A stretch of 64,000 bases of DNA, taken from Paenibacillus aceti (GTDB lineage Bacteria; Bacillota; Bacilli; Paenibacillales; Paenibacillaceae). The stretch lies in contig NZ_KZ987724.1 of NCBI RefSeq assembly GCF_003614185.1, positions 5,376,668-5,440,667 of the forward strand. Direction: 5' to 3'. The notes under the pieces are model-generated. The model was not told where the DNA came from. It ran no database searches and saw nothing but the letters and a program-made list of their open reading frames with translations. The number at the start of each line of letters is the position of its first letter. Positions within the stretch are counted from its first letter, which is position 1. A program made the position numbers and the translations under genes. Positions 1 through 64,000 of this stretch are shown here, piece after piece.

Positions 1-2
1 AT

Positions 3-3000
3 GTTCCCCTCTCAGATAGTACAGAACGCATTTCCGTCATCGTAGAATTACAATCCGAGCCTGTGAAGGTACATGAGGCGAATCGAAGCCCAATGAGCTT
101 CGGCATCGCGCCTTCTTCTCATCTGTTGAAGGTGAAGACAGAGCATCTGAGTTTCAAGAAAGCAGCAGTAAATAAGCTGGATGCTGATATTAACCACGAA
201 TATAGCAATATATTCAATGGCTTCTCGTTGGAGATCGCTGCTGACCGGGTGGATGATCTACTGAACATTCCTAGCGTCAAAGCCATCTACCCGAACAACA
301 CCGTGTACGCTACGGAGGAGACAGAGCTTGGCGATACAGTTGGAGTTCCCGTTGGCAGTGTACCGTTCATTGGCAGCGAAGCCTTCTGGCAGGACGGTTT
401 TAAAGGGAAAGGTCTCAAGGTAGGGGTTATCGATACGGGTATTGCCCATGATCACCCGGATCTTGAAGGAGCTGTAAATCGGAATAATATAGGTTATGAT
501 TTCGTGAATAACGATGGTGATCCTTATGAAACAACGAAGGAAGACTATGAAAAGGCTCATGCACAAGATCCTAGTATCCCGGAATTTGATCCTGAGACCG
601 GTAAGCCCTACTGGACTTCACATGGAAGCCACGTCTCTGGTGTGATCGCTGGCCGAGGCGTAGGTGCGGATGGCCAACCAGGGATTACAGGAGTAGCTCC
701 AGAGGCGGAAATTCACGCTTATAAGGTGCTTGGTCCCTATGGTAAAGGCTCAACGGCGAATGTGATCGCTGGGATTGAGAGAGCTGTAGCAGACAAGATG
801 GATGTCATTAACCTGTCGCTCGGCTCAGAGACGAATAATGAGAAATCCGCAGATTCAGTCGCTGTTAACAATGCGATGGTCGCTGGCACGATTACGGTCA
901 TCTCGAACGGCAATAGTGGTCCGGCAGAGGCGACAGTCACCGATCCAGGGACGGCTGAGCTGGTTATCTCCGTAGGCGCATCGAAGCCACCGCTGGTCAC
1001 GCCGATCCTGAAGATCGAAGGAACCAATGAAGAGTTCGAGGTAGATACTTTTGATAAATCTTCCGGGATTGAGAACTTAACAGAATCCTATCAGCTGGTC
1101 GATGTGGGAGTTGGTAAGGTAGAAGACTATGCTGGCAAAGAGTTAAGCGGGAAAATCGCTTATATTCAGCGTGGTGAAATTTCCTTTAGCGACAAAGCGC
1201 TCAATGCTATCAACTCCGGCGCTATAGCTGCTTTAGTCTATAACAATGCTCCAGAGGCGTTGGAAAGTGGTACCTTAGGCGATGTTGACGTAACGATTCC
1301 GATATATACTCTCTCTGGCACATACGGTAATCAGATTAAGGGTTTACTGGGGACTAATCCGAATTTAGAGGTAAATTTTGATACAAAAATTGAAAAGGAT
1401 ATTATTGCGGGCTTCAGTTCCCGCGGTCCATCCAAGCCATCCTTTGCCATCAAACCGGATATTTCAGCGCCCGGGCTCGGGGTACGCTCCAGTGTCCCGG
1501 ATTATGAGGGATGGTATGCAGCCCAGAACGGAACAAGCATGGCCGCGCCGCATATTGCTGGGGCCGCAGCTTTGCTTAAAGATAAGTATAGTGGTTTATC
1601 TCCGTTCGACATTAAGTCGCTCTTGATGAATAATACTGTGAAGATGACGGATCGTGACGGTAACCCTTATACCCATATGGACCAAGGGGCGGGCCGGGTC
1701 GATCTGAATCGAGTATTGCAAGCCAAGGCGGTTGCCGAGGTCGAAGCGAAGACGAACGCAGTCAAGGATGGCGTGAATTTTACCCATTATACAGGCAGCC
1801 TTTCCTATGGATATGTGAATCATGGGGAGAGCGCGGAACGCAAGGTGATTGTTAAGGATATTGCGAATACGAATTCATCTTATACGATTAGTACGGAGTG
1901 GCGTGATCCTTCTTCTACTCCAATTGAGATAACATTGTCTGAGGAAGAAGTTGAAGTGTCTGCGGGTGGGACAGCTACGTTCACAGTAACCGCTACAGTT
2001 GCGACCGAAGCTGTAGATCAGCGTTATGAGGGTGAACTGATCCTGACCGAGGCTGGCGGACATGTGATTCAACTGCCGATTGCCATCTACGTAGGCGAGG
2101 CTCCACAACCGATCGATGTGGTGACTAACCTGCAACTGGTGCCGAATATATTCTCACCGAATAATGATGGTTCCGTGGATACTGCGAAGGTTTCCTTCCG
2201 GATTAACGAGTATACCGAATACTTCTCATTGGACGTATTCTCGTTAGACAATGTGTGGTTGGGTACGATTATAGAGACGGATGAAGGAATCAAACCGGGC
2301 AGCTATAACTTGACAGAGGGCTGGAATGGTACGGTCTATTATGGTACGGAAGAAAGGAAGCTAGCCGACGACGTATATGTACTTGTTCCATTTGTAGGAA
2401 ATCTGTATGATGAACCGGTTCCGGTAGAATCACAGGTTAGTCCGTTTATTATTGATACCGAGGCTCCAGTGTCTGAGCTAGTGAGCCCAGAAATTGCTGT
2501 TAACCGGGGGATCGGAACGATTTCCGGGAAGGTCACTCATGATCTGCTGATCGACTTGAACGATTTATTTAATCTTCCGCTTCGTGAGTTGATCGGTGTT
2601 GCAGCGCTTTATGAAGATAGCCATGGAGAACTGCAGCAGGTGAACGGTCAGATCGATGATGATGGTAACTTCTCGATTCAGGTACCGGTAATTCCGGGAG
2701 AAAATAGCTTCGAAGTGTATGTCTATGATATTGCAGGCAATGGTATGAATGAACCGGCGCATATTGTGAATTACAATTTAACGGATAACGTAACACCTGT
2801 TCTTACACCAGCAGAGGTGGAGGAGAATGGGGATGCCACGCTTAGTGTTAACTTCTCAGTGACGTCCGCCGTTTACTCGGCGAAGTTCGATCTGCTCTAC
2901 AGCAAGGAACTGACGGATATTAATGTAGCGGAGAGCGAGGAGCTGAAGGAGTACCAAGCGCAGCACAACCCAGATCAAGAGCTGACAGTAACATCGGCGG

Positions 3001-4589
3001 TCTATGATTACAGCGAGGAATTGAACAGGTATGAGTTCTACACGAGTCTGAATGATGTAGACGGCTACGTTGGCCAAGGCTCGCTGGCTAACTTCAAGAT
3101 CCATGCGATTCCAGCGGGGCAGTATGCTTTTGAGCTTGCTAATCTCGTGCTGCTGGATCGGGACGGCAATGAAGTTCCGGTAAGTGTGAACGATAAGGCG
3201 GAATTGACGGTTCAACCTGTTCAACAGCCGGAATTGTCTGTTGCTCCGCAGTCCTTGTCGTTAAAGACTGGCGAGAGCAGCAAGCTGACCGTTAACTATA
3301 AGGCTGCAGATGGTTCGGTAACGGATGTCACTTACGAGGCAGCGTACGCGGTAAGCCATGTGAATATCGCTGCGGTGGAGAAGGGCGTAGTTACGGCCAA
3401 GCAGAAGGGCAGTACGGATGTTGAAATTACGTACGAAAATCTGAAGGTTAACGTCGCGGTGACCGTAACGGAATCAAGCCCGGGCGGCGGTAACAATAAT
3501 GGAGGCGGCAGTAGTGGTGGCGGTAGCAGCAGTGGTGGAGGATCATCAACACCAACGCCTGCACCGAAGCCATCAACTCCAGATGATAGAACAGTCAAGG
3601 AACCGCTCAAGGCAGGTGAGCCAACGGTTCTGAAGCTTGCCGGTGGCTTGACGGTGACGATTCCAGCAGGGGCGATTACCTCGCAGGAGGCTGCATTCGT
3701 TCAAGGCAGCGCTGCTTCCAAGGAAGATACGGAAGCTCTATTGAGGGGCTTGCAGCTGGGTTCAACGATCAAGGCGCTGGGTATATATTATGATTTCTCT
3801 ATTCTTGATAAAGACGGAAAAGCGCTTGACAACATCTCTTTCAGCAAGCCGGTAGAAGTGTCTGTTCCGCTTGAAACACTTAACCCTGGCAGCTTGAACG
3901 GCGAGAAGATCAATCTGTTCAAAATCGGCGATAAAGGCGTGTTGAGTGGACACACCGGTCGTCTGGCGGATGGTAAAGTGGTCGCTCATTTGAACAGCTT
4001 CAGCCGCTACATGTTCATGGCCAAGAATATCGTCTTCAAGGACGTAACGACGGCGAATTATCCATGGGCGGTGAAGGAGATTGAAGTGCTGGCCTCCAAG
4101 GATATCGCTACGGGAACTAGTGCAGATGCATTTAGTCCTGGCAAGCAGGTAACACGGGCCGAGTTCGTCTCCTTATTAGTCAGAGCCCTGGAGCTTGGCA
4201 AGAGTGAGAACAGCAATACACAGTTCAGCGATGTTGAGTCCGGAAGCTGGTACTATGATGCGGTGCAGACCGCGGTATCGGCGGGATGGATCAACGGCTA
4301 CGCAGACCATACCTTTGCACCGGACAAGAATATCACTCGCGCCGAAATGGCGGTGATTCTGTCCAGAGTGCTGCAGCATTTAGGCGTGACTGAAGGAACG
4401 GATGCATCTGTTCCGGAATATGCCGATCAGGCGGAGATCCAGGCCTGGGCCAAGGCTGCGGTTGCACAGGTAGCGAAGCTGGGCATTATGCAGGGCCGGG
4501 GTGAGACCCGCTTTGCTGCGCAGGAGCATACGACCCGCGCCGAAGCTGCGGTAGTAGTCTACCGGATTTTCAAGGGCTACACCAAATAA
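3..4589 (+). CDS. SLH-anchored subtilisin-like serine protease (S8), 5' end outside window
   Basis: The frame is open to the left edge, so the true start and signal peptide lie before the window; residues just before the GTG at 63 still read like an inhibitor-I9 propeptide. Counting from that GTG, the catalytic triad is visible: Asp124 in VIDTG, His187 in HGSHVSG and Ser492 in NGTSMAAPH. A PA-type insert lies between His and Ser (about 300-430). Beyond the catalytic domain come Fn3-like and cohesin-type beta segments, a Gly/Ser/Asn linker near 1140-1165, and three SLH domains (about 1320-1508), each with a TRAE motif. The protein should be secreted, bound to the secondary cell-wall polymer through SLH, and hydrolyse extracellular protein, like a Vpr-type protease with an anchor. 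It is transcribed alone and followed by a good terminator. The fold call is firm; the substrate is unknown. Confidence 0.93.
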   Translation, partial: VPLSDSTERISVIVELQSEPVKVHEANRSPMSFGIAPSSHLLKVKTEHLSFKKAAVNKLDADINHEYSNIFNGFSLEIAADRVDDLLNIPSVKAIYPNNTVYATEETELGDTVGVPVGSVPFIGSEAFWQDGFKGKGLKVGVIDTGIAHDHPDLEGAVNRNNIGYDFVNNDGDPYETTKEDYEKAHAQDPSIPEFDPETGKPYWTSHGSHVSGVIAGRGVGADGQPGITGVAPEAEIHAYKVLGPYGKGSTANVIAGIERAVADKMDVINLSLGSETNNEKSADSVAVNNAMVAGTITVISNGNSGPAEATVTDPGTAELVISVGASKPPLVTPILKIEGTNEEFEVDTFDKSSGIENLTESYQLVDVGVGKVEDYAGKELSGKIAYIQRGEISFSDKALNAINSGAIAALVYNNAPEALESGTLGDVDVTIPIYTLSGTYGNQIKGLLGTNPNLEVNFDTKIEKDIIAGFSSRGPSKPSFAIKPDISAPGLGVRSSVPDYEGWYAAQNGTSMAAPHIAGAAALLKDKYSGLSPFDIKSLLMNNTVKMTDRDGNPYTHMDQGAGRVDLNRVLQAKAVAEVEAKTNAVKDGVNFTHYTGSLSYGYVNHGESAERKVIVKDIANTNSSYTISTEWRDPSSTPIEITLSEEEVEVSAGGTATFTVTATVATEAVDQRYEGELILTEAGGHVIQLPIAIYVGEAPQPIDVVTNLQLVPNIFSPNNDGSVDTAKVSFRINEYTEYFSLDVFSLDNVWLGTIIETDEGIKPGSYNLTEGWNGTVYYGTEERKLADDVYVLVPFVGNLYDEPVPVESQVSPFIIDTEAPVSELVSPEIAVNRGIGTISGKVTHDLLIDLNDLFNLPLRELIGVAALYEDSHGELQQVNGQIDDDGNFSIQVPVIPGENSFEVYVYDIAGNGMNEPAHIVNYNLTDNVTPVLTPAEVEENGDATLSVNFSVTSAVYSAKFDLLYSKELTDINVAESEELKEYQAQHNPDQELTVTSAVYDYSEELNRYEFYTSLNDVDGYVGQGSLANFKIHAIPAGQYAFELANLVLLDRDGNEVPVSVNDKAELTVQPVQQPELSVAPQSLSLKTGESSKLTVNYKAADGSVTDVTYEAAYAVSHVNIAAVEKGVVTAKQKGSTDVEITYENLKVNVAVTVTESSPGGGNNNGGGSSGGGSSSGGGSSTPTPAPKPSTPDDRTVKEPLKAGEPTVLKLAGGLTVTIPAGAITSQEAAFVQGSAASKEDTEALLRGLQLGSTIKALGIYYDFSILDKDGKALDNISFSKPVEVSVPLETLNPGSLNGEKINLFKIGDKGVLSGHTGRLADGKVVAHLNSFSRYMFMAKNIVFKDVTTANYPWAVKEIEVLASKDIATGTSADAFSPGKQVTRAEFVSLLVRALELGKSENSNTQFSDVESGSWYYDAVQTAVSAGWINGYADHTFAPDKNITRAEMAVILSRVLQHLGVTEGTDASVPEYADQAEIQAWAKAAVAQVAKLGIMQGRGETRFAAQEHTTRAEAAVVVYRIFKGYTK

Positions 4590-4604
4590 TCAGCGTCATT
4601 ATAA

Positions 4605-4639
4605 AACAACTGTCGGGGCGATCTCCGGCAGTTGTTTTT
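4605..4639 (+). terminator. Rho-independent terminator of the SLH protease gene
   Basis: AACAACTG-TCGG pairs with CCGG-CAGTTGTT across an 8-base loop and runs into a T tract, 16 bases after the stop codon. Confidence 0.85.
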
Positions 4640-4982
4640 GTTAGCGCGAACTCGAAGTTCTGTTAGTAGAGGAAGGAAAACCGCAGCTATGAAGAGAAAG
4701 AGGTAAGAAGAGGAAGAAAGCGGATGCCTATGCAGCGAGTCTTGGCCGTGCTGGGGGGAAGCAAGCCAATCGTAAGGTGTCACTCTCAGCCGCAAAGCTG
4801 CAACTCAAATGTCATAAGAGTAACTCGACCGAGCACAGGCACAATTCAGTTGCAATGGTGCAATCTAGCCGTACCAGCACGCAATCCATCATGCCGAAGT
4901 CAACTTAACTCTATCATGCTGGAATGTGGTACGTGTTACCTTGGGTTAATGGCAGAACTTTGACTAGAATGGGGAATTGCTA
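4640..4982. other. Intergenic stretch with no supported gene
   Basis: About 340 bases. Short open frames exist, but none has a ribosome binding site followed by protein-like sequence. I see no promoter of good quality and no repeat shared with the rest of the window. Confidence 0.5.
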
Positions 4983-5180
4983 ATGAGAAGCTGGTTTACC
5001 AAGCATAAGAACGACTCGATTATAAAACTGAACAAGCCGGACGAGCAGACTCAGAAATGCTCCAGATGTAAACGGCGCAAGAAGCTCACATTTTATGCTA
5101 ATGATTACGGCGTGGTCCGGGGGCTATGCAAAGAGTGCAGGAAGGAAATTGGCGACAAAGAGGAGCTGTATCCGATTTAG
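4983..5180 (+). CDS. Small zinc-ribbon protein (65 aa)
   Basis: An ATG at 4983 is preceded by GGGG at 8-base spacing; the in-frame TTG at 4977 has no better signal. The product has a basic, Lys-rich first third and then two knuckles, CSRC and CKEC, about 25 residues apart, which is the pattern of a four-cysteine zinc ribbon. There is no signal peptide or membrane segment, so it is probably cytoplasmic and may bind nucleic acid or act as an adaptor. I do not recognise a named family. It stands alone between the SLH protease and a GNAT gene. Confidence 0.7.
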   Translation: MRSWFTKHKNDSIIKLNKPDEQTQKCSRCKRRKKLTFYANDYGVVRGLCKECRKEIGDKEELYPI

Positions 5181-5342
5181 TAGATTAGGGTCAGGCTAGG
5201 GCTATTGGGGGGAAGTCTCGATTACTCCAAAGCCAGCAAATATCAGACTATTGAAGTCCTAACGAAACAACAGAGCGTTATTTCCTTAAAAATAGCGATA
5301 AAAAATTTAACGGTACACAACGCTTGCAGAAATGGTAATCAT

Positions 5343-5371
5343 TTGATTCCAGGAAATTTGTCGAATATAAT
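5343..5371 (+). promoter_or_regulatory. SigA-type promoter for the GNAT gene
   Basis: TTGATT (5343-5348) and TATAAT (5366-5371) are separated by exactly 17 bases; the GNAT start codon follows 46 bases later. Confidence 0.75.
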
Positions 5372-5417
5372 GGAAAGTATACAAGTTACTAAATACTAGC
5401 GCAGAGGTACGTGAACA

Positions 5418-5858
5418 ATGATTAGAAAAATGGAGTTAAAGGACAGAGAAGCTTTTGTCGCAATGGCCAATGAGTTCTATCATTCAGATGCGGTATTGCA
5501 CAGCATTCCTGAGAGCAACATAGAGAAGACCTTCGATGAGCTCATGGCGGGCAGCCCTTATATTGATGGTTATATCTTTGAATGTGACGGGGAGAAGGCC
5601 GGATATTCCCTGCTCTCGATCACTTATTCGAATGAGGCCGGCGGGCTTGTCGTCTGGGTCGAGGAGATTTATATTTTGCCGAAGTTCCAGGGCAGAGGCA
5701 TTGGCAAGGAGTATATGGACTTTGTTGAAGAGGCTTATAAGGACAAGGCAGCGAGAATTCGCCTAGAGGTCGAGGAAGAGAATGAACGGGCGATTAAGAT
5801 TTATGAGAAAAAGGGCTATAGACAGCTCGATTACTTGCAAATGTACAAAGGTAAATAG
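5418..5858 (+). CDS. GNAT family N-acetyltransferase
   Basis: This 146-residue single-domain protein should transfer an acetyl group from acetyl-CoA to an unidentified amine. The acetyl-CoA pyrophosphate loop is seen as QGRGIG near residue 95, after the beta-4 strand VEEIYILP, and the C-terminal part (N-E-R-A-I-K-I-Y-E-K-K-G-Y) is the usual GNAT motif B. The ATG at 5418 has an AGAGG upstream and sits behind a clear SigA promoter, so the gene is monocistronic. No neighbour indicates the substrate. Confidence 0.88.
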   Translation: MIRKMELKDREAFVAMANEFYHSDAVLHSIPESNIEKTFDELMAGSPYIDGYIFECDGEKAGYSLLSITYSNEAGGLVVWVEEIYILPKFQGRGIGKEYMDFVEEAYKDKAARIRLEVEEENERAIKIYEKKGYRQLDYLQMYKGK

Positions 5859-5894
5859 AAAACGTAAGACGGTAGCGCGAGTTATCTTCTTAGG

Positions 5895-5935
5895 ACGGGG
5901 ATCATTCATAAGGCCTTGATATAGGCACGGGATGA
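5895..5935 (+). terminator. Probable terminator after the GNAT gene
   Basis: GGGATCAT and ATGATCCC form an 8-bp stem with a long loop, followed by TGTTTGATTTT. The long loop and interrupted T tract make this weaker than the others. Confidence 0.5.
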
Positions 5936-6126
5936 TCCCTGTTTGATTTTCATGGGATTAATTTTCAAGGGGAAATACGAGGGGCTGTGTGAGAGAAAAA
6001 AATATCGTCTCATGGCGTTCTAACGGTGATTTTGTTATAATATCCAATTAAATCTATTAACTCTGCTCTGGTGAGAATAGTGCGCATTGGAGTAGGACAA
6101 CAACTGAGTGGGAGGAATTCATAAAC

Positions 6127-7947
6127 ATGAGTACATCGCAGTTCTTTGCCAGACCACAGCTTGCCGACTGTGTGCCAGACCTAGTTGCTACGGCTAGAGG
6201 AGATAAGAAGGCCACGCTTGTCATCCAGAATGCGAAGCTGGTTAACGTATGCTCAGGAGAAATTCAGGATGGAATATCGATCGGTGTTCAAGGCAGCCGG
6301 ATTGCATTTGTAGGGGCCGATGCCAGCCATTTGATCGGTGACGAGACGAAGGTGATCGATGCTGCCGGTCGTTACGTAGCTCCTGGCTTGCTGGATGGAC
6401 ATTGCCATATTGAGAGTAGTCAAATTACACCTACCCAATTCGCCCGGGCCGTTCTTCCGAAGGGGACGACAGGCGGATTTTTTGATGCGCATGAGATTAC
6501 GAATGTACTAGGGCTGCCGGGTCTGAGACTTATGCTTGATGAAGCCAGACAAACCCCACTCGCAGCATATATGCAGGTTGCTTCCTGCGTCCCTTCAACC
6601 GGGCCGGATATGGAGACAGCAGGTGCTGAGATCGGTCCTGAAGAGGTTGCCGAAGCCTTCACTTGGGGCCCTGATATGATTGCTCTGGGAGAGGTTATGA
6701 ACTTCCCGGGCGTTGTATTTGGCGATGAGAAAATGATTGGAGAGATTCAGGCGACGCTGCGGGCTGGTCGAGTAGCTGACGGTCACTATACATGGCCGGT
6801 GGATGACTGGAGAATCTCCGCCTATGCGGCTAGCGGAATTACAGGCTGTCACGAAAGCGTGAATGCCGAGGATGTTATCGAGCGTGTCAGAAGAGGCATG
6901 TATGCCAAGATGAGACGCGGCTCGGCCTGGCATGATGTGGCTGAATCGATTAAGGCGCATACGGATTATAACATTGATACACGCCGTATGATGCTCGTGA
7001 CGGACGACCGTAGTCCAGAATCCCTCGTGGATGAAGGGCATATGGATTTCGTCGTTCGCCACGCGATCTCGCAGGGGGTTCGTCCGGTGACTGCCTTCCA
7101 AATGGCGACGATCAATACGGCGGAACGCTTCGGCGTGGCGCGTGATGTGGGCACCATTACACCGGCTTCCTTTGCCGATATGATCATTCTGGATGGCAAT
7201 CTGGCTGATGTTAATGTCGTGATGACGATCGCTGCCGGACAGATTGTCGCTGAGCATGGCAAAATGGCTGTGGAATTGCCTGACTTCACCTATCCGCAGG
7301 AGGCGATCCACTCCGTTCACCTTAATCGTCCGGTAACGGAGCAGGATTTTGTAATCGAGGCCCCGATTCCATCCGGTGAATTGACAGCCAGAGCGATTGG
7401 CGTGCGCGAGAATCATGTAGATACGACGGAAGATCTCGTATCTGTAAGGATTGAGAACGGCCAGGTCGCTCTTAAGATAGAGGAAGGCTTGTCCAAGCTT
7501 GCTGTGATCGAACGCCATAAAGGAACGGGCAACAAGACGGTTGGCCTGGTATCACGGGTTGGCTTCAAAGTACCTGCTGCACTGGCAACCACCGTTGCTC
7601 ATGACTGTCACAATATCATGGTCATCGGGAACTCCGATGCACTGATGGCCAAGGCAGCGAATACGGTAGCTGAGATGCAGGGTGGTATCGCGGTTGTCAC
7701 GGAAGACGAAATCGTCAAGCTTCCGCTGCCGGTGGCAGGACTGATGTCTAATGCGCCGTTTGAACAGGTTGCCGAGCAATCTCGCGCGGTGAGCCAGGCG
7801 CTGTATCGGGCAGGCTGCACGATGAACTATGCGTTCATGACCTTGTCCTTGCTGGCACTGGTCGTTATCCCTGAGCTGCGCATCTCGGATATCGGCTTGT
7901 TCAAGATGACGGAGCAGGGCTTCGTGAAGGTTCCTCTCTTCGTCTAA
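6127..7947 (+). CDS. ade: Adenine deaminase
   Basis: The product hydrolyses adenine to hypoxanthine and ammonia in purine salvage. It is a 606-residue amidohydrolase of the Ade family. The N-terminal metal site shows as DGHCHIESS (about 93-101), followed by the family's GTTGGFFDAHE segment, a GEVMNFPG motif near 195, a metal-binding DDRSPESL near 295, and a C-terminal domain typical of Ade. GGAGG lies 11 bases before the ATG, and TATAAT at 6036-6041 is a plausible -10, although no good -35 is visible. No purine riboswitch is recognisable upstream. The gene is followed at once by the promoter of the thiamine operon. Confidence 0.95.
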   Translation: MSTSQFFARPQLADCVPDLVATARGDKKATLVIQNAKLVNVCSGEIQDGISIGVQGSRIAFVGADASHLIGDETKVIDAAGRYVAPGLLDGHCHIESSQITPTQFARAVLPKGTTGGFFDAHEITNVLGLPGLRLMLDEARQTPLAAYMQVASCVPSTGPDMETAGAEIGPEEVAEAFTWGPDMIALGEVMNFPGVVFGDEKMIGEIQATLRAGRVADGHYTWPVDDWRISAYAASGITGCHESVNAEDVIERVRRGMYAKMRRGSAWHDVAESIKAHTDYNIDTRRMMLVTDDRSPESLVDEGHMDFVVRHAISQGVRPVTAFQMATINTAERFGVARDVGTITPASFADMIILDGNLADVNVVMTIAAGQIVAEHGKMAVELPDFTYPQEAIHSVHLNRPVTEQDFVIEAPIPSGELTARAIGVRENHVDTTEDLVSVRIENGQVALKIEEGLSKLAVIERHKGTGNKTVGLVSRVGFKVPAALATTVAHDCHNIMVIGNSDALMAKAANTVAEMQGGIAVVTEDEIVKLPLPVAGLMSNAPFEQVAEQSRAVSQALYRAGCTMNYAFMTLSLLALVVIPELRISDIGLFKMTEQGFVKVPLFV

Positions 7948-7965
7948 AGAGCAAGATGAGCTTAT

Positions 7966-7995
7966 TTGACATCCTGGTGTTGACATCGTTACAAT
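7966..7995 (+). promoter_or_regulatory. Promoter of the thiamine salvage operon
   Basis: TTGACA (7966-7971) and TACAAT (7990-7995) with 18-base spacing, 18 bases after ade. A second TTGACA starts at 7980 but lacks a matching -10. Transcription would begin just before the TPP riboswitch. Confidence 0.75.
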
Positions 7996-8012
7996 AATAA
8001 GTAATTGAATAG

Positions 8013-8106
8013 GAAATCCACTAGGGGAGTCGTGTAGACGACTGAGACAAGATGATTCTTGGACCCTTTGAACCTGATCTAGTTAGCACTAGCGTAGGGA
8101 AGTGGA
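8013..8106 (+). promoter_or_regulatory. TPP riboswitch (THI box)
   Basis: The leader has the conserved TPP aptamer blocks in order: CTAGGGGAG (about 8021), CTGAGA (8042), ACCCTTTGAACCTGATCTAG (about 8063-8082) and the closing GCGTAGGGAAGTGG (8092-8105). It binds thiamine pyrophosphate. The terminator at 8143-8172 lies between the aptamer and tenA, so excess TPP should stop transcription of tenA-thiM-thiD-thiE. Confidence 0.95.
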
Positions 8107-8142
8107 GTCGGACTGATTTGCTTTTTTTAACCCAATGATTAG

Positions 8143-8172
8143 GCCGCTCCATACCCGGAGCGGTCTTTTTTT
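8143..8172 (+). terminator. Expression-platform terminator of the TPP riboswitch
   Basis: CCGCTCC pairs with GGAGCGG across a short loop and is followed by TCTTTTTTT. It is placed 37 bases after the aptamer and about 60 bases before tenA, as expected for transcriptional control. Confidence 0.88.
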
Positions 8173-8234
8173 GCTATATCAGGGGCTGTATTCGAGCGCG
8201 GATTTCCTCATTCAACAAATTAGGAGGTGGGGAC

Positions 8235-8906
8235 ATGAGTTTCGCACAAGAGCTTCGTCGTCAGGCCGATCCGATTTTTGAGGCTATTTATGAACATCCC
8301 TTTGTAAGAGGGATTGCCAGCGGGGAATTGCAGAAGGAGCAATTAATCCATTATGTGAAGCAGGATTTCGAGTATCTGAACGCCTTTATGCGGATCTATG
8401 GTATCGCGATCTTCAAGAGCAGTACCCGTGAGGAAATCGAAATGTTTAACGAGCAAATTGCCTTTGTACTTCACAGTGAGGTGCACCCGCATAATAATTT
8501 CTGCCAAGTGGCCGGCGTTACCTATGAGGAGATGCAGGGCTTTCCCCTTGCGCCATCAGCACATCATTATATTCGGCATATGTTGACGGTTGCGCATGAA
8601 GGAAGCCTTGGTGAAATTGTGGCCGCGCTGCTGCCTTGCCCATGGACCTATATTGAGATCGGTCAGAGACTGCTCGAAGAGGTCAAGCCGAAGGAGTCGC
8701 ATCCGTTCTATGATTGGATCTATTTTTATGGTGGGGGAATGTCGGATTTGACCGAGCGCTTCTGCAATTACCTGGATGACTGGGCCGCAAAGGTGACAGA
8801 GGCTGAACGAGCACGGATGCGAGAGCATTATCTATTGAGCTGCCAATTGGAGTATATGTTCTGGGATATGGCGTTCAAGCAGCAAGAATGGCCGGTTAGC
8901 CTATAA
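8235..8906 (+). CDS. tenA: Aminopyrimidine aminohydrolase / thiaminase II (TenA)
   Basis: TenA hydrolyses aminomethyl-pyrimidine breakdown products of thiamine to HMP for reuse. At 223 residues it has family length. The all-helical fold begins RQADPIFEAIYEHPF, with the YVKQDFEYL helix and the ALLPCPWTYIEIG segment that carries the catalytic cysteine (about Cys137). AGGAGGTGG precedes the ATG at good spacing. It is the first gene behind the TPP riboswitch and is followed by thiM, thiD and thiE, which supports a role in salvage. Confidence 0.95.
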   Translation: MSFAQELRRQADPIFEAIYEHPFVRGIASGELQKEQLIHYVKQDFEYLNAFMRIYGIAIFKSSTREEIEMFNEQIAFVLHSEVHPHNNFCQVAGVTYEEMQGFPLAPSAHHYIRHMLTVAHEGSLGEIVAALLPCPWTYIEIGQRLLEEVKPKESHPFYDWIYFYGGGMSDLTERFCNYLDDWAAKVTEAERARMREHYLLSCQLEYMFWDMAFKQQEWPVSL

Positions 8907-9111
8907 AGGATAGGTCTGGACTCGCGCCCATAGTAGTTGCCTATACGGAATGTGTACCAACAAGCTTGAAAGCCTACAAAGCTTGCGATTATGTATGAAT
9001 TTTGCAATTGTTTCACTCAAGGATCGAAAATTCCTGCAGGAAAATTATTATGCAAGCGCCTGGAATCTTCACGATGCGATGACAAAAAAGTGAAAAATGG
9101 GGTTGATCAGT

Positions 9112-9954
9112 GTGAATACAATCGAACAAGACATTGCAGCACTTCTGACTAGAGTACAAAATATGCGGCCGCTCGTACATAACATCACGAATGTCGTCGT
9201 TACCAATTTCACCGCGAACGGTCTGCTTGCGCTGGGGGCCTCTCCCGTCATGGCCTACGCTCCAGAGGAGGTAGCGGATATGGCGAAGATCGCCGGAGCT
9301 GTCGTATTGAACATCGGCACGCTGTCCACTCCGCAGGTGGAGGCGATGATCCTCGCCGGGAAATCCGCGAATCAGCATGGGGTTCCTGTGCTGCTGGACC
9401 CTGTAGGGGCGGGGGCGACCCAGTTTCGGACGGAATCAGCGCAGCGAATTTTGCGTGAAGTGCAGGTTGCGTTGATCCGCGGCAATGGAGCGGAGATCGC
9501 CAATCTGGTCGGGGAAGCCACGGACATCAAAGGCGTCGATGCCGGTGAGAGCAGTGCGGGTACGAATGCAGATATAGCGCTGCTCGCTGCCCGGAAATTC
9601 AATACCGTGGCAGCGATTACGGGAAAGGAGGATGTGATCAGCGATGGAGCCCGCTGCCTGGTGATTAGCGGTGGAGATGCGCTGCTCACCCAGGTCACCG
9701 GAGCCGGATGCTTGCTCACCTCAGTGCTAGGGGCGTTCGCTGCGGTTGAGCCGGATATACTGCTCGCTGGAACGGCGGGATTGACCTATTATGGAGCGGC
9801 TGCAGCGCGGGCTGCAGAGCGTACAGCTGCACAAGGGCCGGGCAGCTTCCAGATTGCCTTGCTGGATGAGCTGGCCAAGCTGTACCCGCATTCCATCAAG
9901 GGATATGCGGCGATTGCCGAGGCCGGGGTCAAGGCGGCTGGAGGTGATGAGTGA
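9112..9954 (+). CDS. thiM: Hydroxyethylthiazole kinase
   Basis: ThiM phosphorylates 4-methyl-5-hydroxyethylthiazole with ATP for thiamine salvage. Typical segments are [11 protein letters not shown] with [16 protein letters not shown] near the N-terminus, the [10 protein letters not shown] segment, and the GAGCLLT nucleotide and anion-hole motif near residue 200. I chose the GTG at 9112 because GGGGTTGATC just before it matches the extended Shine-Dalgarno sequence; the in-frame ATG at 9097 contains that site in its own first codons and has only an A-rich leader. The stop overlaps the start of thiD by one base. Confidence 0.93.
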
Positions 9955-10760
9955 TGAGTATACCGAAAGCTCTGACAATTGCGGGCTCGGATAGCGGGGG
10001 CGGCGCTGGAATACAGGCCGATCTGAAGACTTTTCAAGAGCTGGATGTGTTCGGCATGTCGGCTATTACCGCGATTACCATCCAGAACACGCTCGGCGTG
10101 GAGAACGTATATCCGTTGCCGCCGGAGGCGTCAGCCGAGCAGATCAGGGCTGTCGGTTCTGATCTGGGTGTCGATGCACTTAAGACGGGAATGCTGTTCA
10201 ATGCCGAGATTATTAAGCAGGTGGCTGAGCAAATCTCCATCTTCGGCTGGAAGAACGTCGTTGTCGATCCCGTTATGATCGCCAAGGGCGGAGCAGAGCT
10301 GCTGCTACCGGAAGCGATCCAGGCGATGAAGGAGCATCTGCTCCCGCTCGCCTTGATCGTCACGCCGAATATTCCCGAGGCGGAGAGCCTGTCAGGCATC
10401 ACGATTCGGACGCTGGAGGATCGGCGCGAGGCGGCGAAGCGCATCGCAAATTATGGAGCGAGATCGGTAGTGATTAAGGGCGGACATGGTCAGGGCGAGC
10501 AGATTATCGATCTGCTGTATGATGGCAGCTCTTTTACCAGTCTTGGTGGCAGGCGTATAGAGACGAAGCATACACATGGAACGGGCTGTACCTTCTCGGC
10601 GGCGATCGCGGCTGGCTTGGCGAAGGGGCAATTGATCGAGCAGGCTGTTGAGGAAGCACGGGCCTTCATTCAGGCGGCGATCGAAGATACGCTGGAGCTG
10701 GGGCAAGGGCATGGTCCGACGAATCATTGGGCGTATCGCCGCAGAAAGGAACGGTTCTGA
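9954..10760 (+). CDS. thiD: Hydroxymethylpyrimidine/phosphomethylpyrimidine kinase
   Basis: ThiD carries out two successive phosphorylations of HMP to HMP-PP. The ribokinase-like fold is marked by [21 protein letters not shown] at the N-terminus, the DPVMIAKGG segment, the TPNIPEAE segment and the [14 protein letters not shown] anion hole near residue 205. The ATG at 9954 follows GGAGG by nine bases; a GTG one codon earlier is possible. The gene overlaps thiM and thiE by one base each (TGATG junctions), so the operon is translationally coupled. Confidence 0.94.
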
Positions 10761-11617
10761 TGGATCGAGAAGAAAGGAAAGATCATAGAATTCAGAATAG
10801 TCCGGGAATTGAAGGGACGGGCCATCCGCCGGGAGACGATGTCAGGAGCACGGACGGAGGGCATGAAGGATATGGGAGATATGAAGGACATGGAAGATGC
10901 GGAGAGTATAGAGGACAAGAGGGGCATGAACTTCATGACCATCATGGAAGGATTCCCTCGGAGCAGATGAGGGCGGCTTTGCAGCTTTATTTGGTAGTGG
11001 GTTCAGTGAACTGCAAGGAAGACCCCGTCAAGGTGATGCAGGAGGCGTTGGAGGGCGGGGTCACACTGGTCCAATATAGAGAAAAGGGATCAGGGAGCCT
11101 GAACGGAGCAGCAAGGCTGGAGCTGGCCAGACAGCTTCAGGTCCTGTGTCGCCAAGCGGGAGTATCGTTCATCGTCAATGATGATGTAGAGCTGGCGCTG
11201 GCGATCGATGCCGATGGGGTTCACATCGGTCAGGAGGATGAAGCAGCCGACAGCGTGCGTGCCCGCATTGGCGAGCGGATACTGGGCGTATCCGCGATCA
11301 CGGTCGAGGAAGCGTGCCGCGCGATCAGGCAGGGGGCCGATTATCTTGGCATCGGCCCGATTTATCCCACGAGCTCCAAGGAGGATGCTCGTGCGGTGCA
11401 GGGCCCGCAGGTGCTGGAGCGGCTGCGGGCTGAGGGCATTGACCTGCCGATCGTGGGGATCGGCGGGATTACTGCGGAGCGCACGGCGGAGGTCGTGTCC
11501 GCCGGAGCGGATGGTGTCGCCGTAATATCGGCGATCACCCAGGCGGACGACGCCAATGGCGCTGCGGCTGCGCTCAAGCGCGAGGTTCTTCGCGCGCTTC
11601 GTCAAGTACAGCCATAG
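10760..11617 (+). CDS. thiE: Thiamine phosphate synthase with an unusual N-terminal extension
   Basis: ThiE joins HMP-PP and thiazole phosphate to thiamine monophosphate. The TIM-barrel part shows QYREKGSG, the IVNDDVELA and DGVHIGQED segments, YLGIGPIYPTSSK and the phosphate-binding VGIGGITAE. The ATG at 10760 overlaps the thiD stop, but about 69 residues precede the point (Met at 10967) where normal ThiE proteins start. That extension is rich in Gly, His, Glu and Arg and resembles no domain I know. The true start could be 10967, which has GGAG only a few bases upstream; the coupled start at 10760 keeps the operon's overlap pattern. The catalytic part is certain. Confidence 0.9.
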   Translation: MDREERKDHRIQNSPGIEGTGHPPGDDVRSTDGGHEGYGRYEGHGRCGEYRGQEGHELHDHHGRIPSEQMRAALQLYLVVGSVNCKEDPVKVMQEALEGGVTLVQYREKGSGSLNGAARLELARQLQVLCRQAGVSFIVNDDVELALAIDADGVHIGQEDEAADSVRARIGERILGVSAITVEEACRAIRQGADYLGIGPIYPTSSKEDARAVQGPQVLERLRAEGIDLPIVGIGGITAERTAEVVSAGADGVAVISAITQADDANGAAAALKREVLRALRQVQP

Positions 11618-11751
11618 CCTCATCGCAGGGCTCAGAGGCATAGTGGGCCCTTGCTAACGATAAACGAAACTATGGAACGCTATTTCCTCCAAAACATTGA
11701 CTAATATATTGTGCGAACCTAACGGACATAAGAAGATGTATCAGGCAAGTC

Positions 11752-11799
11752 AAATAGCGTCTACCCGTAGTAACACACTAGCGGAGAGACGCTATTTTT
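11752..11799 (+). terminator. Terminator of the thiamine operon
   Basis: AAATAGCGTCT and AGACGCTATTTTT form an 11-bp stem around a 24-base loop, 135 bases after thiE. The rest of 11618-11973 holds a fragment (TAACGGACATAAG, 11719) resembling units of the complex repeat at 16.1 and 50.8 kb, and the hssR promoter. Confidence 0.75.
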
Positions 11800-11901
11800 G
11801 TGCCAAGAGCAAAAGGTTTGCCTCCGCCGTTAGGTTGGGACTCGACTGTGAGCCATTCCATTGCTATGCGACGCTGTTCCATTGTGCTCAAGTGGTCGTG
11901 T

Positions 11902-11930
11902 TTGAGATATCGTATGGAGTGCGATATATT
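11902..11930 (+). promoter_or_regulatory. Promoter of hssRS
   Basis: TTGAGA (11902-11907) and TATATT (11925-11930) with 17-base spacing. No HssR-type direct repeat is seen here. Confidence 0.6.
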
Positions 11931-11973
11931 GACAGTATTCACAGATACGATCAATGCAGGGGGCGTAGAATCA

Positions 11974-12648
11974 TTGATAAATATATTAATCGCTGACGAT
12001 GACCGGCATATTTGCGAGCTGGTTAGCTATCATTTACAGAATGAGGGATATCATGTGATCGAGGCTGCCGATGGCAATGAGGCTTCAGAGCTTATCTTCT
12101 CTCGACATATTGATCTAGCTATCGTAGACGTCATGATGCCCGGTAAGGACGGCTTCCAATTATGCGAGGAAATCAGGCGGTATTATGATTTTCCGGTCAT
12201 ATTGTTGACGGCTAAAGATCAGCTGGCGGATAAGGAGCGCGGGTTCTCGGTAGGGACTGATGATTATTTGACGAAGCCCTTTGAACCGCAGGAGCTATTA
12301 TTTCGGATCAAGGCACTGCTCAGACGTTATCAGCTGGTAAACGCGGAGTCGATTAAGCTCGGAGATACGATCATTAACCGTAAAGGTTATGAAGTGCTTT
12401 GTAAGGGGAAGCAGCTGATGCTGCCCTTGAAGGAATTCGAGCTGCTATTTCAGCTGGCCAGTTTTCCGGGACGGATATTTACGCGGGAGGAGCTGATCGA
12501 GCTAATCTGGGGGATCGATTTCAATGGGGATGACCGTACGGTGGATGTTCATATCAAAAGATTGCGCGACCGCTTCAAGGACAATCACGATATCGTCTTT
12601 ACAACGGTACGCGGCGTCGGCTACAAGCTGGAGGCGGCCGATTCATGA
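11974..12648 (+). CDS. hssR: Heme response regulator HssR (OmpR family)
   Basis: This 224-residue two-domain protein has a receiver domain with acidic ADDD at the start, phospho-acceptor Asp52 in VDVMMPGKDG and Lys in DDYLTKPFEPQ, followed by an OmpR/PhoB winged helix ending in RTVDVHIKRLRDRF and VRGVGYKLE. The segments GKDGFQLC and DKERGFSVGTDDY closely recall staphylococcal HssR. I chose the TTG at 11974, ten bases after GGGGG, because it gives normal family length; the open frame runs upstream without protein-like sequence. It overlaps hssS by four bases. In Staphylococcus aureus HssR activates the hrtAB heme exporter, and the same binding box lies before hrtB here. Confidence 0.88.
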   Translation: MINILIADDDRHICELVSYHLQNEGYHVIEAADGNEASELIFSRHIDLAIVDVMMPGKDGFQLCEEIRRYYDFPVILLTAKDQLADKERGFSVGTDDYLTKPFEPQELLFRIKALLRRYQLVNAESIKLGDTIINRKGYEVLCKGKQLMLPLKEFELLFQLASFPGRIFTREELIELIWGIDFNGDDRTVDVHIKRLRDRFKDNHDIVFTTVRGVGYKLEAADS

Positions 12649-14024
12649 GATCGCTGTATATCCGCATTTTATTTACGTCGATTCTTGTTATCCTCGTCAG
12701 CAGTTTTACGGCCTTTATCGCGTCGAACATTTATTATCAGCATAAGCTAAAGCCTTATAATGACCAGAAGATCAGCAGGATGGCTGAACAGATTCAAGCC
12801 TTCTACGAGACGAATCGGGAGGTTAATCTTAATGATTATATGGAGCATGTTGGCGATTTGGGCTATCAATTATACATTGTGAACGCACAGGGGAACGGTT
12901 ATTTCTATGGAGGGGAGTTCCGCAGAACATTACTGGATCAGCAGGTGATCAAGAGTGTCATTGACGGACAAGTCTACCACGGGATAGCGAATTTCCCACC
13001 GGGGTTGTTCATCACGGGCTTCTTCGACAATGATCTGAAAAATTCGATCGGCGTTCCGCTCAGGACAACGGAGGGTACCTTCGCATTATTTATCCGTCCT
13101 AATGTTGAGGTGCAGTTTGGGGAGCTGCGGAATTTCTTCGCGATTATTCTGGTCCTTACCATAGTGATGAGCATCGTTCTGTTCGTATTCAATACACGGT
13201 GGGTCGTTCATCCGATCACCAGGCTGACAGAAGCGACCCAAATGCTGGCCCGAGGAAAGTACAACATCAAGCTGGATTTGAAAAGAAAGGATGAGATCGG
13301 CGAGTTGGCCAATCATTTCACTCGTATGACGCGAAGTCTCGAGCAGCTCGAGGAGATGCGGCAGGAGTTCGTCTCCAACGTATCCCATGAGATGCAGTCG
13401 CCGCTTGCCTCCATCCAGGGCTTCTCCCATACGCTGCTGCATGCCGATTTACCGGAAGAGCAGCGGAGACACTATCTGTCCATTATCGAGGACGAGAGCA
13501 AGCGGATGTCGCAGTTAAGCAAGCAACTGCTGATGCTGGCTTCTCTGGATAAAGAGGAGGCGATTCTGGAGAAGAGCAGCTTCGATGTCGGCGATCAGAT
13601 CCGGCAGGTTCTGTTCATGACCGAATGGAGCTGGCGCGAGAAAGAATTGGCCATCGATATGGATCTTCCCTCGATCATGATCTATGCCGATAGCAGGCTT
13701 ATGCAGCAGGTGTGGATTAATTTGCTGACGAACAGTATCAAATATACAGAAGTAGGCGGGACGATCTTCGTTCGTCTGAAGCAGCAGGATGACATATGCG
13801 TCGTTGAGGTGGAAGATACGGGGATCGGTATTGCAGCGGAGGATATCGCTAATATATTTCAGAGATTCTATCGCGCGGATAAGACGAGAAGTCGTAAGGA
13901 AGGCAGTAGCGGTCTGGGGCTTGCGATCACGAACAGAATCATCACTATGCACGGTGGAAGAATTGAGGTTGAGAGTGAGCCTGGCGAGGGATCGGTGTTT
14001 CGTGTTATTTTGCCGATGAAGTAA
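12645..14024 (+). CDS. hssS: Heme sensor histidine kinase HssS
   Basis: A 459-residue membrane kinase that should sense heme stress and phosphorylate HssR. It has a transmembrane helix at about 8-28, an extracytoplasmic domain to about 163, a second helix to about 185, HAMP, HisKA with His248 in NVSHEMQSPL, and an HATPase with WINLLTNSIKYT (N box), EDTGIGI (G1) and GSSGLGLAI (G2). The sensor domain shares YHGI...LFITGFFDN...IGVPL with staphylococcal HssS. The H-box has Gln (HEMQSP) where HEIKTP is usual, which is tolerated. It is coupled to hssR through ATGA. Confidence 0.88.
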   Translation: MRSLYIRILFTSILVILVSSFTAFIASNIYYQHKLKPYNDQKISRMAEQIQAFYETNREVNLNDYMEHVGDLGYQLYIVNAQGNGYFYGGEFRRTLLDQQVIKSVIDGQVYHGIANFPPGLFITGFFDNDLKNSIGVPLRTTEGTFALFIRPNVEVQFGELRNFFAIILVLTIVMSIVLFVFNTRWVVHPITRLTEATQMLARGKYNIKLDLKRKDEIGELANHFTRMTRSLEQLEEMRQEFVSNVSHEMQSPLASIQGFSHTLLHADLPEEQRRHYLSIIEDESKRMSQLSKQLLMLASLDKEEAILEKSSFDVGDQIRQVLFMTEWSWREKELAIDMDLPSIMIYADSRLMQQVWINLLTNSIKYTEVGGTIFVRLKQQDDICVVEVEDTGIGIAAEDIANIFQRFYRADKTRSRKEGSSGLGLAITNRIITMHGGRIEVESEPGEGSVFRVILPMK

Positions 14025-14029
14025 TGGTT

Positions 14030-14062
14030 GTTCATATTGCGTTCATATTCCAGTCCTATAGT
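14030..14062 (+). promoter_or_regulatory. HssR box and hrtB promoter
   Basis: Two identical copies of GTTCATATT at 14030-14038 and 14041-14049 are separated by two bases (11-base period). This is the direct repeat reported for HssR at the S. aureus hrtAB promoter. TATAGT at 14057-14062 is a good -10, which places the repeat over a missing -35, as expected for an activator-dependent promoter. Confidence 0.88.
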
Positions 14063-14112
14063 TGTTTGCATAAAGAGACCTACTTTACTTATAGGATAGG
14101 AGATGAACACAA

Positions 14113-15228
14113 ATGTTTCTAGCAATCCGAGAGATGAAGCATGCCAAGACGCGCTACCTGCTCATTTCACTCATTATGGTTCTCATTGCTTTTCTCGTTC
14201 TGTTTGTAACCGGGCTGGCGCAAGGGTTGTCTTACGCTAATGCGTCATCCATTCAAAATATGAAGGCGGACTATTTAATTCTGCAGCAGGATGCAGATCA
14301 CCGCTTGAACCGTTCGATGATCACGGAAGATACCTGGAAGCAAATCCAACAGGCATCTAGCGATCAGCAGGGCGTCGAATTAAATCCACTAAGCGTCAAA
14401 ATGACCTCCATCTCCAGAGTGGACGACACTAAGAAAATAGACGCCACCTTCTTCGGGATCGATCCGGAGGGCTCGCTGGCTCCGGTGATCAAGGAAGGGC
14501 GGTTGATGGCTGCCGGAGCGGATCATGAAGCGGTCGCTGACAAGACTTTTGCCGATAAGGGACTTAAGCTTGGAGACATGATCGAGGATCAGGCATCGGG
14601 GCAGCAATATGAGCTTGTGGGCTTCACGGAGGGCCAATCCTACAGCCATACTCCTGTTATTTTGATGAGCTTCAAAGGGCTGGAGGCTACCGAGGCCGGT
14701 AGGCCAGCCACTGTAGGGAGCGCGGCATATAATGCTGTTGCCCTGAGCGGCAGCAAGACGATCGCGGATCAGATCACCAACAAGGTGCAGGGCATTGAAA
14801 TCGTAAATAAAGATACAGCGCTGAAGGGAATCCCGGGTTACCAGGAGGAGCAGGGCTCTCTGCTTATGATGATTGTATTCCTGTTCATTATCGCTGCCTT
14901 CGTGCTGGCTGTTTTCTTCTATGTCATTACGATTCAAAAAATGAACCAGTTCGGGGTTCTCAAAGCCATTGGCGCCAAAAATAGTTATCTCGCTCGTAGT
15001 CTGGTGCTGCAGGTGCTGACTTTATCGTTAGTCTGTCTCGCTATCAGTATTTTGCTAACCTATGGCGTCGCAATGGTGCTTCCGGACAGCATGCCGTTCC
15101 AATTGAACACGTCGGTGGTTGCCGGATGTGCGGTATTGTTCATCGTGGTGTCCTTACTGGGCTCGCTGTTGTCTCTGTTCCGCGTTGTTAAGGTAGATGC
15201 GATTGAAGCGATTGGGAGGGCGATGTAA
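14113..15228 (+). CDS. hrtB: Heme efflux ABC transporter permease HrtB
   Basis: A 371-residue FtsX/MacB-type permease. One helix near 16-38 is followed by a large extracytoplasmic domain (about 40-250) and three C-terminal helices with the LKAIGAKNSYL coupling segment between them. The N-terminal segment (M-F-L-A-I-R-E-M-K) and the spacing resemble HrtB, which removes heme from the membrane. GGAG lies ten bases before the ATG. The gene sits directly behind the HssR box and is followed without a gap by hrtA. The order hrtB-hrtA, with hssRS upstream on the same strand, differs from the divergent staphylococcal arrangement. Confidence 0.87.
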   Translation: MFLAIREMKHAKTRYLLISLIMVLIAFLVLFVTGLAQGLSYANASSIQNMKADYLILQQDADHRLNRSMITEDTWKQIQQASSDQQGVELNPLSVKMTSISRVDDTKKIDATFFGIDPEGSLAPVIKEGRLMAAGADHEAVADKTFADKGLKLGDMIEDQASGQQYELVGFTEGQSYSHTPVILMSFKGLEATEAGRPATVGSAAYNAVALSGSKTIADQITNKVQGIEIVNKDTALKGIPGYQEEQGSLLMMIVFLFIIAAFVLAVFFYVITIQKMNQFGVLKAIGAKNSYLARSLVLQVLTLSLVCLAISILLTYGVAMVLPDSMPFQLNTSVVAGCAVLFIVVSLLGSLLSLFRVVKVDAIEAIGRAM

Positions 15229-16011
15229 ATGAGTACAGTCATGAATAGAGCGACAGATCACTTGAACAAGCAAATCGATAATCGTGAAAATAGGGCAGCT
15301 AAGCTGGCAGGCGCACGAGGCTCTGCTGCGAATACCAAGCTGCTGCTGCAAAATATCAGCAAGGTGTATGGTGATGGGGACACGTCTGTGAAGGTGCTGG
15401 ATCAAATTTCGCTGGAGGTCAAGGCAGGCGAATTTGTCGCTATCGTGGGACCTTCGGGTGCAGGAAAGAGCACCTTCCTCTCGATTGCCGGAGCGTTATT
15501 GTCGCCAACCAGCGGACAAATCTGGATCGGCGATCAGGAGATTAGCCAACTGCCAGAGAAGAAGCTGAATCAAATACGGCTCGACAAGATTGGCTTCGTC
15601 TTTCAATCGGCCAACCTGATCCCTTATCTCAGTGTCATCGATCAATTGATTCTGATTGGCGAATTAGCTGGCAAATCACGCAAGGAATCACACGCCAAGG
15701 CAGTGCAGCTGCTGCGGGAGCTTGGTCTGGGACATCGCTTGAAGCATTATCCGGACAGCTTATCTGGTGGGGAACGTCAGCGGGTGTCCATCGCCCGGGC
15801 ATGGATGAATGACCCGGAGATCATTCTCGCGGATGAGCCGACAGCCAGTCTGGACTCTGAGAGAGGCAGAGCCGTGGTAGAGATGCTGGCGGATGAGGTG
15901 AAGCAGCGTGGTAAAGCCGCAGTCATGGTCACTCACGACCATCGGATGCTCGATCTGTGCGATAGGATCGTATATATCGAAGATGGCAAGCTGTCGGAGA
16001 GAGAAATGTAA
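15229..16011 (+). CDS. hrtA: Heme efflux ABC transporter ATP-binding protein HrtA
   Basis: The ATPase partner of HrtB. Walker A is GPSGAGKST (about 74-82), the signature is LSGGERQRVSIARAW (about 178), Walker B is IILADEPTASLD and the switch histidine is in MVTHDHR. It resembles the MacB/LolD class. The ATG directly follows the hrtB stop. About 35 residues of polar sequence (D-N-R-E-N-R-A-A-K) precede the point where HrtA proteins usually start; internal starts are not obvious, so the extension is probably real. Confidence 0.88.
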   Translation: MSTVMNRATDHLNKQIDNRENRAAKLAGARGSAANTKLLLQNISKVYGDGDTSVKVLDQISLEVKAGEFVAIVGPSGAGKSTFLSIAGALLSPTSGQIWIGDQEISQLPEKKLNQIRLDKIGFVFQSANLIPYLSVIDQLILIGELAGKSRKESHAKAVQLLRELGLGHRLKHYPDSLSGGERQRVSIARAWMNDPEIILADEPTASLDSERGRAVVEMLADEVKQRGKAAVMVTHDHRMLDLCDRIVYIEDGKLSEREM

Positions 16012-16054
16012 CGGTTATCCGCTCGAGCTTTGGGCATCAGGCTGCACATGGCTT

Positions 16055-16332
16055 CTTCAAGGGGGCGTCTCAAAGGTCGATCATCCGACCCGGGGATGCC
16101 CCTTTCTTGTGTTCAAACGGGTGGTTAGATCCTGTTTGTCAACCGGGTCTAACGGACAATAATGACCGTTAGCGTTGATTCCTTGGATATACCCGCTTGT
16201 AATGGACACTTATGTCCGTTACAAAGGAATAATCGCCCAGAACACCACGTTTCTTCCCTCTAACGGTCATAAGTGACCGTTAGGATAGCGAAACGGCTCC
16301 TTTCTAGCTCTAACGGTCATTTTTGTCCGCTT
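16055..16332 (+). repeat. Complex intergenic repeat, copy 1
   Basis: A hairpin (GGGGCGTCTC ... GGGATGCCCC, about 16061-16103) is followed by four palindromic units of about 24 bases with core TAACGGWCA...TGWCCGTTA, at 16150-16171, 16199-16222, 16260-16283 and 16310-16332. The same five parts, in the same order, orientation and near-identical spacing, recur at 50694-50970. The first hairpin may also terminate hrtA. Confidence 0.8.
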
Positions 16333-16449
16333 GACAGGTGAGATCAGGCCGAATTTTGAATTTCTACGTGATTTCCACTGTTCCACGTCTAAACTTGCTT
16401 TTTCTGTTGAAATGCTCTATAGAAAAATACGAATATCGGCCGGATGATA

Positions 16450-16516
16450 TTGACATTGAAAATTAGGATATTTAATATAAAGTTATGTGTTAGCACTCTG
16501 ATCGTATGAGTGCTAA
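16450..16516 (+). promoter_or_regulatory. SigA promoter with CIRCE operator for htpG
   Basis: TTGACA (16450-16455) and TAATAT (16473-16478) with 17-base spacing. A perfect CIRCE follows at 16490-16516: TTAGCACTC, nine bases, GAGTGCTAA. CIRCE is the binding site of the heat-shock repressor HrcA, so htpG should be HrcA-controlled. Confidence 0.93.
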
Positions 16517-16549
16517 GAGGATGATATATCGAAGGGAGATTATTAATTC

Positions 16550-18433
16550 ATGGCTAAGAAGCAGTTCAAAGCAGAATCCAAAAGATTGCTGGAAATGATG
16601 ATCAACTCCATCTACACGCAGAAGGAGATTTTCCTGAGGGAATTGATCTCTAACTCTAGCGATGCGATCGACAAGATTTACTATAAAGCGCTGACCGATG
16701 ACAACCTGGTCTTTAACAAGGACGATTACTATATTAAATTAACGGTGGACAAAGAGAACCGTACTTTAATGATTTCCGATACAGGGATCGGGATGACGAA
16801 GGAAGATCTGGAGAATAATCTGGGGATTATTGCGAATAGCGGCTCGTTCGCCTTCAAGAATGAGAATGAAGCGAAGGACGGCCATAACATTATCGGCCAA
16901 TTTGGCGTTGGCTTCTACTCAGCCTTCATGGTGGCCGACGATGTAACGGTGATCAGCCGTGCGCTGGGCAGCGACGAAGCCTATAAATGGCATTCTTCAG
17001 GGGCGGACGGTTATACGATCGAGCCAGGGGAGAAGGACACCGTTGGTACGGACATCATCCTCAAGATCAAGCAGAATACAGAAGACGAGCAATATGATGA
17101 GTATCTGGAAGAGTATCGCCTGAGATCGATTGTGAAGAAGTATTCCGATTTCATCAGATACCCGATCAAGATGGATATCCATTCCAGCCGTCCGAAAGAA
17201 GGCAGCGAGAATGAATTCGAGGATTTCGTAGAGGAGCAAACCGTCAACAGCATGGTGCCGATCTGGCGCAAGAACAAGAGCGAGCTGACGGATGAGGATT
17301 ACGAGAACTTCTACATGGAGAAGCGCTACGGGTTCGACAAGCCTATTTCACATATCCATATTAAAGCGGACGGCGCTGTCGTCTATAATGCGATCCTGTT
17401 CATCCCGGAGAAAACACCATTCGACTATTACACCAAGGAATATGAGAAGGGGCTAGAGCTCTATTCCAATGGCGTGCTGATTATGGACAAATGCGGTGAT
17501 CTGCTGCCGGACTATTTCAGCTTCGTGAAGGGGATGGTGGATTCTGAAGACCTGTCATTGAACATTTCTCGGGAAATGCTGCAGCATGACCGTCAACTGA
17601 AAATGATCGCCAAGAACATCCAGAACAAGATCAAGAGCCAGCTTCAAACCTTGCTTAAGGATGAACGTGATAAGTATGAGAAATTCTACGAGTCCTTCGG
17701 CCGTCAATTGAAATTTGGCGTGTATAATGATTATGGCATGCATAAAGAAGTGCTGCAGGATCTGCTGCTGTTCACCTCTTCTATGGAGAAGAAGCTGGTC
17801 ACTCTGGATGAATACGTATCGAGAATGCCAGAGGATCAGAAGTATATTTACTATGCGGCTGGCGAATCCATCGAGCGTCTTGAGAAGCTTCCGCAGACCG
17901 AAATGGTCGCCGATAAGGGCTATGAAATTCTATACTTCACTGATGATATTGATGAGTTCGCGATCAAGATGATCATGAATTACAAAGACAAGCCGTTCAA
18001 GTCCGTATCCAGCGGTGATCTGGGGATTGAATCAGAGGCGAATGACGAAGCGGATCAGGCCGACGAGACGGAAAATAAAGATATGTTCGAATATATGAGC
18101 ACCTTACTCGCAGGCAAGGTTAAGCAGGTTAAAGCTTCCAAGCGCCTGAAATCCCATCCGGTCTGCCTGTCCTCCGAGGGCGAAGTGTCGATCGAGATGG
18201 AGAAGGTACTGAATGCAATGCCGAGCGGCCAAGAGGTCAAGGCGGACAAGGTCCTGGAAATTAACATTCATCATGAGGTGTTCCAGGCGATGAAGGATGC
18301 CTTTGCGGTCGATAACAAGGAGAAGCTGAACCTGTACACGAACCTGCTGTACAATCAGGCTCTCTTGATCGAAGGCTTGCCGATTGAAGATCCGGTAGAT
18401 TTCACGAATAACATTTGTAAAATAATGCAGTAA
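16550..18433 (+). CDS. htpG: Molecular chaperone HtpG (Hsp90)
   Basis: A 627-residue bacterial Hsp90: an ATP-dependent homodimeric cytosolic chaperone. The GHKL ATPase domain shows [12 protein letters not shown] (about 31-42), DTGIGMT (about 79-85) and [11 protein letters not shown] (about 119). The middle domain contains the catalytic arginine segment (N-I-S-R-E-M-L-Q) near 340, and the C-terminal dimerisation domain is complete. An acidic, Asp/Glu-rich insert lies near 490-510. AAGGGAG precedes the ATG. A perfect CIRCE stands in the 5' leader. A hairpin terminator follows. Confidence 0.96.
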
Positions 18434-18456
18434 GCGCGGTTGATGTCCTAACTGCT

Positions 18457-18497
18457 ATATCCTGTCCTACGGTTCGAAGTGGGGCAGGATATTTTAT
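18457..18497 (+). terminator. Terminator of htpG
   Basis: ATATCCTGTCC pairs with GGGGCAGGATAT across a 13-base loop, followed by TTTTATATT. Confidence 0.75.
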
Positions 18498-18583
18498 ATT
18501 CAAGGGCAGTGTTATACTGTAGAACAGGTAAGACAATATTAGAATGCTTCAGAGCCTAGCTTGAAGACTAAGGAGATATCGTG

Positions 18584-19102
18584 ATGTCACTTGAAATTGA
18601 ACGCAAATTTCTGCTGCCGGAGTTTCCGGCGGATATGATTAGAGAAGGCGGGTTGCGGATCGAAAAAGAGCAGATCATCGAGCAGACCTACCTCGCCATG
18701 CATGGAGATCAGGAGCTGAGAGTCCGCAAGATACACGATCTGACCAGCGGAAAAATTGAATATACGCATACCTTCAAAAAGGGCTTCGGCGTCGCTCGCG
18801 AGGAAGTGGAGTATCCCATCTCCGCGGGGTTATACGAACAGATCATCAATATCCATCAAGCTGTGCCGCTGATTAAAAAGCGGACCACGGCGGTATTGGG
18901 AGACCATGTGATCGAAATAGACGATTACGGGCAAATTCAGCTACTGGTGCTGGAAGTGGAATTTGCTTCGATGGAAGAGGCAGAGAGCTTCGCCGCTCCC
19001 GAATGGTTCGGTAAGGATATCAGTTCAGATAAGGAGTATAGCAATAAAAAAGTGTGGCTAGAGCTTCAGGCCCGTAAGGGTAGTGGAGTAGAGGAAGCGT
19101 AA
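18584..19102 (+). CDS. CYTH domain protein (triphosphate tunnel metalloenzyme)
   Basis: A 172-residue protein starting MSLEIERKFLL, the ExExK signature of the CYTH superfamily. Further charged tunnel residues are visible in ELRVRK, YTHTFKKGFG, REEVEYPI, KKRTT and VLEVEFAS. Bacterial members are inorganic triphosphatases or related phosphohydrolases, with divalent metal in the tunnel. The ATG at 18584 is eight bases after GGAG; the in-frame GTG one codon earlier is less likely. The gene stands alone between two terminators. The exact substrate cannot be read from sequence. Confidence 0.88.
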   Translation: MSLEIERKFLLPEFPADMIREGGLRIEKEQIIEQTYLAMHGDQELRVRKIHDLTSGKIEYTHTFKKGFGVAREEVEYPISAGLYEQIINIHQAVPLIKKRTTAVLGDHVIEIDDYGQIQLLVLEVEFASMEEAESFAAPEWFGKDISSDKEYSNKKVWLELQARKGSGVEEA

Positions 19103-19115
19103 AAAGAGAAGGAAA

Positions 19116-19159
19116 GGCAGGGAGCATCTTTCATCTTCGGTGATGTTCCCTGCTTTTTT
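19116..19159 (+). terminator. Terminator of the CYTH gene
   Basis: GCAGGGAGCATC pairs with GATGTTCCCTGC and runs into TTTTTT. The chitosanase gene converges from the other side. Confidence 0.85.
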
Positions 19160-19174
19160 ACTGGGTACTCCAGA

Positions 19175-20173
19175 TTATTTCAATTGCCAATTCGTTACTT
19201 TCTTGATAGCGGCATCGGCGTTCTTCAAATCCGTTTCACCCATGCTCAGAAGTGAGCTCCATTGCTTGACGCGGTTTTTGCCATTTGGAGGCGTATTGTA
19301 CTGATTGGTGTCCACGACTTTGGTGCGCTCTGCATAGAATTTTGTCATAAACGTCTTTTCATCCTTGCTGCTGCCTGAGCGGGACAGGAGGCCTTGCAGG
19401 CTGTTGGAGCCGCCCGTAGCGCCCTGGTTCAAGGCGGTGTCAACAAAAGAACCGATGGTCAGGGCCGAAGTGAAGCCGCGTTTTTTGGCCTGATCGACGC
19501 TGTATTTAATATAGACATTATAGAAGGTACGCCACATTGCCTCTCTCCAGGCGGAATCATTTTGCAGACTGTTGATCTTTTTCACGAATTTGCTGTCGCT
19601 ATCGGAAATGACCAGGATGCCGTTTTTCATCTTCCCGTTGATTCCAAGCCGTTTGAGCGCGCCCTCGACGCTTGGGTTGCTGGCACCTTTTGCCCGGTCA
19701 TATTCTTTGAACAATTCGGGACCATCTGGTCCCTGATCATTAGGCCCGCCTGTCGTTGCTCCGAAAATGCCGATCGTATAGCCGCGGTCATCCCCAATAT
19801 TTTCACAATAACCGTAAAATTTAGTCCAGTTGAGGTCGTCCTGCTCCGGCTTATTGACGAGCTTCATGATGTTATTCCACTGTTCTCCGTCAAGGCCTGT
19901 GTTAGTTTTTAAAAACTGTAGGGTCTGCGGGGAAAACTTGGAGTCATGGTCTTCGGCCAGAGGCACAATCTGCTGAGGGTTAGCCTCATTCTCCAACACA
20001 GGTGTCAAAGCCTCGATGGCTTCCGTATCCCCATTGTCAGCAACATACTCTGCATATGCCTTGGTTTGTACCGGTCCAGAAAATGCTGCTATCGAGCCAA
20101 GCAGGGCAAAGCTGAGCAGAATCGCCGTAAATCTACCTCCAGGATTGGATCTTTTTTCATTTGTCATTTTCAT
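19175..20173 (-). CDS. csn: Secreted chitosanase, glycoside hydrolase family 46
   Basis: It endo-hydrolyses chitosan outside the cell. A basic N-terminus and a hydrophobic stretch (AILLSFALLGSIAAFSG) ending near KAYA form a signal peptide. The catalytic domain begins about residue 80. The GH46 signature YCENIGDDRGYTIGIFGATT contains the catalytic acid Glu, and the following NDQGPDGPELF region should hold the catalytic Asp; the sequence is closest in memory to the Bacillus circulans MH-K1 type. I chose the ATG at 20173, nine bases after GGAGG, over a TTG two codons earlier. A promoter overlapped by a LacI-like operator lies upstream. Confidence 0.93.
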   Translation of the reverse strand: MKMTNEKRSNPGGRFTAILLSFALLGSIAAFSGPVQTKAYAEYVADNGDTEAIEALTPVLENEANPQQIVPLAEDHDSKFSPQTLQFLKTNTGLDGEQWNNIMKLVNKPEQDDLNWTKFYGYCENIGDDRGYTIGIFGATTGGPNDQGPDGPELFKEYDRAKGASNPSVEGALKRLGINGKMKNGILVISDSDSKFVKKINSLQNDSAWREAMWRTFYNVYIKYSVDQAKKRGFTSALTIGSFVDTALNQGATGGSNSLQGLLSRSGSSKDEKTFMTKFYAERTKVVDTNQYNTPPNGKNRVKQWSSLLSMGETDLKNADAAIKKVTNWQLK

Positions 20174-20233
20174 TCGCAAATCCCTCCATCATTTGTTTTT
20201 TGGCGTATTCCTTATTCGATAGTCATTGCAAAA

Positions 20234-20262
20234 AAATTAAAGCGATTTAACTCTTTAAGCAA
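20234..20262 (-). promoter_or_regulatory. Chitosanase promoter overlapped by a LacI/CcpA-like operator
   Basis: On the minus strand TTGCTT and TAATTT are 17 bases apart. The spacer and -10 are covered by ATTAAAGCGATTTAAC (20236-20251, plus-strand reading), a near-palindrome around a central CG as in LacI-family or cre sites. Confidence 0.5.
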
Positions 20263-20319
20263 ATTGGGGTAAAAGATAGGAATAAACTATCTCAGTTATC
20301 GTCCTCCTCTCACATATGG

Positions 20320-20335
20320 ATTAAAGCGCTTAAAC
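20320..20335. promoter_or_regulatory. Second LacI/CcpA-like site upstream of csn
   Basis: ATTAAAGCGCTTAAAC repeats the core of the site at 20236-20251, 84 bases farther upstream. Two copies at this distance could support repression by looping. Confidence 0.4.
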
Positions 20336-20342
20336 TTTATGA

Positions 20343-20398
20343 GGATAAAAAATATCCGTCTTGAACGGACTCAGCATGATGTTGAGGATATTTTATCC
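20343..20398. repeat. AT-rich inverted repeat
   Basis: GGATAAAAAATATCC (20343-20357) and GGATATTTTATCC (20386-20398) are inverted copies differing by a small bulge. No gene end is close, so a terminator role is unlikely. Confidence 0.5.
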
Positions 20399-20492
20399 CA
20401 TGCTGCTTGTCACGGTAGTCTGGGATGTAATTTGAGTATACTGGGTAATTCTGGATGTGTATAGAGCTAAAATTAATATTAGGCCGGACAGC

Positions 20493-20591
20493 AAAAAAAG
20501 ACCCATTCTCGACATCGCTGCCATTTCTGATCCGAACCGTCTTAGGACATGCTCAGTCAGGGGTTGCTAATGGAATGTCGAGCCAGGGTCT
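20493..20591 (-). terminator. Terminator of the SGNH hydrolase gene
   Basis: On the minus strand AGACCCTGGCTCGACAT pairs with ATGTCGAGAATGGGTCT and is followed by TTTTTTT. The loop is long (about 59 bases). Confidence 0.65.
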
Positions 20592-20603
20592 GTCGTCTGT
20601 ATT

Positions 20604-21362
20604 CTATTCCAGGGCCAGGTTGTTACGCGGGTCCAGCAGTAAATATTGATAGTTGCTCTTGACGAATTCAAGCACCTTCTCGCTGATGATCTGATGCCCT
20701 TCCTTATTCGGATGAATGCCGTCCGTGCAGAGAAATTTGGTGAAATCAGGATACTGGAGAAATGCCCCGCGCACGTCGATGTATTTGGTCTTGGTCAGCT
20801 CCGATACCTTCTGGATCGTTGAATTATACCGCTCCTGCCACCAATATATCTTGGTCACGCTGCCGAGCCATTTGAGAATATTCTGCTCCGCATCTGGATT
20901 ATTCCGGCTCACCCATTTGAAATAATTATCAGCATTCAGGGGAGGCAGGTTCATCAGAACCGGGGTGATCTGCTGCTTCCTCAAATATTCAATCGCTTCC
21001 GTCAGCATCTTCTCAAATGTATTGAAATCCGTCTTGGGACTATGCTCTGCGTCGGGATTACTGGCTATTTCATTCCAGTTGAAGTCACAATCATTACCGC
21101 CATATTCGATCAGAACGATATTGGGCTTATCCTTCAGCACATCTCGCTTCAGATTGCTCATGCCCTTCATCAGTGTATTACCGAACCTGGCCGTATTTCG
21201 TACGACTCCCTTCATTTTCTTCTGCAGGAGTGAGACATAATTATCTTCCAAGATGACGTATTTATTGCGTTCTTCATCATAGATAACTCCCTTGGAGATG
21301 GAATCCCCGGAAATCATATATTTAGTATCCTTGCTAATAAACTCAACGTCACGCTCACTCAT
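20604..21362 (-). CDS. SGNH/GDSL-type hydrolase
   Basis: A 252-residue cytoplasmic-looking esterase or lipase of the SGNH fold. Block I is GDSIS, with the nucleophile Ser near residue 19; block II has the Gly in ARFGNT; block III is GGNDCD and block V is DGIHPN with the catalytic Asp and His near residue 211. No signal peptide is visible, which is unusual if the substrate is a cell-wall ester. The ATG at 21362 is eight bases after GAGG; a GTG three codons upstream overlaps that site. The gene is isolated, so the substrate is unknown. Confidence 0.88.
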   Translation of the reverse strand: MSERDVEFISKDTKYMISGDSISKGVIYDEERNKYVILEDNYVSLLQKKMKGVVRNTARFGNTLMKGMSNLKRDVLKDKPNIVLIEYGGNDCDFNWNEIASNPDAEHSPKTDFNTFEKMLTEAIEYLRKQQITPVLMNLPPLNADNYFKWVSRNNPDAEQNILKWLGSVTKIYWWQERYNSTIQKVSELTKTKYIDVRGAFLQYPDFTKFLCTDGIHPNKEGHQIISEKVLEFVKSNYQYLLLDPRNNLALE

Positions 21363-21565
21363 TGTATTCACCTCATTTTCATCCTTCTTGTTCTATTGTA
21401 GATGAGTGCTGGAACGAAATGCAAGTATATCGCTTCCCGATTCATTCTATATTTGATGAAGGGTTTGTGAAAGCTAGACATGTGATGTTTCTCATGAGAA
21501 AATGTTGATAGCGTGTTCAATATCGGATATTTTATTAATACTATAGTAAAAAGGGGTTGAACAAT

Positions 21566-22549
21566 ATGGTGCGATTCGGAATTATCGGAACGAACTGGAT
21601 TACGGAGCGCTTTATAGATGCAGCAATGGAAACGGAACGCTTCGCCTTGACGGCAGTATGTTCCCGTACAGAAGAGAAAGGGAGAGCATTTGCTGCCAAA
21701 TACGGCAATCCTGCTGTATATACGGATGTGTACTCCATGGCATCCAGTTCTGAAATTGATGCTGTGTACATCGCGAGCCCGAATTCCTTCCATATGGAAC
21801 AGGCTATCATGTGCATGGATCACGGGAAGCATGTATTATGCGAGAAGCCGATGGCATCGAATGCGGCAGAGACACGGAGGATGATTGAGGCTGCGCAGCG
21901 CAATAATGTGCTGTTAATGGAAGCGATGAAATCGACGCTGATGCCTAATTTCCGGGTAGTTCAGAACAATTTATACAAGCTGGAGCAAGTACGTAGATAT
22001 TTTGCAAGCTATTGTCAATACTCCTCCCGCTACGATGCGTATAAGCAGGGAACTATAATGAATACCTTCAAGCCGGAATTCTCGAACGGGGCGTTGATGG
22101 ATCTGGGAACCTATTGCATCTATCCAATGGTAACCTTGTTCGGCAAGCCGAAGCAGATTAAGGCGAACGGAATTTTGCTATCGACGGGTGTGGACGGCGA
22201 AGGCAGCATTATTATGAATTATGATGAGATGGATGCGACGGTGATATATTCCAAGATCGCTGACTCCTATCTGCCGGCGGAGATCCAGGGCGAGAATGGC
22301 ACGCTGGTGATTGAACGGATCAATCAGCCGTATGATGTGAAGATTATTTATCGCGATGGCACGATCGAGGATTTGCGGCAGCCGCAGATGCAGGAATCGA
22401 TGTTCTACGAAGCTCGGGAGTTCATTGAGCTGGTGGAGGCAGGACTGCGTGAGAGCAGTGTAAATACGCTCAATCATTCGCTGCTCGTTGCAGAGATTAT
22501 GGAAGAAGCGAGAAGACAAATGGGGATTATGTTCCCGGCGGACAATTAA
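21566..22549 (+). CDS. Gfo/Idh/MocA family NAD(P)-dependent oxidoreductase
   Basis: A 327-residue two-domain dehydrogenase. The Rossmann fold starts VRFGIIGTNWITERF, where GxxGTxxI replaces the usual GxGxxA. The CEKPMASNAAE motif (about 94) supplies the conserved Lys for sugar-ring binding, and GALMDLGTYCIYP (about 172) is the C-terminal domain signature, as in trans-dihydrodiol and related sugar dehydrogenases. AAGGGG lies nine bases before the ATG at 21566; an upstream TTG overlaps that site. It resembles the protein at 29384. The substrate is probably a sugar or sugar derivative. Confidence 0.9.
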   Translation: MVRFGIIGTNWITERFIDAAMETERFALTAVCSRTEEKGRAFAAKYGNPAVYTDVYSMASSSEIDAVYIASPNSFHMEQAIMCMDHGKHVLCEKPMASNAAETRRMIEAAQRNNVLLMEAMKSTLMPNFRVVQNNLYKLEQVRRYFASYCQYSSRYDAYKQGTIMNTFKPEFSNGALMDLGTYCIYPMVTLFGKPKQIKANGILLSTGVDGEGSIIMNYDEMDATVIYSKIADSYLPAEIQGENGTLVIERINQPYDVKIIYRDGTIEDLRQPQMQESMFYEAREFIELVEAGLRESSVNTLNHSLLVAEIMEEARRQMGIMFPADN

Positions 22550-22552
22550 ATA

Positions 22553-22743
22553 AATAGTTGCAGAAATACATTTATTCCGGGAAAGTCCTCTTGAAATCAG
22601 GCAATAGCTGCGCATATGCAACTATTGCCTGATTTAAGCTTCGATCGAAGGAGAATTACTCTGAATAGTTGTATAACTGCAGCTATATCGCCTGTTTAGG
22701 GCATAATGGGGACATATAGTTGTATATGTGCACTTATATCTCG
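22553..22743. repeat. Intergenic repeat family B, copy near 22.6 kb
   Basis: Contains AATAGTTGCAGAAATACATTTATT (22553-22576) split by other DNA from TAGTTGTATAACTGCAGCTA (22666-22685) and TAGTTGTATATGTGCACTTA (22717-22736). The same words in both orientations appear at 38097-38233. A separate palindrome (GGCAATAG...CTATTGCC, about 22600-22629) sits inside. Confidence 0.5.
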
Positions 22744-22749
22744 AAACTC

Positions 22750-22792
22750 AAAAGAACCGTTAGGGTGAGCCTCCCCTCCTGACGGTTCTTTC
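22750..22792. terminator. Bidirectional terminator
   Basis: AAAGAACCGT and GACGGTTCTTT pair across a C-rich loop; T tracts are present on both strands. It ends the oxidoreductase gene (plus) and the glycosidase gene (minus). Confidence 0.8.
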
Positions 22793-22845
22793 TGTCTCTT
22801 TAAGAGATTCATTATATGTCTATCATACAGAATGGAAGGATGTCC

Positions 22846-24009
22846 TTATTGGACTTTGACTACAAGAGCGTTGCTGATCTTGCGCCCCGGCGTAGTCAAA
22901 TATTTGCCATTATAGTACAGTCCGCTGGACGCACCGCCGTCCAGATTCATCGCCTGGTAGGCTCCGGCTTGCTTCATGATCTCTGCGAGCTGTGGAATCG
23001 TAGCTCCGCCGGTAGTAAGCAGGATCAGCTTGTGGTCCCGGGTGATGCCCAGTGCGCTGCGGGCACCGCCACCCGTCAGAATCTTCGGGTCCTTGAAGCC
23101 CTCCTCGGCTACATTGAGGGAGACCTTGCCGTTCACGACGAGACGTGGTCCTGCCTGCAGCCCGCCCTGGATGCCCCCTGCGGCGAATCGGGCCGGGAAG
23201 TCCGCACCGGGGATTAAATCAGCCAGCAGATTGTTGTCGAAGGTAAATACTGTGCGCCGGTCGCCAGAGCTTTTGTGAGCCATGCTTCCCCCGCTGATGA
23301 TGTAGCCATAAGGCCCTTTGTAATCTCCGGTCGTATAAGCGTCGAAGAAGGTCCCATTAATCGCCACACTTGCTTTGCTGCGCTTGGCGATACTGCTAAG
23401 ATCCTCCACTTTGCCCGCTTGATCTCCGGCGAGTACAACGTCGAGCGTAACCTTAGGATGCAGGAGCGATACAGTGATCATTTGCGTGCTATAGCTTTTA
23501 CCACCCACCTTGAACGTTTTGCGTTCGCTGATGATGGGCTTGTCCATTTTGTCATATACAGCTTTCGTTATGTAAGGAAGTGACACCGTACTGACCTGCT
23601 CTTCGGAAGCCTGTTCCGAAGCGCTATTATGTAGGATGACGGAAGAAGTATCCTTTGACCACTTGAGCGATAACGAAAAAGAGTCCTTGATGACTTGAAG
23701 CGGAACGAAGGTTACGCCCTTCTCGGTGAACGGAGCATCGGTCAGCTTGATCGCTTCGCTGTTCCGAGTCGCCTGCAGCTTGCCCAAGTGCATCGTCAGC
23801 TTCGTCTCGTCACGGATGATATCGATCCGCTTCTCGCCAGGTGTCCATACGGTTTTCAATCCGTCCAGACCGTTCAGAGTGCGTAGCGGGATGAAGGCAT
23901 GATTGCTCTTGTGATCCATAAGTACGAAGTTTTTGGCCGGCGGGGCGGCATAGCTGGCTGGAATCAGGCTGACGAATAGCAGCACCGCGAGCAGAATTGC
24001 TTTTTTCAT
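22846..24009 (-). CDS. Secreted stalk-domain protein with phosphodiester glycosidase domain
   Basis: A 387-residue exported protein. A signal peptide (AILLAVLLFVSLIPASYAA) precedes a copper-amine-oxidase N-terminal 'stalk' domain (about 28-130, with FIPLRTL and TFVPLQVIKDSF repeats). The C-terminal half is the NAGPA/DUF2233 phosphodiester glycosidase fold: SVAINGTFFD, PYGYIISGG, RSALGITRDHKLILLTTGG and MNLDGGASSGLYYNG. Such domains cleave the bond between a sugar and a phosphodiester-linked group; in a Gram-positive wall the target could be a teichoic or polysaccharide linkage, which is inference. It has a TTG-free, well-placed ATG after an AGGAG. Monocistronic. Confidence 0.87.
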   Translation of the reverse strand: MKKAILLAVLLFVSLIPASYAAPPAKNFVLMDHKSNHAFIPLRTLNGLDGLKTVWTPGEKRIDIIRDETKLTMHLGKLQATRNSEAIKLTDAPFTEKGVTFVPLQVIKDSFSLSLKWSKDTSSVILHNSASEQASEEQVSTVSLPYITKAVYDKMDKPIISERKTFKVGGKSYSTQMITVSLLHPKVTLDVVLAGDQAGKVEDLSSIAKRSKASVAINGTFFDAYTTGDYKGPYGYIISGGSMAHKSSGDRRTVFTFDNNLLADLIPGADFPARFAAGGIQGGLQAGPRLVVNGKVSLNVAEEGFKDPKILTGGGARSALGITRDHKLILLTTGGATIPQLAEIMKQAGAYQAMNLDGGASSGLYYNGKYLTTPGRKISNALVVKVQ

Positions 24010-24147
24010 AAAAATAAAGTCTCCTTATGTGGGTATTTAGTATCCCGTATATTATACATGATGAACTAGTGTTCCGGGACTAACCTTTAGGCCTAAAGTC
24101 GCTGGTTCAGCCTGGCAGGAATACCCTGATTCGCTGACAACGCTCAA

Positions 24148-24175
24148 CAGCGCTATTGGTTGCCCAATAGCGCTG
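24148..24175. repeat. Perfect 12-bp hairpin palindrome
   Basis: CAGCGCTATTGG and CCAATAGCGCTG enclose a four-base loop. No T tract follows on either strand, and the flanking genes (both minus strand) are 48 and more bases away. It could be an RNA stabiliser or a repeat relic. Confidence 0.55.
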
Positions 24176-24223
24176 CAATATCGCTTTAAAATTGGAAGGA
24201 GCTACATAGTTCTTCGTTCTTCG

Positions 24224-25840
24224 CTAGGTATGGATATACATTTTATCGTAATACTCCTCGATCATCCGTCTCGTGGCGAAGGACTCGCGGGTCGTCTCTA
24301 TGCTCCGGTGCATCATCTCGACCCACTTCGCCCGATTCTCGTAATAGACGGGCAGCACGCGCTGCAGCAGCGTGTTATACAGGGCTTCGCTGTCGTGGCG
24401 GTCCAGGGCTTCAATATCGCTCGTCTCGAAGCCGTCGCCGATCTGCCATCCATTCTCGCCGTCGATGCAGGCCTCCGGCCACCAGCCGTCGAGGATGGAG
24501 CAGTTGAGGACGCCGTTCATCGCCGCCTTCATCCCGGATGTTCCGCTCGCTTCCAGCGGCCGCCGCGGATTGTTAAGCCAAATGTCTGAGCCGCGGGTTA
24601 ACTGCGCCCCGATTGTCATATCGTAATTTTCCAGGAAGACAACGCTCTTCGGATACTTCTTCATCATCGCTACGAGATTGCTGACAATTCTCTTGCCGGT
24701 GTCATCGAGCGGATGGGCCTTGCCGGAGAAGACGATCTGGATCTTGCCGGATTCCAGATAAGGCGCGATCAGCTCTGGCTTGGAGAAGATCAGATCGCTC
24801 CGCTTATAAGGGGCGGCCCGGCGCGAGAAGCCGATCAATAAATGATCCGCACTCAGGCTTATGCCAGATCGCTCCTCGATGAAGCGGATCAGCTCGCGCT
24901 TGAGCTCCATATGCGCGGCCCATAGATCGCCATTGCTCTCGTAAGCCTCGGTAATCCTGGGATCGACCCATGTCGGCTTATGAATGGCGTTCGTAATGCT
25001 GATGATCTCCGATCTGCCGGATACATCCTGCCACATTTTGTTGGCCGTGATCCCGTGCAGCTTGGCGACACCGTTGGAAATGCGGGACAGTCTTAGCCCG
25101 GCGACCGTCATATTGAATGGATTACCGCCGATCTGCTCCATCTGCTCGCGGGTCAAACTGTTGAAGGCAGACATGTATTCGAGCCGATCCAGCGGATGGG
25201 CTTCATTGCCCTCGCGAATCGGTGTATGGGTCGTGAATACGACCTCGTCCCGGGTGGCCTGCCAGGCTTCTTCGAAGGAACGGCCGCTGCTCATTTTCTC
25301 ACGGATCAGTTCAATGGCTGCTAACGCCGCGTGTCCCTCATTGAAGTGATACACATCGACCGGAATTTGCAGTGCCCGCAGCGCTCTTACGCCTCCGATG
25401 CCGAGCACAATTTCCTGAGCGATCCGCTCCTCGCCGAACCAGCCGTAGAGCTGGCCGGTAATCCAGCTGTCGCTATTCTGCGGGATATCGGTATCCAGCA
25501 AATATAGCGGGTTGTTGCCGAAATGCTCTGTTTTCCAGACCTTGCAGTGGACCTCGGTATTACGGATCGTTACGCTGACCTGAACCCCCGTATCCTCCAG
25601 AAAATCATAGCTGTAATTATGGTAAGTATCATAAGGCTTGCCATCGGCACCGATGCATTGATCGGTATATCCTTGCTTCCACTTGATGCCGATGCCTATA
25701 ATCGGCGCAGCGATATCTCTGGCGCCCTTGATATAATCGCCAGCGAGAATACCGAGACCTCCTGCATATATTTTGAAACTCGATTCTAGTCCGAACTCCA
25801 TGCTGAAATAAGCTACAGTTGGCAGGTGCTGCTGAGTCAT
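24224..25840 (-). CDS. glgP: Alpha-glucan phosphorylase, short (GT35) type
   Basis: The enzyme releases glucose-1-phosphate from alpha-glucans using pyridoxal phosphate. At 538 residues it is the short form known from archaea and Thermotoga rather than the roughly 800-residue GlgP of glg operons. Family segments are VAYFSMEFGLE at the N-terminus, GGLGILAGDY, NEGHAA, the TTHTPIREGNE segment and the PLP-site region EASGTSGMKAAMNG near residue 435. The ATG at 25840 is nine bases after AAGGAGG; an ATG eight codons earlier lies before that site. It follows the YpsA-like gene by 47 bases on the same strand, so the two are probably co-transcribed. Confidence 0.9.
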   Translation of the reverse strand: MTQQHLPTVAYFSMEFGLESSFKIYAGGLGILAGDYIKGARDIAAPIIGIGIKWKQGYTDQCIGADGKPYDTYHNYSYDFLEDTGVQVSVTIRNTEVHCKVWKTEHFGNNPLYLLDTDIPQNSDSWITGQLYGWFGEERIAQEIVLGIGGVRALRALQIPVDVYHFNEGHAALAAIELIREKMSSGRSFEEAWQATRDEVVFTTHTPIREGNEAHPLDRLEYMSAFNSLTREQMEQIGGNPFNMTVAGLRLSRISNGVAKLHGITANKMWQDVSGRSEIISITNAIHKPTWVDPRITEAYESNGDLWAAHMELKRELIRFIEERSGISLSADHLLIGFSRRAAPYKRSDLIFSKPELIAPYLESGKIQIVFSGKAHPLDDTGKRIVSNLVAMMKKYPKSVVFLENYDMTIGAQLTRGSDIWLNNPRRPLEASGTSGMKAAMNGVLNCSILDGWWPEACIDGENGWQIGDGFETSDIEALDRHDSEALYNTLLQRVLPVYYENRAKWVEMMHRSIETTRESFATRRMIEEYYDKMYIHT

Positions 25841-25887
25841 AGCCAATCGCCTCCTTATATCCATGATATGAGGCCGACATCCGGGCG

Positions 25888-26475
25888 TTACCAGAGGATA
25901 TCATCCTGCGATATACTTCTCCCCTCCATATTCTGACGATCTTCATCGGCAATAGCCTGAATTTCCTCGGCCCCGATCGTAATGACAGGGTAATTCTCCA
26001 CGGCCTGCTTCTTCAGCGCTCGCTGCTTGATATACTTCGGGCTTGCCTCTCCCATTTCTTCATCATAGACGAGCAGAATTCCATCCGTCTTGCGGAGCAG
26101 CAGCTCGTCTCTGGCTGTGAATTGCCAAGGGCCGCTATAGGGCTCTTTACTGGTGGAGGTGCAGAAGTCAAGCTTGGAGATCAGCTCATGATAATAGGCT
26201 TTCTTCTCCTCTTTCCATTGCTGCTCAGGATTGCTGAAGGCGGTGATGATCGCGCATTTAAGCTCGGGGTATTGCCTTCTTAGCTCGATCGCTGCCTCGC
26301 AAGCCCAGAGGTCTACGCCGTATTGTCCTGGTGTAATTACCCACTCCAGCCCTTCATCCAGCAGGGGGATCAATCGCGAAATGATCGCCTGACGGATATA
26401 CGGGATTCCTTCATGTTTACTGTTATATATTCCAAGTTCATGTGCGCGGTAACCTGTAACTAGAAGATTTTTCAC
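25888..26475 (-). CDS. YpsA-like SLOG domain protein (DUF1273)
   Basis: A 195-residue protein with the YpsA-type Rossmann-like SLOG fold: LLVTGYRAHELGIY at the N-terminus, the WVITPGQYGVDLWACEAA segment near 52 and DGILLVYDEEMGEASPKYI near 147. SLOG domains bind nucleotide-like ligands; YpsA affects cell division and growth in Bacillus and Staphylococcus, although its ligand is unknown. I chose the GTG at 26475 because AAAGGAAG stands nine bases upstream and the product then starts like B. subtilis YpsA; the frame opens 14 codons earlier at an ATG. It is the first gene of a likely operon with glgP. Confidence 0.85.
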   Translation of the reverse strand: MKNLLVTGYRAHELGIYNSKHEGIPYIRQAIISRLIPLLDEGLEWVITPGQYGVDLWACEAAIELRRQYPELKCAIITAFSNPEQQWKEEKKAYYHELISKLDFCTSTSKEPYSGPWQFTARDELLLRKTDGILLVYDEEMGEASPKYIKQRALKKQAVENYPVITIGAEEIQAIADEDRQNMEGRSISQDDILW

Positions 26476-26672
26476 AATACTGACTTCCTTTCCGGTGCGA
26501 TACAGATCACTCCCCATTATAAATGTCTTGATGCGTGAAGGCGATTATACGGGGGCTTTGGCCAGATTCCAAATGTTAACTTGGGTATATTTAGGAACAA
26601 AGACCCGTTTATTTTCCGGGAAAATTTAGTTAACATAGGATTTATGTTTTATTAAAGAGGGGAGAAAACCAA

Positions 26673-27548
26673 ATGAAGAAGAAGTGGGTATTAGTATTAT
26701 TGGGGGCAGCTCTGGCGATGGCGCTTGCAGGTTGCGGCCAGGACAAGAAGGCGGAGGGCAATTCCGCAAATTCAGGAAAAGGGACGAATTCGGCTGCGGC
26801 TGAGGCAAGCAGTGATCAAGCGGTACCAACTACAGATGAACTGTTCCAAAAGATGACCGAGGTGACCAAGGATCTGAAGAGTCTGGCGATGACGGCTGAC
26901 TCCAAGCAAAAGGTAACGATCAAAGCAGGCGAACAGACTCAAGAGCAAAATATAGATATTCAAACTACGGCTGAACTGATTCAGGAGCCGCTGGCTATGG
27001 TTCAGGAATTGAAGATGTCCATGGGCGACCAAGGTTCTCAGGAAGTTAAGCAATACATTACCGAAGACGGAATTTACATGAATACAGGCGGAACCTGGGT
27101 GAAGGTAACGGATGAGACGATGATCAACAGTGTCAAGGATGCTGCGAAACAGTCGGCTGATCCAGCCAAGCAAATCGAGCAGTTCAAGTCGATCGCCAGC
27201 GATATGAAGGTAAGTGAAGAAGGCAGCGACTACTTGCTGACTGCCAATCTATCCGGCGACAACATGAAGGAGCTTGCCAAGTCATTGATGAGCCAAAGCG
27301 GCGGTGATACCGCAGCAACAGCGGCAGTGCTTGATCAAATGAATATCGATAATTTCAAAATCCTGTATTATGTTAACAAAGAGTCCTACTTGCCGTCCAA
27401 GACAACGGTTGAAATGACGATGGATATGGAAGCGGAAGGACAGAGTGTATCGATGGAGATGAAGATGGATTCCACTTTCTCCAAGTACAATGAGATCGAA
27501 GCGATTGAAGTTCCGCAAGAAGCGTTGGATAACGCGGTTGAGCAGTAA
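26673..27548 (+). CDS. Lipoprotein of the DUF6612 / LolA-like type
   Basis: A 291-residue exported lipoprotein. The signal peptide ends in the lipobox ALAGC (Cys20), followed by a low-complexity Ser/Asn/Ala linker (about 25-48). The mature part has alternating amphipathic strands (KQKVTIKAGEQTQEQ, QYITEDGIYMNTGGTWVKV, YYVNKESYLPSKTTVEMTMDM), which fit the beta-sheet of LolA/DUF6612-like proteins. The family is widespread in Paenibacillus and Bacillus, without a proven function; binding of a hydrophobic ligand or envelope-stress sensing is a guess. GAGGGGAG precedes the ATG. Monocistronic with its own terminator. Confidence 0.82.
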   Translation: MKKKWVLVLLGAALAMALAGCGQDKKAEGNSANSGKGTNSAAAEASSDQAVPTTDELFQKMTEVTKDLKSLAMTADSKQKVTIKAGEQTQEQNIDIQTTAELIQEPLAMVQELKMSMGDQGSQEVKQYITEDGIYMNTGGTWVKVTDETMINSVKDAAKQSADPAKQIEQFKSIASDMKVSEEGSDYLLTANLSGDNMKELAKSLMSQSGGDTAATAAVLDQMNIDNFKILYYVNKESYLPSKTTVEMTMDMEAEGQSVSMEMKMDSTFSKYNEIEAIEVPQEALDNAVEQ

Positions 27549-27563
27549 AATAAGATGATATCT

Positions 27564-27609
27564 GACGCATCATTCGTTCGGTATAGTCCGTTCTGAATGG
27601 TGCGTTTTA
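27564..27609 (+). terminator. Terminator of the lipoprotein gene
   Basis: ACGCATCATTC and GAATGGTGCGTTTT pair with one mismatch around a 17-base loop. Confidence 0.65.
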
Positions 27610-27733
27610 CTTTGGAGCCATCGATATTCAGCAAGTCTTGCCCCTATCGTGTATAATAGATTAATAAAGCGGAGCCTGACTGACCTGTGTTGGGATGTTT
27701 GAGCTGCGCATAAGTATTGGATGAGGTGTATAC

Positions 27734-28909
27734 ATGTTAGACAACAAAGCCCTAGAAGCAACGAACATACAGCACGCAATCATTGGCGATGCAATGAGCA
27801 GTCTGCCAGATATTCTGCATAATCTGACCAAGACAAGGCTTGCTGCATTAGCGTCGGTGTATAAGGTGCCTGGCCGTTCCAAAATGAAAAAGGGCGAGCT
27901 TGCCGACAAATTGCTGGAATGTATTACAGATAAGGAGGTACTGAAATCCACGCTGCTGATGGCGAGAGCAGAGGAATGGAAACTGTTCAAATCGTTTGTA
28001 GAAGAAGCTGTAGTGCAGGACAATTATGTTCCTTATGGCTATTATGCCTATTGGCTGGACCATGGCCTGGTGATCAGTTACTTCTCAGATAGCAAGCTGT
28101 ATTTGCTAGTGCCAGATGAAGTCAAGTCTGTTTATGCTGAATTGGAAGCAAGCTCGTTCCGTTCCGTTCTTGATAGATATCAGCTTGTCTTCCGCTATAT
28201 CTCGGCGGCGGCTAATTTTTACGGAGCGATCAAGCCGGATAAGCTGGTTGAAATATTCAATGAGCAGAATGAGGAAGAGATTACCGTTCAAGAGCTTACT
28301 TCATTTTACGAGCAGTTCAGCGGTAGAGATCAATTATTCCGGATGTACAGAGGATATTTGATCGTCGAGGATCTGGTGTATTCAGATGATGCTGCGGAAT
28401 TCAAGCGGCTGCTGAAGAGCATGAAGGGCAAGAGCTACTATGTGCCTGAGAAGGACGAATTGTTAAAATATTCGAACGGTCTTTATTATGAAATGACCCC
28501 TCAGCTCACGGCATTGCGAAGCTACATTATTAAGGAATTATGCCAGGATGCCGATATCGTGGATGATTTGATTGATGTAATTCAGTTGGATTGCTCGCTG
28601 GAATCTCCAATTCAGGAAATCATGCATGAATTTAAAATAAGGAAGATTGAATTCGATAGTCTGGAGCAGGTGCAGATGGTCACCTATCTCGTGACCGAAG
28701 CTTATAATCATACACGTCTGGCTTCCAACGGCGGATACACGCCACTAGAGAGACGGGCGATATCGAAGGAACTGGAGTCAGGATATAGACCAGCAGTGCC
28801 TCCATTCCGGGCTCAGGTCAAGAATCAGGTCATTTCGAAGAAAATCGGCCGCAATGATCCTTGTCCGTGCGGAAGCGGGTTGAAGTACAAGAAGTGCTGC
28901 GGAAAATAA
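27734..28909 (+). CDS. SEC-C motif protein with SAP/Rho-N-like N-terminus
   Basis: A 391-residue cytoplasmic protein. Residues about 25-60 ([30 protein letters not shown]) look like a SAP/Rho-N helix-extended-helix, a nucleic-acid-binding element. A long helical middle follows, with no domain that I recognise. The C-terminus is a textbook SEC-C zinc motif, [17 protein letters not shown], which in SecA contacts SecB and ribosomes. A role near ribosomes, SecA or RNA is inference from these two ends. GAGGTG precedes the ATG at 27734, and a TATAAT lies at 27652-27657 without a good -35. Confidence 0.85.
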
Positions 28910-28918
28910 AAAGAAGAC

Positions 28919-28949
28919 AAACCTGAGGCCGGGGTGCCTCAGGTTTGTT
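28919..28949 (+). terminator. Terminator of the SEC-C gene
   Basis: AACCTGAGGC and GCCTCAGGTT pair around a short loop, followed by TGTTGCTT. Confidence 0.75.
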
Positions 28950-28965
28950 GCTTGCGCTTATTGTG

Positions 28966-29088
28966 TTAGTGATGGACGGCCATTAGAGTGAATACAGTGT
29001 AAAATACAGCGTAGAATATCCCCAGACCAATAATCAGTCCGAAGACATTGCTCTTGGTTTTGCTGCTTCCTGGTTCCCACATCATCAT
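28966..29088 (-). CDS. Small single-pass membrane protein (40 aa)
   Basis: AAAGGAG lies six bases before three consecutive ATG codons (29088, 29085, 29082). The product begins MMMWEPGSSKTKSN, then a single hydrophobic helix (VFGLIIGLGIFYAVFYTVFTL) and ends AVHH. The upstream extension of the frame (to 29277) has no protein character and lacks a ribosome binding site. Conservation of such a protein in relatives would have to be tested; I cannot name a family. Confidence 0.65.
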   Translation of the reverse strand: MMMWEPGSSKTKSNVFGLIIGLGIFYAVFYTVFTLMAVHH

Positions 29089-29383
29089 AATCAGCTCCTT
29101 TGTCGCTGTCGATGTAATTGTGAACGATTTGTGTCTTAAGTTAATTATTGAACATTTTGTGTCTAAATTCAAACATTTTTTTGAACTTTTTATAAAATAT
29201 TTTTCTCTTTTGTCTGGAACGTATGTACATTCAGTCTGAATTTGGTTGAATAAGATCATTGGAGATCGTTGAATCACAGTTCTGAATATTCTGCGGTATG
29301 CGCTATTCTGTGTTATATTGTGAAATATATAGCATTCTTACTGAAGCATTGCGTGTTCAATCATTCTATGGAAGAAGGGTAAA

Positions 29384-30385
29384 ATGATTATGGGAGAATT
29401 CGCAGGGAAGAAATTGAAGTGGGGTATTATGGGGACAGGCCGGGTTGCTGACCAGTTCACGAAGGATCTGGTTCATGTCACTAATGGTGAAGGGTTCGCT
29501 GTGGGATCGCGGACGCAAGATAAGGCGGATCAATTCGCCAAGGAGCATGGGCTGCCTCGCGCCTATGGCAGCTATGAACAGTTATTGCAGGACCCGGAAG
29601 TCGACGTCATCTACGTGGCGACGCCGCATCCACAGCATCATGACAATGTGATGGCTGCTCTGAAAGCAGGTAAAGCCGTATTATGCGAGAAGCCCTTCAT
29701 GGTGAATAGCGCCGAGCTGGAGGAGATGATCAAGCTGGCTGGCAAGCGCGGCTTGTTCCTCATGGAAGCAATGTGGACCCGTTTCCTGCCAGCGATTGTG
29801 AAGACGAGAGAGTGGATTAAGGAAGGGCGAATCGGTGAGATCAGGCTGGTGAAGGCGGAGTTCGGCTTCTGCACCGACCAGAATCCGGAGGGCAGATTGA
29901 TGAATCCACAGCTTGGCGGGGGCGCCTTGCTGGATGCCGGTGTCTATCCGCTCTCCTTCGCTTCCATGGTCTTTGGAACCCATCCGGTGAGAATACATAG
30001 CGTGGTGAACTTCGGGAAGACCGGTGTGGACGAGCAATTCTCTGTTCTGCTGGATTACGGGGTTGGCAGAAGCGCCTCGCTGCATGGAGCAATCCGGCTC
30101 AATCTGACCAATGATGCGTATGTCTATGGAACCGAGGGGATGATCCATGTCCCTTCTTTTGTAAATGCGCGGACAGCTACGCTGCAAGTGGATGGTGCGG
30201 AGGATGAAGTATTTCAGGATGATCGTATCTCGACGGGCTACGCTTTTGAAGCGGAAGAGGTAGGCAAATGCCTGCTTCGGGGCGATAAGGAGAGCTCGCA
30301 TATATCGCTAGGAGAGTCACTGACGATTATGGGCTTGCTCGATCAAATAAGGGATCAATGGAAGCTGAAGTATCCTTTTGAGTAA
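29384..30385 (+). CDS. Gfo/Idh/MocA family oxidoreductase
   Basis: A 333-residue NAD(P)-dependent dehydrogenase. The Rossmann segment is KWGIMGTGRVADQF, with GSRTQDKADQFA after beta-2; the catalytic-type motif is CEKPFMVNSAE (about 105), and the C-terminal domain has GGGALLDAGVYPLSF (about 180). It resembles dimeric dihydrodiol/xylose dehydrogenases and is similar in layout to the protein at 21566. AGGG lies five bases before the ATG. It is monocistronic and closed by a strong terminator. The substrate is unknown. Confidence 0.9.
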   Translation: MIMGEFAGKKLKWGIMGTGRVADQFTKDLVHVTNGEGFAVGSRTQDKADQFAKEHGLPRAYGSYEQLLQDPEVDVIYVATPHPQHHDNVMAALKAGKAVLCEKPFMVNSAELEEMIKLAGKRGLFLMEAMWTRFLPAIVKTREWIKEGRIGEIRLVKAEFGFCTDQNPEGRLMNPQLGGGALLDAGVYPLSFASMVFGTHPVRIHSVVNFGKTGVDEQFSVLLDYGVGRSASLHGAIRLNLTNDAYVYGTEGMIHVPSFVNARTATLQVDGAEDEVFQDDRISTGYAFEAEEVGKCLLRGDKESSHISLGESLTIMGLLDQIRDQWKLKYPFE

Positions 30386-30412
30386 GAGAGGATTCGTATA
30401 GAAAGTAAGAAT

Positions 30413-30468
30413 GGCCGCTTATTCGCTTCATCGGTGCAGATGATTGCGGATAAGCGGCCTATTTTTTT
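30413..30468 (+). terminator. Terminator of the oxidoreductase gene
   Basis: GGCCGCTTAT and ATAAGCGGCC pair, with a TTTTTTT tract after an A. The chemotaxis-type gene converges and ends seven bases later. Confidence 0.85.
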
Positions 30469-30474
30469 GCGTTG

Positions 30475-31308
30475 CTATTCCCGAGACACATTGATCAACT
30501 CTTCGACGAAGCTCTTCATATTGTTGTTAGATTCATTCAATTGCTCAAGTACATTCATGAAGTCGGTGACCAGTACAGCCTGCTCCTGGGAGGAGTGGGC
30601 AATCTGCTCGAAATCTCTCTCCAATTGCTGGATAGATTCCTGGACATTGCGCAATGTTACCGCGATGTTCGCGCTGGCATCCTTGGTGCTGACAGACAAC
30701 TTCCTCACCTCTTTGGCCACGACGCCAAATCCAGCCCCAGCCTCGCCAACCCGCGCCGCTTCAATAGCGGCATTCAATCCGAGCAGGTTCGTCTGGTCCG
30801 AGATCTCCTGAATGAAGCCGACCGTTTCGTTAATCTGCGAGGATTTCTCTACGGCATGACGGGTGTTCGTCATAATATGCTCGCTCGTCGCCGTAAGCTC
30901 CTCGGCATGCGCGGCCACCGTCTGCACCATATCTACCAGCTGCTGGGTGATCCCGTTGATGACCTGCATGCCCTCCTCCAGCCGCTGCTGATTTTCATAG
31001 GATTCGGCAGTAGCGATAGCGCCGATAATCATTCCTTGTTCATCGCGGACCGGGAAGGCTGTAGCTATGATAGGAAAGCCGTAGACATTTTTCGGAATAT
31101 GGGTAATCGAGTTCTCACCGCTTAGAGCTTTGCGCAGGTTCTCATCATCCTTCGGGATCGGGGTACCTGGTGTGATGCCAAAATCCAGTTTTTGTGCAGG
31201 TGTATAGAATAGAAATTTCTCCAAATCTGTAATGCCGATCATGATGTCTTCCTTGACCAGCCGCTTCATATAGGGTACCGCTGCGATAAGGATGTCTAAT
31301 TGATTCAT
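30475..31308 (-). CDS. Soluble methyl-accepting chemotaxis-type signalling protein
   Basis: A 277-residue protein without any transmembrane helix. The first ~115 residues form a PAS/double-CACHE-like sensor ([11 protein letters not shown]-type start, GTPIP, then [22 protein letters not shown]). The rest is the MCP coiled-coil signalling hairpin with the conserved tip [34 protein letters not shown] (about 180-213). It resembles B. subtilis YfmS, a soluble chemotaxis protein. AGGCAGG precedes the ATG at 31308. It should bind CheA/CheW in the cytoplasm; the signal is unknown. Confidence 0.88.
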
Positions 31309-31531
31309 ATATTTACCTGCCTATCTTTCATAAATTTGAAGTAATTATACTTCTATCGACATAGTTAGACAATGATAGCGTAGGCCTATTTATGGAAGGA
31401 GAAGTTAAAGTGCGATAATTAATCAGTATATGCAGCGATTCTAAATTTAAGGATGCGATCATACGCTAAATATATACGATATGATGAACATGGCGGTACC
31501 ATATTTTGAGTGTTGATTCTTAAGTGAAAAA

Positions 31532-31744
31532 TCATTCTTTGTTGGAGACGGCTTGGTCAGCGGCTTTCGCTTCATGAACCTTCTCATCCAGGCGTTTGAG
31601 TTCCCGGGAGAGAAGCTGCAGTACATTGTCCATGCTATTCAGCTTGTCATTCACATTCTGCAACACATATTTGATAAGAATGAAACACAGAGTGACGGGG
31701 AATCCAACATTAGCGACAAGGGATACAATATCGGCAACCTGCAT
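31532..31744 (-). CDS. YvrJ-like small membrane protein
   Basis: A 70-residue protein with one N-terminal transmembrane helix preceded by the YvrJ signature VANVGFPVTL, then a helical charged tail (coiled coil, about 30-65). AGGAGG stands eight bases before the ATG at 31744; a GTG two codons earlier lies over that site. In B. subtilis yvrJ is adjacent to the split sigma factor genes sigO (yvrI) and rsoA (yvrHa). Here it is divergent from such a pair, which supports the assignment. A holin-like (BhlA) protein is the alternative. Confidence 0.75.
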   Translation of the reverse strand: MQVADIVSLVANVGFPVTLCFILIKYVLQNVNDKLNSMDNVLQLLSRELKRLDEKVHEAKAADQAVSNKE

Positions 31745-31978
31745 GTTCACGCCCTCCTCTCATTGAAGTTTCCTTTCATAGAGCGAGTCATGAATCATCT
31801 TCATCTTCTGAGCTTCGATATGATCGCCCTCACTATATAGAGAAAAAATATGGCAATAATACAACCAATAATTTCAAAAAATGTTATAATGATTAACATC
31901 CAACATGTTAATGGTTGTAAAACTACCCTCAAAGTTACCCTAATTGGTAGAAGATGAAAGTGGAAGGGGGAGGTAGTC

Positions 31979-32320
31979 TTGAAAGAACAAAAAACCGCTT
32001 ATGAGCAATATCGCAAAGAAGTGTACAGGATCGCTTGGAGGGTGCAATATCGGGCAAAAGTTGTGAAAAGACGGGAATGTTCATTCAATGGATACGAGCC
32101 GGCCATAACCAGTTTTGCTACATCTTCTGATAATAAAATCGTAGTACAGCAGCTGATCAATGATCTTCCCTCCCATAAGGGAAAGGAGATTATTTTCAAG
32201 CTCTTTATGCAGGACAAGACGGAAGGAGAAGTAGCCCGTGAGTTAAATATGACTCAGCAAGGGGTGAACAAATGGAAGCGCAAAATGCTCCAAGAGATGT
32301 CCCGGATGATGAGTTCCTGA
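31979..32320 (+). CDS. SigO-like sigma subunit (region 4 protein)
   Basis: A 113-residue protein started by TTG at 31979 behind a strong GGGGGAGG. Its C-terminal half carries a sigma-70 region 4.2 helix-turn-helix (TEGEVARELNMTQQGVNKWKRKML), which reads -35 elements; the N-terminal half is basic and lacks a clear region 2. This fits the DNA-reading subunit of a two-polypeptide sigma factor, as B. subtilis SigO with its partner RsoA. The next gene overlaps it by 49 bases, and a YvrJ-like gene lies divergently. The equivalence to SigO is inference from layout plus domain content. Confidence 0.72.
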   Translation: MKEQKTAYEQYRKEVYRIAWRVQYRAKVVKRRECSFNGYEPAITSFATSSDNKIVVQQLINDLPSHKGKEIIFKLFMQDKTEGEVARELNMTQQGVNKWKRKMLQEMSRMMSS

Positions 32321-32490
32321 GATTACTGCAGCTTGCGAAGCAGAATGATGATGAAGCCATTTTGAAGCTGATTGATTTGTTCAAAGGGGATATTTTGCGG
32401 GTAAGTAAGTACATTTACACTTCGGAGGAAGACGCCGTTTCTGATATTATTCTAGAGTTACTGGAAATGATCAAAGAGAAGAAGGAATAA
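32272..32490 (+). CDS. RsoA-like sigma co-factor (region 2 protein)
   Basis: A 72-residue helical protein, ATG at 32272 seven bases after AAGGGG. Its sequence (DDEAILKLIDLFKGDILRVSKYIY, then a helix EEDAVSDIILELLEMI) looks like sigma region 2, the core-RNA-polymerase-binding and promoter-melting part, as in RsoA. It lacks region 4. It overlaps the preceding region-4 gene by 49 bases in another frame, so the two are co-expressed and probably act as one sigma factor. Confidence 0.7.
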   Translation: MEAQNAPRDVPDDEFLRLLQLAKQNDDEAILKLIDLFKGDILRVSKYIYTSEEDAVSDIILELLEMIKEKKE

Positions 32491-32494
32491 TGGA

Positions 32495-32544
32495 GGGGCT
32501 GTCCAGAAAGTCAGTGAAAGCTGGCCGCTGGACGCCCCGTTTTT
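32495..32544 (+). terminator. Terminator of the split sigma operon
   Basis: GGGGCTGTCCAG and CTGGACGCCCC form the stem, followed by GTTTTT, immediately after the rsoA-like stop. Confidence 0.8.
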
Positions 32545-32590
32545 GATGAATGTTAGAAAGTCCCTTCTCTTTGTAAGGGGGCAATCCTCA

Positions 32591-32701
32591 ATGACAATTA
32601 GCTCCTGCGTTAAAATCGCTGGTACTGTGGAGGTATCGGCAATTTTTACTGAAAATAAAGATATTTTTTATCGTAAAAAGGAAAATGTTGCTGGTTTGTA
32701 G
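32591..32701 (+). CDS. Possible small ORF (36 aa)
   Basis: AAGGGGG lies nine bases before an ATG; the product reads MTISSCVKIAGTVEV and ends with a basic KDIFYRKKENVAGL tail. It follows the split-sigma terminator and precedes the membrane protein gene. No family is recognised, and the coding evidence is only the ribosome binding site, so it may be spurious. Confidence 0.25.
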   Translation: MTISSCVKIAGTVEVSAIFTENKDIFYRKKENVAGL

Positions 32702-32773
32702 AATATATTCATTTATGTGCGCCTGATGGATTAAAGTTGGCAAGCACATATCAAGAGAGGGAGGAAATAGTGA

Positions 32774-33232
32774 ATGGAGAAAGGCAAGGTATTCATGCCG
32801 ACGGTTGCTGCATTGCTTGCGGCGATTGCTGGCGCAGTAGTATGGGCTCTGATCATCGTATTCGCGAAGTATGAGCTCGGGATTTTAGCATGGGGGATCG
32901 GGTTGCTGACCGCTTTTGCTGTCAGTTTCTTCTCACCGAGAATTACTCCGGTACAGCAGATCATTGCGGTTATTGCTAGTCTGATAGGTATTGTGCTGGG
33001 AAAATTTTTTGGGATATCCTACATATTGAATGACGGAATGAGCGGGATGTTCAGCGGCGAATCTATTACATTCTTCACGGAGAATATTATAGAGATGTCA
33101 GCCCCGATGGATATTCTATTCATCGTATTGGCTGTTCTGACTGCATGGCAATTGCCAGCCAGATGGGCCAAGAAAAAAGCGGCGGAAAATGCTGCGGATC
33201 AGAACGGAAATCCTGCCACACCAGCCGAATAA
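32774..33232 (+). CDS. Four-helix membrane protein of unknown function
   Basis: A 152-residue protein with four hydrophobic segments (about 9-30, 35-55, 61-80 and 110-128) and a hydrophilic Lys/Ala/Asn tail. GGGAGGAAATAGTGA precedes the ATG at 32774. The last helix ends in WQLPARWAKKKAA, which places the tail in the cytoplasm by the positive-inside rule. I do not recognise a named family. It lies beyond the terminator of the sigma pair and has its own terminator, so it is probably a separate unit, although it might be a SigO-type target. Confidence 0.75.
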   Translation: MEKGKVFMPTVAALLAAIAGAVVWALIIVFAKYELGILAWGIGLLTAFAVSFFSPRITPVQQIIAVIASLIGIVLGKFFGISYILNDGMSGMFSGESITFFTENIIEMSAPMDILFIVLAVLTAWQLPARWAKKKAAENAADQNGNPATPAE

Positions 33233-33268
33233 TCTAATCAACATCATCTTTGAGAGTACATAATAGTG

Positions 33269-33313
33269 ACAGCGTCCCTGCATTCTTAGGCGAATGTGGG
33301 GGCGCTGTTTTTT
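33269..33313 (+). terminator. Terminator of the membrane protein gene
   Basis: ACAGCGTCCCTGCATTC pairs with GAATGTGGGGGCGCTGT with small bulges, followed by TTTTT. A TATAAT at 33336-33341 is a candidate -10 for the helicase gene. Confidence 0.8.
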
Positions 33314-33409
33314 ATCTTCGCTACATATCCTATGTTATAATATAGAACAAATGTTCCGTAGAAGTGCGTGTTCAGAGCAAATCTCTATTAGGAATCGGCG
33401 GGTGAAAAG

Positions 33410-35785
33410 ATGAAGGATCAAGTGAAGATCGCGGTAAGGCCTCTGGTCGAGTATGTGTTCCGCAGCGGGGATTTGGACAGCGGGTTCAGGATGGGAACGG
33501 CCCTAACGGAGGGGACGAAGGCGCATCAGCAGGTCCAGCGAAGCTACGGCGAGGCGGATCAGAAGGAAGTATATCTGGCAGCGGAGATTCCCTATGGGGA
33601 TCTGCTGTTTATTATAGAGGGACGCTGTGACGGGCTGCTGGTTCTGGAGGATGGCTCGGTGATGATTGATGAGATCAAATCGAGTTCTGGAGATATTCCG
33701 GCGGCGATGGATGAGACTTATCCGGTTCATTGGGCGCAGGCTAAGTGCTACGCCTACATGTATGCGAGAGAGCATGGGATTGGGCGGATGAAGATTCAAC
33801 TGACTTATGTGCAGGTGATGACGGGCGAGCAGCGGCGGTTCCAGCAGGAGGTGGGGCTTGCCGAGCTGGAGGCATTTGTGAATGGGGTGGTTACGCAGTA
33901 TGCGCCTTATGCGCAGATGCTTCGCGACCACCGGGTGGCGCGGGACAGGAGTATTGGTGAGCTGGATTTTCCGTTTGCATCCTTCCGGGACGGGCAGCGC
34001 AAATTGGCGGGCGCGGTTTATAAGGTGATCGGCGAGGGGGTGCACTTATTCGCCAAGGCTCCGACGGGGATCGGCAAGACGATCTCGACGATTTTTCCGG
34101 CGGTGAAGGCGATGGGAGAGGGGCAGCTGGAGCAGTTCTTCTATTTGACGGCCAAGACGATTACCCGCACGTCGGCGGAGGATACATTCTCTCTGCTGCG
34201 AGCCAAGGGCCTGCATCTGCATGTGGTTACGATCACGGCTAAGGAGAAGATTTGTTTTCAGGATCAGGTGAGCTGTCGTAAAGAGGATTGCCCGTTCGCG
34301 GACGGGTACTATGACCGGATTAACGGAGCTGTATTGGATATATTGGCGAATGAGACGCTGATCGGGCGGAGGCAGATTGAAGAGTATGCGCGCAAGCACC
34401 AGGTCTGTCCCTTTGAATTTTCACTGGATCTCGCTTACGCGGCAGATGTGGTGATTTGCGATTATAACTATATTTTCGATCCCAGAGTATCTCTGAAAAG
34501 ACTGCTCGCAGAGTCCAAGAGCCGCACCGCGCTGTTGATTGATGAGGCACATAACCTGGTGGACCGGGCCCGCGAGATGTATTCGGCCTCTCTGAATAAA
34601 GGGGATTTTCTTGGTCTGCAACGGGAGTATAAAGGGCTGAATGCGGAGGTGCATCAGGCAGCCAAGGCGGTGAATGGCTTCTTCATTCAATTGCGTAAAG
34701 ATGCGGTTAGCTTAGGTAGGAAAGAGCAAGTGTCCCAGCAGGTGCCCGCGGAGTTGATTGAGTTGGTGGAGCAGTTTGTGCTTGTGGCGGAGCAGGAGCT
34801 GAGTTCGCGTCAGGGGGCGGCAGCTATGGGGAGTAAGGGACAGGGAGCTCCAGCGCAGTTCAATGGACGGTTGGAGCAGTCCGTTCTGGTGGCGGAGCAG
34901 GGGCAGGCGCAGTTGCTGTTACAGACGTATTTTGCGGCACAGAGCTTCGTTAGAGTCAGCAAGCTGTATGATGAGCGATTTGTGACCTATGCGGAGGTTT
35001 CCTCGAAGGAAGTAACTATCAAGCTGTTCTGCCTTGATCCTTCCCACTTGCTGCGAGAGATGGGCAAGGGATTTCGCGCACATATCTACTTCTCGGCGAC
35101 GTTAACCCCGATGTCCTATTATCGGGATATGCTGGGGGCGAGGGAGCAGGATTATACGTTGTCGTTACCGTCCCCCTTCCATCGTGAGCAGCTTGAAGTG
35201 CAGATCGAGCCACTATCGACGCGCTATCATGACCGGGAAGGAACGAAGCTGAAGGTAGCGGAGCTGCTGAGCCAAATGCTGGCCGGGCGTCCGGGCAATT
35301 ATCTGTTCTTCTTTCCCTCCTATGCTTATATGAATCTCGTCCATGAAGCGTTTATCGCGGCTGAGGCGGCGGATCAAGTCGGGACACGGGTGCTATTGCA
35401 GCGGGGGGATATGACGGAGGCGGAACGAGAGGACTTCCTGGCGGCGTTCGATGCTGACAATGGAGGGACACTGGCTGGCTTCGCGGTTATGGGCGGCATT
35501 TTCTCCGAGGGGATCGATCTGGTCGGTGACCGCCTGACGGGCGTAGCGATCATTGGAGTAGGCCTGCCGCAGCTCGGCCTGGAGCGGAATATCATCCGCG
35601 ATTACTTCATTGCACAAGGGAAGAACGGATTCGACTATGCCTATGTCTATCCCGGCATGAACAAGGTACTGCAGGCCGGAGGCCGCCTCATCCGCACCGA
35701 GACCGACCAGGGCCGACTGCTGCTGATCGACGACCGCTACCTGCAGCCCCACTATGCAGGGCTGTTGCCGGAGGAGTGGAGGTAG
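33410..35785 (+). CDS. PD-(D/E)XK nuclease fused to a DinG/XPD-type helicase
   Basis: A 791-residue DNA repair-type protein. The N-terminal ~170 residues are a Cas4/RecB-like nuclease domain, with the Asp in GRCDGLLV and the DEIKSSS motif near 88. Then follow a superfamily 2 helicase with Walker A APTGIGKTIS (about 215), four cysteines spaced as an iron-sulphur domain (C-FQDQVS-C-RKED-C from about 282, plus C near 333), the DEAH box LIDEAHNL (about 377) and the C-terminal motifs SATLTP, FSEGIDLVGDRL and QAGGRLIRT. XPD/DinG helicases unwind 5'-3'; the fused nuclease should cut the product. A GGCGGGTGA precedes the ATG. An internal Gln/Gly/Ala-rich insert lies near 455-500. Confidence 0.9.
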   Translation: MKDQVKIAVRPLVEYVFRSGDLDSGFRMGTALTEGTKAHQQVQRSYGEADQKEVYLAAEIPYGDLLFIIEGRCDGLLVLEDGSVMIDEIKSSSGDIPAAMDETYPVHWAQAKCYAYMYAREHGIGRMKIQLTYVQVMTGEQRRFQQEVGLAELEAFVNGVVTQYAPYAQMLRDHRVARDRSIGELDFPFASFRDGQRKLAGAVYKVIGEGVHLFAKAPTGIGKTISTIFPAVKAMGEGQLEQFFYLTAKTITRTSAEDTFSLLRAKGLHLHVVTITAKEKICFQDQVSCRKEDCPFADGYYDRINGAVLDILANETLIGRRQIEEYARKHQVCPFEFSLDLAYAADVVICDYNYIFDPRVSLKRLLAESKSRTALLIDEAHNLVDRAREMYSASLNKGDFLGLQREYKGLNAEVHQAAKAVNGFFIQLRKDAVSLGRKEQVSQQVPAELIELVEQFVLVAEQELSSRQGAAAMGSKGQGAPAQFNGRLEQSVLVAEQGQAQLLLQTYFAAQSFVRVSKLYDERFVTYAEVSSKEVTIKLFCLDPSHLLREMGKGFRAHIYFSATLTPMSYYRDMLGAREQDYTLSLPSPFHREQLEVQIEPLSTRYHDREGTKLKVAELLSQMLAGRPGNYLFFFPSYAYMNLVHEAFIAAEAADQVGTRVLLQRGDMTEAEREDFLAAFDADNGGTLAGFAVMGGIFSEGIDLVGDRLTGVAIIGVGLPQLGLERNIIRDYFIAQGKNGFDYAYVYPGMNKVLQAGGRLIRTETDQGRLLLIDDRYLQPHYAGLLPEEWR

Positions 35786-35866
35786 GAAGGGCGGGAGTAG
35801 ATGGGTGGTGTGGAAAGTAGTCGTATATCCCGAAAAGTAGCTTCATGCAAAGTTGAAAACTGCTAA

Positions 35867-35920
35867 TCTGGCATTCTCAAGAGTGGACTGGCTATTCATC
35901 CAACTCTGAAGAATGCCAGA
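35867..35920. terminator. Hairpin between convergent genes
   Basis: TCTGGCATTCT and AGAATGCCAGA form an 11-bp stem around a 31-base loop, between the helicase gene and the minus-strand glycerophosphodiesterase. T tracts on both sides are weak. Confidence 0.5.
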
Positions 35921-35939
35921 CGCCTCTCTACAATATCGA

Positions 35940-36668
35940 TCAATCTTCAGGAATCTGTATCGCTTCGGCTTCTGAAACGGCGATCCAGCCCTCCAGATTG
36001 TTCGTGCAGACGAGCAGGTCGGGATAGGCTGCCCAGGCGCGGAGGGAGGCTTCGTCGTCAGGGGTCCATACCATCAGCCGGACGTCTTCATCTCGGCAGC
36101 GTTCGATAAAGGACGGGGTAACATAGACATGCTTGACGGACAGATATTTGCCGCGAAGCTCTGCGAGATAAGGGAAGAGGGAAGCCGAAGCTCCATAAGA
36201 GATCAGGCCTATGGCGATCTCGGAGTCGAGCTCCCTTACCCGTTCGATGGAGTAATGATCGAAGGAGGAGAGAATGACCTGCTCCTTCATACCCAGACGA
36301 TGAATAACTTCCAGGACGGTCGCTTCCAAGCCTGGCATGGCATCCCCGGTCTGCTTCAGCTCGATATCAACGGTCAACTGATCCTTCAAGAGCAGCAACG
36401 CTTCCTCCAGCGTCGGAATTTGCTCCCCTTCTCCAGCGTCCAATTGCTTTAACTCTTGCAATGTATAAGAACGGACTACCCCTTGTCCGTTCGTTGTTCT
36501 ATCCAAGGTAGCATCATGGATGACCACCGGTACGCCATCGCTCGTTAACTGCACGTCCAGTTCTAGATGATCGAAGCCCAGTTCGAGCACGGCTCGGAAG
36601 CCGCGTAGTGTATTCTCTGGATACTTGAGCGGGTAACCCCGGTGGGCGATTCCGTGTATTTTAGACAT
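35940..36668 (-). CDS. Glycerophosphodiester phosphodiesterase
   Basis: A 242-residue cytoplasmic GDPD. It cleaves glycerophosphodiesters to glycerol-3-phosphate and an alcohol. Catalytic segments are HRGYPLKYPENTL (about 8-20), HLELDVQLTSDGVPVVIHD (about 35-53) with the metal-binding Glu-x-Asp and the second His, and VDIELKQ (about 100). It lacks a signal peptide, as in UgpQ-type enzymes that act on imported substrate. The gene overlaps the upstream HAD phosphatase by eight bases and lies downstream of a UgpBAE-like importer and GlpP, so it most likely feeds glycerol-3-phosphate metabolism. Confidence 0.93.
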   Translation of the reverse strand: MSKIHGIAHRGYPLKYPENTLRGFRAVLELGFDHLELDVQLTSDGVPVVIHDATLDRTTNGQGVVRSYTLQELKQLDAGEGEQIPTLEEALLLLKDQLTVDIELKQTGDAMPGLEATVLEVIHRLGMKEQVILSSFDHYSIERVRELDSEIAIGLISYGASASLFPYLAELRGKYLSVKHVYVTPSFIERCRDEDVRLMVWTPDDEASLRAWAAYPDLLVCTNNLEGWIAVSEAEAIQIPED

Positions 36669-37566
36669 TTCTCATACCTCCAATTTCTTTATATATAGCG
36701 GTGATAGTGGTCTTTGCGGACTCCTTTTGCGACTCCTTCGTTCCCATCACCCCCATAGACCCCATAATGTAATGTTCCATTGCTTCCAATACGCCTTCGC
36801 TATAGCTACTCTCGCAGACGTAGTCAGCAGCTTGCCTCAATTCCTCCGGGCTATTAGCGACAGCCACTCCTATGCCCGCAGCCTGCAGCATCGGCAGGTC
36901 ATTAAGCTGGTTCCCGATAGCCATCACCTGATCCAATGGAATGTCGAGAATCGTTGCCACCTGCTGCAGGGCAGTACCTTTGCTAACTTGGCCCGGAACC
37001 AGCTCCAGATAATTGTCCTCCGATTGAAAAGCCGCGATCGAGGGGTGAAATGCCGGAGAACGGTCTGCAAACTCGGCGAACAAACGGCGGCTGTGTTCAA
37101 TAGGGCCGAGTAGAATTGCTTTTTCAATCTCACTGCTGCTTTGCTGAATTTCATGGAGACTGATGAGTGAGCAGGTAACGCCTTCTTTTCGTTCATAATC
37201 TACGATATTGCTGCTTCGGGCCAAGCTCCACACCTCCTCCCCACAAAAGAGAAGCACATCCAGCCCGTCCTGACAGGCGGCATAGAGCAGATCATATAGG
37301 CTGGCGAGTGAAATCCCACAGCGTGCAAGCGTCATCCCATTGGACCGGGCCACCACTGCACCATTGCAGAGAATGACCGGCAGATTGAGCCCAAGCTGCT
37401 GGATGATCGGGCGAGCCGTAATGTAAGGTCGGCCAGTCGCCAGGGTGAAGCATCCCCCTTGACGGATGTACTCACGAATGGCAGCGGCGGTCGAGCTTGG
37501 CAAGGTATGAGCGGCGGAGAGCAAGGTACCGTCCAAATCGCTAACGATGAGTCGAATTGGATTCAC
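36661..37566 (-). CDS. Cof-type HAD family phosphatase
   Basis: A 301-residue haloacid-dehalogenase phosphatase with a type IIB cap. Motif I is SDLDGTLL (nucleophile Asp near residue 9), motif II is LATGRPY, motif III Lys is in VSKGTALQQ, and motif IV is GNQLNDLPML. These enzymes dephosphorylate sugar phosphates or similar metabolites. I chose the GTG at 37566, eight bases after AAGGGA, rather than the ATG three codons upstream which touches that site. The C-terminus has an extra ~30-residue tail. It overlaps the GDPD gene and shares its transcript. Confidence 0.88.
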   Translation of the reverse strand: MNPIRLIVSDLDGTLLSAAHTLPSSTAAAIREYIRQGGCFTLATGRPYITARPIIQQLGLNLPVILCNGAVVARSNGMTLARCGISLASLYDLLYAACQDGLDVLLFCGEEVWSLARSSNIVDYERKEGVTCSLISLHEIQQSSSEIEKAILLGPIEHSRRLFAEFADRSPAFHPSIAAFQSEDNYLELVPGQVSKGTALQQVATILDIPLDQVMAIGNQLNDLPMLQAAGIGVAVANSPEELRQAADYVCESSYSEGVLEAMEHYIMGSMGVMGTKESQKESAKTTITAIYKEIGGMRNV

Positions 37567-37720
37567 GAACAACATCCCTTCTATATTAGGTCTTCCGCGT
37601 CAGTTAGAAGGTTGTCTCTATTCTCCACCGTAACTTGTGCGGCTTAAGAGGCAGCATTAGCCTATTAAACTTTCGAACATATCGAACGACTAAACTTGCT
37701 AAGTGCAAATTGAAAAAGGT

Positions 37721-37765
37721 ACTAATAGAAAACTAACTAATAGAAAACTAACTAATAGAAAACTT
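37721..37765. repeat. Tandem repeat, three 15-bp units
   Basis: ACTAATAGAAAACTA occurs three times head to tail (the last unit ends in T). Confidence 0.85.
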
Positions 37766-38096
37766 ACTGCAAAAAGTGCAGCTAAATGAGTGACGTCCCG
37801 CATCACCAACAGTTTAGTTGTAAAATGTACACTTAAAAACTCCAATTTCCCTCGTTCTACGGTTACGTGTAATTTTAAATGTACTAAATGCACCTGTTAC
37901 CGCCATGGCCCGCTTGTTCGAGATTCTAAGTGCAGGTTATGCAGTTAGTCGGAGCCGATCGGATGACGTTACAAATGTACTTAAAACCCCGTTTGCCCGC
38001 CCGTGCACAGGATCTCAGCAAGATCGCAAGATCGCAGGGTCAGGGATAAGTGCTAATCTACAACTATTCCAGCCATTATGAGCTTAGCCCAGCATA

Positions 38097-38233
38097 TAAC
38101 TGCTTTTATACACTTATTTGTGCCGATATCCCTTCTAACTGGGTAAAATCACGAAACTAGTTGTATAATCGCAGTTATTTAACGCCATTACAGGGGAACA
38201 TGCCCAAATAAGTGCACTTCTGCAACTAGTTCA
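38097..38233. repeat. Intergenic repeat family B, copy near 38.1 kb
   Basis: Contains CTAGTTGTATAATCGCAGTT (38158-38177) and, inverted, ATAAGTGCACTTCTGCAACT (38209-38228), which match words at 22553-22743. The part at 38097-38130 (ATAACTGC...ACACTTAT) is a further degenerate match. Confidence 0.5.
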
Positions 38234-38333
38234 TCAAATCCGTAGGGGCGCGCACACAGTCAAGCACTGCGTACTATCTATCCCAGCTACGAGGATCCGC
38301 GCCCCCGACCATCTACGAGCCTATCCATGTAAA

Positions 38334-39176
38334 TTACTTAAAGGTCGAATTGGTCATGGCCGAGACGATATGCTTCTGCATGACGGTAAAGACGAGCACG
38401 ATCGGGATGATCGCCATGACGCTGGCGGCCATGATGATGTGGAAGTACATCGCTTCATCCCCGGCGATAGAGTCGCGCAGCATGGCGATACCGACGGACA
38501 GCACGCGCATATTGTTCGTGTTGGTCATAATCAGCGGCCAGAAATAAGAGTTCCAGGATGAGATGAAGGTCAGCACTCCGAGCGTCACAACTGTCGGCTT
38601 GGCCATCGGCAGCAGGATGCGATAGAGCATCGTGAACCGGCCGGCACCATCGACGCGGGCGGCTTCCAGCACATCGTTGTTGAGCGACTTGAACGCCTGG
38701 CGCAGCAGGAAGATCCCGTAGGCCGAGGCCCCGCTTGGTACGATGAGCGCCCAGAACGTATCGAGCCAGTGCAGCTTCGACATCATGACATAGACCGGCA
38801 CGAAGGTAACCTGATCAGGGACGATCAGCGCGGCGAGCACGAGGAAGAACAGCACTTCCTTACCCCAGAACCTCCCCTTGGCAAAAGCGAAGGCCGCCAT
38901 CAACGCAATATTAAGCTGGAGAATCACGATCCCGACCGACATCACCAGGGTGTTGGTGAAAAAGCGGGCGTAGGGAATGATCCGGAATGCCTCGGCATAA
39001 TTGCTCCAATGGAAGGACTGCGGCCATAGGGTAGGCACCGCCAGCCGCATCTCCGCTTGCGTCTTGAAGGAGCTGATCAGAAGCCAGTAGATCGGGAAAC
39101 AGATCAAGGCGGTTATCACGACACCAAGCGATGTACGTAAGGAGAAGCGCAGGCGATGCTGCTTCTCTCCAGCCAT
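38334..39176 (-). CDS. ABC transporter permease, UgpE/MalG type
   Basis: A 280-residue carbohydrate-uptake-1 family inner-membrane permease with six hydrophobic segments. The EAA loop EAARVDGAGRFTMLYRILLPMAKP, which contacts the ATPase, lies near residue 190. The ATG at 39176 is seven bases after AGGGA and four bases after the stop of the partner permease; two further in-frame ATGs upstream overlap that gene. Together with the next two genes it forms a binding-protein-dependent importer. No ATPase gene is in the cluster, so a shared MsmX/UgpC-like ATPase encoded elsewhere is expected. Confidence 0.9.
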   Translation of the reverse strand: MAGEKQHRLRFSLRTSLGVVITALICFPIYWLLISSFKTQAEMRLAVPTLWPQSFHWSNYAEAFRIIPYARFFTNTLVMSVGIVILQLNIALMAAFAFAKGRFWGKEVLFFLVLAALIVPDQVTFVPVYVMMSKLHWLDTFWALIVPSGASAYGIFLLRQAFKSLNNDVLEAARVDGAGRFTMLYRILLPMAKPTVVTLGVLTFISSWNSYFWPLIMTNTNNMRVLSVGIAMLRDSIAGDEAMYFHIIMAASVMAIIPIVLVFTVMQKHIVSAMTNSTFK

Positions 39177-39180
39177 GCGA

Positions 39181-40149
39181 CTATCCCTCATAATGCACCT
39201 GCTTTCTGCTGACAACCCATTGGATGATCGTCAGGACAAGGATGATGACGAATAAGATCATGACCAGAGCCGAGGCTCTGCCGGTCTTGAATTCCGTGAA
39301 GGCCATCGTATAGATCCAGTAGACAATTGCATTCGTCGCTTGCAACGGTCCGCCGTTGGTCATAATGTCGATCGACTGGAACACCTGCATGGACGAGATA
39401 AAGGTAGTAATGACAAGGAACAGCGTCATCGGCGACAACAAAGGCAGCGTAATGTACCGGAAGCGGCTAAATCCCGATGCTCCGTCGATGGCCGCAGCCT
39501 CATAGTATTCATTCGGGATGCCGCGCATGCCGGAGATGAACAGCATCATGGCGAAGCCGACGCCTTTCCAGACCGAAACTGCGACTAATGCAGGCAGCGC
39601 TGTGGATGGATTGGTCAGCCACTGGATCGGTTCAAATCCCATCAGCTCAGTGACGCGATTGAGCAGACCGTACTGTCCGTTGTAAATCCAGGTAAATACC
39701 ATCGCAGCGATGACCATGGAAATATAATGCGGCATGAAGATGATCCCGCGCATGACCGCGTACATTTTAGAGCGAAATACATTGAATAGAAGCGCTAGCA
39801 GCAGGCCGATCGTCAAGGTTAACACGACATCCAGCAGCGTATAATGCAGTGTGACTTTGAGCGACTGGTATAGATCCTCATTCTTGAACAGCTTGACATA
39901 GTTATCCGCACCGACGAATTTCTTCACCGGCTTGGTCATATTCCAGTTCGTGAAGCTGATATAGACCGAATTCAGCAGCGGGTAATACAAGAACACGGCA
40001 AGAAAAATCAGCGCCGGAACAGCGAACATGAAATCCTTCGCTTTCTCGATAAGTCCGAAGTGCTTCCTGGTGGTAGTAGAGGAGACGCCCGCTTTAACGG
40101 CCGCCTCCTTGAGCAAAGGAGCAGATTGCGAATTACTGTTCATCATCAT
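39181..40149 (-). CDS. ABC transporter permease, UgpA/MalF type
   Basis: A 322-residue permease with an N-terminal cytoplasmic tail, six hydrophobic segments (first AVPALIFLAVFLYYP near 43-57) and the EAA loop YEAAAIDGASGFSRFRYITLPLLSP near 225. The ATG at 40149 overlaps the stop of the binding-protein gene. The substrate assignment (glycerol-3-phosphate or glycerophosphodiesters) comes from GlpP upstream and the phosphodiesterase downstream, and is not visible in the permease itself. Confidence 0.9.
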   Translation of the reverse strand: MMMNSNSQSAPLLKEAAVKAGVSSTTTRKHFGLIEKAKDFMFAVPALIFLAVFLYYPLLNSVYISFTNWNMTKPVKKFVGADNYVKLFKNEDLYQSLKVTLHYTLLDVVLTLTIGLLLALLFNVFRSKMYAVMRGIIFMPHYISMVIAAMVFTWIYNGQYGLLNRVTELMGFEPIQWLTNPSTALPALVAVSVWKGVGFAMMLFISGMRGIPNEYYEAAAIDGASGFSRFRYITLPLLSPMTLFLVITTFISSMQVFQSIDIMTNGGPLQATNAIVYWIYTMAFTEFKTGRASALVMILFVIILVLTIIQWVVSRKQVHYEG

Positions 40150-41492
40150 TCATAATCCTCAAGAATCTCATTCATTTTCTTGGCGGCGTCCGGCATCAGC
40201 TGGGCAGGGTCGGCCTGGTTCAGGATCATCTCGCCGATGACTTCTTTATATTCAGAGCTGAATTCCGGATAAGCCGGGTGCTGCAGACGTGGAGTCACAT
40301 TGTCGAAGTTATCGAATACCGCCTTATATTGCGGCCAGCGCTGAAAATAAGCCTTGCCTTCTTCGGTTTCAAGCGCCGATTTGCGAGTGGGCAGGTAGCC
40401 TACCGATTCCGCCCAGCCGATATTGTTCTCCGCAGCCGTCATGAATTGCACGAACTTCCAAGCGGCTTCCTTCTCCAGGTCGCTAGCCCCGTCCATAATG
40501 ACGATGCCGGCTCCGCCGATGTTGGAGGTGCGAGTCTGGTCGCCAGGCAGGAAAGATACCCCGACCTCGAAGCTGGCATTCTCACGATAAGTCTTAAGCA
40601 TAGCCGAGGTATGCTGTACCATGGCAATTTGGCCGCCGAGGAACATTTGCCGCATATTGTCGGAAGCTCCTTTTCCATAGCCCATATGCATCGAACCCTC
40701 CTTGATCCACTTCTGGAAATTCTGGATATAGCGTAGTGATTCCGGCGTATCTACAGCTGCTTTGCTCTCTGCATTCAGAATCTGACCACCGCCATTGATC
40801 AGCCAAGGATCGTAGTACCAGGTATCCCAGCCGGGGACGGAGAAGGCGTAACGAGTTGTTTTGCCGTCCTTGCGCTCGGTGACTTTTTCATTAAAAGCCT
40901 CAATCTCATCCCAGGTCTGCGGCGGTTCTACGCCAAGCTGGTCGAGTAGAGTCTTGTTATAGACGAACACGCTCGTGCTGACGATCAGCGGGAAGCCGAA
41001 CTGCTTGCCATTGTAGGCATAGGCCTGGAGCATTCCCTTGGCAAAATCATTCGTATCGACGCCATCGCGATTGATCCAAGGCGTCAGATCGGCGAACACA
41101 CCACTATCTGCAAAGTTAGGCAGGGAGGCCACTTCCACATTGGTTACGGCAGGAACATCGCCGGCGGCGACGGCGGCCTGAAGTTTTTTGTGCAGATCAT
41201 CATATCCGCCCTGGAACACCGGCTCTACCGTAATATGCGGGTATTTGGCCTGGAAAGCCTCAACCATCTTATTCAAGCCTTCGATCTGGGCATCGCCATG
41301 GGCATGCCAATATTGGATCGTAACGGGCGTCGTATCGTCCTTAAGTCCGGAATCGGCTACAGCGGCTGCTGAGTTATTGCCTTTGCCAGACGCATCAGCG
41401 TTGCCCGCTGTATTCGTATTGCCACCGCATGCCGCCAGCATTAGAGTGAGGATGATCGCGAGCATCGGGTTAAGCCATTTGATGGTTTTCAT
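40146..41492 (-). CDS. Extracellular solute-binding lipoprotein, UgpB-like
   Basis: A 448-residue family 1 binding protein. A signal peptide ends at the lipobox LMLAAC (Cys near 22). The mature protein begins with VTIQYWHAHGD, and the segment VEPVFQGGYDDLHKKLQAAVAAGDVP recalls the glycerophosphate-binding UgpB group, which has an F/Y-K/Q-G-x-Y motif. The ATG at 41492 follows AAAGGAG; the frame opens seven codons earlier at an ATG before that site. It captures substrate outside the membrane for the two permeases. A leader terminator lies upstream, and GlpP is the preceding gene. Confidence 0.88.
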   Translation of the reverse strand: MKTIKWLNPMLAIILTLMLAACGGNTNTAGNADASGKGNNSAAAVADSGLKDDTTPVTIQYWHAHGDAQIEGLNKMVEAFQAKYPHITVEPVFQGGYDDLHKKLQAAVAAGDVPAVTNVEVASLPNFADSGVFADLTPWINRDGVDTNDFAKGMLQAYAYNGKQFGFPLIVSTSVFVYNKTLLDQLGVEPPQTWDEIEAFNEKVTERKDGKTTRYAFSVPGWDTWYYDPWLINGGGQILNAESKAAVDTPESLRYIQNFQKWIKEGSMHMGYGKGASDNMRQMFLGGQIAMVQHTSAMLKTYRENASFEVGVSFLPGDQTRTSNIGGAGIVIMDGASDLEKEAAWKFVQFMTAAENNIGWAESVGYLPTRKSALETEEGKAYFQRWPQYKAVFDNFDNVTPRLQHPAYPEFSSEYKEVIGEMILNQADPAQLMPDAAKKMNEILEDYE

Positions 41493-41551
41493 GAGGATGA
41501 AAACTCCTTTCATGTATCGGGATTTGGATTTTTAAATGAAGAGAAGACACT

Positions 41552-41641
41552 AAAAAGAGACGATTGATAAACAGCCAAAAGCGCATACCACCCCCTGTAA
41601 TAGGAATTGCATCATGTGCCCTTGGGTTATCTCATCGTCTC
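41552..41641 (-). terminator. Leader terminator before the UgpB-like gene, candidate GlpP target
   Basis: On the minus strand GAGACGATGAGATAA and TTATCAATCGTCTC pair with a small bulge and are followed by TTTTTAG, between glpP and the binding-protein gene. GlpP is an RNA-binding antiterminator that acts on leader terminators of glp genes in B. subtilis. A second small hairpin (GCGGCC-GATCTT-GGCCGC) lies directly after glpP at about 41670-41690. Confidence 0.6.
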
Positions 41642-41691
41642 CACCCAAAAATATGTAATTAATAGCCGATTTCGCGGCCAAGATCGGCCGC

Positions 41692-42243
41692 TTACCAGAA
41701 CCGCTGGTCGCCGATCGATACATAGTCCGCGCCGCTGTCCAGCGCAGTTATAATTTCCTCATCGTGACGGATCAGACCACCGACGATCAGGGGCCGCTGA
41801 ATTCGTGCCTTGAGCTCGGCGATAATCCTCGGCATCAGGCCGGGCATCAGCTCGACCTCATCGGGCTGCGCGCTGGCAATCACCTTAATCGCTGTTTCCA
41901 CTGCAGCGGTGTCAATCGCAAAAATCCGCTGAATCGAGGAGATGCCGGCATGGCGGGCGGCAGTGATCGCATTACTCTTCGTCGATACGATGCCGTCGAT
42001 ACGGAAGGTATCTGCTAAATATTGAATTGCGGAATGATCACGGCCGATGCCGCCGACCATTTCCACATGTACGTATACCTGCTTACCTGCCTGATGCAGC
42101 TTGTCCATCATATCGCCCATCTGCAAAATGTCGCCGGTCATTAAGATGACGCGTTCAACCTGGCTGGCTAGGGCGGCGGTGATCTGTTCGGGCTTGGTAA
42201 TGGAGGCGATGACAGGGAGGCGGGATTCATTCGATTGCTTCAT
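41692..42243 (-). CDS. glpP: Glycerol-3-phosphate-responsive antiterminator GlpP
   Basis: A 183-residue TIM-barrel-like protein. The family segments are PVIASITKPEQI, VILMTGDI, KQVYVHVEMVGGIGRD, DGIVSTKSNAITAAR, the RIFAIDT segment, ELMPGLMPRII, PLIVGGLI and the terminal GADYVSIGDQRFW. In B. subtilis GlpP with glycerol-3-phosphate binds leader RNA of glpFK and glpD and prevents termination. Here its neighbours are a UgpBAE-like importer, a HAD phosphatase and a glycerophosphodiesterase. AGAGAGG precedes the ATG. Confidence 0.95.
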   Translation of the reverse strand: MKQSNESRLPVIASITKPEQITAALASQVERVILMTGDILQMGDMMDKLHQAGKQVYVHVEMVGGIGRDHSAIQYLADTFRIDGIVSTKSNAITAARHAGISSIQRIFAIDTAAVETAIKVIASAQPDEVELMPGLMPRIIAELKARIQRPLIVGGLIRHDEEIITALDSGADYVSIGDQRFW

Positions 42244-42385
42244 TCTGATGATCCTCTCTCTTCAAGTTGACATGCTTCTATTCTAGATGATGAATATTAG
42301 CTCGGGATCAATGCTGTGTTAACGGTATGTAATGCGGGCGTGGAAGATGAAATTCGATTATTTTCATATAAGATTCGGAATATCA

Positions 42386-42490
42386 TTAACACTTTCAAGT
42401 AAACTCTGATACTCTTATTAAGGTAACCCCATTGAATCGAGTCTGTGCGGAGTTACAGCCACCTGTCTTGAGCGGGTGGTCGTTTAATTT
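42386..42490 (+). promoter_or_regulatory. Promoter and structured leader of the lrgAB-like operon
   Basis: TTAACA (42386-42391) and TACTCT (42410-42415) with 18-base spacing form a fair promoter. The leader then has two successive hairpins: GTAACCCC...GGAGTTAC (about 42423-42455) and GCCACC...GGGTGG (about 42458-42480), before the ribosome binding site. I recognise no known riboswitch class. Confidence 0.4.
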
Positions 42491-42509
42491 ATGAAGGGAA
42501 CTTTACATC

Positions 42510-42920
42510 ATGAAAATCATTCGTATTATTGTCCAAGTAATCCTGCTGTATTTGTTCTATTTCGTTGGGGACTATCTGCAAAAGCTGCTGCATCTTCCTG
42601 TGTCGGGAAGTATTGTAGGATTGCTGTTGCTCTTTGCTCTATTGCTTCTCAGAGTTATCCCCCTGAAATGGATTGAAGACGGTGCCACAACGATATTAGC
42701 CTATCTTCCGTTGTTTTTTATTCCAGCGACGGCTGGGATCGTGAACCATATGGATATTTTTAGTGGGAGAGGTTTATTGTTAATCCTGATCCTTATCGTA
42801 AGCAGTGTGCTCACGATGGTCGCAGCTGCACATTCCAGCCATTGGCTTTCTAGCTTGAACAATAAGAGGAGAGTGGGATGGAGTGGCAAGAGATTAAGCG
42901 AAAAGGGGAAGGAAATATAA
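42510..42920 (+). CDS. CidA/LrgA family holin-like protein
   Basis: A 136-residue membrane protein with four hydrophobic helices and the family segment LPVSGSIVGLLLLF (about 28-41), followed by PLFFIPATAGI. CidA/LrgA proteins are thought to form holin-like pores affecting murein hydrolase release and cell death; some members move pyruvate or small acids. The ATG at 42510 follows GAAGGGAAC. The stop overlaps the start of the LrgB gene. Whether this is the CidA or LrgA side cannot be told from sequence alone. Confidence 0.88.
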   Translation: MKIIRIIVQVILLYLFYFVGDYLQKLLHLPVSGSIVGLLLLFALLLLRVIPLKWIEDGATTILAYLPLFFIPATAGIVNHMDIFSGRGLLLILILIVSSVLTMVAAAHSSHWLSSLNNKRRVGWSGKRLSEKGKEI

Positions 42921-43606
42921 TGTTTTTTGTCGCAACAGGTATTGTTCTATTGAATGTAGCTATTTATTTAATGATGTCGGCAGTGTATAAACGATTTCGT
43001 ATTCCTGTACTTATTCCCGCGCTTACAGCGACAGTGATTATTGTAGGGATACTTGTATATTTTCATATTCCGTATGATACCTATATGATCGGTGGTCAGT
43101 GGATTAATAAACTGCTCGGTCCTGCCGTAGTGTCTCTTGCTTACCCTCTATATAAACAACGGAATGTGCTCGTTCAGAATCTCCCGGCGATCCTGGGGGG
43201 AACGGTTGTAGGTCTGCTTATAGGGATGTCTAGCGGGCTCCTCTTAGCAGCCGGATTAGGATTCTCAAAATTATACGTCCTCTCTATATTGCCCAAATCG
43301 ATTACTACACCTGTGGCCATTCAGATTTCAAGTAGTTTAGGTGGGGACTCTTCCTTAACCTCTGTATTTGTCATGATTGCCGGATTTACGGGCGCGATTG
43401 GCGGACCTTGGATCATGAAGCTGTTTCGAATTCGAAGCGAAGTTGGAATCGGGATCGGCTTAGGGACGGCTTCTCATGCGCTAGGCACTGCAAAGGCCCT
43501 GGAGTACGGTGAAAAATCCGTATCGATGAGCTCGGTGGCGATGACAGTCTGTGCGATTGTAGGTTCATGCATCGGTCCGTTAGTGGTGTGGATGATCTAC
43601 CCATAA
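42920..43606 (+). CDS. LrgB/CidB family membrane protein
   Basis: A 228-residue protein with six to seven hydrophobic segments, the partner of the LrgA-like protein. Family signatures are YPLYKQRN, SVTTPVA-type LPKSITTPVAIQIS (near 130) and GTASHALGTAKALE (near 182). I chose the ATG at 42920 (TAATG overlap with the previous stop, AAGGAA upstream); an ATG 14 codons earlier lies inside lrgA. Homologues include plant PLGG1, a glycolate/glycerate transporter, so transport of small organic acids is an alternative role. Confidence 0.88.
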   Translation: MFFVATGIVLLNVAIYLMMSAVYKRFRIPVLIPALTATVIIVGILVYFHIPYDTYMIGGQWINKLLGPAVVSLAYPLYKQRNVLVQNLPAILGGTVVGLLIGMSSGLLLAAGLGFSKLYVLSILPKSITTPVAIQISSSLGGDSSLTSVFVMIAGFTGAIGGPWIMKLFRIRSEVGIGIGLGTASHALGTAKALEYGEKSVSMSSVAMTVCAIVGSCIGPLVVWMIYP

Positions 43607-43619
43607 AAGGCCTGACCAG

Positions 43620-43657
43620 AAAGAAGCGTCCTTCCGTTATGGAGAGGACGCTTCTTA
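43620..43657. terminator. Terminator between lrgB and the RpiR gene
   Basis: AAGAAGCGTCCT and AGGACGCTTCTT form a perfect 12-bp stem around a 12-base loop, placed between convergent genes. T content is modest on both sides. Confidence 0.7.
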
Positions 43658-43671
43658 TAACTCGTATAGCT

Positions 43672-44532
43672 TCATAGATAATAGTTGGTCATCGCTTGAT
43701 CACTGGCTAGAACGGCCTCGCTGTCCAGCTTCTTCTTCAGATAGGTCTTGTCCGACGAGATGAAGATGCTCATGATCAGATCGACGACGAACAGGAACGT
43801 AATGTGATTGGACAACAGCGCGCTGTTATTGACGGAGATTTTGTCCGGGACGATGATGCTCAGATCGGCATTCTCCGTAATTGGCGAGGAATCATAGCAG
43901 GAGATGGCGATGGTCTTGACCTGGTGAACCTGGGCGATCGCGACCGTCTCCACGATTTCCTTCGTTGAACCGGAGCGGGAGAAGGCGACGACGGCATCTT
44001 CCTTGCCGCATTGGGCGGCGGCGATCTTCATAGCGCGACTGTCATTGACTGCTTCCGCCATGATGCCGATAATGGACAGGCGATTCTTCAAGGCAATGGC
44101 AGCCAGGTACGAATCGAACATGCCGATAATATAGATGCGCCGGGCTCCCTTCAGCATCTCCACCACCTGACGGAGCTGTTCCTCAGTGACAAGCGCGGAT
44201 GTATTCACGATCAATTCGTTATAATCAAGCGCAAGCGCATCGATCGGGTTGATCTCCCGACGTTCTTTCTTCTTGGCCTGCATCTCCCGATAGAAGGCAT
44301 CCTGGGCAAAGGCGATCTTGAAATCATTGAAGCCCTTGAATCCGACCTTCTTACAAAACCGGTTAATACTTGTCTCCGATACGCCGATTTCATTAGCAAT
44401 GGCGGTAATCGTGTTCCGCGTAATAAAATCCGGATTGTTAATGACGAAATTGGCGATTTGATTTTCACCGTATGTCAATTTTTGAGTCTGGGATACGATT
44501 TTCGCGATGACGGCCGGAACCTGTGAAGACAT
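43672..44532 (-). CDS. RpiR/MurR family transcriptional regulator
   Basis: A 286-residue regulator with an N-terminal HTH_6 domain (about 1-77; recognition-helix region VSETSINRFCKKVGFKGFNDFK) and a SIS sugar-phosphate-binding domain (about 120-250, with IIGMFDSYLAA and VVAFSRSGSTKEIVE). It should switch in response to a phosphorylated or aminated sugar. GGAGGAGG precedes the ATG at short distance. The gene lies downstream of a minus-strand catabolic operon whose promoter carries a palindrome of the A/T-rich type used by this family, so it is the likely local regulator. Confidence 0.9.
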   Translation of the reverse strand: MSSQVPAVIAKIVSQTQKLTYGENQIANFVINNPDFITRNTITAIANEIGVSETSINRFCKKVGFKGFNDFKIAFAQDAFYREMQAKKKERREINPIDALALDYNELIVNTSALVTEEQLRQVVEMLKGARRIYIIGMFDSYLAAIALKNRLSIIGIMAEAVNDSRAMKIAAAQCGKEDAVVAFSRSGSTKEIVETVAIAQVHQVKTIAISCYDSSPITENADLSIIVPDKISVNNSALLSNHITFLFVVDLIMSIFISSDKTYLKKKLDSEAVLASDQAMTNYYL

Positions 44533-44596
44533 GATACCTCCTCCTGATCTAACGCTGGAAAGACTAATCCGGCGAGTCTGGCAATAGCTTTTCCCA

Positions 44597-45307
44597 TTAT
44601 ATCATACTGAGTGAGGTATTGAGAGTGCGTGATATCCATAATTTACAAGCTGATAGCTGCTGCATGAAATCCTCTTCCTTAAGCTGCCTCTCTTCGATTA
44701 AATAAGCATAGTCCAGCAAATTTGGCAGGCAGGGAAGACCGAGCAACTCCTTGCAGAAGGCATGCGCGGCGATCTCGCAGCACTGTACCACACTAGATCG
44801 TCTCGTAAATCGTCCCAGCTTAAACACCTCGATCGCTTCCAGCTTCTCATTCGTAAACCTCTGATCCCGGAACTCCAGCCAGTGGTAGAACTCATGCGCC
44901 AAGTGGATATCGATTAACAGCTCCAACTCCGTTTCGGGACTGTTGATCCGTTCGCCTAGAATATCCCGGCATACCGTCTGCATTCCCTGAAGTGAGGAGG
45001 CGTACAGAATAATCTCCGGCGGTGTCTTGGTGAAATCGATCTGAGCACGGAACGAGACGTTATGGAACTTCCCGGACGCCTCGGTGATCTCGTAACGAAG
45101 TCCGGCTTCCCTGCACATGTCGCGAATGCTGCGGCCTTGATAGGCTGTGGCTGCGAAGCGCCCCGACTGAAGCGAGCTATGGACGTAGTAGGGAATCTTT
45201 GCTGCGGGTATTTTGTGAAAAAGCGGGTCCTGCCTAAGCTCCATACAGCCGAGTAGTTCATCAGACAGTTCAGATCGTATACCCGGTAAAAGACCTTGCA
45301 CCGCCAC
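44597..45307 (-). CDS. Unrecognised protein with an HExxH-type metal motif
   Basis: A 236-residue protein, GTG start at 45307 ten bases after GAGGAGG. The segment DIHLAHEFYHWLEF (near 133) contains HEFYH, a zinc-protease-type HExxH, and a later EIAAHAFCKELLG (near 178) could give the third ligand. No signal peptide is visible. The motif resembles ImmA/IrrE-type minimal metalloproteases, but the rest does not match anything I know. It is the last gene of the cluster with the hydantoinase-like protein, 43 bases downstream of it. Confidence 0.7.
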   Translation of the reverse strand: MAVQGLLPGIRSELSDELLGCMELRQDPLFHKIPAAKIPYYVHSSLQSGRFAATAYQGRSIRDMCREAGLRYEITEASGKFHNVSFRAQIDFTKTPPEIILYASSLQGMQTVCRDILGERINSPETELELLIDIHLAHEFYHWLEFRDQRFTNEKLEAIEVFKLGRFTRRSSVVQCCEIAAHAFCKELLGLPCLPNLLDYAYLIEERQLKEEDFMQQLSACKLWISRTLNTSLSMI

Positions 45308-45350
45308 TTCGCATCGCCCTCCTCACAAATTTAAATGATGAACCCCATGC

Positions 45351-47495
45351 TTATTGATAAGCAATAACCAGCATTTCATCCTCGGGTTTAAGCATCTCGG
45401 TCTCGATCTCAAGGATGGACAGAAGCTGCTCTTTCGTCTGCATGCCGGTCAGATCGAGCATCTTCTCCTTGTAAAAGACGAACACCTTCGGAATTGTGGC
45501 ATTCGCGTCGGAGTAGATCGTGTTATCGTCCAGAAATGAGCTTAGCGCCTCCTGCGCGGATTTGCTCAGCTTCGTATAATGCACATTGCTCTTCTTGAAG
45601 CGAACGACGCCTTCACGGTCGAGGACGCTGACCGAGCTGGATTTCTTTTTTAATAGGCCAAAAAAGGATTTCTTCACGTTCTCGCTCACGAACAGGTTCC
45701 AGCGTCCAGTCTGTGCAGCAAGCACTGTCGATTCCAGCGGCTGGTCGATAGAACTGGCGGCGATGGCCTTCATGTCATCCACCGACATCGCTTCCTGAGC
45801 CAGATCCTTGGAGCGCAGCTCGGTGGAGCCGGTCGCCATGGCGCGGAGAATATTCTTCTGGCTGTCGATCTCAATGCTGACCTCAACCGTCTCCTCGGAA
45901 GCGCCGGACTGCACGATGCGCTCGATGATGTCGGCCCGGATCCGCTTGATATCCTCCTCGGTCGGATTGACGACCGTACGCTCCAGTTGCTCCTTAACCA
46001 TCGCTAACGCGACGCCGATCGTGGACACATAAGGGGCATTGTTGGCGATCTGCGATTTGAAGCCTTCGCGATCGGCCATCGCCGGAATGAGCACCGCGCC
46101 GCTGCCGCCGCCGCCGACTAGTGTGACGAAGCTGCGATCCAGCTCATAGTCCGCGATCATCTCGTTGACGGTCTTCATCGTCTTATCGATGGCGATATTC
46201 ATCACTTGTCTGGCGGCTTCTTCTATGCTTAGTCCAACATGATCAGCTAGCGCATTCCAGGCTTTTAACGCCGCTTCTGTATTTCCCTGGGCATAATCGC
46301 CTTCGGGGATGTAATTCAGAATATTGGCGGCTCCGGCGAGCGTATACGAGTATTCCTTGCCTCCGGCGCATTCACAGATGACATATTCGGCCGGGTCGCC
46401 TTCGCGCGGGCTGATGAATTTTACCTTCGGATCGACGATATTCTCGGTCGGGGCGAAGGCTTCGTATTCTTTGCCAGCAATATGGGCGCTGCGTGGCCCG
46501 ACATCCGTGATTTTCCCCCCTGCTATCTTAATCATGCTGCCGCCGGCGATCCCCAGGGTGCGTACATCCAGGGATTGCAGGTAGGTGCGATGACCGCCGA
46601 CCTCAGCATTCTTGATCATCACTTTCCCGTTCTTGATGACGGATATGTCGACACTGGTTCCGCCGACCTCGAAGAAAATGCCGTCAGAGATCTTCTCATA
46701 CATCAGCGCCCCGGCCACCCCTGCGGCAAGACCGGATAGCATCGTTAGAATCGGGCGCTTGCGCACCTCGTCGATGCTCATCACGCCGCCATCGCAGCGC
46801 ATAATCATGAGCTGGGACTGGATGTTGGCATCCTTGACGGATTTCTCGGTCATATTGGCGGTCTCCATCATTTTGGGGATGAGGGAGGCGTTGATCACAG
46901 CGGTGCGCGTTCTTGTCTTCAGCCCGTAGAGCTGGCTGATCTCATGCCCGCCGGTGGCATACAGCCCCTTGCGGTTCGCCAGTTCCACCACGCGCAGCTC
47001 GTTAGTGGGATCATCCACGCTGTAGGCTTCGGAGGCGACGATCACCTCGGCGCCCTGGGCGGCTAACTCGTCAATCGCGCTGTTGATCTGCTCATCGGTC
47101 ATGCCCTTGGAATCCAGATAGGTATGGAAGGTATGCAGAAATTTGCCTGGAGCTAGCTCGATATCGCCCGGATTGGATTCGGAGCGGGCGCTGAGCCCGT
47201 CGATGCCAGAGCCCATGCCGATGATGCCGACGCGCGCTACATCCCCTTCGAGCAGGGCGTTAGTGGCCTGCGTCGTCCCGTGGGCGATGAAGGTCACGTC
47301 CTTGGGCTGGATGCCTCGGCTGTTTAGTATCCGCTCCAGTATTTGCACAATCCCTTTGGCCACGCCGTCCGGGTCATGGTGGGTGGTCGGGATTTTCATT
47401 TTCTCGATGACTTTAAATGTCTCATTATCGATCAGCGCCGCGTCGGTAAACGTACCGCCAACGTCAATACCGACCCTTACTTTCGTTCTCCCCAT
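45351..47495 (-). CDS. Hydantoinase/oxoprolinase family protein (HyuA-like)
   Basis: A 714-residue ASKHA-fold enzyme subunit. The N-terminal phosphate-1 motif is VGIDVGGTFTDAALID; further family segments are FIAHGTTQATNALLEGD (about 86), SGLAAGVAGALMYEKI (about 255), GGTSVDISVIKNG and LVGGGGSGAVLIPAMA (about 465). Homologues open cyclic amides or carboxylate ketones with ATP, often with a HyuB partner; none is present here. The ATG at 47495 is eight bases after GGAGG. The C-terminal ~150 residues diverge from HyuA and may be a domain replacing the partner. The substrate is unknown. Confidence 0.87.
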   Translation of the reverse strand: MGRTKVRVGIDVGGTFTDAALIDNETFKVIEKMKIPTTHHDPDGVAKGIVQILERILNSRGIQPKDVTFIAHGTTQATNALLEGDVARVGIIGMGSGIDGLSARSESNPGDIELAPGKFLHTFHTYLDSKGMTDEQINSAIDELAAQGAEVIVASEAYSVDDPTNELRVVELANRKGLYATGGHEISQLYGLKTRTRTAVINASLIPKMMETANMTEKSVKDANIQSQLMIMRCDGGVMSIDEVRKRPILTMLSGLAAGVAGALMYEKISDGIFFEVGGTSVDISVIKNGKVMIKNAEVGGHRTYLQSLDVRTLGIAGGSMIKIAGGKITDVGPRSAHIAGKEYEAFAPTENIVDPKVKFISPREGDPAEYVICECAGGKEYSYTLAGAANILNYIPEGDYAQGNTEAALKAWNALADHVGLSIEEAARQVMNIAIDKTMKTVNEMIADYELDRSFVTLVGGGGSGAVLIPAMADREGFKSQIANNAPYVSTIGVALAMVKEQLERTVVNPTEEDIKRIRADIIERIVQSGASEETVEVSIEIDSQKNILRAMATGSTELRSKDLAQEAMSVDDMKAIAASSIDQPLESTVLAAQTGRWNLFVSENVKKSFFGLLKKKSSSVSVLDREGVVRFKKSNVHYTKLSKSAQEALSSFLDDNTIYSDANATIPKVFVFYKEKMLDLTGMQTKEQLLSILEIETEMLKPEDEMLVIAYQ

Positions 47496-47589
47496 AATGT
47501 TCTCCTCCAATGGCGGGTCAAGGACCTTCTGCTCTTTAGCTTTTTATGGAAGCCTTCGAGCAGGGTCCTCGTTCCCCGTTTTTATCTAT

Positions 47590-48885
47590 TTAAAATACCA
47601 TAAACGATCCTATGACGACGGCGATCAAGACAGAGGCCATGGTCCATGGCAGCGTCTTCTTCAGAATCTCGTTGATATCGCTCTTCGTGAAGTCGGCCAC
47701 CCATACGTTATGTGAGTTCGTAGGGTCGGAGACGGATTGCACGTTGCTGACTGCACGCAGGGCGAGCATCGCAGCGACTGGCGTCATGCCGGCGGATACG
47801 AACAGGGCGGCGATACCGCTGCCAAGGCCCCATACGTTCAGCGGTCCACGGTAGATCGCCAGCGGCGACAGAATCGTGAAGAACAGGATGAACATCAGCG
47901 GGCTGCTCGGCAGTACGGACTCAATCAGCGGCGAGATGACCGCCGATACCTGCGGTGACATTACAGAGCTGAGCAGGATGCCGATCCCGATCATCAGTCC
48001 CATCGCCCCGGCGACGTCCTGAATTCCTTCCACTAGCGCGCTGGAGAGAATATGAACCGGACGCTTCGGCCAGGTGAGCAGGATCGTTACAAGCGCGCCG
48101 GCAATAACGGCCGGAACGATATCGATCTTGAAGATAAAGACGAGCAGCACCGGTACGAGCGGGCTGATCAGCGCAATGGCTGGGACTTTCTTGTCTCCGC
48201 CACCAGGTGTTGCGGCGGGCATCGCCCAGGCTTTGCGGCCTTTGCCGTCTTTTTGGATATAGAAGACGATCATGGCCAGGGCAATGACGATCAGCGGGAG
48301 CGCCACTACCAGTGTGTAGTTAGCGATCTGTTCAACGGACAACCCGAGCACATCGACATATACCGCCCAGTTGGACACGTTGAACAGGGAGCCGACCCCA
48401 ACGGCCAGTAGAACCACGATGGAAGCGACGAATTGGGAGATGCCCGCCGTCAGCATAATCGGGATGACGATGGTGCCGACGAGGATGACCATACCCAGTC
48501 CTCCAGCCGCGGAAAAAATAATGGATGCAGTGATGAAAAATAGAATAGCTATAAGTATAGGCTTATCTCCGGCCAATTCGGCTGCCTTACGGATAATGGA
48601 TTTGGTGATGCCGACCTTGTTCAGGATCTGGCCGAACCAGGCACCGAAGATGAGCCCGGCGATCGCGCCGGATAGCTTCATGGAGCCTCCGGCCAGAATG
48701 GTCTTGGCGATGGTCGTCGCCTCTGGATCATTCGATAGCAGCGGCACGCCGGCGATGATGGCGAACAGGATTGCCATTAAGGGCAGCGCCAGAATGGTCG
48801 GCAGCTTGCGCGTCATCATCAGTCCGACAAACACCAGAAATACGAGCAAAATACCAATGGCTTGCAACCACATTGTCGTTGTCAT
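47590..48885 (-). CDS. Ion-transporter superfamily permease (GntP/citrate-like)
   Basis: A 431-residue integral membrane protein with about 11-12 hydrophobic segments. The two halves each hold a re-entrant Gly/Ser-rich region (SAAGGLGMVILVGT and the SVSDPTNSHNVW segment). The layout resembles GntP, CitMHS and related secondary transporters of organic acids; I cannot choose among them. A cytoplasmic loop with KDGKGRKAW lies near 215. It is co-oriented with a hydantoinase-like gene downstream and an FAD oxidoreductase upstream, so it probably imports the substrate of that pathway. Confidence 0.8.
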   Translation of the reverse strand: MTTTMWLQAIGILLVFLVFVGLMMTRKLPTILALPLMAILFAIIAGVPLLSNDPEATTIAKTILAGGSMKLSGAIAGLIFGAWFGQILNKVGITKSIIRKAAELAGDKPILIAILFFITASIIFSAAGGLGMVILVGTIVIPIMLTAGISQFVASIVVLLAVGVGSLFNVSNWAVYVDVLGLSVEQIANYTLVVALPLIVIALAMIVFYIQKDGKGRKAWAMPAATPGGGDKKVPAIALISPLVPVLLVFIFKIDIVPAVIAGALVTILLTWPKRPVHILSSALVEGIQDVAGAMGLMIGIGILLSSVMSPQVSAVISPLIESVLPSSPLMFILFFTILSPLAIYRGPLNVWGLGSGIAALFVSAGMTPVAAMLALRAVSNVQSVSDPTNSHNVWVADFTKSDINEILKKTLPWTMASVLIAVVIGSFMVF

Positions 48886-49075
48886 CTGATTTTATTTCCC
48901 CTCTCATAATGGGTGATTGAACAAGTTGAACCAACGACTATCGGATGAAGGCAACCGACTGAAATGTTCCTACGATCGCTGTTGCTCACGAATTTCTATG
49001 ATTGAGTAGAATCCAACAAGGTAGAAATCCGTTCACAAAGGCGACCACTACGTTTCTTCAGAATCATTTCAGCTA

Positions 49076-49124
49076 GGTTCAAAATTCTAAAATGTCCTAC
49101 CCAGTTAGAATTTTGGACCCTTTT
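49076..49124 (+). repeat. 15-bp hairpin inside the minus-strand operon
   Basis: GGTTCAAAATTCTAA and TTAGAATTTTGGACC pair completely as RNA (one G-U) around a 14-base loop, followed on the plus strand by CTTTT. It lies in the 277-base gap between the permease and the FAD oxidoreductase genes, both on the minus strand, where only a weak T tract follows. Confidence 0.55.
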
Positions 49125-49162
49125 GCCAAGACCGTTCTGTCTCCTTAGTTCAACTTATTATT

Positions 49163-50512
49163 TTAAACTTCCAAGTAAGCCCCTTGCTCTTTGAGAATCT
49201 GCTGGACTTTCTTGATATCTACGTCCTGTACGTTCTTGTGCTCGAGTGCCGCGAGGGCTGCGGCCACGCCGCCGCCATGACCGATGGCGCCAGTCGTAGG
49301 CGTCGTTCGCATCGCGGCCTGGGCTTCGAAGGTAGCCGAGATGCAGCGGCCGATGACGATCAGGTTAGGCACGGAGGCGGTGATCATGCAGGAATACGGA
49401 ATGCTGTATACGCCGCCCCATTCCAGCTTCTCATGCTTGGTGCCTTCACCATCGGGGCTATGGATATCGATGGGGTAGCCCGAGTGCGCGATCGTATCCT
49501 CGAACAGGCGCTGCTGCAGAATATCCTCGGCCGTCAGCGTGTAGATGCCTTTGATTTGGCGCGATCCGCGCACGCCGATGCTTGGTCCGGTGGACTCGAC
49601 AACCGCATGCTCAAAGCCAGGGATGTATTTGCGAACAAACAGCTCCAGCTCACGGCACTGCTTGCGGCCTTCCATTTCCGCTTGGCTGAGGCTGTGCGCG
49701 TCGGTGGCGTCATAGCCAATAATCCGTGTCGTATTGAGGATGACCTCGCCCGGGTTGTTGGTCTCGAAGAACAGAATATTTTCACGCGGTATGGAGATTT
49801 CGCCCCGCTCCTTGGCTTTCCTGAACAGGCTGTCGAAGCCGCCGACAGAAAGGCGAGGGGATTTCTCAATGATGGAGGTGTCCCCGTTATACAGCGGGAA
49901 GTCCTCCGGATGAGCGTGAATATATTCCTTGACCCGCGGGATATCGACGTTGTACATTTTCATCTTAAGGGTCATCGGCTGGGTCGCTCCATCGGATTCG
50001 CGTCCTTTGGTGTACTCCACCCCGGCTTGAGCCGAGAGGTCGCCGTCACCGGTAGCATCGATGAAGACGTTGGCGTGGATATCGCTAAGCCCGGATTTAT
50101 TGCAGACCTGTATGCCTGTGATGCGGCCCTCTTCCGTATATACGCCTGCGAGCATGGTGTGGTACAGAATATCGCCGCCGGCTTCCGTGACCATTAGCTC
50201 CAGCTCATGCTTCATCGCTTCGGCATCAAACGGGGTAACCGAGTATGTAAATCCGACCGTGTCGAAAATATGCCCCGGCGATTTGCCCAATCGCTTCAGC
50301 CGTTTGATCAATTCCCCGGTGAAGCCTTGAATAACCTGTTTCTCGCCAGCATGGAAGGTCATCATCGGACCGACGCCGTTGGCGGTCAGAGTGCCACCGA
50401 GGAATCCGTGGGACTCCACGATCAGCGTCTTCGCCCCGGATCTGGATGCGGCAATGGCTGCCATAGCTCCGGAGATGCCTCCGCCCATGACAACTACGTC
50501 ATACTGCTTCAT
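49163..50512 (-). CDS. FAD-dependent oxidoreductase
   Basis: A 449-residue flavoprotein. The dinucleotide-binding motif is VVMGGGISGAMAAIAASRSGAK (about 6-27) and the FAD motif continues with LIVESHGFLGGTLT; the second half includes VFIDATGDGDLSAQAGV (about 149) and the C-terminal RCISATFEAQAAMRTTPTTGAIGHGGG. It matches the FAD_oxidored family, which is often linked to sugar or carboxylate catabolism. AAGGAG precedes the ATG at 50512. It is the first gene of the operon running down to 44597 and sits behind a cre-like site and a 21-bp palindrome. The substrate is unknown. Confidence 0.88.
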   Translation of the reverse strand: MKQYDVVVMGGGISGAMAAIAASRSGAKTLIVESHGFLGGTLTANGVGPMMTFHAGEKQVIQGFTGELIKRLKRLGKSPGHIFDTVGFTYSVTPFDAEAMKHELELMVTEAGGDILYHTMLAGVYTEEGRITGIQVCNKSGLSDIHANVFIDATGDGDLSAQAGVEYTKGRESDGATQPMTLKMKMYNVDIPRVKEYIHAHPEDFPLYNGDTSIIEKSPRLSVGGFDSLFRKAKERGEISIPRENILFFETNNPGEVILNTTRIIGYDATDAHSLSQAEMEGRKQCRELELFVRKYIPGFEHAVVESTGPSIGVRGSRQIKGIYTLTAEDILQQRLFEDTIAHSGYPIDIHSPDGEGTKHEKLEWGGVYSIPYSCMITASVPNLIVIGRCISATFEAQAAMRTTPTTGAIGHGGGVAAALAALEHKNVQDVDIKKVQQILKEQGAYLEV

Positions 50513-50581
50513 ATGTTCTTCGCTCCTTTTCTCGCATGTTAAAAGCTTGTGTTGCTACTAGGCTATCAAATAAAAACTGGT

Positions 50582-50613
50582 TTGTAAACGCTTTTAGAAA
50601 ATAATTTTCTAAA
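50582..50613 (-). promoter_or_regulatory. Palindromic operator with overlapping cre-like site
   Basis: TTTAGAAAATAATTTTCTAAA at 50593-50613 is a perfect 21-base palindrome about 80 bases before the FAD oxidoreductase start. TGTAAACGCTTTTA at 50583-50596 matches the CcpA cre consensus with one mismatch and overlaps it. RpiR-family repressors often bind such A/T-rich palindromes. Confidence 0.65.
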
Positions 50614-50693
50614 TATCCGGAAATGTTGAAAATTGTTTGCTGAATTTTGGAGAATAGAAGTTGAGGTGGATTTTTGAGGAAATAAGGTGAGAA

Positions 50694-50970
50694 AGGGGCG
50701 GTCTCAAAAGTCGATCTTCCGACTTTAAAGACGCCCCTTTTGCGTGCCCAAAATGTGAACATCCCCATGTTCTGGCAGGATCAACACTAACGGACAATGA
50801 TGTCCGTTAGCGTTGATCCTGTGGCATCCTTGCCCTTGTAACGGACAATAATGTCCATTACCAGGGGAGTTGTCGCGAGAAATTGCATTTTGTGCTTCTA
50901 AGGGTCAAAAGTGTCCGTTAGAAGAGCGTAGTTGTTGTTTTCATGCTCTAACGGTCATTTTTGACCGCTT
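50694..50970 (+). repeat. Complex intergenic repeat, copy 2
   Basis: A hairpin (GGGGCGGTCTC ... AGACGCCCC, about 50695-50738) is followed by palindromic units at 50787-50810, 50838-50861, 50898-50921 and 50948-50970, each with a TAACGGWCA...TGWCCGTTA core. Words between the units (AGCGTTGATC, GCTCTAACGGTCATTTTTG) also match copy 1 at 16055-16332. Confidence 0.8.
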
Positions 50971-51061
50971 GTTAGTGGAAAGTCCTGGCTCGTTCAGTCG
51001 GTTCTCCTTGCGGGGTCTAGAGAAGGTTCACACTGAGTTAGGGATCGTGGCTTTGGCCCAC

Positions 51062-51110
51062 AAAAAAAGTTGGACGGAAAACATGACGTTTCTCCGCCCA
51101 ACTTTTTATT
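51062..51110. terminator. Bidirectional terminator
   Basis: AAAAAAGTTGG-ACGGA and TCCG-CCCAACTTTTT pair with A and T tracts on the two sides. It probably ends the minus-strand stalk-domain gene. Confidence 0.75.
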
Positions 51111-51157
51111 TTGGAGGCTTATTGGACAGCCCCGATAGATCTCATATGGAGCTGTTA

Positions 51158-52081
51158 TTAAATCGCACTCATAGCATCTTCGACCTCTGTTTTTACCAAC
51201 GCGTCTACATATTGCAAGCTCAAAGCAAGTCCGTTGTTTGTACCTTTTAATAACAAAGTGATGTGAGTGCCACTTACCTTCCATTTGCTCATAAAATACC
51301 CACCATCTTCAAAGGAAATTTGCTCCAGTGTGTCTTTGTTGCTAGCATAGATATTACTTTCTGGTTGTCCGTAACTCTCCGTTAAGTCATAAAGTATGCC
51401 ATCGTAAATCTCCATTACCATTTCTTCGTCATAACCTGAGATATCAGGCACAAATCCGAGCTTGGCCAGCTTGTGTTTGTAGAACACATATAATTCTTGA
51501 GTGTCATCGGCGAAATCTTGATACAATAGCACATGAATGTCGCCTTGTTCACCTTCATCGATCAGTGTACTAGTCCTAGCTACTGATTTAACTTGTTTCG
51601 GAGTTGCTCCCCATACCGGAAAGTTAACTAAGGCTGTCGGCTTCTCCCCGATCCAGGCAAAGCTCTCAGAAGAGTCCAGTCCGATCGATTTTCCGGTGAG
51701 TTGCTTCACAGCTGATAGCGGGATGTACGTAGTTCCGTTCAATGTCTTAGCAGGGGCAGCTAGATTGGCATCGGAACCGTTGATTTTAGCCTTTTTGCTG
51801 CCTATCTTGACGGTGATGAAGGAGCCCGCGGAATTTTTAGCTGTAATGGCTTTGGTCTTTTTATCGACAGTCGTGACATAATTCAGATCAGCCAGGACAT
51901 CCTTCATCGGAACGAGAGTGACATTCTTCTCAACAACTGCCGGAGTCTTCGCTGACGAGAGATTGCCGTCTACATAGATCGTATAAGATGCAGCAGCGGC
52001 GGAAGTCGGGGTAGTGAAAGAGAATAGACCGATCAGAACAGCCAGGCACCCCATAAGCGTGAAGTAAGTAATTTTTCTCAT
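51158..52081 (-). CDS. Secreted copper-amine-oxidase-like stalk domain protein
   Basis: A 307-residue exported protein. The signal peptide (LMGCLAVLIGLFSFTTPTSAAAA) is followed by a stalk domain (about 32-140) with repeats NVTLVPMKDVLADLNY and TTYIPLSAVKQLTG. The C-terminal half (about 150-300) is an alpha/beta region without a recognised family, with WGATPKQVKS at its start. Such proteins are abundant in Paenibacillus and are thought to sit at the cell surface; the function is unknown. The Cys in the signal region (MGC) is too early for a convincing lipobox. Confidence 0.82.
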   Translation of the reverse strand: MRKITYFTLMGCLAVLIGLFSFTTPTSAAAASYTIYVDGNLSSAKTPAVVEKNVTLVPMKDVLADLNYVTTVDKKTKAITAKNSAGSFITVKIGSKKAKINGSDANLAAPAKTLNGTTYIPLSAVKQLTGKSIGLDSSESFAWIGEKPTALVNFPVWGATPKQVKSVARTSTLIDEGEQGDIHVLLYQDFADDTQELYVFYKHKLAKLGFVPDISGYDEEMVMEIYDGILYDLTESYGQPESNIYASNKDTLEQISFEDGGYFMSKWKVSGTHITLLLKGTNNGLALSLQYVDALVKTEVEDAMSAI

Positions 52082-52344
52082 AATGTCTCCTTTTATGTAC
52101 CTAGGTATGATATGGAATATTCTATTAATATATCATAGATAGAGTGAAGGATGAGGGAGGATTTTCCTGTATGCATTGAAGAAATCTGCTGTTTCATTTA
52201 TATTCAAGGTAATCTGGAAAAGGAGGTGAAAGGGTAATCCATATTCGGAAAACCGTAGTGCTTGTGGGCTCCCATCTTGCATTTTGCTTGAAAGACGCAT
52301 TACCGAAATAAACTATTCACGCAAAATGAGAGGGAGGATTCACA

Positions 52345-52872
52345 ATGATAACCTATCAAGTAATGACGGAAGAGCATGTCGATAAATTAAAAGAAATAGA
52401 TCGCTCCGAGCATATTGATCTGATCTATGAGTTGCAGAACGGTCAGATGACTGAATTGCCGCAGAATCACGAATGTCCGAGTTGGGATGGCGAGCTGCTG
52501 CATGAGATGGAGGGAAGATATCTGCTGGAATTGCGCAATGGAGGAATGGCAATCGGTGCGTTCGATGCAGATACGTTAGTGGGATTCGGTGTGCTGGCCC
52601 ATCAATGGCGGGGAGAGCAGCAGGACCGCCTTCAGGTAGATCTCATGTATGTGTCGCGGAATTATCGCAGACAGGGCATCGGGACGCAGATCATACAGAC
52701 ACTGGCAGAAGAAGCCAAGCGAAGAGGCGCGAAGTACCTCTACATCTCGTCCACGGAGACCCGTTCAGCCGTATCCTTCTACAAGAGCAATGGTGGGCAA
52801 TTGACGAAGGATGTAGATCCTGAGCTGTTCAAAAAAGAGCCGAAGGATATTCATATGTTAGTTGAGTTGTAG
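52345..52872 (+). CDS. GNAT family N-acetyltransferase
   Basis: A 175-residue GNAT. Beta strand 4 (VDLMYVSRNYRRQGIGTQIIQTLAEEAKRRG) holds the acetyl-CoA loop RRQGIG near residue 110, and motif B is SAVSFYKSNGGQL. GAGGGAGG precedes the ATG at 52345. It has its own terminator and no informative neighbours, so the acceptor is unknown. Confidence 0.88.
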   Translation: MITYQVMTEEHVDKLKEIDRSEHIDLIYELQNGQMTELPQNHECPSWDGELLHEMEGRYLLELRNGGMAIGAFDADTLVGFGVLAHQWRGEQQDRLQVDLMYVSRNYRRQGIGTQIIQTLAEEAKRRGAKYLYISSTETRSAVSFYKSNGGQLTKDVDPELFKKEPKDIHMLVEL

Positions 52873-52911
52873 ATGTACGGATTGATAAAATAAAGAGCTA
52901 ATCTATTTACT

Positions 52912-52948
52912 AAACAGTGTGGTACGGATGAAGTGCTGCACTGTTTTT
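52912..52948 (+). terminator. Terminator of the GNAT gene
   Basis: AAACAGTG and CACTGTTT pair around a 19-base loop that can fold further; a TTTTT tract follows. Confidence 0.7.
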
Positions 52949-53159
52949 GCTTCTCATGGAACGAGCCGGAATTCGACTTGGGCTGCGAAGGCTTAAGAAA
53001 CTTGTAAGAATTGAGAAAGAAAAAAGAGAAGTCCGCCTTGTACTATGAAAGTGCCAGGTAGGTGTTCGATAAAATCGGCTTCTTCATTCACTTCGTGATT
53101 AACGGCAGACGAACAGAAATTCTACTATATATTTTTAATGGGAAGGAATTGATGTTTTC

Positions 53160-53747
53160 GTGAGTTACGCCTTATACAACAAAATGCTACAGTCGCTGTG
53201 GATGGCATGGGAGACTGTATTTGAACGTATTACGCCGCTTCGGAGTGTGTACCAGTCGAAATTCGGTATTTGCAAAATTGTCGTTCGCGCCCACCGCGGT
53301 AGTTCTATCCGCTTCGAGGATGGGACATACGTACATGCGGGTGATCAAGTCTGTGAAATTCACCTTGATAATCGGGAAGTTCTGCAGTTATCACGGGCGG
53401 TCGGGGCAGATCGGGCTGCGATTGTGACGGCGCGCAGGCTGCGCGAAGCGTTGAAGGATATTGGCCGAGCGGTCGATACTGATCCGAAATTGGCAAAGGC
53501 AAAGGCCTTGACCGGCATTACCTTGCTGCATCGTGGCATTATTCATGGATTGGGATTCGAGCTGCATCCGCTGGAGACGAAGTGGATGGAGCGGATATCG
53601 ACTGTATATCTTCGCTTGCTGCTTCGCATGCTTAATCCAGAAGGGGCCAAACGCTTAAAGCAGCAGAGATCGAAGCTTATACCGAAAATGCTCATGATGT
53701 CCCGAGCGTCTTTGGTAAATCGATATGCAAGCGGGGTAAAGGCGTAA
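53160..53747 (+). CDS. YkoP-like protein linked to polysaccharide deacetylase
   Basis: A 195-residue basic protein, GTG start at 53160 after AAGGAA. The core (KIVVRAHRGSSIRFEDGTYVHAGDQVCEIHLDN, about 40-72) and the later LTGITLLHRGIIHGLGFEL (about 118) look like the YkoP-type domain, which in Bacillus accompanies polysaccharide-modifying genes. There is no signal peptide. It ends two bases before the deacetylase gene, so the pair is an operon. The biochemical role is not known to me. Confidence 0.72.
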   Translation: MSYALYNKMLQSLWMAWETVFERITPLRSVYQSKFGICKIVVRAHRGSSIRFEDGTYVHAGDQVCEIHLDNREVLQLSRAVGADRAAIVTARRLREALKDIGRAVDTDPKLAKAKALTGITLLHRGIIHGLGFELHPLETKWMERISTVYLRLLLRMLNPEGAKRLKQQRSKLIPKMLMMSRASLVNRYASGVKA

Positions 53748-53749
53748 TT

Positions 53750-54478
53750 ATGGACAATCTCATTCCACGTTTGCTCATTTTCTTGATCACGCTTTATATG
53801 GGCCTACCTTTCCTACTGACTCGAATATTCGGTTGGGGGGTCTTCCGCAAGGCCAGTCGTAAGCGGGCAGAGCGCCATGTTGCCTTTACATTCGATGATG
53901 GACCTGATCCGCGCTATACGCCCAAGCTGCTTGATCTTCTTCGGGACCGAGGCGTGAAGGCAACCTTCTTCGTTCTTGGCAGCAAGGCGGAGAAATATCC
54001 GGAATTAGTGAAGCGCATGCACGAGGAAGGACATCAGATCGGCATTCATAATTATACGCATATGCTGAATTGGATCATGTCTCCAAGAAACATACGTCGA
54101 AAACACGTTGAGCGTTCTGCAGACATTATCCAACGAATTACGGGAGAACGTCCGACCTACTATCGTCCTCCTTGGGGGATTTTGAATATTGCGGACCTGT
54201 TCCTGCTGCGTAAGGCATATCGGCTCGTGTTATGGTCGGTTATCGCGCGCGACTGGAAACTGAATACGGGTGGACATCATTTGCGTCATCTGCTGTCCAA
54301 GCATATCCGTCCCGGGGCTGTCATCGTATTGCATGATAGCGGCGATACTCTTGGGGCTGACAGAGAAGCTCCCGGACAAATGCTGACAGTGCTTCGGGAC
54401 ATCCTGTCCGAGACCGAACGAAGAGGCTTGAAGTGCGTGCGCACGGATGAATTGCTGAAGCTGGAGCGTGCAGCGTAA
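53750..54478 (+). CDS. Polysaccharide deacetylase (NodB domain)
   Basis: A 242-residue carbohydrate esterase family 4 enzyme. An N-terminal hydrophobic helix (LLIFLITLYMGLPFLLT) anchors it to the membrane. NodB motif 1 is TFDDGPD (about 47-53), motif 2 is HNYTHM (about 99-104), motif 3 is RPPWG, and the later motifs show WSVIARDWK and VIVLHDSG. It removes acetyl groups from GlcNAc-containing polymer such as peptidoglycan or a wall polysaccharide. It is coupled to the YkoP-like gene. Confidence 0.92.
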   Translation: MDNLIPRLLIFLITLYMGLPFLLTRIFGWGVFRKASRKRAERHVAFTFDDGPDPRYTPKLLDLLRDRGVKATFFVLGSKAEKYPELVKRMHEEGHQIGIHNYTHMLNWIMSPRNIRRKHVERSADIIQRITGERPTYYRPPWGILNIADLFLLRKAYRLVLWSVIARDWKLNTGGHHLRHLLSKHIRPGAVIVLHDSGDTLGADREAPGQMLTVLRDILSETERRGLKCVRTDELLKLERAA

Positions 54479-54557
54479 GATCGCAAAAAGAAGGATTATT
54501 TACTATCTAAAAGTAGCAAAGCCTTAGAGTGGCAAGGAATCCTAAGAATTAACGTTT

Positions 54558-54586
54558 AAATGCTGGCAGGTTTGCCGGCATTTTTG
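54558..54586 (+). terminator. Terminator of the deacetylase operon
   Basis: ATGCTGGC and GCCGGCAT pair around a short loop, followed by TTTTT. Confidence 0.75.
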
Positions 54587-54765
54587 CATTTGTAAGGCGG
54601 ATTCCGTTTGTCTAGACTACTATCCCAGTCGAAGACGATCATTTTTGAAGAGTGGGCGGGCAGCAAAAATATGATGAATAATTTAGTGAAAGTGAAATCA
54701 AAGCTCTATTTTGCCGATGAAACAATAGGGGGAATAGTAGAAAGTAATATTTGATGGAGGTCAAC

Positions 54766-57657
54766 ATGAAACGATTCATTTCAGCGGTGTTATGCCTTAT
54801 GTTCATCCTCACGGTGGCTCATTCAGGTACGGTGCAAGCCAAGGGGGATAACGTAAGTGCCATTAGCGAGCAGCACTATACACGTATCGGCGAAGATTAC
54901 GAAGTATTTGACGACAACGTGTTACTGTCGAAAAGGGACGGGAGCGTTTGGACGTGGGTCATAAATAAAGATTATTTAGAAACTTCAGATTACTATATAG
55001 CTGAAATGCTCCAAATTCCGGGCTTGCAGGATGTGAAGCAATTCAGGTACAAATCCCGTGAGAAGAAGAACAGCAGAGAGATTATTAACTACGTTGCATT
55101 AAAAAAGGATGGAACCGTATGGTACTGGGACTCCAAAGTTACTGAAACCTACGGTACTACTATACATAGTCCTATGGGAACTCCATCGCCCATCACAGAG
55201 TTGAATCATGTCACTTCACTCGTTGCTGATTTTTTTTACGACAATTCTAACTTCAAGACCTTGTTCGTATTAAGATCAGACGGCTCGGTTTGGAGCTGGG
55301 GAAGCGAACTAGGCGGCGTCTCGTCGATTCCGATTCAATCCAGGCTGCTTGATGATGTCGTATCCATAAGCTCGGCGAACGGTTTCGCCTATGCAATTAA
55401 AAAGGATGGTTCGGTTTGGAAATGGAGCACAAGTGACTACCTTCCGCATAATATCTCTAAAGACAAGAGGCCAGAACAGGTCAAGGGTCTTAGCGATATC
55501 GTCAAGATCGAGACGGGCGCTTATCCAAACTTTGCATACAAGAAAGATGGCACGGTTTGGGACTGGTCGGCATATAACTCTGCGAGTGTTCCCGAACAAT
55601 TACATGGAGCAACCGGCGCGCGAAGTATCGTTGAATTCAGCACGATGCTGCAAGATCGATTTATCGATTCCATTTATGCTTTGCGGACGGATGATCAGCT
55701 CTGGTCCGTGTACAACGACGATAAAGTGTTCCAAGGGCTTACAGACATCGTCTCCATACACAATAAAGTCAAGGACAGGTATTCTAAATGGTATTATGCC
55801 TTGAAAAAGGATCAGACCTTGTGGGCATGGGAAGATGATTATTATTCCTTGCCCAAGCTGGTTGTGTTTACGAAAGGAACAGTGGCAGGTTATGGCTCTG
55901 GCGAAGCAGAGCAACCTACTGGTGGGGTAATAGGCACGCCAACTGGTGATAGATCGGGGACAACAGGCCAACCAACGGATAGTCGGAATGGGACAACAGG
56001 TACACCCATCGGGGGTCAAACTGAAAAGACAAAGCAACCGACGGGGAGTCGTCCTGATGCGGGAGATCGAGCAACCGGAGAAACTGGAACAACAAACCAA
56101 CTAACTGGCGACCGTTCTGAGACAAAAACTCAACCTGCGGTACGGAATTCACCGGAAATTAGCCTGTTTCCGTTTATCACGATGCTGCAGCCGGGCGGAC
56201 AACAGATCATTACCGCAAGCAATGTGCTTACCGGGACCCAAATAACGTATACCATAGACGATCCGAGCATAGGAACTATATCGAATGTGAATGGCATCCC
56301 CGTTATTACCGCGAAAAAATCCGGACAAACTGTTGTACGGGTAACCGCGACCCGAGCCGGTTTTCCAGACGAGACCGCCTATTTCTTGTTGTATGTTGTG
56401 GATGGCAGCATACTGTCCAATACGTATCTAACGGCTGTCGGGTCAATTCCTGACGCTGACAGACAGAACCCCGTTATTGTGGAGGGACTGACACAAGCGG
56501 GAGAGCTTGTGATCACAGCCGCAAGCAGCGGAGAGGTGGCTCCCGTTAACGGCCAGCTAGTCGTAACGACCGAGTTGATGGACCGCTTAGCAGGCAATGC
56601 GTCAAAGGCGAAATTAGCGGTAAAGCAGGCGCTGTCGGAGAACCGAATTACGCTTGCAAGAGAGTTGATCGTGAATGCAGAAATTTTGCCCTCGTCCGGA
56701 CAAAACGAATATATTTTCAAGCTGTACAAGAATAGCTTCACGGGCCGGAAGGATATCGACTATATTACCATTCAAGCGGGGGATGCGAAGCTGGTGCTGA
56801 ATGTTGTCACCGCAGATCGTCTGTTCGATTCACGTACGGTGATTGTAATTCGTCTGATCCAAGCAAATAACGGCGGATTTCAAGTGCTATTCTCAGATGA
56901 ACAAGGTCAGGAGCTACCGAACGTATCAAGTAATATTCTGATCATTCTGCCTGCAAAGCAGACGAATGCAACACATACCAGCGTGTTCTATTCAAATGGT
57001 AAAAAGGCGCAGCCGATCGGCGGAAAGTTCAATCCGTCCCAAAACGGCATAGAAGCGGAAATCAACCGTTCCGGAACGTATTTCGTGGACGATAATCCCA
57101 AGTCATTCCCTGATGTTGACGATCGAGATCCAGAGCTGCAGCAAGCGGTTCAGTTCCTGGCTTCCAAAGGAATCGTGACCGGGAAAGAGAACGGCAACTT
57201 TGAACCCGATTCCCCGCTCACCCGTGCAGAGTTTACGGCTATGCTTGTAAGAGCCTTTTATGCATTGGATGAGACGGCGACGGAGAGCTTCTCCGACGTG
57301 CATCCGCCACAATGGCATCATCCCTATATCGCTTCATCAGAGAAAAAACATATCGTCGAAGGTTACCCTGACGGCACGTTCAAGCCGGATAAAACGATAT
57401 CCCGTGAAGAAATGACCGCCATCGGCGCAAGATACCTGCATGAAAAGAAACATTATTACTACCCTGCGAATCCGGAGGATTACCTGAATCAATTCATAGA
57501 CAAAGAAACCATCTCCAATTGGGCCAAGCCAACCATGTCCTTGGCTGTGAAGCAGCATCTAATCGATGTTCCTGCCAATAAACGGATTAACGCCCGCGAG
57601 GCCGTCACGCGCGGGGAGGCTGCGCGGATGTTGTATAGGCTTTATTTGTTGGTTTGA
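54766..57657 (+). CDS. SLH-anchored surface protein with RCC1-like repeats
   Basis: A 963-residue exported protein. A signal peptide (AVLCLMFILTVAHSGTVQA) is followed by about seven RCC1/YD-like repeats ending in forms of KKDGTVWxW (KRDGSVWTW, KKDGTVWYW, RSDGSVWSW, KKDGSVWKW, KKDGTVWDW, KKDQTLWAW), which should form a beta-propeller (about 30-370). A Gly/Thr/Pro linker of degenerate 9-12-residue repeats (about 375-460) precedes an Ig-like (Big) domain and an unassigned beta region. Three SLH domains end the protein (about 780-963). GGAGG lies five bases before the ATG at 54766. It sits on the S-layer; its ligand is unknown. Confidence 0.88.
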   Translation: MKRFISAVLCLMFILTVAHSGTVQAKGDNVSAISEQHYTRIGEDYEVFDDNVLLSKRDGSVWTWVINKDYLETSDYYIAEMLQIPGLQDVKQFRYKSREKKNSREIINYVALKKDGTVWYWDSKVTETYGTTIHSPMGTPSPITELNHVTSLVADFFYDNSNFKTLFVLRSDGSVWSWGSELGGVSSIPIQSRLLDDVVSISSANGFAYAIKKDGSVWKWSTSDYLPHNISKDKRPEQVKGLSDIVKIETGAYPNFAYKKDGTVWDWSAYNSASVPEQLHGATGARSIVEFSTMLQDRFIDSIYALRTDDQLWSVYNDDKVFQGLTDIVSIHNKVKDRYSKWYYALKKDQTLWAWEDDYYSLPKLVVFTKGTVAGYGSGEAEQPTGGVIGTPTGDRSGTTGQPTDSRNGTTGTPIGGQTEKTKQPTGSRPDAGDRATGETGTTNQLTGDRSETKTQPAVRNSPEISLFPFITMLQPGGQQIITASNVLTGTQITYTIDDPSIGTISNVNGIPVITAKKSGQTVVRVTATRAGFPDETAYFLLYVVDGSILSNTYLTAVGSIPDADRQNPVIVEGLTQAGELVITAASSGEVAPVNGQLVVTTELMDRLAGNASKAKLAVKQALSENRITLARELIVNAEILPSSGQNEYIFKLYKNSFTGRKDIDYITIQAGDAKLVLNVVTADRLFDSRTVIVIRLIQANNGGFQVLFSDEQGQELPNVSSNILIILPAKQTNATHTSVFYSNGKKAQPIGGKFNPSQNGIEAEINRSGTYFVDDNPKSFPDVDDRDPELQQAVQFLASKGIVTGKENGNFEPDSPLTRAEFTAMLVRAFYALDETATESFSDVHPPQWHHPYIASSEKKHIVEGYPDGTFKPDKTISREEMTAIGARYLHEKKHYYYPANPEDYLNQFIDKETISNWAKPTMSLAVKQHLIDVPANKRINAREAVTRGEAARMLYRLYLLV

Positions 57658-57688
57658 TGGGGGAGGTTATTGAGGGAGAATGTAGAGA

Positions 57689-57717
57689 GGACTGGATGAT
57701 GTTGTCCAGTCCTTTTT
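57689..57717 (+). terminator. Terminator of the RCC1-SLH gene
   Basis: GGACTGGA and TCCAGTCC pair around an 8-base loop, followed by TTTTT. Confidence 0.85.
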
Positions 57718-57921
57718 CATGTAGAGTATTGTCAGTTAAAATCCACTTCCACAGAGCCAAGGTCGTAACACAACACGATCAAAGTCGATCCTTACTTTAA
57801 CGCAGCGAATTAGCAGGGGACCTTAGGAAGGTAACAAAAGACAAGCTGTTGCATTAACAAAAGTATGTCTTTTTTGATGTAAGCCTTGACTTCTTGCATT
57901 TGAGCAGTTTACTTAAATTTT

Positions 57922-58146
57922 TCAAGACTGTTTTTCATTGAAACGCTTGGAGATATTCGTCTGACCAAGAATATAGTCAATACTTACGTTGTAAAACTCG
58001 GATAACTTAATTAACACTGAGCTTGGGACGTCCAAGTTCCCACTTTCATATCGGGAATAGGTTGCCTGAGAGATGTTTAGATAATCTGCCAATTGCTGTT
58101 GCGTCAAATCCTTATCCTCACGTAAATCACGTATTCTCTTATACAT
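57922..58146 (-). CDS. XRE-family HTH transcriptional regulator (74 aa)
   Basis: A single-domain Cro/C1-type regulator. The helix-turn-helix is LTQQQLADYLNISQATYSRYESGNLDVPSSVLIKLSEFYNVSIDYILG. The ATG at 58146 follows GGGTGATG; the frame opens five codons earlier. It is divergent from the DUF6809-like gene, and palindromic candidate operators lie in the space between, so autoregulation plus control of that gene is likely. There is no sensor domain. Confidence 0.9.
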   Translation of the reverse strand: MYKRIRDLREDKDLTQQQLADYLNISQATYSRYESGNLDVPSSVLIKLSEFYNVSIDYILGQTNISKRFNEKQS

Positions 58147-58172
58147 TCGTTCATCACCCAAGCTAAGTTTAA

Positions 58173-58218
58173 ATTATGCGGAAATTGCATATTGTATTTT
58201 ATGCACTTTTCGCATAAA
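58173..58218. promoter_or_regulatory. Pair of candidate XRE operators
   Basis: TATGCG-GAAAT-TGCATA at 58175-58191 and TTTATGC-ACTTTTC-GCATAAA at 58198-58217 are two inverted repeats sharing ATGC half-sites, 23-24 bases apart, in front of the divergent regulator gene. Confidence 0.6.
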
Positions 58219-58304
58219 ATCTATTCATATGGAAACTGCTGGATGTTGATATCTCGAGACTATAGTGATCCTGTCTACCTATTTCTATAAAAGGAGCGAG
58301 TAGA

Positions 58305-58607
58305 ATGAAGAATATTTTAGAGGAACTCTACTACGGTAACCTGCATCCCGAAGAGTGTATTATCCCAACTGATCCTGAATATCGTCCTCTCAACAAAAAG
58401 ATTTCTAAATTGATGGAGGAAGCAAGGGAAAGACTTTCGGAGAAGGATTTCGCAACACTTGAGCAGATTTTGGATTTGACGAGTGACTCTAGTTCCATGG
58501 TTACAAGTGCTTCTTTTGTAGAGGGATTCAGGATGGGGGCTTTGGTGATGGTGGAGGTGTTTTGTGGTGGGAGGTTTTTAGGAAGTGAGGTCGATAGGGA
58601 GTTTTAG
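58305..58607 (+). CDS. DUF6809-like small protein (100 aa)
   Basis: A 100-residue helical protein starting MKNILEELYYGNLHPEE, the opening I associate with the DUF6809 family of Firmicutes. The middle holds a charged helix pair (LNKKISKLMEEARERLSEKDFATLEQILDL) and the end a hydrophobic helix with VEGFRMGALVMVEVF. GGAG precedes the ATG. Its function is unknown; such genes are common near XRE regulators and prophage remnants. Confidence 0.75.
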   Translation: MKNILEELYYGNLHPEECIIPTDPEYRPLNKKISKLMEEARERLSEKDFATLEQILDLTSDSSSMVTSASFVEGFRMGALVMVEVFCGGRFLGSEVDREF

Positions 58608-58640
58608 ACATAATGATGTGGTATGGATAATGATCTAAGA

Positions 58641-58672
58641 GCTCTTGCTGATAATATCAGTAGGAGTTTTTG
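58641..58672 (+). terminator. Terminator after the DUF6809-like gene
   Basis: CTCTTGCTGATA and TATCAGTAGGAG pair fully with wobbles around a one-base centre (effective loop larger), followed by TTTTTG. Confidence 0.6.
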
Positions 58673-58802
58673 TTGAAAATGAGAGGATTATTTCCCTGCA
58701 GATTATTCCAATTCTATAGTACAATAGGCTTATAATAGAGCAGTCAATTGTATTTTGTAGTCGTTCTTAAAATACTCAACATACATATATGGTAGGTGTG
58801 CT

Positions 58803-59531
58803 ATGACTAATAAAGTGAATATGAGAGAATTATTTCTTGATATGCAGCAAGAAATGATTATGGAATTAAACAAATTACGTAAGCATGTTACACATGCCCC
58901 AACTAAAGGAGATACGGTTGAATTAAGTTGGATCGAGTTTCTAAGTACTTATTTACCTAACCGATATTGCGTAGACACAGCCTTTATTGTAGATAATACT
59001 GGTATACGCAGCGATCAGATTGATCTGGTCATTTATGACCAACAATACTCTCCTTTTGTTTTTTGTCATTCTGGTGTTAAGTACATACCTGCTGAGAGCG
59101 TTTACGCAATCTTTGAAGTAAAGCAAACACTAAACAAGCAGCACTTATTATATGCAGCTGAGAAGGCAGAATCGGTCCGCGCTCTTGAGCGTACGTCCGT
59201 ACCTATCATTCATGCCGGTGGGATTTATCCACCAAGACCAACTTTCGACATCGTGGCTGGTCTTATTACTACATCTTCTGACTGGACACTACCATTTGGG
59301 AAGCCATTTCAGGAAGTGAATAAAGAGTTAAAGCCTTGGCAACGCCTGAATATCGGTTGTACGTTGGATAGCGGTTCTTTTCTCTTAAAAGCGGATGGGA
59401 CATTTGATATTAGTTCTAAGGAAGAGTCTTTGATTTTCTTTTTTATTAAATTATTTATTCAACTTCAAAATTTGGGTACCGTGCCTGCAATGGATATTGA
59501 TTTATATAGTCAGGTGTTAGACTCTATTTAG
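58803..59531 (+). CDS. DUF6602-like PD-(D/E)XK domain protein
   Basis: A 242-residue protein. Asp74 in SDQIDLVIYD and Glu105-x-Lys107 in IFEVKQ, with a hydrophobic strand between, make a PD-(D/E)XK-type nuclease core; an upstream Glu (ELSWIEFL, near 40) may complete it. This arrangement and the phrase VYAIFEVKQTLNKQHL fit the DUF6602 group, which turns up in phage-defence neighbourhoods. There is no signal peptide. The start at 58803 has GGTGTG upstream, a poor ribosome binding site. The DNA is AT-rich compared with the genes left of 57.7 kb. Whether it cuts nucleic acid is inference. Confidence 0.72.
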   Translation: MTNKVNMRELFLDMQQEMIMELNKLRKHVTHAPTKGDTVELSWIEFLSTYLPNRYCVDTAFIVDNTGIRSDQIDLVIYDQQYSPFVFCHSGVKYIPAESVYAIFEVKQTLNKQHLLYAAEKAESVRALERTSVPIIHAGGIYPPRPTFDIVAGLITTSSDWTLPFGKPFQEVNKELKPWQRLNIGCTLDSGSFLLKADGTFDISSKEESLIFFFIKLFIQLQNLGTVPAMDIDLYSQVLDSI

Positions 59532-59793
59532 CGAATTAATCGTATATAGTTGTGCCTAAACTTATGAGAATGTTAGTTAATCAAGAGAGAAATTGAAATT
59601 CGATAACACTGAGTCAATGCTAAGGGCACCCTTGGTCGTAAAAAGCAGTAAGCAAAGAAGATGTCAACAAGTGGTTCTACGAGGTTAAGTTCGATGGACT
59701 TTTTTTAACCTTGAGGTCCAGTATTAGAACGTTATACGACAGAGTTGATATAAATAAATTTAAATACTCCAAATTAATCATAGGAGAGTAATT

Positions 59794-61044
59794 ATGAGAC
59801 TAAAAATTGAAGAATGGTTGTCTAATCAAACTGTTTCTGAAGAAGCTCAGAATTTACTTCAAGAGTCAATCGTTTGTTATAAGGCTTCAGCCTACAGAGC
59901 TAGTTTTTTATTTTCTTATTTGTTTTTTCAAACGGTATTAAAAGAACGAATATTATCTTCTGAAATACCAGGTGATGTTCCATTATCTAAATGGAATGGA
60001 ATAATACAAAATTTACGTAACGATGACAAGTGGGATGAAGAAGTTTATGAAGTTGTGAAGAGAGGTTCTGGAAACTGGGTCATATTCAATCTAAATGACG
60101 ATCTGAGGCAGCAAGTATCATACTGGAAGAATAGACGTAACGATTGTGCACATGCTAAGACAAATGGCATTCAAGCATCACACGTAGAATCATTTTGGGC
60201 ATTTATTCAATATAATCTTCCAAAGTTTGTGGTGAATGGTGGAAAGGCAGCACTTTTAGAAAAAATAAAAGTACATTTTGATATTGCCTTGACAGCCCCA
60301 AATGCAGATTTTGAGTATATTATTCAGGAGATTGTTAATTCGATTTATGAGCATGAGTATAGGAAATTTATTGAAGATATTAATCAGTTATTAGGGGATA
60401 CATTTTTTGATTCTTCATATGAATCTGAACGTAAAATTAAATTTTGGTTAAGAATATTTGGTTTAAATGAAGCTTTTGATAAATCATTGATTGAGTATCT
60501 TCAGGAGAATGAAAAATTATGTAATGCACTATTGAAAAGTGATTCCAGTAAAGTAGTATATTTTAGAGGGCATCCTCAGTTTATTCGTAAACTCTGGTTT
60601 GATGGTAAAGTTGATGTAAGTATACTCGCAGCATTGTTTAGAAATAATCTGATCCCAACTGATCAAGAGGAAGAAGCAATAGTAAATTTCATACGTTCTT
60701 CTCAGCCAGTATATCCTGAAAGTATTCCAGAAGAAGATATGAATATCTTAGTATCAAAAGGTCTTCCAATAAAATTAAAAAATATTGCATTTGAAGAGCG
60801 CTGTATAGGTGTTTTCGATTGGGCGAATCATGCAAAAAGATGGCTAATAGTTTGGTATATTAAAAAGTATGGTATTGATGAGGTAGTTGTTAAGGCGTTG
60901 TCAATTACTTTTCAAGGTGCAAATCCGTGGCATCTAAAAGATGCTTTGAAAGAAATTTTCGATGAAGATTCAACACTAAAAGACTCTTATATTCGTATTG
61001 CTCAGGATAAAGGGTATCACTTGCCGGAGTTGCTAGGTTTTTAA
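59794..61044 (+). CDS. HEPN-like protein of unknown function
   Basis: A 416-residue, strongly AT-rich gene; the ATG at 59794 follows AGGAGAG. The N-terminal ~135 residues form a helical domain with the motif Arg115-Asn116-Asp-Cys-Ala-His120 (RNDCAH), the RNxxxH pattern of HEPN ribonucleases, inside YWKNRRNDCAHAK. The remaining 280 residues are helical and unassigned; the stretch WLIVWYIKKYG is notable. HEPN proteins often act as RNA-cleaving effectors of immunity. The next gene is 231 bases away. The HEPN call rests on the motif and helix context only. Confidence 0.62.
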   Translation: MRLKIEEWLSNQTVSEEAQNLLQESIVCYKASAYRASFLFSYLFFQTVLKERILSSEIPGDVPLSKWNGIIQNLRNDDKWDEEVYEVVKRGSGNWVIFNLNDDLRQQVSYWKNRRNDCAHAKTNGIQASHVESFWAFIQYNLPKFVVNGGKAALLEKIKVHFDIALTAPNADFEYIIQEIVNSIYEHEYRKFIEDINQLLGDTFFDSSYESERKIKFWLRIFGLNEAFDKSLIEYLQENEKLCNALLKSDSSKVVYFRGHPQFIRKLWFDGKVDVSILAALFRNNLIPTDQEEEAIVNFIRSSQPVYPESIPEEDMNILVSKGLPIKLKNIAFEERCIGVFDWANHAKRWLIVWYIKKYGIDEVVVKALSITFQGANPWHLKDALKEIFDEDSTLKDSYIRIAQDKGYHLPELLGF

Positions 61045-61274
61045 CTTAGTTTTGAGATGTTTAAATGATACATATGTTCAAATTTCTAGGGCTATCCAAA
61101 ATTATCAAAGAAGTGCTCCGCTTTTTAGCAAAGTTGGGGCATTTCCCCTTTGGTTGTCGGTGGTTAACACAGAAGCATGTCTAGACAATACACGGCTGAC
61201 CAAGAAAAAAGCTGTCTAAGGCAGGTCGTTAGTAGATACAATAACGTTTTACGAAAGGGATGCAATGCAAATAA

Positions 61275-62135
61275 ATGATAGAACCTAAAGAGAGAGCAAG
61301 AGACTTAAAGAAATTGGCTGAAATTGCGAGGCGAATTTCACGAATAGAAAACAAAAAATATGCTACTACACCAAGAACTCTTTACGCGGAGGAATTATTT
61401 GAAAAAACACTTTTAAATGTTTATAGCTTTATTAGGCTTTGGCCACATGATAAAGAAAGTAAAAAATTATTTGATGCAAGTTCCCTTGCTAGTTTAGGAA
61501 GGAATATTATTGAAACTCATAAAGTATATCATTACATTTGTGAACGAGGTATAAGTCAAGAAGAGTTTGAATTGAGATGGATTATAATGGTATTACATGA
61601 CGGTTTGGGTAGGGATAGAATACTTAACAAACTAGGTTTTTCTGAAGGTGATGATAATAAACAGGTAAGTATGATGTCTGTATCATTTGCAGAGGGGATA
61701 TTGAACCAAAATCCTTTATATAATTTATTAGATGAAAAATTGAAGAAGAAAATAATGAAAGGTGAAAAACCATATTTATTTGAAAGAATTTCCAAACGAA
61801 AATTTCCAATAAATAAGGAATATGAATCTGGCATATATAATTTGCTTTCGAATAGTGTTCATTCTTTTCCTTTGGGGCTCATTAATTACTCGGGCGGTAT
61901 CTCTGAGGAATTCCATTTAGGAATGTACCATCTAGTAACTCTTGCAGTAGAAGTTAGTATTATGTATTTTGCTTCTGTAATAGATTCTTATATTGGTCTA
62001 AGAAGATTTTCGCATTTAATGAATAAAGATGATTTGAAATTTATAAAAACCATGATTAATAATAAAAATTTTTATGAATGGCTAAATCAAAGAAAAACCA
62101 AAGGTATGAATGGCCCTTTTTCATATCAAGGTTAA
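61275..62135 (+). CDS. Unrecognised helical protein, possibly DUF5677-like
   Basis: A 286-residue AT-rich gene; the frame starts ATG at 61275 without a strong ribosome binding site. The product is mostly helical. LGRNIIETHKVYHYICERG (near 75) and the later NLLSNSVHSFPLGLINYSGG (near 190) resemble the Arg/Glu and Ser...His features of DUF5677-like proteins, but I am not certain. A hydrophobic helix (VTLAVEVSIMYFASVIDSYIGL) follows near 225-245. It lies between the HEPN-like gene and the HTH/caspase pair. The function is unknown. Confidence 0.6.
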   Translation: MIEPKERARDLKKLAEIARRISRIENKKYATTPRTLYAEELFEKTLLNVYSFIRLWPHDKESKKLFDASSLASLGRNIIETHKVYHYICERGISQEEFELRWIIMVLHDGLGRDRILNKLGFSEGDDNKQVSMMSVSFAEGILNQNPLYNLLDEKLKKKIMKGEKPYLFERISKRKFPINKEYESGIYNLLSNSVHSFPLGLINYSGGISEEFHLGMYHLVTLAVEVSIMYFASVIDSYIGLRRFSHLMNKDDLKFIKTMINNKNFYEWLNQRKTKGMNGPFSYQG

Positions 62136-62307
62136 TTTAAGTTTACTTGTAATCCAGAACTCTTCATTATTCTATTGACTAGTAATGGATAGTAATCTTG
62201 TATGTATATCGCTCTTTACAATACTGGCAGATTCAGTTGTTGCTTCGAAACTGATGATCCTAGGAAACAGTATATTCTATCTATAGATATTTAAGAGAGG
62301 TGAGATT

Positions 62308-63561
62308 ATGGGGAGAACAAATACTTTCTTAAGCGGAACGATTACTGCAGATGAACGGGAGCATTTATATAGTGAGATTTGGACAGAGCCAGTAAAAACC
62401 GTGGCTGAAAGGTACGAAATCTCTGATGTAGCTTTGAGAAAGCATTGTATCCGATATGGCATTCCTCTACCACCGAGAGGTTATTGGGAAAAATTAAAGG
62501 CTGGTAAATCTGTGCACAAACCGGCGCTTCCTAAAGTAACAAGTGAGTTAAGAAAGCATATCCGTAACTATGTAATCAAGTATAAATATGATGTGAAGAA
62601 ATTAACGGATGAGGAACTTAAATCAGGAGAGGAAATGTTTTTATTAACAGATGATACTAAAAATTATATTAAAGAAGTTTGCTCGAAAATTACGGTCAAA
62701 TCCCAGCTTCGTGATCCTCATCCCCTAATTGTCGAGCATCAAGAAGAAATATTATATAGGAAGAAAAGAGATAAGGCAGTTGAGAGGGCCAGTTTCAACT
62801 ATTTATATCAATCAAGTATTAAAAGTAAGTACAAGGAAAACAAAGCAATTCTCCCCATATTTGTATCTCCCAATCAAGTAAAAAGAGCCTATCGAATTAT
62901 AGACACCATAATTAAGACATTACCTCATCTAGAGAGTCGGCTTTCTATCGGGCACCAAAAGGATCAGGGTTTTATCGATGTGATGCATGTTACATTCGAA
63001 TTCGAATTGAAAGAAGTTGAGGAAAAACGAAAGTCTAAAAAACAGACTGAAGAGGCATCTGGAAAACTAGCTCCGTCGTTAGTACTTTCATTTACAGCAA
63101 ATAGATCTTCATGGAACAGGGAATATTCGGAACAGTTAGAGTATAGAGATACTCCTTCAGAACCTTTGGAAAGCAAGTTGGATTCGGTTATAACCAATTT
63201 ATTTATATTGGCAAATAGGTTTCTTGCAAAAGATGAATTATATCTCAGGGAACTTGAGAGAAAGTGGGCTGAGGAAGAAAAACAGTACCAGTTAAAGAAA
63301 CTAAAACGTAGGGAAGAAGAAAATGTAAAAATATTGGAGCAGCTTGTTCAGGAATGGGACCAGTCCAGAAAGTTTAGGGAATTTGCTGAATTTCTTGAAA
63401 ATGACGCAACAGGAATGCAAGATTCTCAGCAGAAGCAGAAAATTTTAAATAAGGTAAAATGGATAAGAGAAAAAGCAGATTGGCTTGACCCCCTTATAGC
63501 AAAAGAAGATGAACTTCTTGGAAAAAGAAAAAGTGCCTTAGATTTACTTGAAGTTGAATAA
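62308..63561 (+). CDS. HTH and coiled-coil protein paired with a caspase-like protease
   Basis: A 417-residue protein, ATG at 62308 after GAGAGG. Residues about 15-50 (EHLYSEIWTEPVKTVAERYEISDVALRKHCIRYGI) form a helix-turn-helix, followed by a conserved-looking PLPPRGYWEKLKAGK segment. A basic middle domain (about 90-200) and a mixed alpha/beta part (200-300) lead to a long charged coiled coil (about 300-375). There is no enzyme signature. Its stop is six bases before the start of the caspase-like gene, so the two should act together; a DNA-binding or sensor role with coiled-coil assembly is inference. Confidence 0.68.
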   Translation: MGRTNTFLSGTITADEREHLYSEIWTEPVKTVAERYEISDVALRKHCIRYGIPLPPRGYWEKLKAGKSVHKPALPKVTSELRKHIRNYVIKYKYDVKKLTDEELKSGEEMFLLTDDTKNYIKEVCSKITVKSQLRDPHPLIVEHQEEILYRKKRDKAVERASFNYLYQSSIKSKYKENKAILPIFVSPNQVKRAYRIIDTIIKTLPHLESRLSIGHQKDQGFIDVMHVTFEFELKEVEEKRKSKKQTEEASGKLAPSLVLSFTANRSSWNREYSEQLEYRDTPSEPLESKLDSVITNLFILANRFLAKDELYLRELERKWAEEEKQYQLKKLKRREEENVKILEQLVQEWDQSRKFREFAEFLENDATGMQDSQQKQKILNKVKWIREKADWLDPLIAKEDELLGKRKSALDLLEVE

Positions 63562-63567
63562 TTAATT

Positions 63568-64000
63568 ATGAATCAAGATGGTGATTTAATGATTGAGGAG
63601 ATTAGGGAGAAAACCTATGCGGTAATCGTAGCTGTTGAGAATTATCAATTTGGTATTCCGAAGGTTGAGTATGCAAAAAATGACGCTAGTGAATTTCGAA
63701 ACTGGTTAATAAATGATCTAAAGGTTCCCAATGAGAATATTAAGCTATGGTCTGATAGCAATGTGACTAGATCAGCGCTAACTGAAGAACTTCAATATGA
63801 TATTTCTAGACTAAGTGAAAATGATAAGTTTATTTTTTACTATGCTGGTCATGGTTTTTTTGATGGTGGTTCTAACAAGATAACGACATGGGATACTCAT
63901 CAAAACAATCTTAGAGAGACCACTGTTTCACTGAACTGTATATTAATGGAATCTCTAAGAAAATCCAAATGTGATAAAAGCCTGATATTCATAGATGCCT
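63568..64000 (+). CDS. Caspase-like cysteine protease (peptidase C14), cut by the window end
   Basis: The frame is open from ATG 63568 (a second ATG, 63589, is also possible) to the right edge; 144 codons are visible. The N-terminal beta strand and loop YAVIVAVENYQFG, then AKNDASEFRNWLIN, match the start of the caspase fold. The catalytic histidine motif is FYYAGHGF (His95). The last visible residues SLIFIDA are the strand before the catalytic cysteine; the next codon begins with T, as TGT or TGC would. The rest of the protein, and any fused effector or recruitment domain, lies outside. It is the second gene of an operon with the HTH/coiled-coil protein. Confidence 0.85.
   Translation, partial: MNQDGDLMIEEIREKTYAVIVAVENYQFGIPKVEYAKNDASEFRNWLINDLKVPNENIKLWSDSNVTRSALTEELQYDISRLSENDKFIFYYAGHGFFDGGSNKITTWDTHQNNLRETTVSLNCILMESLRKSKCDKSLIFIDA

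Follow-up and report, generated by a model that had tools for sequence, protein, structure and literature searches.

A nucC gene without its cyclase at the left end of a probable defence hotspot in Paenibacillus aceti

In CBASS systems with a NucC effector, a CD-NTase senses infection and makes a cyclic trinucleotide, which switches on NucC, a DNase, and the cell dies. In NucC of E. coli we take D73, E104 and K106 to be the catalytic PD-(D/E)XK residues and R53, Y81 and T226 to be the ligand contacts. NucC can also be fired from a CRISPR locus, as in Vibrio metoecus, where the type III-B Cas10 makes the activating cA3 according to parts of PMC8682760. At the level of the chromosome, core defence hotspots such as cDHS1/2 in Pseudomonas aeruginosa (PMC10250203) and E. 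coli hotspot 7, with its degraded locus (PMC10121019), have fixed core flanks and variable, partly degraded defence cargo, as sections of the two papers describe them.

The window, i.e., the whole stretch of 64,000 nucleotides of the P. aceti genome that was analysed, probably ends in such a region. The initial annotation proposed an AT-rich accessory island from about 58.7 kb, and this is borne out, as GC drops from 49.8% at 1-58000 to 34.1% at 58756-64000. None of the 229 one-kb windows in 1-58000 is below 37% GC (minimum 39.5%), while 16 of the 17 island windows are. The GC values counted by hand (23% at 60361-60420, 60% at 10321-10380) were reproduced, as were the five consecutive genes, all on the + strand. 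The large intergenic gaps exist, but they measure 262 and 230 bases, each one less than the 263 and 231 given earlier. The features of the region are listed below, where ext marks positions counted on past the window edge.

53750-54478, + strand, polysaccharide deacetylase gene, left flank (Pfam 1.5e-33)
54751-57657, + strand, SLH-domain surface protein gene, left flank (Pfam SLH 3.9e-27)
57922-58161, - strand, Xre-type HTH regulator, left flank (HTH_3 3.9e-17)
58305-58607, + strand, DUF6809 gene, last conserved left-flank gene (Pfam DUF6809 5.3e-32)
58608-58757, + strand, flank element following the DUF6809 gene on its 3' side, with a strong hairpin at 58636-58672 (matches in genomes G249, G247 and G262)
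58758-58802, + strand, scar left by the deleted CD-NTase gene, with about 40 bases of its 3' end and a short spacer, directly 5' of nucC (blastn, alignment)
58803-59531, + strand, gene 1 (protein P0001), nucC, full-length orphan CBASS effector endonuclease (PADLOC, PDB match)
59794-61044, + strand, gene 2 (P0002), HEPN-like protein, encoded by a stand-alone cargo gene on prophages and plasmids (RNxCAH, viral contigs, plasmids)
61275-62135, + strand, gene 3 (P0003), weak DUF5677 relative (PF18928, E 4.1e-4)
62308-63561, + strand, gene 4 (P0004), HTH/coiled-coil protein as read by eye, widespread mobile family (plasmid and viral homologues)
63568-64000, on to ext 64251 with the frame open after that to ext 64935, + strand, gene 5 (P0005), caspase-like protease gene, probably interrupted (Peptidase_C14, frame)

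Gene 1 had been described as DUF6602-like, which agrees with Pfam (DUF6602, 6.2e-32), and its narrower identity is NucC. The protein belongs to this family by its PADLOC matches (Effector/NucC 3.4e-98, NucC 1.1e-54) and by homology of residues 7-238 of 242 to the E. coli MS115-1 enzyme (PDB 6p7o, E 3.5e-56; see also 6p7p and 6p7q). D74, E105 and K107 align with the presumed catalytic residues and R54, Y82 and T226 with the presumed ligand contacts, and none of these positions carries a window-specific change. The frame is unbroken over 242 codons, which, like the retained residues, counts against decay of the gene. The difference from the E. coli system is that P0001 has no cyclase in its operon, none was found genome-wide, and the gene evolves near-neutrally. 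Relatives of P0001 were not found in viral contigs, while phage records gave two weak partial matches. A literature search returned no cyclase-less ("orphan") NucC among the titles and abstract openings of the matches listed.

The nearest comparison is with the cyclase-NucC operons of Paenibacillus. The nucC genes of P. gallinarum, P. nuruki and a P. rhizovicinus plasmid are 79-90% identical to the window copy. Of the six other genomes of the family that carry a close nucC, five have the cyclase directly 5' and the sixth has it three genes 5'; PADLOC confirmed it in the three that were tested (2.5e-87, 7.1e-86 and 5.8e-82). Across the genome collection, the cyclase is directly 5' and unsplit at 11 of 16 nucC loci, and at one further locus it is split by an IS21-type insertion. 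In P. aceti only the scar is left. A blastn comparison with the cyclase-nucC operon of genome G230 gives a match that begins within the cyclase 3' end, at 58758-58802, so that the same 3' end precedes the window nucC, but of the cyclase gene no more than about 40 bases are retained. When anchored at this place, the match was equalled in 3 of 5000 shuffles, although without the old stop and the ribosome-binding region only about 30 bases of it remain. In a looser test, in which the entire spacer was compared with composition shuffles, the observed value of 44 was not significant at the extreme, where the best of 1000 shuffles reached 50. The cyclase gene has thus been deleted down to a scar, and gene 1 is what remains of a CBASS operon that had two genes. 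Relocation of the cyclase was rejected, as a SMODS search of the genome found none and a profile built from the six cyclases reached at best E 0.046 over 51 positions, a search that a very distant cyclase could escape. Between genes 2 and 3, a stretch of 12 residues resembled a cyclase remnant (E 0.001 and then 0.15), which was put down to chance.

The window nucC has also changed its mode of evolution. On its branch omega is 0.43 against a background of 0.063 (2dlnL 15.7). This is a point estimate, and the branch is short (0.07 changes per codon), a situation in which omega tends to come out too high. The value is the highest among the eight tips, also on a second topology, and omega = 1 is not rejected (1.30). 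On the sister branch, G230, where the cyclase is kept, omega is 0.098 and omega = 1 is rejected (19.3). Other tips depart from the background too, G113, with a cyclase present, upwards (0.187, 2dlnL 6.8) and G144 downwards (0.031, 2dlnL 9.1). On this one branch nucC has evolved almost without constraint. Since the cyclase is deleted to a scar and nucC is near-neutral, the gene most likely encodes an effector that is dead or dying.

Gene 2 had been read as an RNxxxH HEPN-like gene, and this holds. The motif RNxCAH is invariant in all nine sequences of one alignment and RNDCAH in all seven of another, P0002 counted in both, and it conforms to the conserved Rx4-6H of HEPN proteins. The structure model is all helical and puts the motif at the end of a helix (pLDDT 86.7, pTM 0.63), as would fit the HEPN ribonuclease superfamily. 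The difference is that P0002 has no match above chance among Pfam, NCBIfam and PADLOC models and none at E 0.001 among folds in the PDB and BFVD. Assignment to Cas10 or Csx1 was rejected, as the PADLOC values (0.015 and 0.064) are at chance level. Relatives occur in viral contigs and on plasmids, their neighbourhoods show no constant partner gene, and the pairwise omega with the G129 homologue is 0.146. From the motif, the purifying selection and the carriage by prophages, P0002 probably functions on its own as a HEPN ribonuclease, which would abort phage growth by cutting RNA. As a prophage-carried HEPN-like family outside the Pfam, NCBIfam and PADLOC models, it is worth a phage assay.

The profile-HMM searches proposed in the initial annotation matched NucC and the caspase but gave no family above cut-off for genes 2, 3 and 4. 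P0003 scores 20.9 bits against PF18928, where the cut-off is 27.1; the pattern ESG..N.LSNS.HS is invariant in five aligned sequences including P0003, and no relatives were found in viral contigs. Homologues of P0004 occur on plasmids and viral contigs. Gene 5 is caspase-like, as had been noted, with a Peptidase_C14 match (PF00656, 2.3e-11) and H95 and C145 in place of what is presumably the His/Cys dyad of bacterial caspases. Just past the window edge, at ext 64249-64251, there is an in-frame stop. Past the stop, one of four relatives still shows in-frame homology (E 0.002, small database), and no match was obtained for the final 171 codons of the frame. The gene is probably interrupted by this stop and would have lost its function.

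The initial annotation had also suggested looking beyond position 64000, and the sequence there reveals a hotspot. Its right flank is a gene for a MOSC protein, and in genomes G249 and G262 of the same genus both flanks surround different cargo, while G247 has the right flank and the flank element. In G249 the deacetylase (97% identical), the SLH gene (88%) and the DUF6809 gene (86%) have homologues in the same place; in G262 the deacetylase gene is present in two ORFs and the SLH gene in several. Among the cargo of G249 are a JetD gene, split into two pieces, and a gene resembling PD-T7-4, and G247 holds a 102-bp piece of the same caspase gene at the same site. G104 was left out of the count, as its match to the flank element covers 29 bases in different surroundings. 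Evidence for the hotspot thus comes from two genomes that have both flanks and a third that has the right one, in a comparison set with one genome per species. Compared with cDHS1/2 and E. coli hotspot 7, as the parts of those papers cited above present them, it shares the fixed flanks and the variable, partly degraded cargo. However, it is small, seen in P. aceti and three further genomes, all of one genus, and much of its cargo is broken.

The right edge of the window is therefore best read, with a probability of roughly 80%, as the left part of a hotspot in the chromosome, in which unrelated anti-phage and other accessory genes were inserted between fixed flanks and then decayed, with nucC as a CBASS stump. 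The family identities (NucC, HEPN-like, caspase) support the earlier idea of immunity-type genes. The suggestion that several independent systems had accumulated here also stands, given that the genes do not co-occur in other genomes and that the cargo varies between fixed flanks. The hinted new system composed of all five genes is not supported, as gene 1 is a known effector without its cyclase and gene 5 is probably interrupted. Such a system would fit five consecutive genes on the same strand, all of immunity-associated types. However, the five were found together in P. aceti only (246 family genomes per search), and when close nucC genes alone are counted, G230 is the only other genome with as many as two, on different contigs. 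In addition, nucC belongs to a cyclase operon and P0002 has no constant partner. Because co-occurrence is missing, a five-gene system is rejected, and we give it almost no weight. Genes 4 and 5 could instead be remnants of a two-gene caspase system, being spaced by only 6 bases. This is very doubtful, as no relative of P0004 lies beside one of P0005 in the neighbourhoods inspected (for P0004 those of 5 of its 10 genomes, for P0005 those of 5 of its 7) and none of 245 other genomes has matches to both.

A different alternative keeps nucC alive. The genome holds a type III-B locus with Cmr1, Cas10, Cmr3, Cmr4, Cmr5, a RAMP protein in the place of Cmr6 and CRISPR arrays (L056), directly followed by a NucC-family gene (PADLOC NucC 3.8e-80). 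The Cas10 (624 aa) has GGDD but no HD pair in its first 140 residues, and thus seemingly lacks the HD domain. Its cA3 could fire both this NucC and, in trans, the captured CBASS NucC as an additional death effector, the raised replacement rate then being adaptation to a new partner and not decay. The Vibrio metoecus precedent, the sharing of effectors between loci proposed for type III in parts of PMC11229360 and the retained active-site residues speak for this. Furthermore, seven genomes have a close CBASS-type nucC, and of these P. aceti alone yields a second match in the search that detected it. But this coincidence is not significant, its chance being about 0.11, since a weaker-class match is present in 28 of 246 genomes (P. 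aceti included). A NucC is already in place at the CRISPR locus, and although nuclease family and presumed ligand are the same, the window nucC is far closer to CBASS NucC (28% to the CRISPR one). It also lies away from the Cmr operon, 4.3 Mb along the contig (about 1.2 Mb if circular). The near-neutral evolution speaks against the reading as well, and both the response in trans and the adaptation it implies are unlikely. The idea that the CRISPR-locus NucC is dead, from a Q for E at its EXK site, was dropped because Q and E alternate across its family in relatives.

We suggest that the hotspot filled by insertion of unrelated anti-phage and other accessory genes between the deacetylase/SLH/DUF6809 left flank and the MOSC right flank, and that cargo would break down after insertion. 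In the Paenibacillus relatives, by analogy, the CD-NTase would sense infection and a cyclic trinucleotide would turn NucC into a killing DNase. In P. aceti, deletion of the cyclase would have left nucC without a trigger and decaying, while gene 2 probably acts by itself. The effector could outlive its trigger because NucC without ligand is presumably harmless, and the locus thus offers a scar-marked example of how a CBASS operon may die. Counts of single defence genes in islands can therefore overstate functional immunity. With its defined flanks, the hotspot is also a place to look for defence genes in other Paenibacillaceae.

A promoter scan gave no signal (20 sites, 23 expected). The hairpin of the flank element folds with -19.7 kcal/mol and is not among the calls of the terminator scan; a second, diverged copy of the element is present in the same island, at C1:5443087.

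The AT-rich composition break and the five genes of the initial annotation lie at the positions proposed there, in a window that corresponds to C1:5376668-5440667 of the 5.6-Mb genome. The DNA of this genome past position 64,000 was also read, and positions there continue the window numbering (ext). The region is best read as a turnover hotspot of an ordinary kind whose defences have decayed; among them is a CBASS of which the effector is left.

The DUF6602-like assignment of gene 1 stands, as its product P0001 matches Pfam DUF6602 (6.2e-32), and is refined by PADLOC to the CBASS effector NucC (3.4e-98 and 1.1e-54). Among the relatives of P0001 with solved structures, one is a bacterial protein without a name and the others are NucC proteins from E. 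coli, Vibrio and Serratia. In the alignment with them D74, E105, K107, R54, Y82 and T226 pair with E. coli NucC residues that we take to be catalytic or ligand-binding. Judged from its sequence, gene 1 is a NucC.

P0001 has matches in 34 of the 246 family genomes, of which seven, this genome included, carry a close, CBASS-type NucC (at least 49% identity). In five of the six others, a CD-NTase (the CBASS cyclase) lies directly 5' of nucC, while in the sixth it is the first of four genes in an operon that also has E1-E2 and JAB genes; three of these six cyclases were run against PADLOC and all six placed in one alignment. A pattern-based scan of a species-genome collection gave 16 nucC loci, two of them overlapping the family count (L059 is G230, L063 is G163). 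The cyclase is directly 5' of nucC and unsplit in 11 of the 16, the L062 copy being shortened near its end. In L066 (268-3749) an IS21-type insertion splits it, in L071 and L072 weak matches place it elsewhere in the locus, and in L069 and L073, both cut by contig ends, no cyclase was seen. Damage in other NucC operons includes the split cyclase of L066:268-3749, a frame shift in nucC (L064:6001-6725) and the shortened cyclase (L062:5229-5948).

DNA similarity between the window and the operon of G230, a sister-branch genome that keeps both genes, begins 45 bases ahead of nucC and takes in about 40 bases of the end of the cyclase gene. Read in the frame of the cyclase, the retained piece has a stop, and its alignment with the relative needs gaps of single bases. 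With its final 18 bases (the former stop and the ribosome-binding region) set aside, the piece scored at a level that 3 of 5000 dinucleotide shuffles and 7 of 5000 random 30-mers of the same genome reached. A looser test was weak, with an observed score of 44 against a best of 50 and a mean of 23 in 1000 base-composition shuffles of the whole spacer. A search of the genome found no cyclase elsewhere. The cyclase of this CBASS is lost and the effector is what is left.

By outgroup-majority counts, the window nucC branch has 11 silent and 14 replacement changes, and the sister branch G230 has 20 and 9. In a purpose-written codon likelihood model (8 nucC genes, 242 codons), omega is 0.43 for the window branch vs 0.063 elsewhere (2dlnL 15.7), a result bounded by the short window branch (0.07) and by one genome per species. 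An omega of 1 is not rejected for the window branch (1.30) and is rejected for G230 (19.3). The window omega is the highest among all eight tips tested, followed by the Paenibacillus rhizovicinus tip (0.187, 2dlnL 6.8); G144 is low (0.031, 9.1) and the remaining five have 2dlnL below 4. Under an alternative topology the window omega is 0.54. None of the nine window-specific NucC residues falls at D74, E105, K107, R54, Y82 or T226. We read this as relaxed constraint that would have followed the cyclase loss, which may have fallen at any point along the branch.

The orphan NucC could instead be kept alive and fired in trans by the genome's own III-B CRISPR system. Alongside CRISPR arrays it carries a III-B operon in which PADLOC recognises Cmr1, Cas10, Cmr3 and Cmr4; Pfam adds Cmr5 and, where Cmr6 would stand, a RAMP protein. 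A NucC of 293 residues comes next. The Cas10 of this operon (624 residues) has GGDD and no HD pair within the first 140 residues. The pairing of an HD-less III-B Cas10 with NucC through cA3 is known (PMC8682760), and type III loci have been suggested to share effectors (PMC11229360), so firing in trans is conceivable over the 4.3 Mb that separate nucC from the operon along the contig (about 1.2 Mb if circular). However, the selection result weighs against CRISPR-driven retention, and P0001 matches of the weaker class are frequent (27 other genomes); we therefore regard this explanation as improbable. Among 23 weaker-class loci read with 1.5-kb flanks, 22 are nearer to the CRISPR-locus NucC than to P0001, and a cmr or cas10 match adjoins 13. 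The genome's own locus (C1:1,093,800-1,107,000) has the GGDD Cas10, the 293-aa NucC and repeat arrays in three stretches, with an IS66-type insertion sequence between the first two. In the CRISPR-type NucC of the family (L013-L034), the glutamate of the EXK active-site motif is present in some copies and replaced by Q in others, the genome's own copy being of the latter kind.

A single system built from all five finds no support, as no linkage is seen among the 246 family genomes. Counting close nucC only, G230 is the sole other genome to hold more than one of the five genes: it has two, on separate contigs. Admitting the weaker class adds G048, G069, G055 and G130, each with two that lie on separate contigs or at least 100 kb apart. 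The neighbourhood comparison proposed earlier found no two of the five side by side in the relatives read.

Profile searches, also proposed there, named NucC for P0001, left P0003 below threshold and gave no family for P0002, the product of gene 2 (none in Pfam/NCBIfam at E 1 or PHROGs at E 0.1, and chance-level matches in PADLOC). The description of P0002 as an RNxxxH HEPN-like protein holds, with RNxCAH retained in all nine aligned sequences and RNDCAH in all seven of an alignment with viral-contig copies, P0002 included in both. Its AlphaFold model is confident and all helical (pLDDT 86.7, pTM 0.63), with no similar solved fold at E 0.001. Against the G129 copy, pairwise omega is 0.146, i.e., purifying selection. 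A P0002-like gene is found on six viral contigs.

P0002-like genes on viral contigs
L133, 5001-6290
L134, 5001-6263
L135, 5001-6263, behind terminase genes
L136, 5001-6275, behind terminase genes and ahead of an XkdF-type protease gene
L137, 4992-6248, directly behind a phage integrase
L138, 4992-5615, directly behind an ORF like that integrase

It is the lone cargo gene of these contigs, among packaging/head genes in two. P0002 also matches 22 plasmid records; the best four of the 22, all Bacillota, show no fixed partner. An AbiJ_NTD3 gene lies directly ahead of P0002 relatives in two genomes (L052:7034-9962, L053:8851-11566). Two points deserve work at the bench, namely this HEPN-like family borne by phages and the slight possibility of NucC now answering to CRISPR.

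P0003 is a DUF5677 relative with a score below threshold. P0004 has, by eye, an HTH-like start and a coiled-coil-like end, and its relatives are found on plasmids and viral contigs. In L139:3337-6281 and L140:3265-6290 they lie behind a similar gene of 548-568 aa and a large serine recombinase, the latter tested in L139; this may be a mobile unit. The caspase gene has a stop after 227 codons and the frame stays open for 227 further codons. A G171 relative (1680 aa) can be aligned up to the stop and again after it, the two pieces being one residue apart (second piece E 0.002); three other relatives give no match across it, and the last 171 codons match nothing. The G130 caspase relative is broken too, by 5 stops.

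The DNA between the DUF6809 gene and the cyclase remnant has matches in 5 of 41 same-genus genomes, this one included; one of the five, a 29-base match in G104, was left out of the hotspot count. In G249 and G262 both flanks are as in the genome studied here, with deacetylase, SLH protein, DUF6809 and element on the left and the MOSC protein on the right. The cargo between differs: G249 (L193:6360-13931) has a 916-aa Mrr/nSTAND1 protein, a PD-T7-4-like protein and a JetD gene broken into two, and G262 has transporter genes. G247 has the right flank and the element, together with fragments of the Xre gene and of this caspase gene, the latter fragment 102 bases long. In the genome studied here the unit is doubled, with two cargo units in tandem.

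Repeats inside the island
ext 65078-65925 (L002:11746-12593), repeat of the MOSC end and the sequence after it
ext 66346-66540 (L002:13014-13208), repeat of the left element

A second cargo lies between the left-element repeat and the full MOSC gene at ext 76311. Joining of imported units through recombination at their flanks would explain the doubling. Within the second cargo, ext 68684-71859 (L002:15352-18527) holds two or three genes that are related to one another and repeated in the same direction, with identity reaching 89% along a stretch; the one tested is Cu_amine_oxidN1. Near the right flank, L003:747-1676 encodes a 5'-nucleotidase family protein that matches the PADLOC candidate PDC-S08 (E 1.4e-137).
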